This document shows, in pieces, positions 1 to 50,613 of a DNA stretch of 50,613 nucleotides. How positions within the stretch are numbered: position 1 is the stretch's first letter; every line of letters begins with the position of its first letter. A model generated the notes under the pieces. That model was not told the DNA's origin. It did no database searches and saw nothing but the letters and a program-made list of their open reading frames with translations. Origin of the DNA: Spirochaetaceae bacterium. GTDB taxonomy: Bacteria; Spirochaetota; Spirochaetia; DSM-2461. The stretch covers positions 1 through 50,613 of the forward strand of contig JARGFR010000006.1 of NCBI GenBank assembly GCA_029210985.1, read 5' to 3'. A program made the position numbers and the translations under genes.

Positions 1-1185
1 CCATCGGTACTGCTGAACTGTAATCGAGTCTGATTTGACTTCAATCCCATCCGGGACGTTCAGGGTCGTGCGGACTTTGATTCTGAATTTGAATGTGGAC
101 CCCTTTCCGGGCCGGCTTTCCGCATCGATATCGCCTCCCATAAGTCGGGCCAGAGACCGGCAGATGGCCAATCCCAAGCCGGTTCCGCCAAACTCCCGAC
201 TTACGGATGCATCATTTTGAGTGAAAGGCTCAAACAGATCCTGCAGTTTCTCCGGTTCAATGCCGATCCCCGTATCTGCGACCGAACCTACCAGAATAAG
301 ATTCTCCTTGTTGTTATCCGGTGGTGCCTGTTCCACCTCCAGGTGAACAAGGATCACTCCTTCCCGGGTAAACTTGACCGCATTCCCGATGAGATTCATC
401 AGGATCTGCCTGATCCTCGTCGGATCACCGGTGATGAATCGTGGAACTCCATCACCCACCTCTCCCCGGAGGTCAATTCCCTTCTCTTCAGCCGAAGGAC
501 TGAGCAGAGCGATCGTTTCGGCCAGGTAGGTTTTCAGATTGATCGGCAGTTCTTCCAGCTCCATTCTGCCCGATTCCACTTTCGCAAAGTCCAAGACATC
601 ATTGATGATGCACAGGAGGGTGTCGGCAGCGCCTTTTATATAGCCGAGGTACTCCTCCATCTCGCCGGCGGGATTTGATTGAAGAGCCAGTTCGGTCATA
701 CCCAGAATCCCGTTCATCGGCGTGCGGATTTCATGGCTCATTCGCGCCAGGAAGGCTTGTCGGGCCACAGCTTCCGCCTCCGCATTCACCCGAGCCCTTT
801 CGGAGGCCATTTCCCGGCGCTCTTGAGCCGTAATGTCCAGCAGGAGATATGCCACCCACGGACCGCCGATGGTGCGCCGATAAGGAATGGCACGGATATC
901 AAAGAAACACATTCCACGCCAGGGAAGTTTGAACGGTTTCTTCCGAATCCGTCGGATCCGGCCGGATTTAATGGCCTCAACCCCTTCTTCCGCCAGTAAA
1001 CCGACGACATCCGAAGGAAGAAGGCTGTCGATGGAACGGCCCCGGGCGGCCGAAGGTGCAATCCTCACCAATAGAGACGCCTGTTCGTTGATATACATCA
1101 GAGTACCGCTCTGATCGGTGAAAAAAATGGCGACATCCAAATCGTCAACGATATCCTGGAATACGCCGGTGGGCAGTTCCGTCAT
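1..1185 (-). CDS. PAS-domain sensor histidine kinase (possibly hybrid), C-terminus cut by window edge
   Basis: Manual reverse-strand translation is open from ATG at 1185 to position 1 (not in ORF track because no stop in window): [27 protein letters not shown]... H-box [20 protein letters not shown]-box [35 protein letters not shown]. Confidence 0.93.
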
Positions 1186-3383
1186 TCCTGAGCTCCTGAG
1201 GTGAGTATCTGATAGGTGAAATACAAGGCGGCCAGGGCGTTCGCCGAATCAGCCGCTTCGGGTGGAAAACCGAGTAAGGCTTTTTGAATCGGGACGACTT
1301 CCTCCGGCGGCTGGACACCGGCCAGGGCGTCATTGCAGAGTCTCCAGATCATGCCGAAATCCCCGGCCTGCCAAAGATCCGTCAGCAGATCGCTCTTTTC
1401 AAGAAGGAAAGCCGTATCCATGGATTCCTCAAGCAGAAGCTTCAATCCCTCGCCGAAGCGTCTGGACTCATCTCGATAGAGAATTCCCAATGGGGGACTC
1501 ATCCCAAACTGTCGGGAGAGCAGGGTAAAGAGGGTCCGTTCCATTCTCTCGCCATCCCGGGCGGTTTGGCTGGAAAAGAGGTCTTCCAGGTAGGATTTCT
1601 CCGGATCCATGTGGAACAACGCGATCATCAAATCCAGGTGCTCATGCAGTCCTCGGGATTCTTTCCATAGTTCCCGGACTCTTCCCAGTTCTTCATTACG
1701 GCCGATGCGTCCCAGACTCTTGGCCGCCGCCGCCTGAATACCCGGATCCTGATCCTGCAGCAGCGCGGATAGGACGGACACGGTTCTTTCTCCGGGATAG
1801 GCACCCAGGGCGAATATCGCTTTTTCCCGATGAAAGGCCGTGGGCGATGAGGCCTCATCACAGAGGAATCCCACCAGTTCGGGACGCCGGGTGAAAAACA
1901 GAGCATCGATGAGCTCACCCTTTTCCTGGGACAGGGGCTCGGCCAGTATTTTTCCTATCTCCGACGAGGCGACCTGGGCCCGGCTGTGTCCCACTGAGTG
2001 GACCAGCGTTTTTCGCTTCACCGGATCCGCCGTGCTTTCCAGGTTGGATACCATCTGCCAAGTTCTCAAATTATCGACGTTTGTGAGGATGCGCGCCGAT
2101 TCGGCCAGTCTCATGCTGCCCGGCTCGTCGATCTTCAGCGCCAGGATAATCTGAAGCGCCGATCCTATTGCGGCGGGCAGGAACACCAGTCCGAAATCGT
2201 TGATGGGAAAGAATTCCGAAATCCGGGCGGACAGATCGGCGAGAGATCCGGCGCTGAAACCGACAATGATGGCCAATATGGAGGTAACGAAGGTTTCCAT
2301 GGAATTGAATCCCACAGCCCCTTCATCCGGGGTAATGCCCATCAGCAGTCTGTTGGTTGCGAGATTCAATGCAAACATGAAGAACATGGAGAAGAAACCC
2401 GCCAAGGCATAAATTTCCAGGTTCAGCGTGTTCGGTATGAATATCCATAATAGAAAAAGTGCCGTTGCGGGAATCGCGGAGAAGAAGAGCAGCGGACGGC
2501 TGCCCGCCTTAGCCGCCACAGGCCGGAGCGTCAGGCTCGAAATCAGAGCGGCCAGGGCACCGGCGATGGTGTAAAGGAATATCTGAGCCGAATCGAGACC
2601 GGCCGATCGTCTCAGAAAGGGCACGGTCATGGCGAAGAATATGGTCTGAGCCAGGGATATCCACCGGAGGAAAAGGACTTGTCTTGATGATGAGAGTCCC
2701 ATCGACCGGCGGAATATGACAAAAAGGTTTTCACCTTTCTGGTAGTCCACTTTCGTTCGATTCGGTATCCGTCGAAAGCTGAACGCCGCTGCGGTATTGG
2801 CAATGATGCCGAAAATGGTCAGTCCCACCAAACCCGGAAGCTCGGCGATCCGTCTGACGGACAAGATGAGGAAGCTGATGAATCGCGCCATAATGGATGT
2901 GCTTTGAAAGGATGAAGCGTTCCGATAGATGACATCGCTCTGAGTTCTGTTCACCATCAGGCGCTTCTGCACCGTCGTCACCATCGCCACGCCGGCGGTG
3001 CGGGAGAGGCAGAAAAGGGCATAGAGCACCATAATCAGCACCACCGCCGGTTTGCCGTCGATATACAGCAGTGCGATGTAGGGCAAGCTCACGAAACCCC
3101 GGGTCATCCACGCCCAGAAACCCACCGTGACGACGTTCTTTCCCTTGAACAGGCGTGGAATGATGAGAAGAAAGATACCGGAGATATGAAGCATTGCCGA
3201 AATCAGTCCGAGCTCGAGGTTGGTGGCGCCGAAGTAAATCGCCAAGAGCGTCACTGTCGCGTCGCCCAGGAATGATATGCCGAATCCGTTCAGAGCGGAG
3301 AATTTCAGGAACAAACGGCCGCCTTTACGACGTTCCGAGCGTGAAAGATATATGGTGCGATTCAATGGTGCTGTCTTCTTCAT
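1182..3383 (-). CDS. MFS-type transporter fused to C-terminal HEAT-repeat-like domain
   Basis: 733 aa; about 12 hydrophobic segments in the N-terminal ~430 aa, then soluble alpha-helical repeats (...[43 protein letters not shown]...). Stop overlaps kinase start (ATGA). Confidence 0.8.
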
Positions 3384-3458
3384 GGTAACAGTTCCTGAAA
3401 AAAACGATGTTTGGCGTAACCCGCGAGTTCTACTGTGGTTATCCCTTATAGAAATGCA

Positions 3459-3491
3459 AGGCCCGGGGTTTCCTCCTTTTCCCGGGGGCCT
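3459..3491 (-). terminator. G/C-rich hairpin downstream of the DUF3783-like gene
   Basis: AGGCCC...GGGCCT stem with additional GGG/CCC pairing; lies between the stop at 3589 and the MFS gene start at 3383. Confidence 0.5.
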
Positions 3492-3513
3492 ATATCTGGA
3501 TCCCTTCGCGGAG

Positions 3514-3558
3514 CGCCGCTTTCAAGCAATGTTATTGTTTGGGGGCGGCGTTTTTTTT
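3514..3558 (+). terminator. Terminator-like hairpin plus T8 on the + strand
   Basis: CGCCGC (3514-3519) pairs with GCGGCG (3545-3550), followed directly by TTTTTTTT. No + strand gene upstream. Confidence 0.4.
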
Positions 3559-3588
3559 GTGGAAAATTCCGGCCGGAACATCATCAGA

Positions 3589-4026
3589 TCAGTCCACCTC
3601 TCTCATATCCGGATCCTGGGATGGATCGGCACTCTTCATAAATTCGTGTTCTTTGCGAATATGAGCCAGGTAATCGTCGACGATCCATGTTCGGCCGGTT
3701 TCGGTCACCATGGCGAACGCAGAATCGGCGTCGGCGGGAAGTATACTCCTGAAGCAGCGCATCAGGGCGACGGCATTGCGTTTGTCGGCGCCGGCGATAA
3801 GCGCGCTTCGTTTTTTCCCCGTTCGCGGGACCCCTCCCGGCCATTTGCCGACGGCGACGGCTTCGGCGGCTTCGGCGGTATTCTGTTCGGCGACCTTTTC
3901 GGTGATAGGCGCGACAATGACGGCCGAGGAGTCACCTCCGGCTTCGGAGAATGCCGTTAAAGCGGCCTGAGCTTCGGTTTTTGCAAAACTGTCGAGTAAG
4001 ATGATGATTTTTCCGTTCAGATTCAT
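3589..4026 (-). CDS. DUF3783-like conserved protein
   Basis: 145 aa ORF; C-terminal FAMVTETGRTWIVDDYLAHIRKEHEFMK resembles the small DUF3783 domain. Confidence 0.6.
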   Translation of the reverse strand: MNLNGKIIILLDSFAKTEAQAALTAFSEAGGDSSAVIVAPITEKVAEQNTAEAAEAVAVGKWPGGVPRTGKKRSALIAGADKRNAVALMRCFRSILPADADSAFAMVTETGRTWIVDDYLAHIRKEHEFMKSADPSQDPDMREVD

Positions 4027-4090
4027 AATTCAATCATAATGAGACCGGCCTTCCATTGGTACAGGGATTTCTCGTTCTCTCTGTGGAGAT

Positions 4091-4120
4091 TTGCCCACCG
4101 GTGCCTTTCCTGCCTATTTT
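4091..4120 (+). promoter_or_regulatory. Candidate sigma70 promoter for clpB
   Basis: TTGCCC-18 nt-TATTTT upstream of clpB ATG 4156. Confidence 0.4.
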
Positions 4121-4155
4121 AGGACTGTCGGTTATTCCCGACGGAGGTTGGCAAT

Positions 4156-6732
4156 ATGCAAGACCGTTACACCATTAAAAGCCGAGAGGCCCTCGAGGCG
4201 GCCGCCCGCATCGTAGACGATTTGGGCCATGCCCAGTTGGATATCGAGCACATTCTGGCGGCCTTGGTGAGGCAGGAAGACGGTATCGTTCCCCATCTGC
4301 TCTCCCGTCTTGGAGTCACCCCGTCCCAATTGGATGCGGATCTGAACGGACTGCTCTCCTCTAAGCCCCGGGCTTACGGCGACACTGTGCAGAAAAGCAT
4401 GACGCCGGCGGCCGCGGGAGTCATGCGGGCAGCTGAAAAGGAAGCGGACACCTTGAAAGACGAATATGTCTCGGTGGAGCACTTCCTGCTCGCCATCGCC
4501 GCTTCAAAAAGTGCCTCCTCGGATCTCCTGAAGAACCACGGTGCGGACAGGAATGCCATACTTTCGGCCCTCAAGGACGTCAGGGGTGGACAGAGAGTGA
4601 CCGACCAGGATCCCGAAGGCAAGTTCCGGGCCCTGGAGAAGTACACCATCGATCTGACTCGCCGTGCACGCCAGGGCAAACTCGATCCGGTAATCGGTCG
4701 GGATGATGAGGTTCGACGGGTGATGCAGGTACTCAGCCGTCGGACCAAGAATAATCCGGTACTCATCGGCGAGCCCGGAACCGGAAAAACAGCCATCGTT
4801 GAAGGTTTGGCGGGGCGTATCGTTGAGGGCGATGTCCCCGATTCCCTCAAAGGCAAACGGCTTCTGGCTCTGGATATGGGATCCCTGGTGGCAGGCGCCA
4901 AGTACCGGGGAGAATTCGAAGAACGCTTGAAGGGGGTTATCCACGATGTTACCAACGGAGATGGAAGCATCATCCTGTTCATCGACGAGCTCCATACGGT
5001 TATGGGCGCAGGTGCGGCAGAGGGCGGCACGGATGCGTCCAATCTCCTCAAGCCCGCACTGGCCAGGGGTGAACTCCACACCATCGGCGCCACAACTCTG
5101 GATGAATATCGGAAGCATATCGAGAAGGATGCGGCCTTTGAGCGTCGTTTCCAGCAGGTCTTTGTCTCCGAACCGTCGGTGGAAGATACGGTGGCCATCC
5201 TCAGAGGGCTGAGAGAACGCTATGAGGTGCATCACGGTGTACGTATACGGGACGAAGCTCTCATCGCCGCCGCGTCCCTGTCGAACCGCTACATTACCGC
5301 CCGTTTCCTTCCGGACAAGGCTATTGACCTGGTGGACGAGGCCGCCAGTCGTGTGAAGATGGAAATTGAAAGCCAGCCGGTGGAATTGGACGTTTTGGAA
5401 CGGAAAATCCTGCAGATGCAGATAGAAAAGCAGTCCCTGGATCGCGAAGACGATGAAGCGTCCAAGCAGCGATTGGAAACTCTGGGACGGGAACTGGCCG
5501 ATCTCTCCTCGGAAAGAGATGCTCTGAAGGCTCAGTGGGAGAATGAAAAAGGCGCCATCGAAGAAATCCGTGCCATTAAACAGCGGATGGAAGAACTGAA
5601 TGTCCAGGCGTCTCAGGCCGAGAGGGAGGGCAATCTCTCAATGGCTGCTGAAATCCTGCACGGTAAACTTCCACAGGCTAAGAACGACCTCCAGGAGAAG
5701 ACAAACAAGCTGAAAGAACTACAGGGGGACAAGAGCCTTCTTCGGGAGGAAATCGCCGAAGAGGACATCGCCCGGATCGTATCGGCCTGGACCGGAATAC
5801 CGGTCTCAAAAATGATGGCATCCGAGCGGGAAAAATACCTGGAACTGGAAGCCATTCTAAAGGAACGGGTCGTCGGCCAGGACCCGGCGGTGAGCTCGGT
5901 GGCTGATGCGGTTCGGCGAAACCGCAGCGGTCTTTCCGACCCCAACCGCCCATTGGGCTCGTTCCTCTTCCTCGGTCCCACCGGGGTGGGTAAAACAGAA
6001 TTGGCCCGGACCCTGGCGGCCTTCCTCTTTGATGATGAGCGGGCGCTCACACGCATCGATATGAGCGAATATATGGAAAAATTCGCCGTTTCCAGGCTGG
6101 TAGGAGCCCCTCCCGGATATGTGGGATATGAAGAGGGCGGTCAGCTGACCGAAGCGGTGCGGCGCAGGCCCTATTCGGTGGTGTTGTTCGATGAAATAGA
6201 GAAAGCCCATCCCGATGTCTTCGATCTGCTTCTCCAGCTTCTGGATGACGGCCGGCTCACCGACAGTCAGGGCCGTGTTGTTGACTTCCGTCACTCCATC
6301 ATCATCATGACCAGCAATCTGGGCTCCGGACTGATTCTCGAAAACGGAGTGACCGAGGAGACCCGCGCCGCGTTGAATGAACGTCTCCATGGAGCGTTTA
6401 AGCCGGAATTCCTCAACCGAATTGATGAAACCATCATTTTCGAATCTCTCGGGAAAGAGCAGATACGCGCGATTCTCGATATCCAGACCGCTCATTTGGG
6501 TGAACGCCTGTCGGAGAAGAATATGACACTGGATCTAACCGATGCGGCCAAGGATCTGATTGCCGAAAGAGGTTTCGATCCGGCTTACGGTGCCAGGCCG
6601 CTTCGCCGATCCATTCGGGATCTGGTGGAAAACCCCCTGGCAAAACTGCTCCTGGCCGGCGATTTTACCGACGGAGACACGGTGAAGGTGGACGTGAAGG
6701 ACGGAGAAATCGTATTCAGCGCGGCGCCGTGA
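4156..6732 (+). CDS. clpB: ATP-dependent chaperone ClpB
   Basis: 858 aa; Clp-N repeats, two AAA+ modules ([26 protein letters not shown]), middle coiled coil, [32 protein letters not shown]. Confidence 0.98.
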
Positions 6733-6761
6733 GGTGCGGCGGTTTCATTTCATCACTCTAT

Positions 6762-8342
6762 TCAGCGTTTGAGGTAGGAGAGCTCAGGGGGCAATACGAT
6801 GTTGTTGCCGAATTTGTCTTCGCCGTATCCGTGTTCCGCCAAAGTTCGGATATCTTCCAGAACCCTCATATCCCCTTGGAAACTTACTGTGTCGCCGCTG
6901 ACAATATCGATTTTGCCCATGGCCAGATAGAGAGCGATGGCACGTTTGATGAATTCCGCGAGGGTCTCATTCTCATAAGGTTTGAGATCCTCAAAGGAAA
7001 AATCATTGTTGTAGATCATGATTTTCTGCTTCTCCAGCAGATCCAGGAAAATTACTCTCAATATTTTCTTCATCAAGGGTTCGTCGTATGTTGCTCCGGC
7101 GTCATTCTTGATGAGTTTATGCTCCATGACATACCGGGCGACCGCGTCCCGTTTTCGTCGATTGAGCTCTTCGTTGGCCCTGAATAGTTCCAGGGGCAGG
7201 GAAGCATCGTAGACCGCGGACCCCAGGAGCATGGTGACTTCGCTTCCGTAATGAATGGCGATTTTGGCGATGAGTGTCGACGGTCGGACATGGAAGCCCC
7301 GATAGTTCGGGATGGGAACGACAATTTCACCTTGAACGGCATAGGACTTGAGGATATCCCGGCATAGTTCTGTGGCGGCGAGAATATATTTATCTGAAAA
7401 GGCAACAAAATACCCGATGATGATTCCCAGAAGTTCCTTGTTGGATATCGGCGGTTTTAGCTTTTTATTCCAATTTTTGGACGCGTGCCGTTCGTAGAAA
7501 TGGGTGAGTGTCTCCGCCGTGTCGAGAAGGTGGAAGATGACGGTAATATGTCCTCTCATCACCGGAAGCTTTTTATCCATCTCGGCGATGTCGGAACCCG
7601 AGAGGTAAGTGTCGTAAAGAGACTGAAGGCTGTGAAAGTTATTGGAGAGGGAACGAAGGCGTTCCTCACTCACCACATCTGGAATGCAGGTATGGTATTG
7701 GTCGGGTTCGATTTTTCTGTAGATGTCCAGCCAGGTGCTTTTTTCCGCCAGATTCAACAGATTCGTCGCCAGATAAACAGCCGTATCCCTGGGTTTATGC
7801 ACCGAACGACCCTTACGATTCGCCTGAAGCACTCCCTCCATGGGAGGATCATGAAAATGAAAGTCTTCCAAGGGCCGCAAATCATGATTTAGATTCATCT
7901 TTTTTGCCAAATTCATGAAGCCGGCCGATGCTTTTGAAAAAGAGGACATGAGCAGGTTTCTGGACTCTCGGGTGGCGCCGATGAAATCACCGTCAACATC
8001 CAGAAGCTGATACCCGTCCGCAGACAAATAAATATGAAAGAGATTATAGATAACCCGGCTGAAAGCTTTAGCCAATGCGGCGGTCATGCGGACCGGCGAC
8101 CAATACTCGTTATTCGGCGCGCCGAAAGCATCGAGCATCTCTTCGCATTTCGAGGCTTCCAACAGCATTCTGCCGATGAGTTGACGAGGAGTCTCTTCGG
8201 GATTCAGGTCCGTCATCGCCGATAGAAGAGAGATAAAATCCCTTAAATCGGTTTGGATCAGCGGGCCGAGTTCTTCATCTTTGATGATATGCATTGCCAC
8301 TGCTCTTACAGTGGTCATACTTTTCTTGGAAGATTTATGCAA
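6762..8342 (-). CDS. Large protein with embedded HPr-like phosphocarrier domain
   Basis: 526 aa; NYRGFHVRPSTLIAKIAIHYGSEVTMLL resembles the HPr active-site region (GLHARPA..), flanked by unrecognised alpha-helical regions. Confidence 0.7.
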   Translation of the reverse strand: MHKSSKKSMTTVRAVAMHIIKDEELGPLIQTDLRDFISLLSAMTDLNPEETPRQLIGRMLLEASKCEEMLDAFGAPNNEYWSPVRMTAALAKAFSRVIYNLFHIYLSADGYQLLDVDGDFIGATRESRNLLMSSFSKASAGFMNLAKKMNLNHDLRPLEDFHFHDPPMEGVLQANRKGRSVHKPRDTAVYLATNLLNLAEKSTWLDIYRKIEPDQYHTCIPDVVSEERLRSLSNNFHSLQSLYDTYLSGSDIAEMDKKLPVMRGHITVIFHLLDTAETLTHFYERHASKNWNKKLKPPISNKELLGIIIGYFVAFSDKYILAATELCRDILKSYAVQGEIVVPIPNYRGFHVRPSTLIAKIAIHYGSEVTMLLGSAVYDASLPLELFRANEELNRRKRDAVARYVMEHKLIKNDAGATYDEPLMKKILRVIFLDLLEKQKIMIYNNDFSFEDLKPYENETLAEFIKRAIALYLAMGKIDIVSGDTVSFQGDMRVLEDIRTLAEHGYGEDKFGNNIVLPPELSYLKR

Positions 8343-8383
8343 TACAATTCACCAAAATACCCAAAATGAATCAGTGAGGAACC

Positions 8384-9235
8384 ATGTTTAACCCGAAAAA
8401 TGACTTTCAACCCACCTGGCAACCCCGGAATCAATCGATCGCTCATGACGACTCTTTTATCCTTGTGAGTCGACCGGGCGGTGATGTTCTGCTGCCTCAT
8501 GGATTTACCGGTGATTTCCCTAATATCACCGATCCATTTTCATTACCTGCGGATTGGACACCGATCCAGATCGGAACATTAAGTGGTTCTCCGGTGTTTC
8601 TTATTTCCGCTCCCCCTGATGCTCCCTCACCGGACGGCCTGGAATGGAGCAGCCCACGGCCGTTTATGGGCGGCCTGGAATCCGGTCGGATGGAAGCGTT
8701 GTGTCGTGCTTCCATGTTGGCCAGCTGGGATTACGACCACCGATTTTGCGGACGCTGCGGTACAGCCACACTGCAGGATCCGGCAGAGGCGGCCCGATGC
8801 TGTCCCGCATGCGGCCATCGGGCTTATCCTCGGGTTTCACCGGCGATGATTGTTCGAATTGTGTCCGATTCTCAGGCCGGATTTGACGGCCCGAGAATTC
8901 TTCTGGCTCACAACCGACGTTTCTCCGAAAAAATGTACAGCTGCGTCGCCGGCTTTGTTGAATCCGGTGAAAATCTGGAACGGACCGTACTGAGGGAAAT
9001 CGAGGAAGAAGTCGGTCTTACAGCGTCTTCCCCTCGATATATCACCTCTCAAGCCTGGCCGTTCCCCCATTCCCTGATGCTCGGTTTTGAAACCTTCGCC
9101 CATGGAACTCCCGTTCCCGACGGCGATGAAATCACCGATGCCGGGTGGTTCAGCCCTGACTCCATGCCTCAAATCCCGCCCCACGGCACCATCGCACGAG
9201 TCCTGATTGACGGTTGGCTGGAGACTGTTGTTTGA
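8384..9235 (+). CDS. nudC: NAD+ diphosphatase (NudC-type Nudix hydrolase)
   Basis: Zinc ribbon CGRCG..CCPACGH, Nudix box GFVESGENLERTVLREIEEEVGL, post-box SQAWPFPHSLMLGF (NudC SQPWPFPxS motif). Confidence 0.93.
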   Translation: MFNPKNDFQPTWQPRNQSIAHDDSFILVSRPGGDVLLPHGFTGDFPNITDPFSLPADWTPIQIGTLSGSPVFLISAPPDAPSPDGLEWSSPRPFMGGLESGRMEALCRASMLASWDYDHRFCGRCGTATLQDPAEAARCCPACGHRAYPRVSPAMIVRIVSDSQAGFDGPRILLAHNRRFSEKMYSCVAGFVESGENLERTVLREIEEEVGLTASSPRYITSQAWPFPHSLMLGFETFAHGTPVPDGDEITDAGWFSPDSMPQIPPHGTIARVLIDGWLETVV

Positions 9236-9298
9236 TACGGTCTCTTTGTTCCCCCAACACCGGGCTCCGTATATACTCTATGCCCGGAGGCCCGAACA

Positions 9299-10663
9299 AT
9301 GAGTAAACTGTGGTCTAAGGGTTACGAATTGGACGCCATGGTGGAGGATTTCACCGTGGGAGAAGACTATATACTTGATGACAGGCTCATCTCCGCCGAT
9401 GTCCTGGGCAGTCTGGCCCACGCCACGATGCTGGAGAGGGTGAGACTCCTGGACCATGATGCCCTGACGGCCCTTCGCAGGGGCCTCCTGACGATTCTCG
9501 ACGAGCACGAGAATGGAAGTTTCACCATCCACCGATCAGATGAGGATGGTCATACGGCGATTGAAAATCGACTTGTCGATCTGGTGGGAGATGCCGGAAA
9601 GCGCATACATCTGGGCCGGAGCCGAAACGATCAAGTGCTCACCACCCTGAGAATCTGGATGCGCCATTATCTGTTTCACTCCGTGGACGTCGGCGGCCGT
9701 TTGGTTTCCAGTCTGCTGGATTTTGCTGAGACATATCGCGATGTGCCTATGCCGGGACGTACCCATATGCAGCCGGCGATGCCCTCTTCGGTGGGACTTT
9801 GGTCCGGCGGTTTCGCCGAACAGCTTCTGGACGATCTGAGGTGTCTTGCCGGCCTGTTTCCCTATTTTGACCAATGCCCGCTGGGTTCCGGAGCGGGGTA
9901 TGGGACGCCTCTGCCCTTGGATAGGGAATTTACCGCTTCTCTTCTGGGATTTTCCCGTATTCAATCCAATGCCGCTTACAGCGGATTGTCCCGGGGCAAA
10001 TTTGAATCCCGACTCCTTGATTCCCTGGATCAGATAGCCATCACTCTTTCGAAACTGGCCACCGACCTCATCCTCTTCTCCCTGCCTGAGTTCGGATGGT
10101 TTTCACTTCCCCAGGAGCTCTGCACGGGTTCCAGCATCATGCCCCAGAAACGCAATCCCGATGCTCTGGAACTGATGCGTTCCAAGGCCGCATCAATCGG
10201 TGCGTTTGCCGGTCAGGTGAAATCAATCATTCGTTCTCTCCCCTCAGGCTACAATCGAGATTTCCAGGATACCAAGGATCCTATGATGAAAGGTGCGGAC
10301 ACCGCTCTTTCCATGATGGAAGTGAGTGGTTTGACGATAAGGAATCTCGGAGTCAATGAGGATAAGCTGCTCGCGTCTTTCAACGACGGGATTTTCGCCA
10401 CCGACGCTGCTATCTCATTGGTGGCCGAGGGTATGTCCTTCCGTGACGCATATCGTGAAGTCGGAACACATCCCGAGCGCTATTCCGGGAGAAATCCGAA
10501 GTCGGCCATTCTCGATAGAAGAAGCACGGGCACAGCCGGGAACCTGGCACTCGAGACGGCCGGGAGCGGACTGCTGGATATTCTGGAAGAGAACCGGGAG
10601 CACAGAAGTACGGTGGAAGCCGCTCTGACGAAGCTCGCCGGACGAGAAGTCACCATCATCTAA
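9299..10663 (+). CDS. argH: Argininosuccinate lyase
   Basis: 454 aa; GSSIMPQKRNPDALELMRSKA signature, SRNDQV motif. Confidence 0.95.
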   Translation: MSKLWSKGYELDAMVEDFTVGEDYILDDRLISADVLGSLAHATMLERVRLLDHDALTALRRGLLTILDEHENGSFTIHRSDEDGHTAIENRLVDLVGDAGKRIHLGRSRNDQVLTTLRIWMRHYLFHSVDVGGRLVSSLLDFAETYRDVPMPGRTHMQPAMPSSVGLWSGGFAEQLLDDLRCLAGLFPYFDQCPLGSGAGYGTPLPLDREFTASLLGFSRIQSNAAYSGLSRGKFESRLLDSLDQIAITLSKLATDLILFSLPEFGWFSLPQELCTGSSIMPQKRNPDALELMRSKAASIGAFAGQVKSIIRSLPSGYNRDFQDTKDPMMKGADTALSMMEVSGLTIRNLGVNEDKLLASFNDGIFATDAAISLVAEGMSFRDAYREVGTHPERYSGRNPKSAILDRRSTGTAGNLALETAGSGLLDILEENREHRSTVEAALTKLAGREVTII

Positions 10664-11859
10664 TCCTCGGTGAGTTCCTGAATCTGCTCGATGAGATCCT
10701 TGAGTTTCTGATTTTCGGCCTCACTGCCAGCCAGTTCGGTTTCCAGAATATCTCCTCTTGTCTTTTCCATCTCCAATTGGGCCTGTATCTCCGCATTTCT
10801 GGCGGCGATTCTCGCGGCTTCTCTGCTGGATTCATCCGCCAGGTTCGCCTGATCGGCGAAAGTGCTCTTCAATTCGGCCAGCCGCCTCTCGTAGTCTTCT
10901 TTCAGGCGTTCCACAAGGGGCCGTACCTCGGGTTTCTCAGCGAGAGTTTCTTCCACCCCGAAGGGTATCAAGTCGATTTCCAGATAGGTATCGGAGTCGG
11001 CTGTCAATTCAAAGGCTTTATCTTCGAATCCCCTTCTGCGTACCCGGACGTCGATCACCGAATCCTCCGGCAGCAAGCTTCTGAATCGGCCCGTTCCGGT
11101 CTTGAGTCCGTCGATGTAAATATCCGAGTCCGGTGGATTGACAACGATTTCCACCAGTATCGGCTTCGGAGCTTCGGCAAATCCGAAGGGCATGGCCGGC
11201 AGGGGTGCCGCCGATGCCAGTCTGGCGCGATTCGTGTCGCTTAACCGTGCAACCTTTGCGGGTGGAGCATCGGGCCGCACATCGAGCTGCTGTTCCGGTC
11301 CCACGGAAACTCTGCCGCCTTCGACAGCCCCCCTGACCGCGACATTCCCTTCACCAACCAGGAGTAATGTGCCGTCGGCGGATTTCAAGATAACAAATTC
11401 GGTGCCGCGAACCTCGTATTCCGTGCCGTCCGCTTCAATGACGATGGATTCGGAATCCTCAAGCTTTTCGACTTTATAGGACAGGGATCCGGTGAGAATC
11501 TCTGTCCGAAGTTCCAGTTTCTGGTCGGCCCCGGTGAGGCGCATGAATCGAACCAATGTATCACTGCCCAATAAGGCGCTGCCCTTATCCGCAAATTGGA
11601 CCTGGGCAACAGCGCCTTCGGTAACTTTCACGACATCTCCGGGCTGCAGAATTTCCCCAGGGAAAGCCGGGATGGTTTCATCCCCGCGAATGACGTATAC
11701 CGGACCGGCGATGTGGGTGATGACGGCGGATTGCCCTTCCGGAAGTGGCGGTGCTTTTGTGACCGGATTATCCGTCAGGCTGCCGTAGAGTGTGACACCG
11801 CCCAATGTGAAAAGGATGCCGATAATTCCACCCAACACGACACGCAGTATGGGTTTCAT
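10660..11859 (-). CDS. FecR-domain membrane protein with PEGA-like domain and C-terminal coiled coil
   Basis: N-terminal TM, FecR-like core (GDVVKVTEGAVAQVQFADKGSALLGSDT...GTEYEVRGTEFVI), PEGA-like PPDSDIYIDGLKTGTGRFRSLLPEDSVIDVRVRRRGFE, EL-rich tail. Start at 11859 (MKPILRV) preferred over track start 11892 because it follows the upstream stop. Confidence 0.8.
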   Translation of the reverse strand: MKPILRVVLGGIIGILFTLGGVTLYGSLTDNPVTKAPPLPEGQSAVITHIAGPVYVIRGDETIPAFPGEILQPGDVVKVTEGAVAQVQFADKGSALLGSDTLVRFMRLTGADQKLELRTEILTGSLSYKVEKLEDSESIVIEADGTEYEVRGTEFVILKSADGTLLLVGEGNVAVRGAVEGGRVSVGPEQQLDVRPDAPPAKVARLSDTNRARLASAAPLPAMPFGFAEAPKPILVEIVVNPPDSDIYIDGLKTGTGRFRSLLPEDSVIDVRVRRRGFEDKAFELTADSDTYLEIDLIPFGVEETLAEKPEVRPLVERLKEDYERRLAELKSTFADQANLADESSREAARIAARNAEIQAQLEMEKTRGDILETELAGSEAENQKLKDLIEQIQELTED

Positions 11860-11863
11860 CGTT

Positions 11864-12190
11864 TCAGCCACCATGAGATTTGAGTCGTTCAAGGATGAAT
11901 GAGCGCAGATTGGCGTCCATTTCCTTCGATCCCTGTTCCATCAATGCCAAGAGCCGGTTTTTGTTATATGGACCATCGGACATCAGCAATGATTTGCTCT
12001 CCCCAGTCGATGTTCTCACTCGCTTCCAGGTGATGGTTCGGGTGCCGGCGAGTTTGTCGTAGCAGATCTGGAATCCTTCGAGTTTTCGATCTAGGTCATA
12101 CCAGAGAATCAACTCCAAATCCTCGTCAACAAACCATCTGCGGAACGGTTCACCCTCAATCTGTCGAACTTTTTTCAATTCACGAAGCAT
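11864..12190 (-). CDS. Conserved small protein of unknown function
   Basis: 108 aa ORF directly upstream of the FecR gene, same strand. Confidence 0.6.
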   Translation of the reverse strand: MLRELKKVRQIEGEPFRRWFVDEDLELILWYDLDRKLEGFQICYDKLAGTRTITWKRVRTSTGESKSLLMSDGPYNKNRLLALMEQGSKEMDANLRSFILERLKSHGG

Positions 12191-12241
12191 CGTTTTGACA
12201 TTCTATACCTCATGGGAGGACGTTTCCAAGAATGCGCAGGA

Positions 12242-12275
12242 AAAAGGAAGGGCCGCCCTTTTCGAGCGGCCCTTC
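12242..12275 (-). terminator. Intrinsic terminator on the minus strand
   Basis: Perfect 10-bp inverted repeat GAAGGGCCGC (12247-12256) / GCGGCCCTTC (12266-12275), followed on the minus strand by CCTTTTT. Confidence 0.8.
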
Positions 12276-12428
12276 AGGACCCCCCCAAGGGCCCGTCATG
12301 CGGAGACTAGCTCAACGCGAATTCGAGGATATCCCCGACAGGTTAGACATGCAAGGGTGAATTGAAGGATATTTTACAAAGAACTCATAATTCGGTGTCA
12401 CGACCGGTGTTATAATGTCGATTTGACC

Positions 12429-13262
12429 TCAGGATTTTCGCTTGCCGCGATGAATGGTGGCAAGAGTCAATGCGGTGACGGCGACAATGTAAGGCAGGGC
12501 GAGAATCAGTGTACCGGAAACGCCTTCTATCCCCTGTGCTCTTCCTGATATAATTTCTATCAGGGAAAATAAATAGGACGCTACTATTATACCGATGGGA
12601 CTTCGGAAACCCAGCCAGATAACCACCAGCGCAATCCATCCCCGCCCCGAGCTCATTCCAGGGACAAATGCGTCGATTCTCATCACAAGAATCATACCGG
12701 CCAAGGCGGCTGAAACGGATGAAATCAGCAGTGCAGTCAACTGTGTTCTCTGAGGCGGTATACCGCGTTCACTGAGGAAAATCGGGGTGGATCCGGCGGT
12801 CTTGATTCGCCGTCCGAATTCGGTTCTGTTCATCATCAGCAAGGCGCCGAAACTCAAAGGAATCATGGCCATGGCGAAGATGAGCATTCCCGAGGCCGGA
12901 AAGCGGGATATCTCATCGACGCCGAATCTTATGGTGCCCTTATGTCCCCATACGGACTGGGAAATCAGGCCGGCAAGGGAGGGTGCGAGGAGGTTGATGC
13001 CCAAACCGGCGATGAAGAGGTTCGCTCCGAGGCCGAGGTGCATGCCGGCCAGCAGCCCGCCGAAAAGGAGTCCGGATAAAAGGGCGGCCAAAGCGGCGAG
13101 AATAGGTGATCCTCCGGAGGTGAGCACCCATGCCGCACTGAAAGCCCCGGCGGTGATGCAGCCTTCCAAAGAAATGTTGAGCACACCGGCCCGCTCGGAA
13201 ATCAATCCGCCCAAGGCAGCCAGTATCAACGGCACTGAGGCCATGGCGACGGCTTCGATCAT
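12429..13262 (-). CDS. rfuD: ABC transporter permease (RfuD-like)
   Basis: BPD_transp_2-type permease, MIEAVAMASVPLILAALGGLISERAGVLNISLEG; start 13262 overlaps the upstream stop (ATGA). Confidence 0.75.
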   Translation of the reverse strand: MIEAVAMASVPLILAALGGLISERAGVLNISLEGCITAGAFSAAWVLTSGGSPILAALAALLSGLLFGGLLAGMHLGLGANLFIAGLGINLLAPSLAGLISQSVWGHKGTIRFGVDEISRFPASGMLIFAMAMIPLSFGALLMMNRTEFGRRIKTAGSTPIFLSERGIPPQRTQLTALLISSVSAALAGMILVMRIDAFVPGMSSGRGWIALVVIWLGFRSPIGIIVASYLFSLIEIISGRAQGIEGVSGTLILALPYIVAVTALTLATIHRGKRKS

Positions 13263-14272
13263 GCCGACCTCCCACGACCGGTGAGCAGCCGCGTTGTCAC
13301 AAATAGAAATATGACGGCCTGGACAATGCCGCTCAAGGCGAAAGAAAACCCCGTATGCATCATCGCCGCCCGAGTACCGTGGATGAGCCATGCATAGGCC
13401 AATGCCGCAGGAACGATCAATTCAGGCCGGCTTCCGGCAATCAGAGCCACAGCCAGACCGTCCCAGCCCAAGCCTGATGTGAAGCCCTGAACAGCCTGTC
13501 CGCTGTCCAGGAGGGCCGCGGTGCCCGCCAAACCATACAAACCTCCGGAGGCCGCCATGGATGCCACCGCAATCCGACCTGTGCGAATTCCGCCGTATCG
13601 GGCGAAAACCTCGTTGGCGCCCTTAAGCCGCCATTCGTAGCCTTTGTGGGTCGATCTCAAAAAGACCGTAGCTCCGGACGCCGCGGCAATAGCCCAAACC
13701 ACTGGTACTCCCAACCGAGACGGCGGCCACCACGCGGCGATTCGGTATGCGCCGGGCAGGGGAGGTGCGGCGATCAGATAACTTCCGACATCTTTCATCG
13801 GTCCCCCCAGGAGAACCTGCCCCACCGGAAGAACGGCGGCTGAAATCAGGAATGTACTGATGAGTTCATCAACTCCCCATCGTGCGCGAAGGCCTCCGGA
13901 GACGGCTCCGAGAGCGGCTCCCGCAGTTATGCCCACCAGGACCGCGATGAACGGTGCGATATGACGGGGCAGAGACGGAAACGCCAGGGCCAGAGCCGCG
14001 GCGGTGATTCCTCCGAAGAGAGCCTGACCTTCTCCTCCCAAGTTGAATGAGCCGGCACGGAACGCCAGGGCTGCGGCCAGGCCGGCGATGGTGAGTTTGG
14101 CCGCCGACTCCAGGACATTGCCGAATGCCAGGCTGCTCATTGCCGGTCCTGCGGCCAGGTAAGCTATCGCCCTGCCGGGTTCGTCGCTGAGAAGTGCCGT
14201 GACGGCGGCCGTCACCGCCAAAGCCGCGGCCAGGGCGATGGAAGGCGAAGTCAGTGGATTCAATCTCTTCAT
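13259..14272 (-). CDS. rfuC: ABC transporter permease (RfuC-like)
   Basis: 337 aa; AFRAGSFNLGGEGQALFGG permease motif; ATGA overlap with the ATPase gene. Confidence 0.75.
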   Translation of the reverse strand: MKRLNPLTSPSIALAAALAVTAAVTALLSDEPGRAIAYLAAGPAMSSLAFGNVLESAAKLTIAGLAAALAFRAGSFNLGGEGQALFGGITAAALALAFPSLPRHIAPFIAVLVGITAGAALGAVSGGLRARWGVDELISTFLISAAVLPVGQVLLGGPMKDVGSYLIAAPPLPGAYRIAAWWPPSRLGVPVVWAIAAASGATVFLRSTHKGYEWRLKGANEVFARYGGIRTGRIAVASMAASGGLYGLAGTAALLDSGQAVQGFTSGLGWDGLAVALIAGSRPELIVPAALAYAWLIHGTRAAMMHTGFSFALSGIVQAVIFLFVTTRLLTGRGRSA

Positions 14273-15807
14273 ACCGTCTCCAGATTATCGGCGATGAGCC
14301 GCATCGCGGCTTCTCTATCCCAGGATGAAGTGTTCAATATTTCCGAAAGTCGGCCGCCGGAGAGAACAGCCATACGATCCGAGAGTTCCATTGCTTCATC
14401 AAGGTCGGAAGCCAGCAGGAGAATGGCGGCACCCTTTCCGGCAGCGGATCTTAATTGACCATGGATGCGTTGACGACTCTTCTCGTCCAGCCCCCAGGTG
14501 GGGTCGGCGACAACAATCAAACGGGCGTCCTGGGTGAGTTCACGCTGGAGTATCACTTTCTGGATATTTCCGCCTGAGAGCTCGTTGAGCGTCTGCCCGG
14601 TCTTTCCCTCAATGTCCCCTTCACGCCGCCGATTTTCAGTCCAGCGATGGATCGTGGACGGCGGCAGCAGACCTCGCCGGGTCAGTCTTCTGGATTCCAG
14701 CAGTATGAGGTTCTCGGCAAGGGTGGATTCCAGGCTCGCGCCTCTCCCCGTCTTATCCGAGGGCACGTATCGCAGTCCCTTTTCACGCATGGTAATCGGG
14801 TCGGAGGAAACCAATCGACCGTCCAGCATCATACGCCCCGAGTCGGGTTTGACATTTCCCGAAACAACATCCTCCAAAACCCCGAGACCCTCTTCCTTGA
14901 GACCCGTGATTCCAAGTATCTCCCCGGAATTCAAATCAAATGTCATCTCGGATAGGACTTTCCGACCGGAGTCTTCCAGTTCGACCCCGGCCAGAGAAAG
15001 GCGCGGCGGTTCGATGGATTGATTTATTCTTTGGATGCCGGAATCCGATTCCGTTGTGTCCCTGTGATGTTCGTAAGGATTCCAGTCACCGAATATCTCT
15101 GTGGAGATTGTTTCCAGTTCAACAGAATCGATTTCATGTGTACCGACGACGAAACCCTGACGCATCACGGTGACGGTGTCGGCGATACGAAAAACATCTC
15201 TCAGCCGATGAGTAATCAGCAAGACGGTGTGCCCTGATGTTTTGAGCGTTTTAAGCAGATTGAAGAACTCATCGGCCCGTCCTTCCTCCCAAGCCGATGC
15301 CGGTTCATCCAGAATGAGTATGGAGGGTTTAAACATCAGGGCTGCGGTCAGTTCCGCCCGCTGTCTGCCGGCGGCATCCATACCGGCCGCCCGGGCATGG
15401 GGATCGACTCCGCTCAGACCCCACTGTTCGGCAGTCCTTTGAAAGAGATTGACGGCTTCAATGCGGCGGCGTGGTCTCTCGGAGCGTCCGAGGACGGCGG
15501 CTTCCCAAGCCGTCAGGTTCGGCGGCCAGACGCTGCGCTGCCTGACCAGGCCGACTCCCGGCAGAAATCCCGGATTTCGTTTTGCCAGATTGAAATCCCC
15601 GAATCCCGTCAGAAGCCGGCCTGAATCCGGTCGGAGCACTCCAGCCAGAATATGACCCAGAGTTGTTTTGCCGGCACCATTCTCTCCCACCAGGGCATGA
15701 ACGGAACCGGGCATGAGACGAAGGGAGGCGTTCCGGCATACCTGAACGCCTGTTGTCGGCCATGTATGGCCGACACCCTTCAAAATCGCCGAAGCATCAG
15801 CCATCAA
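14269..15807 (-). CDS. rfuB: ABC transporter ATP-binding protein, two NBDs (RfuB-like)
   Basis: 512 aa; first-domain Walker A GENGAGKTTLGH, Walker B ILILDEP; second-domain ELSGGNIQKVILQREL with degenerate Walker A. Confidence 0.78.
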   Translation of the reverse strand: MMADASAILKGVGHTWPTTGVQVCRNASLRLMPGSVHALVGENGAGKTTLGHILAGVLRPDSGRLLTGFGDFNLAKRNPGFLPGVGLVRQRSVWPPNLTAWEAAVLGRSERPRRRIEAVNLFQRTAEQWGLSGVDPHARAAGMDAAGRQRAELTAALMFKPSILILDEPASAWEEGRADEFFNLLKTLKTSGHTVLLITHRLRDVFRIADTVTVMRQGFVVGTHEIDSVELETISTEIFGDWNPYEHHRDTTESDSGIQRINQSIEPPRLSLAGVELEDSGRKVLSEMTFDLNSGEILGITGLKEEGLGVLEDVVSGNVKPDSGRMMLDGRLVSSDPITMREKGLRYVPSDKTGRGASLESTLAENLILLESRRLTRRGLLPPSTIHRWTENRRREGDIEGKTGQTLNELSGGNIQKVILQRELTQDARLIVVADPTWGLDEKSRQRIHGQLRSAAGKGAAILLLASDLDEAMELSDRMAVLSGGRLSEILNTSSWDREAAMRLIADNLETV

Positions 15808-16819
15808 GAGTCCTGAGGCTCAGGTTTCCGGATTTCATACGTTCCAACACCTCGGCCATCTGGTCTGCGATCGACTCGGGAACATGCTTCCGGAAGTCCT
15901 TTCCGTCCATGGGAAAATCGACATACCCCTCGACAATACCCAGCCGATTGGACTGTCCCATCTCCATATCTCCGTTAATCCATTGTTCCACCGCTTCGGC
16001 GGCGGCTCTGTCCTGGTGTATCACAGCACTGGCCAGAACCGTTCCGGGGGCGAATCCGGTTCCGTCCGAATCGAACCATAGGACATAGGTGCCGTTCTCT
16101 TTAGCCGCCGCGATGACGCCTTGATTTGCTCCACCGGCTATGGTGAGTATCACATCCACTCCGTCCTGATACAAACCGGAAGCCAGTTCGCGTGCCTTTT
16201 CGGCATCGTACCAGTTTCCGAGAATCCGGACTTCCATTTTGATGTCGGGATTCACCGTGTGCATGCCGATTTCGTATCCGGGCAGAATCTCCCGATTCAT
16301 CTGGGGATATTCCTGCCCGATGATCATACCGACTTTGAGCTGATCATTGGCCCCTTCCAAATCCTCCGACTCGGTCACCAGGGCGGCGAAATAACCGATC
16401 AGGAAAGCTTGCTCCCGGTGGTCGTAAACCAGGTCGCTGACACCATTGCCGGTGAGTCCTGATCCGTCCAGAACCAGAAATTCCTGATCCGGATAGCTCT
16501 CGGCGGCCTTTACCGCGATTTCGGACATCGCCGGGTTCGATGTGACAATGAGGCCGTACCGGCCTTCAGAGGCGAGCACCATCAGTTGGTTTTCCCAGGA
16601 AGCCTGGTCGAAGCCGCCTTCAACCGTCTTGACTTCGATTTCGGCCTTTTCAGCGGAGACACGGACCCCTTGGTCCATCATCTCGTAAGTGGGACTGCCT
16701 TCCAGAACACCGGGCACAAATACCGCTATCGATTGAGTCGCGTTTCCATCGCGATCACCGCATGACGCAGCCAACACCGTGATGACGATGGCTGTCAAAA
16801 AAAGAAATCTGTTACGCAT
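15797..16819 (-). CDS. rfuA: BmpA/PnrA-family substrate-binding lipoprotein, predicted riboflavin-binding (RfuA-like)
   Basis: Lipoprotein signal MRNRFLFLTAIVITVLAASC; PnrA-like fold sequence; ATG 16819 preceded by GGGAGAAG. Downstream of an FMN riboswitch. Confidence 0.78.
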   Translation of the reverse strand: MRNRFLFLTAIVITVLAASCGDRDGNATQSIAVFVPGVLEGSPTYEMMDQGVRVSAEKAEIEVKTVEGGFDQASWENQLMVLASEGRYGLIVTSNPAMSEIAVKAAESYPDQEFLVLDGSGLTGNGVSDLVYDHREQAFLIGYFAALVTESEDLEGANDQLKVGMIIGQEYPQMNREILPGYEIGMHTVNPDIKMEVRILGNWYDAEKARELASGLYQDGVDVILTIAGGANQGVIAAAKENGTYVLWFDSDGTGFAPGTVLASAVIHQDRAAAEAVEQWINGDMEMGQSNRLGIVEGYVDFPMDGKDFRKHVPESIADQMAEVLERMKSGNLSLRTLDG

Positions 16820-16826
16820 GTCTCTT

Positions 16827-16852
16827 CTCCCATCAGGTATATCCCATGGGAG
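16827..16852 (-). promoter_or_regulatory. RBS-sequestering hairpin of the riboswitch expression platform
   Basis: CTCCCAT/ATGGGAG inverted repeat covers the GGGAG Shine-Dalgarno of rfuA. Confidence 0.55.
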
Positions 16853-16903
16853 GGAAAAACGGAAAAGGACGGACCACGGGTATATTATCCGTGTTTCCAT
16901 GCC

Positions 16904-17059
16904 CTCTCTCCTATCCAGACTTACACTGTCGGTTCCGGAATTTCACCGTATCCCCCGCGTCTGAAGCTCTGACCCGACCTGCAGAACAGGGCGTTTCGGC
17001 TCGACTCGGATTGCGGACTGTCACCGCCGGTCGGGATCGAAATCCCTCCCTCGAGAAAG
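16904..17059 (-). ncRNA. FMN riboswitch (RFN element)
   Basis: Minus strand: CTTTCTCGAGGGAGGGATTTCGATCCCGACCGGCGGTGACAGTCCGC...GGTGAAATTCCGGAACCGACAGTGTAAGTCTGGATAGGAGAGAG; matches RFN core segments, with P1 closure CTTTCTC/GAGAGAG. Confidence 0.95.
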
Positions 17060-17068
17060 CGTCGGTTA

Positions 17069-17097
17069 AAGATAAGACGATCAACCCAAACCGTCAA
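17069..17097 (-). promoter_or_regulatory. Candidate sigma70 promoter for the riboswitch/rfu operon
   Basis: Minus strand TTGACG-17 nt-TATCTT immediately upstream of the aptamer. Confidence 0.65.
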
Positions 17098-17199
17098 GGT
17101 GTGTCGGATGGGGGCACTCATATGAATGTCGAGATGATTGACCTGGAGCCTGATGAAATCGTATAGTCACATCATTAAATACTGGAGCGACGATACTGC

Positions 17200-18486
17200 A
17201 TGAGTTTTGCCAAGCCCACCTCTTTGGGGGTGATAGCCTGCCCCGGCGGAGAAACTTTCGCCGAAGAAATCGTCGCTCATCTAAAAACCATATATCAGCG
17301 CCGTTTTGAGAAAAAGGCGCAGTTCATTTCCAAGTTATACGATTTACCGCAAGACGAGACTTTCCGTCAGCTCAATATGTCCGACGATCTGTTGAGTCAT
17401 CGGGTGACCGCCGTCGGCGGTTCGGAGAAATATCGCTTTCCGTCTTTTAAGATTCCTACCAAATTTACCCGCTTTGCCAATGGTGAAATCAAGACCGAGC
17501 TTCTCAGAACGGTCCGGGGCATGGATCTTTTTATTGTTCAGGATGTCGCAAACGAAACTCCGGTCAGGCTTGGCGATGAGATTCGAGAGCTGTCGGTTAA
17601 TGATCATTTGATGACGCTGTTGACCGCCGTAGACGCCGCCCATCAGGCGGGAGCCCGTCGTGTCTCTTTGGTTCTGCCGTCTTATCCCTACAGTCGTCAG
17701 CACAAGAAAAAAGGTCGGGAAGGACTGACGGCGTCGATGCTGGGACGCATGCTGGAAAATATGGATGTGGCCCGGATTATCACCTTGGACATTCATTCCC
17801 GGGAAATCGAACACACATTTAAAACCCTGAGTCTGGAAAACCTTCATGCATCCTATCAGATACTTCGAACCGCCAGTTCCTTTATTAATTTGGTAAATGA
17901 GGACCTTGTGGTTGTTTCTCCCGATACCGGCGCCATCGACAGAAACAAGTTTTATGCCGACAGCCTGAAGAAGCCTCTTGCCCTGTTATATAAGGAAAGA
18001 GACTATGCCAGAACCTCACGCAGTGCCTATGAATCCAACATCATCAATGCCAGGCTGCTCGGGGATGTTGAGGGTAAAACGGTCTTTATGGCGGATGACA
18101 TGCTGGGCACGGGCGGTACGTTGATAAAAGCGATGAAGCTCATTCGGGAAATGGGAGCCAGGAAGATTATCTGCAGCGTTTCGCTTCCTCTATTCTCGGG
18201 TGATGCCGGAAAGCATTTTGACGAAGCATATGAGGACGGATGGTTCGACTACGTCATCGGCACAAATGCCGTCTGTCTTCCTGATGAAATTCTCTCTCGG
18301 CCGTGGTATCGCTCGGCCAATGTCTCCAATCTTTTTGCCAGAGCCATCAGCCGGGTGCACCATAACCGTTCGGTTTCCCCGCTCCTGGATAACAGCAAAA
18401 TGATCCAGCGTATGCTCAGCAAACAGTCACGGCAAAGAGATCCGGATCTGTTCTCCAACGATTCCGGGGGAATCCCGACAAGATGA
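17200..18486 (+). CDS. prs: Ribose-phosphate pyrophosphokinase (long form)
   Basis: 428 aa; RFANGEIKTEL, LVLPSYPYSRQHKK, PRPP loop VFMADDMLGTGGTLIKA. Confidence 0.88.
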   Translation: MSFAKPTSLGVIACPGGETFAEEIVAHLKTIYQRRFEKKAQFISKLYDLPQDETFRQLNMSDDLLSHRVTAVGGSEKYRFPSFKIPTKFTRFANGEIKTELLRTVRGMDLFIVQDVANETPVRLGDEIRELSVNDHLMTLLTAVDAAHQAGARRVSLVLPSYPYSRQHKKKGREGLTASMLGRMLENMDVARIITLDIHSREIEHTFKTLSLENLHASYQILRTASSFINLVNEDLVVVSPDTGAIDRNKFYADSLKKPLALLYKERDYARTSRSAYESNIINARLLGDVEGKTVFMADDMLGTGGTLIKAMKLIREMGARKIICSVSLPLFSGDAGKHFDEAYEDGWFDYVIGTNAVCLPDEILSRPWYRSANVSNLFARAISRVHHNRSVSPLLDNSKMIQRMLSKQSRQRDPDLFSNDSGGIPTR

Positions 18487-19841
18487 TTCTTGCAGCCGAT
18501 CTGGGTACCGGGTCACTCAAGGCAGGCCTTCTGGCTCCTGATGGTACGCTGACGGCGCGAGTTCGCATTCCATATCCCCATCCATCGGGCCTTGGACGCG
18601 AAGATTTTGATTCATTTCAATGGGAAGATGCCTTCCGTGAAGCTCTGAAGCGACTTCCTCCGGCTCGTCTCTCGGCGGTGGCTCTCAGCGGCAACGGTCC
18701 GACGCTGGTTCCCTGCGATGCGGCCGGCATACCGTTGGCGCCGGCGGATCTCTGGCTGCAGAACCGATCGATTCGACATGAAGGAACAGACTCATACTAC
18801 CTGCCGAAGGCGGCATGGCTGAAAGCTCATGACCACGGCACATGGAAAAATACCCGAATACTTCTCTCATGCCCGGAATGGCTTCAGTTCCGTCTGACAG
18901 GTCGGCCGGTGATGGTGCTGCCCAACGAAAGTTTTCGGCGCTATATATGGGATGACCGGCAGCTCTCCGCATACGATCTCGACGCCGGCCTGTTTCCGGA
19001 AGTCGTTCCGATGGGTTCGATTGTCGGCGGGGTAACCGGGAATGCTTCGGTTCGATTCGGACTGCCTGTCGGTTTGCCCCTTGTGGCCGTGGGTTCGGAT
19101 TTTATGGCTGCGCTGCTTGGAAGCGGAGCCATCGAACCCGGCATGGTCTGCGATCGAGCGGGCACAAGTGAAGGAATTAATTATTGCGCCTCACACCCGT
19201 CCGGAGACAAACGGCTCCGCGACCTTCCTCATGTCGTTGAGGGGCTATGGAATGCCGCTGTCATTTTGTCGTCCACCGGAGCGGTTTTCGAATGGTACAG
19301 GCGTCTGACAGGTCAGGTGAATCGTTCATATGAAGAAACCCTCTCCGCCGTCGCCGATACGACCCCGGGGCAGAGAGCGCCTCTTTTCTTTCCCGGCCCC
19401 CGGGGCGATGTACTTTGGGAGTTCGGCGGTGGAAGTTTTCACCTGCTGGAACCCGGACATGGTCCGGCCGAAATGGGTCGTGCTGTAATGGAGGCCATCG
19501 GATTTGCGGTTCGACGGGGAGTGGAACTTCTGGAAGCCGCCGGACTGCCCGTCGTCGACATGCGTGTCACCGGCGGACAGGCCCGGGGACGGGTCTGGAA
19601 TCAGATGAAGGCGGATATCGTTGGGAAACAGCTGTTAATACCGGACATTGAAGACGCGGAATTGGCCGGCGCCGCCGCCTGCGCTTCGGCCGCTCTGGGA
19701 CGTTCGGAGAATATACTCGAAGCGTCCCGCAACTATGTCCGCATTCGGGAGGTTGTTGACCCGGATGCCGAAGTCGGTGCGGCTTACGATGAAGCCTATG
19801 CACGATATCGTGAAGCGGTCGGATCGCTGCTTCATCGGTAG
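18483..19841 (+). CDS. FGGY-family carbohydrate kinase (xylulokinase-like)
   Basis: MILAADLGTGSLKAGLLAPDG..., VTGGQARGRVWNQMKADIVGKQL; ATGA overlap with prs. Confidence 0.85.
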   Translation: MILAADLGTGSLKAGLLAPDGTLTARVRIPYPHPSGLGREDFDSFQWEDAFREALKRLPPARLSAVALSGNGPTLVPCDAAGIPLAPADLWLQNRSIRHEGTDSYYLPKAAWLKAHDHGTWKNTRILLSCPEWLQFRLTGRPVMVLPNESFRRYIWDDRQLSAYDLDAGLFPEVVPMGSIVGGVTGNASVRFGLPVGLPLVAVGSDFMAALLGSGAIEPGMVCDRAGTSEGINYCASHPSGDKRLRDLPHVVEGLWNAAVILSSTGAVFEWYRRLTGQVNRSYEETLSAVADTTPGQRAPLFFPGPRGDVLWEFGGGSFHLLEPGHGPAEMGRAVMEAIGFAVRRGVELLEAAGLPVVDMRVTGGQARGRVWNQMKADIVGKQLLIPDIEDAELAGAAACASAALGRSENILEASRNYVRIREVVDPDAEVGAAYDEAYARYREAVGSLLHR

Positions 19842-19888
19842 GCACGATCCTTGCATATAAAGACCTCGGATTTCTTTCCCGGTTCGGG

Positions 19889-19917
19889 TTGACACAATAT
19901 GGGCCCACGGATATTAT
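19889..19917 (+). promoter_or_regulatory. Sigma70-like promoter for tRNA-Thr/rpmG/secE/nusG operon
   Basis: TTGACA-17 nt-TATTAT. Confidence 0.8.
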
Positions 19918-19932
19918 CACCTCCGCTTGCAT

Positions 19933-20005
19933 GCCTCTGTAGCTCAGTCGGTAGAGCACAGCCATGGTAAGGCTGGGGTCATCGGTTCAAGTCCGATCGG
20001 AGGCT
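19933..20005 (+). tRNA. tRNA-Thr (GGT anticodon)
   Basis: GCCTCTG acceptor, D-arm AGCTCAGTCGGTAGAGC, anticodon stem-loop CAGCC-ATGGTAA-GGCTG, T-arm ATCGGTTCAAGTCCGAT. CCA not encoded. Confidence 0.95.
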
Positions 20006-20060
20006 TTCCCCGTCCCGCTGGCTGATGACAGCGGGATCTTTTTGTAAGGGAGTAATCAAA

Positions 20061-20237
20061 ATGGCAAAGACAAAAAAAGGCGCAATTGAAAAGATTGCCC
20101 TCCAGTGCAGTGAGTGTAATCGCAAGAACTACACCACTTCCAAAAACCGCAGGAACATCCAGGGAAAGATGGAGTTCCGCAAGTACTGCAAGTGGGACAA
20201 GAAAGTCACACTGCATAAAGAAGCCAAGATCAAATAG
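20061..20237 (+). CDS. rpmG: 50S ribosomal protein L33
   Basis: MAKTKKGAIEKIALQCSECNRKNYTTSKNRRNIQGKMEFRKYCKWDKKVTLHKEAKIK. Confidence 0.95.
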   Translation: MAKTKKGAIEKIALQCSECNRKNYTTSKNRRNIQGKMEFRKYCKWDKKVTLHKEAKIK

Positions 20238-20244
20238 GTTATTT

Positions 20245-20317
20245 AGGCCAGTAGCTCCAACGGTAGAGCGCCGGTCTCCAAAACCGGATGTTGTAGGTTC
20301 GAGTCCTGCCTGGCCTG
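20245..20317 (+). tRNA. tRNA-Trp (CCA anticodon)
   Basis: AGGCCAG/CTGGCCT acceptor, anticodon stem-loop CCGGT-CTCCAAA-ACCGG, T-arm GTAGGTTCGAGTCCTGC. Confidence 0.95.
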
Positions 20318-20343
20318 CAAAGATATTCAAGGGGTAATGCGAT

Positions 20344-20532
20344 ATGAAGAAGATCAAAGCGTTCATCATGGAAAGCTATGGAGAGCTCAAGAAGGTCGTT
20401 TGGCCGAGCCGTGATTCTGTGATGGCTTCCGCTAAAGTCGTGATCGTCTCGACTATCGTATTCGCCCTTTTCTTCGGACTGGTGGATTTCGTCCTTTCTC
20501 AGGGTCTTTTGGCTCTCTTTAATTTCGTCTAA
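20344..20532 (+). CDS. secE: Preprotein translocase subunit SecE
   Basis: 62 aa, ESYGELKKVVWPSRDSVMASAKVVIV plus one TM; position between tRNA-Trp and nusG. Confidence 0.95.
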   Translation: MKKIKAFIMESYGELKKVVWPSRDSVMASAKVVIVSTIVFALFFGLVDFVLSQGLLALFNFV

Positions 20533-20550
20533 AGGCCGGGGGATTCCATA

Positions 20551-21105
20551 ATGGCCAAGGGCTGGTACGTCCTACATACATTCACCGGTTATGAGAACAA
20601 GGTGGAAAAATTCATCAGGATGATGATGGAAGACGGCACTCTCGGAGATGCCGTCTTTGACGTTAAAGTTCCTTCAGAGGAAGTCACCGAGGTTCGCAAC
20701 GGTAAAAAGCGGACTGTGAATCGGAAATTCCTCCCGGGGTACATCCTCGTTGAGATGGACCTGCCTGATCGCGGTTGGAAAATACCGTGCGGCGCCATCA
20801 GGAAAATTCAGGGAGTGACTGGATTTATCGGGTCCGGTCAGAACTCCAAGCCCCAGCCCATTTCGGCGGAAGAGGCTAAAAGTATTCTTCAGAAGACCGG
20901 AGCCATCAAGGCCGAACGCAGAGTCCAGTCCAAACAGGATTTCCAGGTGGGAGAAGAGGTTCAGATTACCGATGGTCCCTTCGAGTCCTTTAAGGGTACT
21001 ATTGAGGTTGTGAACCAGGAGAAAGGCAAGCTTCGTGTCATGGTGGGCATCTTCGGACGCGCCACTCCCGTGGAGGTGAACTTTTCTCAGGTGGATAAGG
21101 GATAG
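20551..21105 (+). CDS. nusG: Transcription termination/antitermination protein NusG
   Basis: [22 protein letters not shown]...; [26 protein letters not shown]. Confidence 0.97.
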
Positions 21106-21334
21106 AAATTGCAGTCTGCCCGGCATGTAAGCCGGGATGAGATATAGAAGTGGATGTCGGGATGAGCCCGGTATCCGCATGATAGGTTGGCGGGTTGACG
21201 CGTCCAATGACGATCAGTTCGCCTTCTCCGCATCGAGCCCCAAGCAGCAATAGGGGCGAAAGGCATCATGTTGACGCCTTTCTTCGGGAGTCATGCCGTA
21301 TGTATGACGTTTGTACCGCGATAGGAGGCCAGTA

Positions 21335-21766
21335 ATGGCGAAAAAGAAAGTGACGGCGATGATCAAGTTGCAGGTCCCCGCCGGCAAGGCAACTCCGGCA
21401 CCCCCGGTTGGACCGGCATTGGGTCCTCACGGAGTCAGCGCGCCCCAGTTCGTGCAGCAGTTCAACGATCGCACGAAGAACTACGAACCCGGACTCACTA
21501 TTCCTGTGGTCATATCGGTTTACGCAGATCGAAGCTTTACCTTTGAGACCAAGACTCCGCCTGCGGCCGTTCTGATTAAGAAGGCCATAGGACTGGACAA
21601 AGGATCCGCTGAACCCCACAAGGTTAAAGTGTCCAAGATTTCTCGAGATCAGCTGAAGCAGATTGCCGAGACCAAGATGCCTGATTTGAATGCGAACGAT
21701 ATCGATGCAGCGATCAGCATCATCGCCGGTACCGCCCGGAGCATGGGCGTCACGGTGGAGGGCTAA
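21335..21766 (+). CDS. rplK: 50S ribosomal protein L11
   Basis: [34 protein letters not shown]... Confidence 0.97.
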
Positions 21767-21769
21767 GGT

Positions 21770-22444
21770 ATGAAGCATGGCAAAAAATACCGGGAAGCGA
21801 TGGAAAAGGTTGACGTCACAAAAGTGTATGGAATTGAAGAAGGCGTCAAGCTTGTCAAAGATATGGCCTTTGCCAAATTTGATGAAACCGTCGAAGTTTC
21901 GGTCAACCTCAATATGAAAAAGAGTCAGTCGGTTCGGGATACCTTTGTCCTGCCGCATCAATTTGCGGCTGAAAAAAAGGTTCTTGTCTTTGCCAAAGGC
22001 GACAAGGCTAAAGAAGCTGAAGAAGCCGGTGCCGCCTATGTTGGTGCCGAAGAATTGGTCGAGAAAATTAAAGGCGGCTGGTTGGATTTCGATATCTGTG
22101 TTGCCACTCCCGATATGATGAGGGAAGTCGGTAAACTTGGCCCCGTTCTCGGGCGCCGCGGTCTTATGCCTAATCCGAAGACCAGAACGGTCACGATGGA
22201 CGTCAAGGGCGCCGTTGCGGAGCTGAAGCAAGGTCGTATCGAGTTCCGTGCCGATAAGGGCGGTGTTGTTCATATGGCGGTCGGTAAAGTCTCGATGGAA
22301 AGCGATCATGTGAAGGCCAATATTGAAACCTTCCTGGATGAGCTCTCCAAGAAACGGCCGTCGGACGTGAAAGGCGAGTTTGTCAAATCCGCCAGCGTGT
22401 CGTCCACCATGGGTCCCGGCGTCAAGCTGATGGTCCAGGAGTAG
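21770..22444 (+). CDS. rplA: 50S ribosomal protein L1
   Basis: [15 protein letters not shown]...[15 protein letters not shown]. Confidence 0.97.
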
Positions 22445-22453
22445 GGGGAATAG

Positions 22454-22987
22454 ATGGCTGAAATGAAAGTTCAACAGTACAAAATTGATGCGGTCGCCGA
22501 GCTGAAATCCAATTTTGAAGGATTTCGCAGTTTTGTGTTTGCCGACTATCGCGGACTCTCCGTGGAGCAGATAACCGAACTCAGGAATGCCCTTCGCGAA
22601 GCCGGTGCCGAGTTCCATGTTGTCAAGAATAACTACGCCAAGATTGCGTTCAAACAAATGGATCATGAGGATGTGGCCCCCTACTTGGTAGGACCGACAG
22701 CTATCGCCTATTGCGGAGATGAAGCGGGTCCTGTCGCCAAGGCCATGATCAAGCTGGCCAAGGATATGCCGGTTGAGGTGAAAGGCGGTCTCCTTGACGG
22801 AGACGTCTATGATGCCGCCGCGGTGGAAGCGTTCAGTAAGCTGCCCACCAAGTTGGAACTCGTTCAGATGCTTATGGGTACTATGCAGGCACCTGCTCAG
22901 AATATGGTCTACGTGCTCAACGGTATTGCGACAAAGTTGGTTCGGACCCTGGACGCTGTCCGGGAGAAAAAGTCTCAAGAGGAATAG
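22454..22987 (+). CDS. rplJ: 50S ribosomal protein L10
   Basis: FVFADYRGLSVEQITELRNALREAGAEFHVVKNNYAKIA. Confidence 0.97.
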   Translation: MAEMKVQQYKIDAVAELKSNFEGFRSFVFADYRGLSVEQITELRNALREAGAEFHVVKNNYAKIAFKQMDHEDVAPYLVGPTAIAYCGDEAGPVAKAMIKLAKDMPVEVKGGLLDGDVYDAAAVEAFSKLPTKLELVQMLMGTMQAPAQNMVYVLNGIATKLVRTLDAVREKKSQEE

Positions 22988-23118
22988 AAATGATCGGAGT
23001 GTCGGCGTTGCCGAGGCTCCAATTGTTTAAAATTGGGCCTGAGAGCCCGAATGAGCAGCGTCAGTCTTCAAGTGGTTGTCTGCTGTCGCTGACCTAACTA
23101 CAATAAGGAGAAGATAAT

Positions 23119-23499
23119 ATGACTACCGAAGAAATCCTGGATGCCATTGCCGGCATGACTGTTCTCGAAGTTTCCGAACTGGTGAAGGCTATGGAGGAAA
23201 AGTTCGGCGTAACCGCCGCCGCTCCCGTTGCCGTTGCCGCCGGACCCGCTGCAGGAGCCGAAGCCGCCGAGGCTGTTGAAGAGCAGTCCGAATTCGATGT
23301 TGTTCTCACCGGTTTCGGTGACGGCAAGAAGATCGGCGTGATCAAAGAGGTTCGAGCCATCACCGGTTTGGGTCTGAAGGAAGCCAAAGAACTTGTCGAA
23401 GGCGATAACGGCGTCATCAAGGAAGGTGTTTCCAAGGATGAAGCCGCTTCCGTCAAGGAAAAACTCGAGGCCGCCGGTGCGACCGTCGAGGTTAAGTAA
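23119..23499 (+). CDS. rplL: 50S ribosomal protein L7/L12
   Basis: [38 protein letters not shown]. Confidence 0.97.
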
Positions 23500-23543
23500 T
23501 CGTTCTGCGATTACGGCCGAATTTCATTAAGTAATTCTCAATT

Positions 23544-23575
23544 AACCACCGGGGCCTTTGAGGCTTCCGGTGGTT
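23544..23575 (+). terminator. Hairpin between rplL and rpoB (candidate attenuator)
   Basis: AACCACCGG (23544-23552)/CCGGTGGTT (23567-23575) with inner GCCT/AGGC stem; only a short T run follows. Confidence 0.6.
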
Positions 23576-23621
23576 TCATGTCTGGGATTAAATCTCGGAA
23601 AAAATGTCCAGGGGGATATGA

Positions 23622-26600
23622 ATGTTCGAAAGAGCGAAAGATCAAAGCCGTTCGTTCATCGGTCACGGTTACGATGAAGTCATCGAACTCCCGGATCTCA
23701 TCGATGTCCAGCTCTCGTCATACGAGACTTTCCTGCAGCGAGAGGCATTGGTCTCGGGCGGGGAATTGAATCGTCAGGGTCTAGAAGAAGTTTTTCAGAC
23801 CGTATTCCCCATCGAGAGCGCCAATGGCGAACTCGTGCTGGACTACGAGTACTATACACTCGATTTTGACGCCGTCAAGCTTTCCGAAGCCGAGTGCAAG
23901 CGGAAAGGGCTCACTTTCGGCGTACCGATTAAAGCCAGGGTCAACTTGGTATTCCAATCCACCGGTGAGATCCGTCAAAAAGACATCTATATGGGCGATC
24001 TGCCCCTGATGACGGACCGGGGTACTTTTATTATCAATGGCGCAGAGCGCGTGGTGGTCAGCCAGATTCACCGAAGCCCCGGAGTGATTTTCAACGAGGA
24101 AAAAGGCGTATACAGTTCCAGAATCATTCCTTATAGAGGTTCCTGGCTCGAGTTTGAAATCGATGCCAAGAAGGAGCTGATTTACGCCAAGATAGACAGA
24201 AAGAAAAAAATCCTCGGGACCGTCTTCCTTCGGGCCCTGGGTTATGATAGTCGTGAGAAAATCATCGATCTCTTCTATGAAAAGAAGAAAGCGAAGCTTT
24301 CAACGAAACGGGATAAGAATGAAGCTCTGGTCGGTTCCATATTGGCGGAGCCTGTTTGGATCGATCAGGAGAGCGGTGAGAAGAAGAAGATGTATCGGGC
24401 CGCCGACAAACTCCATCCCCACGATCTGGATGAGTTGGTGCAGGCCGGTGTGAAGACCGTCAGCATTATCGATATGGATCATGAAGACTCACTCCATTCG
24501 GATATGGTGCTGGAATGCTTCGATCGGGAGGAAACCCGATTCAACAAAGACGATCCCAATCAGGATGAACCGACCAAAGAAGAAGCACTGTCCACCGTCT
24601 ACAGTGTGCTGATGCCCGGTGAGCCCATTACTCTCGATGCTGCGGAACGAGACCTCTCTTCTATGTTCTTTTCGTCCAGACGGTACGATCTGGGCCGGGT
24701 GGGGCGATATAAGCTCAACAAGAAATTCGATCAAGATGAAAATATCGAAGATTTGGTTCTGAATCGAATAGACGTCGTTCTGACGATGAAATATCTCATC
24801 AGCGTTTATGTTGGTGAGAAGCAGGTTGATGATATCGATCACCTGGGCAATCGGCGTGTCCGTTCGGTGGGGGAGCTTCTTGGAAACTCCCTGAAGACGG
24901 CATTCAGCCGTATGGAGCGGATCGCCAAGGAACGCATGAGCCTCAAGGAAACCGAGACTCTTAAGCCTCAGGATCTGGTGTCCATTAAGCCCATCGTAGC
25001 GGCCATCAAGGAGTTTTTCGGATCCAGTCAGCTTTCACAGTTTATGGATCAGGTGAACCCCCTCTCGGAACTGACCCACAAGCGGCGCTTGAATGCTCTG
25101 GGACCCGGTGGTTTGAGCCGTGACAGAGCCGGATTCGAAGTGCGGGACGTCCATTACACTCATTACGGCAGAATGTGCCCCATCGAAACTCCCGAAGGAC
25201 CGAATATCGGTCTAATCGTCTCCCTGGCAAACTATACCAGAATCAATGATTACGGGTTTCTGGAAACGCCCTATCGAAAGGTTGTCGACGGCGTGGCATC
25301 CCGTGAGGTTCAATATCTCTCGGCTATCGATGAGGAGAAATACTTCATTGCCCAGGCCAGCGCTTCCATTGATGAGAAAGGAGCCTTCACCGATAAACTC
25401 GTAGCGGTTCGCCGAAACGGGGACTACACGGTCAGGGAGCCCAGTGAAATCAGGTACATGGATGTATCACCGCGTCAGATTCTTTCGACCGCGGCGTCTC
25501 TTATTCCATTCCTCGAGCATGACGATGCAAACCGTGCCCTGATGGGATGCAACATGCAGCGTCAGGCCGTTCCACTGCTGTTCCCGGAAGCTCCGATTGT
25601 CGGAACAGGGATGGAGAGCAAGGCCGCTTATGACTCGGGTGTTCTCACAAAGGTGGTGAAGGACGGTACGGTTTCCTATGTGTCTTCCACTTTTATCGAA
25701 GTGAAGAACGTCGACGGTGAAACCGATGTCTACGATCTGGTGAAATACCAGAGAACCAACCAGGATACCTGTTTCAATCAGCGGCCAATTGCCAGGGTGG
25801 GGGACAACGTGAAAGTCGGTGATGTTCTCGCCGACGGACCCTCAACCAAATTCGGTGAGTTGGCCCTTGGACGGAATCTGCTGGTGGGCTTCGTACCGTG
25901 GAACGGCTATAACTTCGAGGATGCTGTTCTCATCTCCGAAAAAGTGGTGAAAGAGGATTACTACACCTCAATCCACATCAAAGAGTTTGTTACCGAAGTG
26001 CGGGAAACCAAGCTCGGCCCGGAAAAGCTCACCCGGGATATCCCCAATATGGCGGAAAAATCTCTGGAGCATCTGGACGGCGAAGGAATAGTCCGTATCG
26101 GAGCCACGGTCAAATCCGGGTCCATATTGGTGGGAAAAGTCACTCCCAAGAGCGAAACCGAAACCACGCCGGAGTTCAAGCTCTTGAATTCCATCTTCGG
26201 TGAAAAGGCCAAGGAAGTCAGGGATACCTCGTTGAAACTTCCCCATGGAGTCGGTGGGACGGTCATCGATGTCCAGCGGCTCAAGAGAAGCGAAGGGGAC
26301 GATCTGAACCCCGGAGTCGATGAAGTGGTCAAGGTCCTTATCGCCACGAAGCGAAACCTCAAAGAGGGCGATAAAATGGCAGGCCGCCATGGGAATAAAG
26401 GTGTCGTCGCTCGGGTTCTTCCCGAAGAGGATATGCCCTACACCGATGACGGCATGCCCTTGGACATTTGTTTGAATCCCCTGGGCGTTCCGTCTCGTAT
26501 GAACATCGGCCAGATTATGGAAACCATGCTCGGAATGGCGGGCGCTCAATTGAGCAAGATGTACACGACGCCGGTTTTCCAGTCGGCTTCCACCGAGGAA

Positions 26601-27113
26601 ATCTCTGATGAACTGGAGAAGGCCGGGCTGCACAGAGCTTCGAAAATGACGCTCCACGACGGTTTGACCGGGGAAGCGTTCACGAATCCGGTTTTCGTGG
26701 GCTATATGTATTATCTCAAACTGCATCACTTGATTGATGATAAAATGCACGCCAGATCCACCGGGCCCTATTCACTGGTGACTCAGCAGCCCTTGGGCGG
26801 TAAAGCTCAGTTCGGCGGCCAGCGTTTGGGCGAGATGGAAGTGTGGGCTCTGGAAGCGTATGGTGCCGCCAATACGCTGCAGGAGCTGATGACCATCAAA
26901 TCCGACGACATGACGGGACGTGCCAAAATTTATGAAAGCATCGTGAAGGGCGATCCGGCCACTTCGGCGGGAATCCCCGAGTCCTTCAACGTCTTGGTTC
27001 AGGAACTTCGAGGCCTGGCCTTGGATGTCCGGATCTTCGACTCCAAGGGCAAGCAGCTTCCGTTCACCGAGCGTGACGAAGAGCTGCTGAATCGCCAGGG
27101 CGGACGGTTCTAG
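23622..27113 (+). CDS. rpoB: DNA-directed RNA polymerase subunit beta
   Basis: 1163 aa; [47 protein letters not shown]... Confidence 0.99.
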
Positions 27114-27122
27114 GAGGAATCG

Positions 27123-30100
27123 ATGAAAGAAATCCAGGATTTCGACAATCTGATGATAAAACTGGCCTCGCCGGAGCAAATCCGAGCGTGGTCGTATGGT
27201 GAAGTCAAGAAACCGGAAACCATCAACTACCGCACACTGCGTCCGGAAAAGGACGGCCTGTTCTGCGAACGTATATTCGGTACCACCAAAGAATGGGAAT
27301 GTTACTGCGGTAAGTTCAAATCGATCCGATATAAGGGCGTCATCTGCGACCGCTGCGGCGTTGAGGTCACCCATTTTAAAGTTCGACGTGAACGTATGGG
27401 ACATATTGAGCTGGCTTCTCCGGTTTCCCATATCTGGTATTACCGGTCCGTTCCTTCTCGAATGGGTCTACTGCTCGATCTGTCCATCGCGGCACTTCGC
27501 AGCATCCTGTACTACGAAAAATATGTCGTCATCGAACAGGGCGATACGGAATTGAAGATGATGCAGCTCCTCACCGAGGAGGAGTTTGCCGAGGCCCGTG
27601 AACGTTTCGGGATGAGCTTCACCGCCGGTATCGGCGCCGAAGCCGTCCGCACACTTCTTGAAAACCTTGATCTGGATGCGCTGTCTGCCGAGTTGCGGGC
27701 CACCATGGTGGACAAGGGTTCGAAGGCCGACAAACGACTCCTGAAGAGGATCGAGATTGTTGAGAATTTCCGTGATTCGGGCAATCGATCGGAGTGGATG
27801 ATTCTTGACGTCATACCGGTCATTCCTCCGGAATTAAGGCCCATGGTTCAGCTGGACGGCGGTCGGTTTGCCACAAGTGATCTGAACGATCTCTATCGGC
27901 GCGTGATCAACAGGAATAATCGCCTCAAGAGGCTCATGTCCCTCAATGCTCCGGATATCATCATCCGGAACGAGAAGAGAATGCTCCAGGAAGCCGTGGA
28001 CGCTCTTTTCGACAACACCAAGAAGAAGAAAGTCGTGAAGGGAGCTTCCAACAGACCTCTCAAATCACTCTCCGATCTTCTCAAGGGCAAACAGGGCCGT
28101 TTCAGGCAAAACCTTCTGGGTAAACGCGTCGACTATTCCGGTCGATCGGTTATTGTCGTCGGCCCCAAGCTCAAACTGCACCAGTGCGGTCTGCCCACAA
28201 AGATGGCTTTGGAACTCTATAAGCCCTTCATCATGAAGAAGCTGGTGGAGAAAGATGTTGTCTACAATATCAAGAAAGCCAAAACGCTCGTTGAGCAGGT
28301 AACACCGGAAGTCTGGTCCGTTCTGGATGAGGTGGTTCGCGAACACCCTGTGCTTCTCAACCGTGCTCCCACTCTCCATAGGCTGGGTATCCAAGCCTTT
28401 GAGCCCATCCTTGTCGAGGGAAAAGCGATTCAGCTGCACCCTCTGGTTTGTCATGCCTACAATGCCGACTTTGACGGTGATCAGATGGCCGTACATGTGC
28501 CCCTGACGCAAGCCGCGCAGATTGAGTGCTGGACACTGATGCTGGCTCCAAACAATCTGCTGAACCCCGCGAATGGTCAGCCGGTGGTGTTCCCGTCCCA
28601 GGATATGGTTCTGGGCCTCTATACCCTCACCAAGGATCGCCCGGGCGACAAAGGTGAGGGCCGTTACTACAGCAGTCCCGAAGAAGTGATGATGGCGGTG
28701 GAGGGCGGTTCTGTATCATGGAACGCCCTGGTGAAAGTCAGGATTAATGGTGAGTTTATAGAGACGACCCCGGGCCGTGTTGTCTTTAACGACCGTCTTC
28801 CGGATGAAATGGAATTCGTCAACCAGACCTTGAGCGACAAGGGCATCAGGGGTCTGGTTATGAAGTCCTTCAAAGACCACGGCAACTACGTCACCTTGCT
28901 GCTCTTGGATATGCTGAAAGACATTGGATTTGAGTTTGCGACAAAACTCGGCGCCACCATTGGTATGGATGATATTCTTGTACCGGATGAAAAGAAGGGC
29001 CTGATTTCCGCCGCCAACGGTGAAGTCGACAAGATCCAGACACAGTATAGGGATGGTCACATCACCTCCGAGGAACGGTACAACCGCGTCGTCGAGGTGT
29101 GGGGTAAGACCAACGAAGAACTGGCCAACGTCATGATGGATCATTTGAAGAACGACCAGGCCGGATTCAACAACGTCTATATGATGGCGGACTCCGGTGC
29201 TCGTGGTTCACGGAACCAGATCCGTCAGCTCGCCGGTATGCGCGGTTTGATGGCAAAACCTTCCGGAGACATCATCGAGCTGCCGATTCGATCGAACTTT
29301 AAGGAAGGCCTTTCGGTTATCGAGTTTTTCATCTCCACCAACGGTGCACGAAAGGGTTTGGCCGATACCGCGCTGAAAACCGCGGACGCCGGTTATCTCA
29401 CACGGCGGCTGGTGGACATCGCTCAGGATGTCGTGGTGAATATGGACGATTGCGGCACCATCAACGGTATCGATCTCTCGGCATTGAAGGACGGCGAAGA
29501 AATCGTCGAATTCCTGTCCGATCGTATTATGGGCCGCTTTACTCTTGAACGTGTAAAGCATCCGATTACCGGTGAAATTCTGGTGGACGTCAATCAGGAA
29601 ATCACCGATGAAATCGCTCTGGAAATCGAAGAACTGGGTATCGAGAGTGTACGGGTCAGAACCGTTCTGACTTGTGAAGCTCAGCACGGCGTGTGTATGA
29701 AGTGCTACGGCCGGAATCTGGCGACCCACAGGCCGACGGATATCGGAGAGGCGGTGGGAATTATCGCGGCCCAGTCCATCGGACAGCCCGGTACTCAGCT
29801 GACGATGAGAACGTTCCACGTCGGCGGTACGGCCAGTACCATTGCCGAGGAGAATCGTGTCGCGAAACACTATCCTCTCCTGGTCCGGGAAATCCAGGGT
29901 ACATCTGTACCTCTGGACGACGGTCAGCAGCTCTTCACCCGTAAGGGCTATCTGATGGTTTCCCGCATACTTGATTCGATCGAACTCAAGAAAGGTGACC
30001 AAGTCATCCCCGCCGACGGGGATAAGGTGATCAAGGGTGAGCCGGTCATCAAGCGGAAGGCTAAGGAAGTGAATACCGAAGAGAATGCTTTCGTGGTGAT

Positions 30101-31373
30101 TCGTGACGACCAGATCCTTCTGGTCGCCCTGGATGAAAAAGTGGATATCAGAAACGGATCCACCATCCTGGTGAGAGAGGGAGATATTGTAGGTGCCGAT
30201 GAATCTATGGCCATCTTCGATCCTTTCAGTGAACCGATCATTGCCGAGATTAATGGTAAGGTAAAGTTCGAGGATATCATTCAGGGAACAACCTTACGGG
30301 AAGAAATCAACGAAGATACCGGAAATATTGAGAAAAAAATCACCGAATCGACGGCCGACACACTCCAGCCCCGAATTGCCATCGTTAATGAAGATGGAGT
30401 GAGTCTCCAGGACTACTATCTGCCTGAAAACTCTTACCTGAATATTGAGGATGGAGTCGCTGTCAGAGCCGGTCAGACTCTGGCTAAGATGCTCAAGGAA
30501 TCTCAGAAAACCCAGGATATCACCGGTGGTCTGCCCAGAGTCGGAGAGCTCTTCGAGGCCAGACGTCCGAAAGACTCCGCCATTCTTGCCCAGATTTCTG
30601 GAACGGTTGAATTTGAAGGCATCAGCAAAGGTAAGCGGTTGGTGACAGTTATTGATGTTTATGGAAATAAGATTAAGCATCAGGTTCCCATGGGCCGTCA
30701 TCTGCTGGTTAGGAATGGCGATCCTGTGGAAGTTGCCGAAGCCTTGTGCGACGGTCCGAAAGACCCCCATGACGTTCTGGAAATCCTGGGTGAAAATGCA
30801 CTGCAGCAGTTCCTTGTGGACGAAGTCCAGGAGGTGTACAGAATGCAGGGTGTGAACATCAACGACAAGCATATCGGCGTTATCATCAGACAGATGATGC
30901 GTAAGGTTGAGATTGTCGATGTGGGAGACACAAACTTTATTTTCGGTCAGCAGGTGGATAAATATCAATTCCGCACCCAGAACGATAAAGTTACTCGGGA
31001 AGGCGGCCAGCCCTCTGTGGCCAAGCCTCTGCTGCTGGGCATAACGAGGGCCAGTCTCAATATCGACAGCTGGATCTCCGCCGCCAGTTTCCAGGAGACC
31101 ACCAGGGTGCTGACAAATGCCGCAATCGCCGGCGATGTGGACAATCTCAGGGGTCTCAAGGAGAATGTCGTCATCGGTCATATCATTCCCGCCGGTACGG
31201 GTATGAAAAAATACAGGGATTTGAAGCTGTTCACTAAGGACACCGAGGACTTAGACGCCCATGTGGCCGATATCCTCGAGCAGCGTCGGCGTGAAGCCGA
31301 ACTGCTCTCTGATGAAGGTGAAGCCGAACCGGTGGCTGCCGATGGAGCATCTGAGCAGGCTCCCAGGTCGTAG
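27123..31373 (+). CDS. rpoC: DNA-directed RNA polymerase subunit beta'
   Basis: 1416 aa; [15 protein letters not shown] catalytic motif, [14 protein letters not shown] zinc site. Confidence 0.99.
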
Positions 31374-31420
31374 ATAGGAAGGGAATAGGTTCGGCCTTTT
31401 TCCCTTATCACCATACGGTA

Positions 31421-31449
31421 TTGACCTTTAATGGGCAAACCGCTAATAT
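31421..31449 (+). promoter_or_regulatory. Sigma70-like promoter upstream of rpsL
   Basis: TTGACC-17 nt-TAATAT. Confidence 0.75.
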
Positions 31450-31502
31450 CTCCGTGCTTCGGGGTCACGAGCCGAAAGCATGATGAGGAGTTGACGCATA
31501 AA

Positions 31503-31877
31503 ATGCCGACTATTAACCAATTAGTGAGAAGGGGGCGTAAGTCCTCCTTGAAAAAGACCAACTCACCGGCTCTGCAGTCCTGCCCCCAGAAAAGGGGTGT
31601 GTGCACTCGCGTGATGACCATTACGCCGAAGAAGCCCAATTCCGCCCTGCGGAAAGTGGCTCGTGTGCGCCTGTCCAACGGGATTGAGGTGACGGCCTAC
31701 ATCCCGGGTGTCGGGCACAACTTGCAGGAGCACTCCGTCGTGTGTATTCGCGGAGGCAGGGTGAAGGATCTTCCGGGCGTTCGGTACCACATTATTCGTG
31801 GTACCAAAGATACTCTGGGAGTCGACGGACGCAAGCAGGGCCGGTCCAAATACGGGACCAAGAAGCCCAAAGCGTAG
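31503..31877 (+). CDS. rpsL: 30S ribosomal protein S12
   Basis: [18 protein letters not shown]...[20 protein letters not shown]. Confidence 0.98.
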
Positions 31878-31885
31878 AGGGACAT

Positions 31886-32356
31886 ATGTCAAGAAGAAGA
31901 GAGACACCAGTCCGGCCCGTCGATCCGGATCCACGGTACGGAAGCAAAGTGGTGACGAAATTCGTCAATAGAATGATGGTTCAAGGTAAAAAATCGATCA
32001 GCTATAATAGTGTGTACGGTGCGATGGCTATTGTCGGTGATAAATCCGGTAAGGAACCCCTTGAGGTTTTCCTGAAGGCTGTGGACAACGTCAAGCCGAT
32101 AGTGGAAGTCAAATCTCGCCGTGTCGGCGGTTCCACCTATCAGGTGCCCGTCGAAGTCCGTGATTCGCGTCGCGAAGCCCTGGCCATGAGGTGGATTATC
32201 AATGCCGCCCGGGGACGAAGCGGACGAAGTATGAGCGAAAAGTTGAGCGCAGAACTTTTGGATGCGTTCAATTCAACGGGTGTTGCCTTCAAGAAGAAGG
32301 AAGACACCTATAGAATGGCGGAAGCCAACAAGGCGTTCAGTAACTACAAGTGGTAG
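31886..32356 (+). CDS. rpsG: 30S ribosomal protein S7
   Basis: [37 protein letters not shown]...; start corrected from track. Confidence 0.97.
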
Positions 32357-32710
32357 TCGCTTCTGCGCCATGTGCTTAGGGTTCTTTTAGAGAATTCTTG
32401 GTACGATTGTTTTGATCGGTGAGTTGATCCGATCGAAATATGTGCGAGATCGAACGACCCGTTGGGTCGAGCGATCGGACCCTCGCGGAATGCCCGTCGT
32501 ATTGAATGAAACGATCGGGCCGCTTTCGGGCGAGGATGATCTTTCCGAACGATGATTTGTCGTACGAACCGGGGCGTCAGTCCTAGGCGGAAGACGGATG
32601 ACATCGACGGTGAGTCTTCTTCATACTCGGAATGTACGGGATTCTCCCTGTGCGCCCGGGCCCGTCTGTGTATAAATCCGCAACTTATAGGGTCTGACCT
32701 GACATAGCTG

Positions 32711-32740
32711 TTGAGACGGTATTGGCGTTCGCGCTAGTAT
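32711..32740 (+). promoter_or_regulatory. Candidate sigma70 promoter for tuf
   Basis: TTGAGA-18 nt-TAGTAT, about 85 bp upstream of the tuf ATG. Confidence 0.55.
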
Positions 32741-32825
32741 CTTCGGGATCGTGCCGTCAGGCAGATACAGGTGATTTCATAAGAAGTTGCCAATCCATTT
32801 TCCGTGTAGCCGTAGGAGGATATTC

Positions 32826-34013
32826 ATGGCTAAGGAGAAATTCGAGAGGACGAAGCCGCATATCAATGTCGGTACTATCGGCCACGTCGACCACGGTAAG
32901 ACCACCCTGACCGCTGCCATTACGATGTATAGTGCAGCCAAAATGGGCGGTAAAGTGATGAGCTACGAGGATATCGACAACGCTCCCGAAGAAAAAGAGC
33001 GCGGTATCACCATCAATACCCGACACGTTGAGTATGAGACTGCCAACCGTCATTATGCTCATGTCGACTGCCCGGGTCATGCGGACTATATCAAGAATAT
33101 GATTACCGGTGCCGCTCAGATGGACGGCGCCGTACTGTTGGTGGCCGCCGACTCCGGTCCGGAGCCCCAGACTCGTGAGCATATCTTGCTTGCCCGTCAG
33201 GTCGGCGTTCCCAAGCTGATCGTCTATATGAACAAGATGGACCTGGCCGACCCCGAATTGGTCGACCTGGTTGAGATGGAAGTGCAGGAACTTCTCACCG
33301 AATATGGTTTCCCGGGAGAAGAGACTCCCATTATCAAGGGCAGCGCTTTTGAGGCCATGTCAAATATCGACGATGCCGAAAAAACAAAGTCAATCCAGGA
33401 GCTCCTGGATGCCATGGATGAGTATTTCCCCATCCCCGAGCGAGCTGTGGATAAGCCGTTCCTGATGCCCATCGAAGATGTGTTTTCCATCTCCGGCCGT
33501 GGTACCGTAGTGACAGGTCGAATTGAGGGCGGTGTTCTCCACGTCGGTGACGAAGTGGAAATTATCGGCATCAAGGATACTCAGAAATCCGTGTGTACCG
33601 GCGTCGAGATGTTCAACAAGCTTCTTGATGAAGGTCAGGCCGGTGACAACATCGGTGCGCTGCTTCGAGGTATTGATAAGAAAGCCGTTGAACGCGGTCA
33701 GGTTCTGGCTAAGCCCGGTTCCATCAGCCCCCATGCCAAGTTCAAGGCGGCTGTGTATGCCTTGACCAAGGAAGAAGGCGGCCGTCACAACCCGTTCTTC
33801 AGCGGATATCGCCCTCAGTTCTACTTCCGGACCACCGATATTACCGGTACCGTGACGCTGCCTGAGGAAAAACAGATGGTTATGCCCGGTGACAACACCG
33901 AAATTACCGTCGAATTGATTCACCCCATCGCTATGGATCCGGGTCTCCGGTTCGCCATTCGCGAAGGCGGTCGTACCGTAGCTTCCGGTCAGGTAACCGA
34001 AGTTACGTCGTAA
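32826..34013 (+). CDS. tuf: Elongation factor Tu
   Basis: [33 protein letters not shown]...; [22 protein letters not shown]. Confidence 0.99.
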
Positions 34014-34038
34014 CACCCAAACACTGTTTGAATAAATG

Positions 34039-34067
34039 CCCCGCCGCTAAAGGCGGCGGGGTTATTT
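34039..34067 (+). terminator. Strong hairpin after tuf (terminator or attenuator before the S10 cluster)
   Basis: CCCCGCCGC (34039-34047)/GCGGCGGGG (34053-34061) followed by TTATTTG. Confidence 0.7.
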
Positions 34068-34084
34068 GTAGAGGAGCAAAGGCA

Positions 34085-34387
34085 ATGGAGAAAATACGCG
34101 TCCGGCTCAGGGGCTTCGACGTTGAATTGATCGAGCAGAGCGCGCGGGCCATTGTGGATACTGTGCAGAAACAAGGTACCAAAGTATCGGGACCTGTACC
34201 CCTGCCGACCAAAATCAACAAGTATACCGTTCTTAAGTCGCCCTTCGTAAATAAGAAATCGCGCGAGCAGTTTGAGATGCGCACACATAAGAGGCTGATC
34301 GATATCCTTGAGCCCACCTCCGCTGTCATGGACGCCCTCATGAAGCTCGAGCTTCCCGCCGGCGTCGACGTCGAGATCAAGCAGTAA
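34085..34387 (+). CDS. rpsJ: 30S ribosomal protein S10
   Basis: [31 protein letters not shown]... Confidence 0.97.
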
Positions 34388-34412
34388 GGTCTTAAGGGAA
34401 CGGAGCGAGAAT

Positions 34413-35036
34413 ATGATCGGATTGATCGGAAAGAAAGTGGGCATGACCCAGATCTTTGATGAAGACGGTACTTTGACGCCTGTCACGGTGATTGAGATTG
34501 CACCCAATGTGGTGATTGATCAGCGAGACGAGAAGAACCATGGCTACAACGCTGTCGTTCTCGGTGCGTTGGAGCAGAAGGCCTCTCGGGTAGTCAAGCC
34601 CATGGCCGGTCAGTTCAAAGACGGAGTGAGCCCCAAGAAGCATATCGTAGAAATTCGCGACTTCAGCAAGGAGTGCGCGGTTGGCGATTCCCTGGGAATC
34701 GAGCTCTTCGACGACTATCGTTTTGTCGATGTTGTCGGTACGTCGAAAGGCAAGGGCTATCAAGGTGTCATGAAGCGCCACAATTTCGGCGGTGGTCGGG
34801 CGACGCATGGGTCGAAATTTCATCGCGCCAACGGTTCCACCGGTATGGCCGCATGGCCGTCCAAGGTGATCAAAGGCACGAAAATGCCCGGCCGCATGGG
34901 TGGAGAGCGAAGCACTGTTCAGAACCTGAGAATCGTGAAGATTGATCAGGAGAAGAATGTGATGCTCGTAAAAGGCGCCGTTCCCGGAAGTCGCGATAGT
35001 ATCGTGATCATCCGCCAGGCCAAGAAGCGGAAGTAG
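34413..35036 (+). CDS. rplC: 50S ribosomal protein L3
   Basis: [19 protein letters not shown]...[23 protein letters not shown]. Confidence 0.97.
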
Positions 35037-35048
35037 GGAGAGGCGAAT

Positions 35049-35678
35049 ATGGACAAAAAAGTCTACTCGAAAGAAGGCAAGGAACTGCGGACCATCGAAC
35101 TCGCGGACGCCGTCTTCGCACGGGAAGTGAGTGAAGGATCCATCTGGCACGCCATCCGAAATGAATTGGCTAATATGCGTCAGGGAACGGCAAAAGTGAA
35201 AACCCGCCGGGAAGTCAGAGGTTCGACCGCGAAGCCGTGGAGACAGAAAGGAACGGGAAGAGCCCGGGCCGGTCGCCGTCAAAGCCCGTTGTGGCGCGGC
35301 GGCGGAGTCATCTTCGGCCCACAGCCCCGGGATTACTCCTATCACATGCCCAAGAAGCTTAAGCGTTTGGCCATGAAGAGTATTCTGAGCCTCAAGGCTT
35401 CAGATGAGAATTTCAGAGTCGTGGAGGATTTCTCGGTTGAATCGGGGAAAACTCGTGATTTGGCTGCCATCTTGAAGAATTTTCCTTCCGACGGACGCAC
35501 TGTTGTGATCCTCGGTGAGGATGACAGATTAATAAAGAGGGCTGGCGGGAATATCAAAGATCTGCGCTTCCTCACCTACAATCGACTTCGGGCTCACGAC
35601 CTCTATTACGGGAAAAACATTCTCGTTCTTGAGGGAGCGGCGAAGAAGCTCGGTGAGTTTTACGGGGGCCAGGCATGA
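35049..35678 (+). CDS. rplD: 50S ribosomal protein L4
   Basis: KPWRQKGTGRARAGRRQSPLWRGGGVIFGPQPRDYSY. Confidence 0.97.
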   Translation: MDKKVYSKEGKELRTIELADAVFAREVSEGSIWHAIRNELANMRQGTAKVKTRREVRGSTAKPWRQKGTGRARAGRRQSPLWRGGGVIFGPQPRDYSYHMPKKLKRLAMKSILSLKASDENFRVVEDFSVESGKTRDLAAILKNFPSDGRTVVILGEDDRLIKRAGGNIKDLRFLTYNRLRAHDLYYGKNILVLEGAAKKLGEFYGGQA

Positions 35679-35989
35679 ACTCCAACGAGATCATCATCGA
35701 ACCGGTCCTTACCGAAAAAACCAACCTCCTTCGGGATGGTGACGCAAAAACTTACGTCTTCAAGGTAGCCAAAGGCGCCAACAAGATTATGGTCATGCGT
35801 GCGGTAAGCGACCTTTTTAAGGTCCGGCCAGTCAGTTGCCGGATTATGAACATCCGGGGAAAGGTTCGGAACAACCGAGCCATCTCCCGTGAGAGTTTTC
35901 GACGCGGCCAGGGCCGCACGGCCGCCTGGAAGAAGGCGATGGTCACCCTTGAAAAAGGTCAGAGCATCGACGCTTTCGAAGGCGCATAG
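35675..35989 (+). CDS. rplW: 50S ribosomal protein L23
   Basis: MNSNEIIIEPVLTEKTNLLRDGDAKTYVFKVAKGANK...; ATGA overlap with rplD. Confidence 0.95.
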   Translation: MNSNEIIIEPVLTEKTNLLRDGDAKTYVFKVAKGANKIMVMRAVSDLFKVRPVSCRIMNIRGKVRNNRAISRESFRRGQGRTAAWKKAMVTLEKGQSIDAFEGA

Positions 35990-36007
35990 GGGATGAGGGA
36001 CTGAATC

Positions 36008-36832
36008 ATGGGTATGAAAACCTATAATCCGACGACGCCCTCCCAGCGCTTCCGCCAAAGCCTGGATAACGGTGAACTGGCCAAGAAGCGTCCGGAGAAA
36101 TCTCTCTCCGGCGGAAAAGCGTCACAGGCCGGCCGCGGTGCCGGTGGGCGAATCAGTGTACGTCGAAGAGGCGGCGGGCATAAGCGAAAATACCGGGAGA
36201 TCGATTTCAAACGCAATAAAACCGGTGTTCCCGGCAAAGTCGCGTTTATTGAGTACGATCCCAACCGAAGCGCCAACATTGCCCTCATACATTATACCGA
36301 TGGGGAAAAGCGCTACATTCTCTGTCCCAAAGGGCTTCAGATCGGCGCTACCGTCGTCAGTGGGCCGCAGGCACCGATTGAAGTCGGAAATTGTCTGCCC
36401 TTGGATGCCATCCCGCTCGGCCGGACGGTTCACGCCGTTGAGCTGAAAAAGGGTAAAGGTGCTCAGCTGATCCGAAGTGCCGGAGGCGGCGCTCAGATCC
36501 AGGCCAAAGAAGGCGATTATGTCACCCTCAAACTGTCTTCCGGTGAGATGCGTATGGTTCATAAAACCTGCATCGCCACCGTTGGAGAAGTCGGCAACGA
36601 GGATCACATGAATGTGAAGATCGGTAAAGCAGGTCGCAGCCGCTGGATGGGTAAGCGTCCAAAAGTTCGCGGTGTCGTCATGAATCCGGTCGATCACCCC
36701 CATGGTGGTGGTGAGGGAAGAACCTCCGGAGGGCGCCATCCGGTGACTCCCTGGGGAAAGCCGACGAAGGGCGGGAAGACTCGACAGAAGCATAAGTCTT
36801 CCAACAAGTTCATCGTCAAACGGCGTAAGTAG
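36008..36832 (+). CDS. rplB: 50S ribosomal protein L2
   Basis: [17 protein letters not shown]...[31 protein letters not shown]. Confidence 0.98.
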
Positions 36833-36843
36833 GGAGTTATAGG

Positions 36844-37125
36844 ATGTCCAGGTCGATCAAAAAGGGCCCATTTGTGGCCAAAAGCCTGTATAAGAAGGTG
36901 ATCGAAAAGAACAAAAGCGGCGGCAAGGGTATGCTTAAAACCTGGTCCCGCAGTTCGACGATCATTCCCGAGATGGTGGGACTCACCATCTCCGTTTACA
37001 ACGGCAAAACCTTTGTCCCCGTCTACGTGACGGAGAATCTGGTCGGGCATAAGCTCGGCGAGTTTTCTCCTACCCGGTTGTTCCGGGGGCACGCCGGCTC
37101 GGATAAAAAAGGTATGCGGCGTTAG
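36844..37125 (+). CDS. rpsS: 30S ribosomal protein S19
   Basis: [19 protein letters not shown]...[17 protein letters not shown]. Confidence 0.97.
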
Positions 37126-37139
37126 GGGGCTGGTGAAAT

Positions 37140-37496
37140 ATGGAAGCAAAAAAGGGCTACCGGGCGGTCAGCAAAAATTTGCCGATGTCCCCATCCAAGA
37201 TTCGGCCCATTGCGGATCACATTCGGCGAAAGCCGGTTGTGGAAGCGGTTGCCATTCTCGAGTCGCTGCCCAATAAAGGTGCAGGGTTCTTGAAAAAGGT
37301 GATAGAGTCCGCCGCGGCCAATGCTATGTATCAGAACCAGAATGTCGATGAAGAGTCTCTCTATGTCGCCGAACTTCTGGTTGACGGCGGTCCGAGCCGT
37401 AAGACCATATGGCCCCGGAGCCGTGGTCGGGCGGATCGGCAGATAAAACGTTCGAGCCACATTTCCGTTGTGCTCGATCATAAGGCGGTGAATTAA
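37140..37496 (+). CDS. rplV: 50S ribosomal protein L22
   Basis: NLPMSPSKIRPIADHIRRKPV...KTIWPRSRGRADRQIKRSSHISVVL. Confidence 0.95.
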   Translation: MEAKKGYRAVSKNLPMSPSKIRPIADHIRRKPVVEAVAILESLPNKGAGFLKKVIESAAANAMYQNQNVDEESLYVAELLVDGGPSRKTIWPRSRGRADRQIKRSSHISVVLDHKAVN

Positions 37497-38203
37497 TGGG
37501 ACAGAAAGTCAATCCCTACGGTTTCCGGCTGGGAATCAATAAAGATTGGAAATCCCGCTGGTACGTCGGGCCCAAAGAGTATGCGAAGACCCTCCATGAG
37601 GATCTGAATCTCCGTAAAGCCCTGATGGAAAGTCCCGAAGCCAAGGGTGCCGACATAGCCAATGTCGAAATTGTTCGTCAGCCCTCACGGGTTACGATGA
37701 CAATTGAGACGGCTCGCCCCGGTGTCATCATCGGCGCTAAGGGTGCCAACATCGAGAAGGTGACCAGCAGGCTGCAGAAACTCACCGACAAGAAAGTGAG
37801 CGTCAAGATTAAAGAGATCAAAAAGCCTGATACCGAGGCTCAGATTATTGCTCAGAATATTGCTCGTCAGCTCAAGAGTCGTGCGGCGTTCAGACGAACC
37901 CTGAAAATGGCGGTTCAGAATGCGATGCGGGGCGGAGTCCAGGGCATCAAGGTGAAAATCGGCGGCCGACTCGGTGGTGCGGATATGAGCCGGGTGCTGG
38001 AGCTGAAAGACGGCCGTGTACCGCTTCATACCCTTCGTGCCGATATCGATTATGGTTTTGCCGAGTCGTTCACCACCTTTGGAGCTATCGGAGTCAAAGT
38101 TTGGGTGTTCAAGGGCGAGATTTTAGGCACTGACCAGAAAGAAGATGCCGGACAGGTCGTCTCCGGAAGACGTGAAGGCCGGGGGAGGCGGAACGATGCT
38201 TAG
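37496..38203 (+). CDS. rpsC: 30S ribosomal protein S3
   Basis: [23 protein letters not shown]...; [16 protein letters not shown] motif. Confidence 0.97.
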
Positions 38204-38621
38204 TCCGAAGAGAGTCAAGCACAGGAAAGTTTTCCGCGGACGGAACATACCAGATGCCAAGAGTGCTCAGCGAGGCAACTCGATTTCGTTCGGGGATTTC
38301 GGTTTGGTTTCTATGGAGAACAAGCAGCTGACCGCCAGGCAGATCGAGGCAGCGCGTATCGCGATGACTCGCTACATCAAACGCGGCGGCAAAGTCTGGA
38401 TACGGATCTTCCCCCACATTCCGTATACGAAGAAACCTGCGGAAACCCGCATGGGTAAAGGTAAGGGAAGTCCCGAGAGGTGGGTGGCGGCGGTCAAGCC
38501 CGGCACCGTCATGTTTGAGATTGCCGGTGTTGAGTCGGGTCTGGCCGAGCAGGCCATGAAGCTTGCCAGCAGCAAACTGCCGATCAAGACCAAATTCGTG
38601 GTCCGTCACCACGCAGGGTAG
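38196..38621 (+). CDS. rplP: 50S ribosomal protein L16
   Basis: [18 protein letters not shown]...[17 protein letters not shown]; start corrected from track. Confidence 0.97.
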
Positions 38622-38628
38622 GTGAGTC

Positions 38629-38829
38629 ATGAAACAGACCTTTAACGAATTGACGCTGGAAGAGCTTGTCGCCAAACGCGAGGAACTCTCCGGGAAAATG
38701 CGAGATGTCCGGTTCGAGATGGTGATGGGTCACGTGGAAAATCCGATGGCGAAGCGTAACATTCGTCGTCAAATTGCCCGGCTGAACACCATGATACATG
38801 AGTTCGAAACCGGAATCCGGAAGGCGTAG
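38629..38829 (+). CDS. rpmC: 50S ribosomal protein L29
   Basis: 66 aa between rplP and rps[17 protein letters not shown]. Confidence 0.92.
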
Positions 38830-38831
38830 GT

Positions 38832-39092
38832 ATGGAAGCGAAAAAGAGCAATAAGAGAACCTTCACCGGTACTGTGGTCAGTGACAAGATGGACAAGACG
38901 GTAACCGTCCTGGTTTCCACCCGACAGCTGCATCCACTGTACAAGAAGTACATCAGCCGGTCGAAGAAATACAAAGCTCACGATGAGGCCAATGACGCTC
39001 ACGAAGGTGATACAGTCCGTATCATCGAAAGTCGGCCGGTGAGTAAAGACAAGCGATGGAGGCTCGTGGAAGTCCTCGAGCGCGCCAAATAG
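38832..39092 (+). CDS. rpsQ: 30S ribosomal protein S17
   Basis: [45 protein letters not shown]. Confidence 0.96.
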
Positions 39093-39102
39093 GAGCAACG
39101 CG

Positions 39103-39471
39103 ATGATTCAAATGCAGTCGTACATGAATGTCGCCGACAACTCCGGCGCAAAACGTGTCCAGACCATCAAAGTATTAGGCGGCAGCCACCGTCGTTACGC
39201 CAGCATCGGCGATATCGTTGTGGTGACCGTCAAGGACGCCTTGCCCAATGCCCCTATCAAGAAAGGGGACGTCAGGCGAGCCGTCATCGTCCGGACTCAT
39301 AAAGAGTATCGTCGTAACGACGGAACTTATATTCGCTTCGACGACAATGCCTGTGTCATTATTGATGCGGCAGGCAATCCTGTCGGCAAGCGTATCTTCG
39401 GACCCGTCGCACGGGAGTTGAGGGATTTCGATTATATGAAGATCGTCTCACTTGCTCCCGAGGTGCTCTAG
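39103..39471 (+). CDS. rplN: 50S ribosomal protein L14
   Basis: [33 protein letters not shown]... Confidence 0.97.
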
Positions 39472-39490
39472 GAAGAGGCAGGATAGTTTA

Positions 39491-39799
39491 GTGAAAACCA
39501 AGCTTAAAAAAGGCGATCAGGTTCAAATCATGACCGGTAAGGACAAAGGCAAAAAAGGCCGTGTTCTCCGGATCGACGTCGAAACCGGAAGGGTTCTCGT
39601 CGAAGGCCTCAACATGGCGAAGAAAACCCAGCGGCCGAAAAGTCAGAATGACAAGGGCGGCATCATAGAGATTGAAGCCGCCATCGCCGCGTCGAACGTT
39701 CAGGTGCTGTGCAAGAAGTGCGGTCCGTCCCGAATCGGCTACAACGTCGAAGGTGAAAAGAAGACTCGTGTCTGCCGCAAATGCGGGGAGGCAATCTAA
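39491..39799 (+). CDS. rplX: 50S ribosomal protein L24 (zinc-ribbon form)
   Basis: GTG start; [26 protein letters not shown]...[29 protein letters not shown]. Confidence 0.95.
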
Positions 39800-40506
39800 T
39801 GGCTGATGAAAAGAAAGTCGTCGACGCCGACGCCGCCGTTGAGAAGGCCGCTCCCAAGAAGGCCGCTCCTAAAAAAGCTGCGGTAAAAAGTGCGGAAGGC
39901 GGGGATGCTCCTAAGAAATCCCCCGCCAAAAAACCCGCGGCAATAAAGAGCGACGATAAATATGAGGCAAGACTCAAACTCCAATACCGAGACAAAATTG
40001 CCGGGGAATTGAACAAGGAGTTTTCGTTCAAGAGTCCCATGCAGATTCCTAAGATTGAGAAAATCGTCGTATCTGCCGGAGTGGGTGATGCCATTACCAA
40101 TAAGAAGTTTCTCGATTCGGCCGTGACGGAACTCGAACAGATTACCGGACAGAAAGTGCTGCGCACCAAAGCTCGGAAATCCATTGCAAACTTCAAACTT
40201 CGTGAAGGAATGGAAATCGGCGCAAAGGTGACCCTTCGGGGCAACAGAATGTACGAGTTTCTCGATCGTTTGGTGAATATTGCACTTCCCCGGGTTAAAG
40301 ACTTCCGAGGTGTGAATCCCAAAGCCTTCGATGGCCGCGGAAACTTCAGTCTCGGACTCGAAGAGCAGATCATCTTCCCGGAGATTGACTACGATAAGAT
40401 TGAGCAAGTCAGGGGCCTGAATGTGGCCATCGTTACGACCGCCCCGAACGACGAGCAGGCTCGGAGCCTTCTCACAAAGTTCGGCATGCCCTTCAGCAAG
40501 GAGTAG
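39799..40506 (+). CDS. rplE: 50S ribosomal protein L5 with Lys/Ala-rich N-terminal extension
   Basis: L5 core from ~residue 53 ([19 protein letters not shown]...); starts [31 protein letters not shown]. Confidence 0.95.
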
Positions 40507-40509
40507 GCG

Positions 40510-40695
40510 ATGGCGAAGAAATCCATGATTATTAAGGCTCAACGCAAGCCTAAGTTCATGACCCGAACCGTACGGCGTTGCCGACTCTGCGGTCGTCCCC
40601 GTGGTTATATGAGAAAGTTCGAAATGTGCCGGATCTGTTTCAGAAAGCTTGCCAACGAAGGCATGATCCCCGGCGTCACCAAATCCAGCTGGTAG
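40510..40695 (+). CDS. rpsN: 30S ribosomal protein S14 type Z
   Basis: 61 aa; [28 protein letters not shown]. Confidence 0.97.
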
Positions 40696-40708
40696 GGGGA
40701 GTGCAATA

Positions 40709-41107
40709 ATGAGTGTTAGTGATCCAATTGCCGATATGCTTACCAAAATTAGAAATGGGGCATCGGCTAAGCATGAAAAAGTCGACATCCGTCCCTCAAA
40801 ACTCAAGATGGAGATTATCAAAATCTTGAAGAACGAGGGGTATGTTAAAAACTTCAAAAAGGTGACACAAGATGAAATTGATCTTATACGTGTTTTCCTG
40901 AAGTATGATGAAACGGAGCAATCCATCATTCACGGACTTAAAACCGTCTCTACACCGGGCCGCCGGGTCTATTCCGGCTACAAGAACATGCCTCGAGTGT
41001 ACAACGGTTTGGGTACGGTGATTGTCTCGACGTCCTCCGGTGTCATCACAGGCAGAAAAGCCGTTGCCAACAAAGTCGGCGGCGAAATCATCTGTACGGT
41101 CTGGTAG
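40709..41107 (+). CDS. rpsH: 30S ribosomal protein S8
   Basis: [33 protein letters not shown]... Confidence 0.97.
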
Positions 41108-41118
41108 GGGGTAAGAAG

Positions 41119-41658
41119 ATGTCACGAATCGGATTACAGCCGGTGACCGTGCCCAAGGGTGTGACCGTTACCGTCGATAAAAATGTCGTTCATATCAAAG
41201 GAAGCAAGGGTGAGTTGTCGCAGACCTTTGATCCCCTTGTTAAAGTTGTTTTGAACGATAACGAGATTCAGGTGAGTCGGATTAATGAGTCCAAGCAGGC
41301 CAAATCCATGCACGGACTTTATCGATCGCTATTGAGCAATATGGTAACCGGTGTCAGCGAGGGATTTAAGCGAACCTTGGTGATCAACGGCGTCGGTTAT
41401 CGAGCCGAAGCCACAGGCAAGACTCTTGTTCTTAATCTGGGGTATTCGAATCCGATCGAATACGTTATCCCGGAAGGAGTTCAGGTCAATGTGGAAGGCA
41501 ACAACAAAGTTGCAGTCGACGGGGTCGACAAAGCCCTTGTAGGCCAAGTCGCTTCAGAGATACGCAAACTCCGGCCTCCCGAACCTTATAAGGGCAAGGG
41601 GATTCGGTATGAAAATGAGAACGTCCGCCGTAAAGTCGGCAAGAGCGGCGTGAAGTAG
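41119..41658 (+). CDS. rplF: 50S ribosomal protein L6
   Basis: MSRIGLQPVTVPKGVTVTV...RPPEPYKGKGIRYENENVRRKVGKSG. Confidence 0.97.
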   Translation: MSRIGLQPVTVPKGVTVTVDKNVVHIKGSKGELSQTFDPLVKVVLNDNEIQVSRINESKQAKSMHGLYRSLLSNMVTGVSEGFKRTLVINGVGYRAEATGKTLVLNLGYSNPIEYVIPEGVQVNVEGNNKVAVDGVDKALVGQVASEIRKLRPPEPYKGKGIRYENENVRRKVGKSGVK

Positions 41659-41670
41659 GGGTAGCCAGAT

Positions 41671-42030
41671 ATGGATAGGCTGAGCGATAAGAGGCATAAA
41701 CATGCCCAGAGAAAGCGGCGCGTCCGCAAGAAGCTCCAAGGTACCGCCGAGCGCCCTCGACTGACGGTCTTCAAGAGCCACAAGAACATCAGTGTCCAGG
41801 CGATCGACGATATCAACGGTAAAACCGTGGCGTCGGTCTCCACCCTGGAAAAGGAATTGGCTGATGTGAAGCGTTCCCTGGAAGGGGGCAAGGCAGTGGG
41901 TCAGAAGATTGCCGAACGGCTGAAAGAAGCCAAGGTCAAGACGGTGATTTTCGACAGGAACGGCTATCGCTATCACGGAATCGTGAAAGCCGTCGCCGAT
42001 GGGGCCCGTGAATCGGGCCTAGACTTCTAG
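41671..42030 (+). CDS. rplR: 50S ribosomal protein L18
   Basis: KKLQGTAERPRLTVFKSHKNISVQAIDD...FDRNGYRYHGIVKAVADGARESGLDF. Confidence 0.96.
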   Translation: MDRLSDKRHKHAQRKRRVRKKLQGTAERPRLTVFKSHKNISVQAIDDINGKTVASVSTLEKELADVKRSLEGGKAVGQKIAERLKEAKVKTVIFDRNGYRYHGIVKAVADGARESGLDF

Positions 42031-42039
42031 GAGTTGGCC

Positions 42040-42543
42040 ATGGCAATGAGAGATAGAAACGAAGATAAAGAATTCACTGAGAAGCTCATCAGACTGAATC
42101 GGGTATCCAAAGCCGTCAAAGGCGGCCGAAAGATGTCCTTCAGTGCATTGATGGTGGTGGGCGACGGTAAAGGCCGAGTCGGTTACGGCTTCGGTAAAGC
42201 CAATGACGTGTCCGAGGCTATTCGCAAAAGCGTGGATAAGGCCAAGGGCAATATGATTGTCATACCGATCAAGAAAACCACTCTTCCTCATGAGATTCTT
42301 GGTGTTTACAAGAGTGCCTCGGTGCTTCTGAAACCCGCGGCACCCGGTACCGGCATCATTGCCGGCGGTCCGGTACGCGCTATTATGGAAGCGGCGGGGG
42401 TGAACGATATTCTTGCCAAGAGTCTGGGTTCCAAGAACACCATGAACATCGTCAAAGGTGTGTTCAACGGTTTTGCGAATCTGATGGAAGCGCCCCGGAT
42501 CGCCGGCGGCCGTGGTAAGAACGTCAAGGACATGTGGGGCTGA
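42040..42543 (+). CDS. rpsE: 30S ribosomal protein S5
   Basis: [29 protein letters not shown] 42040 after AGGAG. Confidence 0.96.
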
Positions 42544-42545
42544 TC

Positions 42546-42737
42546 ATGGCGAAGAAGAAACCGACTATCAGGGTGACCCTGGTAAAGAGTCCCATTGGGC
42601 GGAAGCCCGAACAGCGGGCAACCGTCAAGGCTTTGGGTCTCGGTAAGATGAATTCCACCGTTGAGAAAGAAGCGAATCCTGCCGTAATGGGTATGGTGAG
42701 AGCTATTTCTCACCTGGTCCGGGTTGAGGAGCTGTAA
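42546..42737 (+). CDS. rpmD: 50S ribosomal protein L30
   Basis: [42 protein letters not shown]. Confidence 0.95.
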
Positions 42738-42741
42738 TGAT

Positions 42742-43212
42742 ATGAGTGCGAATACTCTCAGAGCGCCAAAAGGTGCCAATAAAAAGAAGAGCATCGTCGG
42801 CAGGGGGCGGTCCTCCGGATCCGGCAAAACCTCAGGCAAGGGACATAAGGGTCAGAAAGCCCGTTCCGGCGGCGGTGTACGTCTCGGTTTTGAAGGTGGG
42901 CAGATGCCCCTCTACAGGCGAGTCGCATCCAAGGGATTTTCCAATCATCCATTCAAAACCGAATATGTCGTGGTCAATCTCGCTTCCCTGGAGAAGCTGT
43001 ACAGCGACGGCGAGACCGTGAGTCTGGACACGTTGGTGCAAAAAGGTTTGGTGAAGAAAAGCGAAACCCTGGTAAAAATCCTCGGTGTCGGAGATTTGAA
43101 GAAGAAGTTGGAAGTTTCGGTGCCCGCCGTTTCGGCTTCAGCCAAAGAAAAGATCGAAAAGGCCGGCGGTAAGGTCACCCTGCCCGGCTCCGCTGCAGAA
43201 AAAACGGAATAG
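42742..43212 (+). CDS. rplO: 50S ribosomal protein L15
   Basis: GRGRSSGSGKTSGKGHKGQKARSGGGVRLGFEGGQMPLYRRV. Confidence 0.96.
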   Translation: MSANTLRAPKGANKKKSIVGRGRSSGSGKTSGKGHKGQKARSGGGVRLGFEGGQMPLYRRVASKGFSNHPFKTEYVVVNLASLEKLYSDGETVSLDTLVQKGLVKKSETLVKILGVGDLKKKLEVSVPAVSASAKEKIEKAGGKVTLPGSAAEKTE

Positions 43213-43221
43213 TAGGAAGCG

Positions 43222-44550
43222 ATGGCGAACAACCCGTTAGTCGACATCTTTAGGATTCGAGATCTGCGAAAGCGCGTCCTGTTCACACTGGGTGTGCTGA
43301 TAGTGCATCGGATCGGCTCTGTGATTCCCATTCCGGGAGTCGACATGGGAGCTTTGAGCCGGTTTTTTGACGGAAGCGGGAGCAATACCCAGGGAATTGT
43401 AGATTACCTGGATTTCTTCTCCGGCGGCGCGTTCAAGAATTTCTCCATCTTCATGCTGGGTGTGATGCCTTATATCACAACCAGTATCATTATACAGGTG
43501 CTGATGCTGGTATTCCCGGCACTCAAGCGAATCGCAGAGGAAGATGGAGGCCGCAAGAAGATTCAGCGTTACACACGATATGCCACAGTGGCGGTCTGTC
43601 TGCTACAGGGCGTGGCTCTGCTTCAGATGCCGTTGAACTACGGTGTTGTTGTCTCAGGCATGGCGAAGTGGCAGTTCATGACGCTGGGTATGCTTACGAC
43701 CACAGCAGGAACGGTATTCCTGATGTGGCTTGGAGAGCAGATCAATACTCGGGGCGTGGGCAACGGTATATCGTTGCTGATTTTCACGGGTATCGTGGCA
43801 CGGATGCCCAACGCTTTTGTTGTCCTCATCCGCGAAATTCGAACCCAGAATCTAAATCCTGTGTTCGTCATCCTCACTTTCGTTCTTTTTGTAGCGGTGG
43901 TGGTTTTGGTGATCTATGAACAGCAGGGCTTGAGAAAAATTCCCGTCAACTACGCCAGCCGTATTGTCGGCAGGAAGCAGTACCGGGGACAGAGTTCGTA
44001 CATACCATTTAAGATTAACCCATCCGGTGTTATCCCGGTCATTTTTGCTTCGTCGATACTCACTATCCCGGTGCAGGTCGCCAGCAGCTTGGCCTCCGGT
44101 CAGAGTGAATTTTGGGGAAATGTGGCATCGGCAATGAATACCCGGGGCCCGCTCTATCTCACACTGTATACACTGCTGATTGTGTTTTTCGCCTATTTTT
44201 ATACCCAGGTGTCACTTAACCCGATTGAGATTTCCAAGCAAATCAGAGAAAATGGCGGATCGATTCCGGGCATCCGAAGCGAGAATATGGAAGCGTACCT
44301 CACACGCATCCTGAATCGAATCGTGCTGCCGGGCTCTTTATTTCTCGCCATGATTGCACTGATTCCTTCCCTGCTGCTGATTGTCATACCTGGTTTTCCC
44401 CAGCAAATGGCATACATCATGGGTGGTACATCGCTGTTGATTATGGTGGGTGTCGACTTGGATACCATGAGCCAGATCGAGGGGCATCTGAAGATGCATC
44501 ACCATGAAGGTCTAACCAAGGGCGGAAAACTCCGCTCCAGGAATTTATAA
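43222..44550 (+). CDS. secY: Preprotein translocase subunit SecY
   Basis: 442 aa, multi-[42 protein letters not shown]. Confidence 0.98.
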
Positions 44551-44563
44551 GAGGTACAACGCG

Positions 44564-44677
44564 ATGAAAGTGAGAGCGAGCGTCAAACCAATATGCGACA
44601 AGTGCAAAGTGATCCGCCGCCGCGGCGTAGTGCGTATCATTTGCGATAACCCCAAACACAAGCAACGGCAAAAGTAG
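44564..44677 (+). CDS. rpmJ: 50S ribosomal protein L36
   Basis: Absent from ORF track (37 aa): [37 protein letters not shown]. Confidence 0.95.
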
Positions 44678-44686
44678 GAGGTTCCG

Positions 44687-45052
44687 ATGGCTCGTATCGC
44701 GGGTATCGACCTGCCCAATAAACACGCGGACATAGCACTGACATACATTTTCGGGATCGGCCGGACCTCGGCCCGGCAGATCTGCGAGAAAACCGGTGTC
44801 AATCCAGAATCGAGGATCAGCGACCTGTCCACCGAAGAGGTGAACGAACTCCGGAAGCTGATCGAAAATGACTACAAGGTGGAAGGGCGACTCCGTTCGG
44901 AGATGGCCCTGAACATCAAACGCCTGATGGATATCGGGTGCTACCGTGGTCTTAGGCACCGGAAAGGTCTTCCAGTGCGCGGTCAGCGTACCAAGACCAA
45001 CGCCCGAACCCGAAAAGGTAAGGCGAAGACCGTCGCCAAGAAGAAGAAATAG
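44687..45052 (+). CDS. rpsM: 30S ribosomal protein S13
   Basis: [33 protein letters not shown]... Confidence 0.97.
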
Positions 45053-45068
45053 GGCGGAGTGATAATTA

Positions 45069-45449
45069 ATGGCTAAGGCAAAGAAGAAAAGAGAAAAGAA
45101 GACAGTAGTTGAAGGTAATGTCTATATTCAGGCAACCTTCAACAACACAATCGTGACCATCACTGATTTGAAGGGGAACGCCCTTTCCTGGTGCAGTGCC
45201 GGATCCCTCGGATTCCGCGGCGCCAAGAAGTCCACCCCTTATGCGGCTCAGACAACCGCAGAGACCGCGACGACACGCGCCAGGGACTACGGTCTTCAGA
45301 CTGTGAACGTCTATGTCAAGGGTCCCGGTGTCGGACGGGAGTCGGCGATTCGATCCCTGGGGAATCTGGGACTCAAGGTTAAGACAATTAAAGATATTAC
45401 CCCTATCCCTCATAACGGCTGTCGACCAAGAAAGAGCCGAAGGGTTTAG
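45069..45449 (+). CDS. rpsK: 30S ribosomal protein S11
   Basis: [43 protein letters not shown]. Confidence 0.97.
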
Positions 45450-45631
45450 GGCGACCGTCAATTCTTCGGAATAGGGCGGATTCGCAATGTTGGACAGGAA
45501 GTCGAATTCCCGGAACGTACGGCGTAGCCGAGCTGTATCGACGATCCGGGATTTCTGACGACACCGAAGACCGAGCGAAGAACACCGGGTTGAACCGGTG
45601 GCCTGTTCCGATATTTGTGTAAGGAGCACAC

Positions 45632-46726
45632 ATGGCTAGAAAGAACCTCCTCAAGGGTTTCAAGAGGCCGAAGGGCATTACCTTCGAGCATAGTGAAGAG
45701 ACCCGTAATTACGGAAAATTCGTGGCTTATCCTTTTGAAAGGGGCTATGGAACCACAATAGGCAATACTCTCCGCAGAATCCTCCTCTCCTCGATTCAGG
45801 GATATGCCGTTTCGGCGGTACGGATTACCACCTTTAACGAAGAGGGTAATTCCCACGTCGTGACCAGTGAGTTCGAAGCAATTCCCCATGTCGTCGAGGA
45901 TACTCCCGTCATTATCAGCAACCTCAAATCGCTTAAGCTGCGTCTGCCTGAGGATGTTGAGGAATTAACAATTCACGTTGAATGGAAAGGTGCAGGAAGC
46001 ATCACAGGTGCTGATTTAGAGAAGGGCGGAATCGAAGTGTCCAATAAAGATCAGGAGATCTGTACGGTCATGGATGATGGAAATCTAGATTTCGAAATTC
46101 AGGTGAACCTGGGACGCGGTTACGTCCCGGCGGAACAGAATGAGAAATACATCGAACATATTGGAACAATACCTGTTGACTCCATATTCAGCCCCATTAT
46201 CAAGGTGAAATACGCCGTCGAGGATACTCGCGTCGGACAGCGATCCGACTATGATAAACTGAATCTCGAAGTTTGGACCGACGGTACCATAGCTCCGGAA
46301 AACGCCCTTGCTGAGGCGGCGAAAATCGCCAAGGATCATTTCACCATCTTCATTAATTTCGATGAAGACGATGTCATCGGAGATGATGATGTCGACGAAG
46401 AAGAAGAACGTATCCGCGCCTTGCTGGACACTCCCGTTGAGGAGCTGGAACTTTCGGTTCGCTCCAGTAATTGCCTGAAAAATGCCAACATCAAGACTAT
46501 TGGCGATCTCACCCGGCGCACCGAGGAAGATATTGCCAAAACGAGAAACTTCGGTAAAAAGTCACTCCAGGAAATCAAAGAGAAACTGAAAGAGTGGAAC
46601 TTGAGCCTTGGTATGACCGACTACAGCGTACTGAAGAATTCCATCAAACTCGGAAAGCAGGTGTCGAGTTCCGACGATGACGACGCGGCGGGAGCCGACG
46701 ACGATTACGTCGAGGATGAGGAATAG
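45632..46726 (+). CDS. rpoA: DNA-directed RNA polymerase subunit alpha
   Basis: [23 protein letters not shown]; alpha-[28 protein letters not shown]; acidic tail [19 protein letters not shown]. Confidence 0.98.
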
Positions 46727-46731
46727 GAAAA

Positions 46732-47292
46732 ATGCATAATCGAAAAGGATTCAACCGACTAGGCCGTAAACCCAGCCATCGGAAGGCTCTCCATCGGAAC
46801 ATGGTCACTTCGTTGATCAAGTATGAGAAAATCGAAACCACACAGGCTAAAGCGAAAGAGATTCGCCGCACCGCTGAGAAGCTCGTGACAAGGGCTAAAG
46901 TGGATTCGGTGCACAATCGCCGAATCGTGGCAAAAACGGTGTACGAAAAGGATGTGGTCAACAAGCTGTTTACCGAAGTTGGGCCTCGTTTTTCGGATCG
47001 GCCCGGCGGGTATACTCGTATCCTGAAGCTGGGTAAACGATCCGGAGATGCGGCCGAAATGGTGATTTTGGAATTTTTGGCTGATGAAGAAAAAGCCACA
47101 CCCAAGAAAAAGCCGGCGAAGAAAAAGGCGGCTTCCAAGCCTGCAGCGCCTAAGAAAGCTGTGGAAGAAAAAGTAGAAGCTCCCTCTGAAGAAGCCAAGG
47201 TTAAGGAATCTGCCGTTGTTGATGAAGCTGCTCCGGCCGATACCGATGAAGCCTTAGAAGAAAAGGTCGAAAAAGAAGCCTCGGAAGAGTAA
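46732..47292 (+). CDS. rplQ: 50S ribosomal protein L17 with Lys/Ala then acidic C-terminal extension
   Basis: [28 protein letters not shown]...; C-terminal ~60 aa [33 protein letters not shown]... Confidence 0.96.
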
Positions 47293-47344
47293 TTCTTCAA
47301 CAGGTTGAGATATTCAGGTTCTGATGATTTTGAACCGATTATAG

Positions 47345-47377
47345 AGGGGAGGACGCAAGAGTACCTCCCCTTTTTTT
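47345..47377 (+). terminator. Intrinsic terminator after rplQ
   Basis: AGGGGAGG/CCTCCCCT stem followed by TTTTTTT. Confidence 0.92.
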
Positions 47378-47424
47378 CGTTGAGAAAGGGCTACACTCGG
47401 GAGGGATGGCGCCACGGCGGCACT

Positions 47425-50109
47425 ATGAGGACATCGCAGAAAGTTCTTCTCACACTACTCATCTCACTCATTATCACCGGTGGATTCGCGTTGCTGGCCT
47501 ATACAGGCCTTTTTCGTGTGTTGGAAACCGATTTTTTCAGCGAGAGAGTCAAAGAAGATCAATTCCACAGACTCGAAGCTGTTTCATTCTCAATCACGGC
47601 CTGGAATGAAGACAACCGTACGCGATTTGACGCGCTGTCCAGAGACAGGAACTTTCAGACTGTCTATTCGGTGATTCAGCGTGAGGAGGAAATCTCCGCC
47701 AGAGCCAGAACTATTGACGCCTTGCAAGACAGATTGGCCGGATTCGTCGGGATTCGTGTTGTCGACACCGACGGCCGACTGCAGTATTCCAGTTTTGCCG
47801 GTGATGTCGGAAGTGAACAGATCGGTGAGCGCAGACTTTATCGGAATTGGGATCAGTTGGATGGAAATATCAGCCTCCCGGCCGTGAATGACAATTCGGA
47901 AATCATCACCTTGTTCGATGGTTCCAATCAACAGGTTATATATCTCATTCCATCCCCGGATCGGACTTTTGTCGTCCGGGGATGGATGGTGGTTTATCTG
48001 AAACCTGCCGGCCTTGGTGATTTGTTGGCCGGGGATGGAATCACCTCGCCGGGCGGTATGGTCCAGGTGGTGGACTCCCGTGGTCTCATTGTCGACATTC
48101 GTCCGGAACAAGCTGAATCGGTCTCCGAGAGCATTGAAAAGCTTTGGCCCGATGACGGTGACCCGGCCGAATTTGCCTTGTTGGCTCAGAGTCCGGGGGA
48201 GAACTTCTGGCTGGCCACAACTGTTGCTTCCGACGGTACATGGATCGGAAAGCTCATTCCCGGACGACTGCTGGGTTTCTCCCTTGCCGTGCAGGTTTTG
48301 ATTCTCGGTACGGTGTTTGTGACGGTTTCCCTGATGATATTCTTGATTCTAAATATCCGTCAGGATAGAACAGAAATCCTTCGTAATCGAATAAAAAGAC
48401 TCCAAGTGAATCTGCTCCGCGATTGGCTTGAGCACCATGAGGACAGAAAACTCAAACTCTCCGATCTTGAGTCACGCCGTGAAGAAGTCCGACGTGAGCT
48501 GAGGTCCGGCTTGGGACCGCTCAGAGGTTCGCGACTGGAAAAGGCAGATAAGATTATTGACGAGGGTTGGACACGGATTGTTGAGATTCTTGCGGAAAAG
48601 GACTTGGTCAATGACGGTCAATCATCCGGAACCGTCTCTACTGACGCTCCTCCACCGCCCATCGACATGAAGCAGCTTGAGGAGATGATTACCCGAGCTG
48701 TGGCCGAGGCTAAAGTTGTTGTGCCACCGGAAGCACTGTCAGGTCTTCAGTCACCGCCGATACAGGCTCCCATCGCTCCTTCCCCGGGAAGGCCGATCAA
48801 AGTCGAAGTTGTTGGTGATGATGAAATCGAAGAATTCGACGAACTGGAAGAGCTGGACGAGCTTTCTGAAGTCGGGGAACTGACCGAAGCCGAGGAAATC
48901 GATGAGCCTGATGAGCTGGAAGAGCTCTCAGAAGTGGAGGAGCCGGGTGAAGTCGAGGAAATCCCCGAGGCCGAAGAATTCGACGAACTGGAAGAGCTGG
49001 CCGAGCTTTCTGAAGTCGAGGAAGTCGAAATAGAACTCGAGCCCGGTGAAGTCGGTGTGTTTGCTGAGTCGGAAGAACCCAAGAAACAAGACTCATCGAG
49101 AACTGTTGAAGGTCGGCTGAAATCGGTTGAGAGTGATTCAGACGAAGATTTTGCCGATAATTTAGAAGAGTTGGACTCTGCAGAAGAATTGGAGGAGCTG
49201 AAAACCGACGAAAAAATCGAGGAAACACTTGAGATTCTTCCGGTTGTGCTCTCCGATGATTCCAGGGAACTGATTGAGATCGATAAGGTCGATCAGGACA
49301 GGCTATATATGTTCGACAAAGAATTCAAATCAGCCAAGGACAGTTCAGATAATGATGATATCGCTGAACTTCAAGAGGTTGAAGATAACGACGGTGAATT
49401 GGAAGAGCTTGAAGAATTGGTCGAAGTCGGTTCTCCTGACGATGTGGCGGACAAGGAATCGACCGAGGTCGATTCGGTTCAATTTATTGCCGTCGATGAG
49501 GTACTTAAAACCGTTCGAAAAGCCGAAGCTGAGGCCGAGAAGACCCAAGGTGAGAGTGATACCGAAAGTGTGTCGATGGAGTCTCTTATCATGACCCACA
49601 CTTCCGATATACTGCCCGGACTTGATGAGATAGACGAGGAATTCCGTTTCGGTGAAGAAAGCCCTGTGCTGAACTGGTCTCAGGATGGTCTGGACTATGA
49701 CCGATATCTCTTGGGATTCAAAAAAGGTGCCACCGGAATCTACAAGTCACTGATGAGCCTATCCAAAGAATATAATGCCATCTGCGGTGTTCTTTTGGCC
49801 GGTTCACGAAAAGGATTGGAAACCGACTATGCTGTCGGTCTGGATGATGACAGTGCCACCCAATTGTCGGTTAATCGAGCGGAAACGATATGGGATGATT
49901 GGTTCAATCAGCGGGAAATCATCTTTGTTCCCAATCTTTCCGAATCCAAGTACGCCGATAAAACCCGCCATAACGAGTTTCGGTTCATCAAATCCGCCAT
50001 ATTCATACCCGCAACCTACCGAGGAGCCCCCTCCTATATATTCCTCGGATTCAAAGAAGCACCTGCCGATCCCCTTGCCCTGATCGTTGGAGCCGAAACT
50101 CTGAACTAG
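47425..50109 (+). CDS. Membrane protein with extracytoplasmic sensor-like region, coiled coil, acidic repeat region and GAF-like C-terminus
   Basis: About 894 aa from ATG 47425; TM near N-terminus and at LLGFSLAVQVLILGTVFVTVSLMIFLILNI; Glu-rich DELEELDELSEV repeats; C-terminal GAF-like sequence. Track start 47305 would place the rplQ terminator inside the CDS. Confidence 0.75.
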   Translation: MRTSQKVLLTLLISLIITGGFALLAYTGLFRVLETDFFSERVKEDQFHRLEAVSFSITAWNEDNRTRFDALSRDRNFQTVYSVIQREEEISARARTIDALQDRLAGFVGIRVVDTDGRLQYSSFAGDVGSEQIGERRLYRNWDQLDGNISLPAVNDNSEIITLFDGSNQQVIYLIPSPDRTFVVRGWMVVYLKPAGLGDLLAGDGITSPGGMVQVVDSRGLIVDIRPEQAESVSESIEKLWPDDGDPAEFALLAQSPGENFWLATTVASDGTWIGKLIPGRLLGFSLAVQVLILGTVFVTVSLMIFLILNIRQDRTEILRNRIKRLQVNLLRDWLEHHEDRKLKLSDLESRREEVRRELRSGLGPLRGSRLEKADKIIDEGWTRIVEILAEKDLVNDGQSSGTVSTDAPPPPIDMKQLEEMITRAVAEAKVVVPPEALSGLQSPPIQAPIAPSPGRPIKVEVVGDDEIEEFDELEELDELSEVGELTEAEEIDEPDELEELSEVEEPGEVEEIPEAEEFDELEELAELSEVEEVEIELEPGEVGVFAESEEPKKQDSSRTVEGRLKSVESDSDEDFADNLEELDSAEELEELKTDEKIEETLEILPVVLSDDSRELIEIDKVDQDRLYMFDKEFKSAKDSSDNDDIAELQEVEDNDGELEELEELVEVGSPDDVADKESTEVDSVQFIAVDEVLKTVRKAEAEAEKTQGESDTESVSMESLIMTHTSDILPGLDEIDEEFRFGEESPVLNWSQDGLDYDRYLLGFKKGATGIYKSLMSLSKEYNAICGVLLAGSRKGLETDYAVGLDDDSATQLSVNRAETIWDDWFNQREIIFVPNLSESKYADKTRHNEFRFIKSAIFIPATYRGAPSYIFLGFKEAPADPLALIVGAETLN
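48829..49018 (+). repeat. Imperfect direct repeat in acidic region (46-bp unit, 144-bp period)
   Basis: 48829-48874 and 48973-49018: gaagaattcgacgaactggaagagctgg[a/c]cgagctttctgaagtcg, one mismatch. Confidence 0.85.
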
Positions 50110-50208
50110 AACCTCTCATGGCTGTAAGTATTGGACCTAAAGCAGAATAAATCCTTATTTCATGGACATTAGGACGATTCTCAGTTTCCTCCGAAATTGC
50201 CTGAGGCC

Positions 50209-50236
50209 TTGACGTTCGTATAGCCGAATGTATAAT
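50209..50236 (+). promoter_or_regulatory. Sigma70-like promoter for rny
   Basis: TTGACG-16 nt-TATAAT. Confidence 0.75.
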
Positions 50237-50262
50237 CAGTGAATAACATCATAGGGGGAAAT

Positions 50263-50613
50263 ATGCTGAACATTGTTTATTTGATCATCCTTCCCCTCGG
50301 CGGCGTGATAATCGGATGGCTCATTCGATGGTTTTACGCCAGGAATCAACTCACTTCTTCAGAACAAAAAGCACTCAGGCTGAAAGAAACCGCTGTTGCC
50401 GAAGCGGAGAACGCGAAAAAGGCCGTTCTCCTTGAAGCTCAAGATAAAATCTTGGAAGAACGAAGGCAATTCGAGCGAGAGGTGCGTGAACAGCGCTCCG
50501 AAATTCAGCGATATGAGAAGCGGATCCAGCAAAAAGAGGACAATCTTGACAGAAAGACCTCGGATCTCGATCGACGCCAAGCCGACCTCAACCAGAGGCT
50601 GGAAGAGGTAAAC
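50263..50613 (+). CDS. rny: Ribonuclease Y, N-terminal part (runs off window)
   Basis: ATG 50263 after AGGGGG, open to window end: MLNIVYLIILPLGGVIIGWLIRWFYARNQ... then charged coiled coil, typical RNase Y N-terminus. Confidence 0.8.
   Translation, partial: MLNIVYLIILPLGGVIIGWLIRWFYARNQLTSSEQKALRLKETAVAEAENAKKAVLLEAQDKILEERRQFEREVREQRSEIQRYEKRIQQKEDNLDRKTSDLDRRQADLNQRLEEVN

Follow-up and report, generated by a model that had tools for sequence, protein, structure and literature searches.

A predicted RfuABCD-type riboflavin importer behind an FMN riboswitch in a spirochaete genome, and a candidate kinase beside it

The four-gene locus at positions 12429 to 17097 of the window (the whole stretch of 50,613 nucleotides analyzed here) raises the question of which substrate it imports. 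By homology alone, a lipoprotein, an ATPase, and two permeases of these families would be annotated as a nucleoside or sugar importer, whereas the first-pass annotation had proposed the RfuABCD system. The evidence from sequence comparison points with high probability to an RfuABCD-type riboflavin ABC importer under the control of an FMN riboswitch, an identity that would correct the annotation based on homology. The genes are the following:

16819-15797, minus strand: rfuA, predicted riboflavin-binding lipoprotein of the PnrA-like superfamily, RfuA clade (Pfam, tree, and residues)
15804-14269, minus strand: rfuB, double-domain ABC ATPase (Pfam ABC_tran)
14272-13259, minus strand: rfuC, permease, BPD_transp_2 (Pfam)
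13262-12429, minus strand: rfuD, permease, BPD_transp_2 (Pfam)

All of the components required of an RfuABCD importer (lipoprotein, double ATPase, and two permeases) were present. The rfuA product matched the Bmp family (PF02608) with 224.8 bits, ABC_tran matched two stretches of RfuB, and BPD_transp_2 matched both permeases. The four genes overlap briefly, as had been described before, by 8 nt between rfuA and rfuB and by 4 nt (ATGA) at both the rfuB/rfuC and the rfuC/rfuD junctions. The rfuA start at 16819 has a good Shine-Dalgarno sequence and opens a lipoprotein signal (MRNRFLFLTAIVITVLAASC); an in-frame ATG at 16900 was rejected as the start because it runs into the end of the aptamer, 27 codons ahead of that signal. 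RfuA would bind riboflavin in the periplasm, RfuC and RfuD would pass it through the inner membrane, and RfuB would power this transport with ATP. Downstream of rfuD, on the same strand, lie genes for a 108-amino-acid protein with no Pfam match (11864-12190) and a FecR-domain protein (10660-11892), both kept in several relatives.

The identity of the lipoprotein bears on the substrate. It scored 234 bits against RfuA of Treponema pallidum (TP0298, PDB 4iil) versus 85 bits against PnrA (PDB 2fqw). A tree was built from 53 proteins. TP0298 was joined in it by the window protein together with a further 12 homologues linked to riboswitches, while PnrA, BmpD, and almost every other Bmp paralogue lay across a branch with 100/100 support, so that the window lipoprotein did not fall in the PnrA clade; the exception was one long-branched protein of a Borrelia-like genome (G044), found on the RfuA side. 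Within the RfuA clade, TP0298 paired with the protein of another relative (G049) and not with that of the window. Thirty-five diagnostic positions were common to the RfuA orthologues and TP0298 and rare in PnrA-type proteins (among them S42-P43-Y45, S94-N95-P96, N202-W203-Y204, N232-Q233, and W248), and the window protein retained 33 of them, including W203, Y204, and W248. We infer that these positions may contact the flavin.

A PnrA-type purine-nucleoside importer or a sugar importer, with a riboswitch that is incidental or a relic, would agree with the superfamily to which the lipoprotein belongs, and related systems elsewhere are found with riboswitches for purine or SAM (PMC4418817) or in clusters with nucleoside catabolism genes (PMC10199937). 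However, the separation of RfuA from PnrA makes this reading very unlikely, as do the intact aptamer, the conserved promoter, and the genome's second Bmp-type protein, which is PnrA-like, falls with PnrA in the tree, and is encoded at a different locus (C47). A nucleoside importer was thus rejected on bit scores, tree, and diagnostic residues. The earlier proposal that the RfuABCD system is present here is supported, given the membership in the RfuA clade, the match to the FMN aptamer model, and the riboflavin synthesis genes that were not found. The proposal had also described the system as one of pathogenic spirochaetes: it is indeed a known PnrA-like importer, but that range was too narrow, as RfuA occurs widely among environmental members of the class. 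The window rfuA had its nearest named relatives in Spirochaeta sp. and in Spirochaetes metagenome genomes, and their records suggest a free-living organism that is not among the known pathogens.

Regulation by FMN was examined in the leader, which contains three elements:

17097-17069, minus strand: sigma-70-type promoter TTGACG-17-TATCTT (sequence and conservation in congeners)
17062-16899, minus strand: FMN riboswitch aptamer, RF00050 (covariance-model match of 71.1 bits)
16898-16819, minus strand: probable translational expression platform with the hairpin CUCCCAU/AUGGGAG (RNA folds)

The aptamer, which had been reported to precede the operon, matched RF00050 over its full length (model positions 1-138), above the gathering score of 66.2 bits and with an E value of 3.3e-14, and was the sole match in the 3.68-Mb draft genome (G000). 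Its score was low for the class, in which most other aptamers reached 79 to 115 bits; one variable stem-loop carries a long insert, and the core is intact. The promoter was present as previously described, with TTGACG at 17097-17092, a 17-nt spacer, and TATCTT at 17074-17069. Two promoter-like sites were found in the region versus 0.4 in shuffled sequences, and the rfu promoter was kept in three congeners, with identical hexamers in G007 and G008, TATTTT in G005, and the same spacing in all three. Elsewhere in the class, a relative (G006, L033 1240-1385) has a broken FMN riboswitch before rfuA, in which the promoter and the 5' half were retained while the aptamer had lost its 3' half and the expression platform was gone; rfuBCD was not on that contig, and a putative MarR-like open reading frame, named by eye, lay directly upstream.

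In the 80 nt between the aptamer and rfuA, a hairpin contains the rfuA Shine-Dalgarno sequence (GGGAGAAGAGAC-AUG) as its 3' arm, and no terminator-like site was found between the aptamer and rfuA in the window. Hairpins sequestering the Shine-Dalgarno sequence were also seen in the rfu leaders of G005, G007, G008, G012, G017, and G021, which makes seven leaders including that of the window. Since folding of the leader can mask the Shine-Dalgarno sequence of rfuA and no terminator is present, FMN probably represses translation of the rfu operon. When FMN is plentiful, it would bind the aptamer and stabilize P1, leaving the anti-Shine-Dalgarno arm free, so that the hairpin would hide the rfuA Shine-Dalgarno sequence and translation of the coupled operon would drop; when FMN is scarce, the 3' strand of P1 would pair elsewhere and rfuA would be translated. 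The pairing partner was clearest in G007 and G008, where the 3' strand of P1 (GAGAGAGGG) is perfectly complementary over 9 nt to CCCTCTCTC of the anti-Shine-Dalgarno arm; in G012 and G021, AUGGGAG complements CUCCCAU. In the window, the corresponding pairing reached -9.2 kcal/mol, a value that 480 of 500 shuffled sequences equaled or bettered, and a perfect antisequestor was therefore rejected there. Additionally, the minimum-energy fold of the window leader hides the Shine-Dalgarno sequence even without the aptamer fold. As predicted from folding, antisequestor pairing by the 3' strand of P1 is thus convincing in G007 and G008 and weak in the window.

Control by transcription attenuation instead of translation appears quite unlikely in the window, given the missing terminator-like site and the sequestering hairpin that seven related leaders form at the start codon. 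It would nonetheless gain from the orphan aptamer of a relative (G011), behind which lies a terminator-like hairpin with a T run, and both modes may exist in the class. That orphan aptamer (L007 1501-1615, minus strand) is strong, at 110.6 bits, and no recognizable gene lay within 1.5 kb of it.

If the locus imports riboflavin, the extent to which the organism relies on it becomes the next question. The window genome is a draft in 341 contigs (95% complete, 5% contamination), and searches for RibH (PF00885), RibE (PF00677), and RibB (PF00926) found none of the three, while all bacterial controls were positive. This likely reflects a riboflavin auxotroph, with the caveat that absence from a 95%-complete draft is not proof, and the dependence on imported flavin that had been raised as a possibility is accordingly likely. 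The organism probably depends on imported riboflavin, and import is probably its only flavin source because the de novo pathway is missing. Single absences of rib genes in incomplete drafts are weak evidence, and a repeated pattern is stronger: of nine genomes sampled from the genus, all of them drafts, eight had no RibH, while the ninth (G005) had kept a rib operon and carried two riboswitches, placed ahead of rib and of rfu, respectively.

The same pattern was seen in a survey of 61 genomes of the class (the window genome and 60 relatives), 26 of which belong to the family of the window genome. An FMN riboswitch lay within 400 bp of rfuA in 15 genomes, 10 of them without RibH, and in every RibH-less genome with an FMN riboswitch (n = 10) it stood in this position; among the RibH-less genomes of the survey, no riboswitch above the cutoff was found anywhere other than at rfuA. 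Inspection of 11 loci at an E value of 0.05 revealed no missed FMN riboswitch before other rfuA genes. The window thus comes from a spirochaete lineage in which the loss of riboflavin synthesis accompanies a riboswitch-controlled importer. In two contigs (L216 of G029 and L268 of G006), rfuA was followed directly by NptA or by the 108-amino-acid gene, without rfuBCD; these are split or decayed operons, or assembly artifacts.

Since the switch has FMN as its ligand, riboflavin must be phosphorylated in the cell, and the proposed route would include a kinase that standard models miss. The classical flavokinase domain (PF01687) was found in only one of the 61 genomes (G058), and the CTP-dependent riboflavin kinase (PF01982) in none, with positive controls for both. 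Outside the family of the window genome, most relatives carried an FAD synthetase with a short C-terminal part without the PTAN motif (type II form); T. pallidum has been reported to have only an FAD synthetase of type II form, without the kinase motif (PMC2972280). Within the family (26 genomes, including G011 in one contig and G010 in two), no Pfam match to an FAD synthetase exceeded the cutoff. A divergent FAD synthetase was also rejected, as a class-specific profile matched nothing beyond another protein of about 360 to 400 amino acids, and that weakly and in part. Judging from these models, both steps from riboflavin to FAD are without known enzymes in the family, many members of which nevertheless synthesize riboflavin. 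Extra flavin genes in the rib operons of relatives were considered as kinase candidates, but none was conserved beyond ribD-E-BA-H. The kinase gap that was reported earlier for T. pallidum (PMC2972280) is seen here across the class.

If FMN or a different form of flavin were imported, the missing kinase would be bypassed, which could account for the absence of PF01687 and PF01982 from the window genome and of a convincing FAD synthetase from the family. We regard such import as highly improbable, because relatives with a complete riboflavin pathway, some assembled in one or two contigs (G011, G010), are also without a known kinase, and an unrecognized kinase must therefore exist. Moreover, TP0298, the nearest characterized protein, binds riboflavin (PMC4418817). 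Riboflavin as the imported form thus remains our reading, and a candidate for the missing kinase was found among the neighbors of the operon:

17200-18486, plus strand: PRPP synthetase (PRK06827 type), divergent neighbor in a conserved neighborhood
18483-19841, plus strand: FGGY kinase of a spirochaete-wide clade with the motif GTSEG(I/L)N, candidate riboflavin kinase

Two sequence features mark the FGGY group: NGP at the position of the substrate motif, and GTSEG(I/L)N close to the catalytic Asp. Its catalytic residues are intact, and in a tree a branch with 100/100 support set it apart from other FGGY kinases encoded in the genomes that carry it, with several members on very long branches. 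The neighbor was rejected as a xylulokinase: it scored 164.8 bits against a curated XylB cutoff of 380 and has NGP where XylB has the QMH of its motif QMHG. The clade occurred in 55 of the 61 genomes and was absent from G058, the sole genome with a classical flavokinase. Of the 39 genomes with both the kinase and rfuA, 24 had the two within 5 kb of each other. The kinase was usually the second gene after the PRPP synthetase and divergent from rfuA; in G010, G015, G019, and G051, it stood next to rfuA without the PRPP synthetase. In G047, the homologue (L141 6499-7935) was the fifth gene of an FMN-riboswitch rfu operon, overlapping rfuD, and the PRPP synthetase was elsewhere. A carbohydrate kinase under an FMN riboswitch is also known in Clostridium ljungdahlii (PMC4418817).

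We tentatively propose, as a rather unlikely possibility drawn from genomic context, that these FGGY kinases replaced the usual bacterial riboflavin kinase and would convert riboflavin, whether imported or made in the cell, into the FMN sensed by the riboswitch by phosphorylation at the ribityl 5'-OH. Several observations speak against it. Elsewhere the kinase stays with the PRPP synthetase gene or, in a sister group, with a polyol dehydrogenase and an aldolase, an association suggestive of sugar metabolism. ArgH and NptA are likewise retained near rfu, and the linkage of the FGGY kinase with rfu may therefore reflect ancestral gene order; one genome (G039) had no candidate at all. In L183, L205, and L206, a cassette of zinc-dependent polyol-type dehydrogenase, FGGY kinase, and DeoC-type aldolase adjoined rfu-like genes without a riboswitch. 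The Borrelia-like G044, so assigned by its bmp gene cluster, has a member of the group near the position of BB0545, a gene annotated as xylB (PMC2600328); a transposon mutant of Borrelia listed for bb0545 is viable, but the product name does not match (PMC3485029). If the proposal were true, FMN production in spirochaetes, including pathogens, would rest on an enzyme that differs from the one used by other bacteria and by their hosts. The class-wide kinase gap together with the FGGY candidate is the part worth following.

Compared with known systems, the window operon is close in makeup to RfuABCD of T. pallidum, with which it shares the four-component PnrA-like ABC importer, the RfuA clade, and the diagnostic residues; in contrast, it is under an FMN riboswitch and comes from an environmental relative. 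PnrA (TmpC), a nucleoside-binding lipoprotein, belongs to the same Pfam family as the window RfuA but forms a separate clade and is without the NWY, WFD, and SNP residues. For Spirochaeta smaragdinae, of the same class, an FMN riboswitch before an rfuABCD homologue (Spirs_0556-0553) was published in 2015 (PMC4418817), and the window system is known in kind because of that report; likened by description, the two show no known difference in kind. The pairing of an FMN riboswitch with rfuABCD is thus already known, and the window adds a further case, in an apparently free-living relative.
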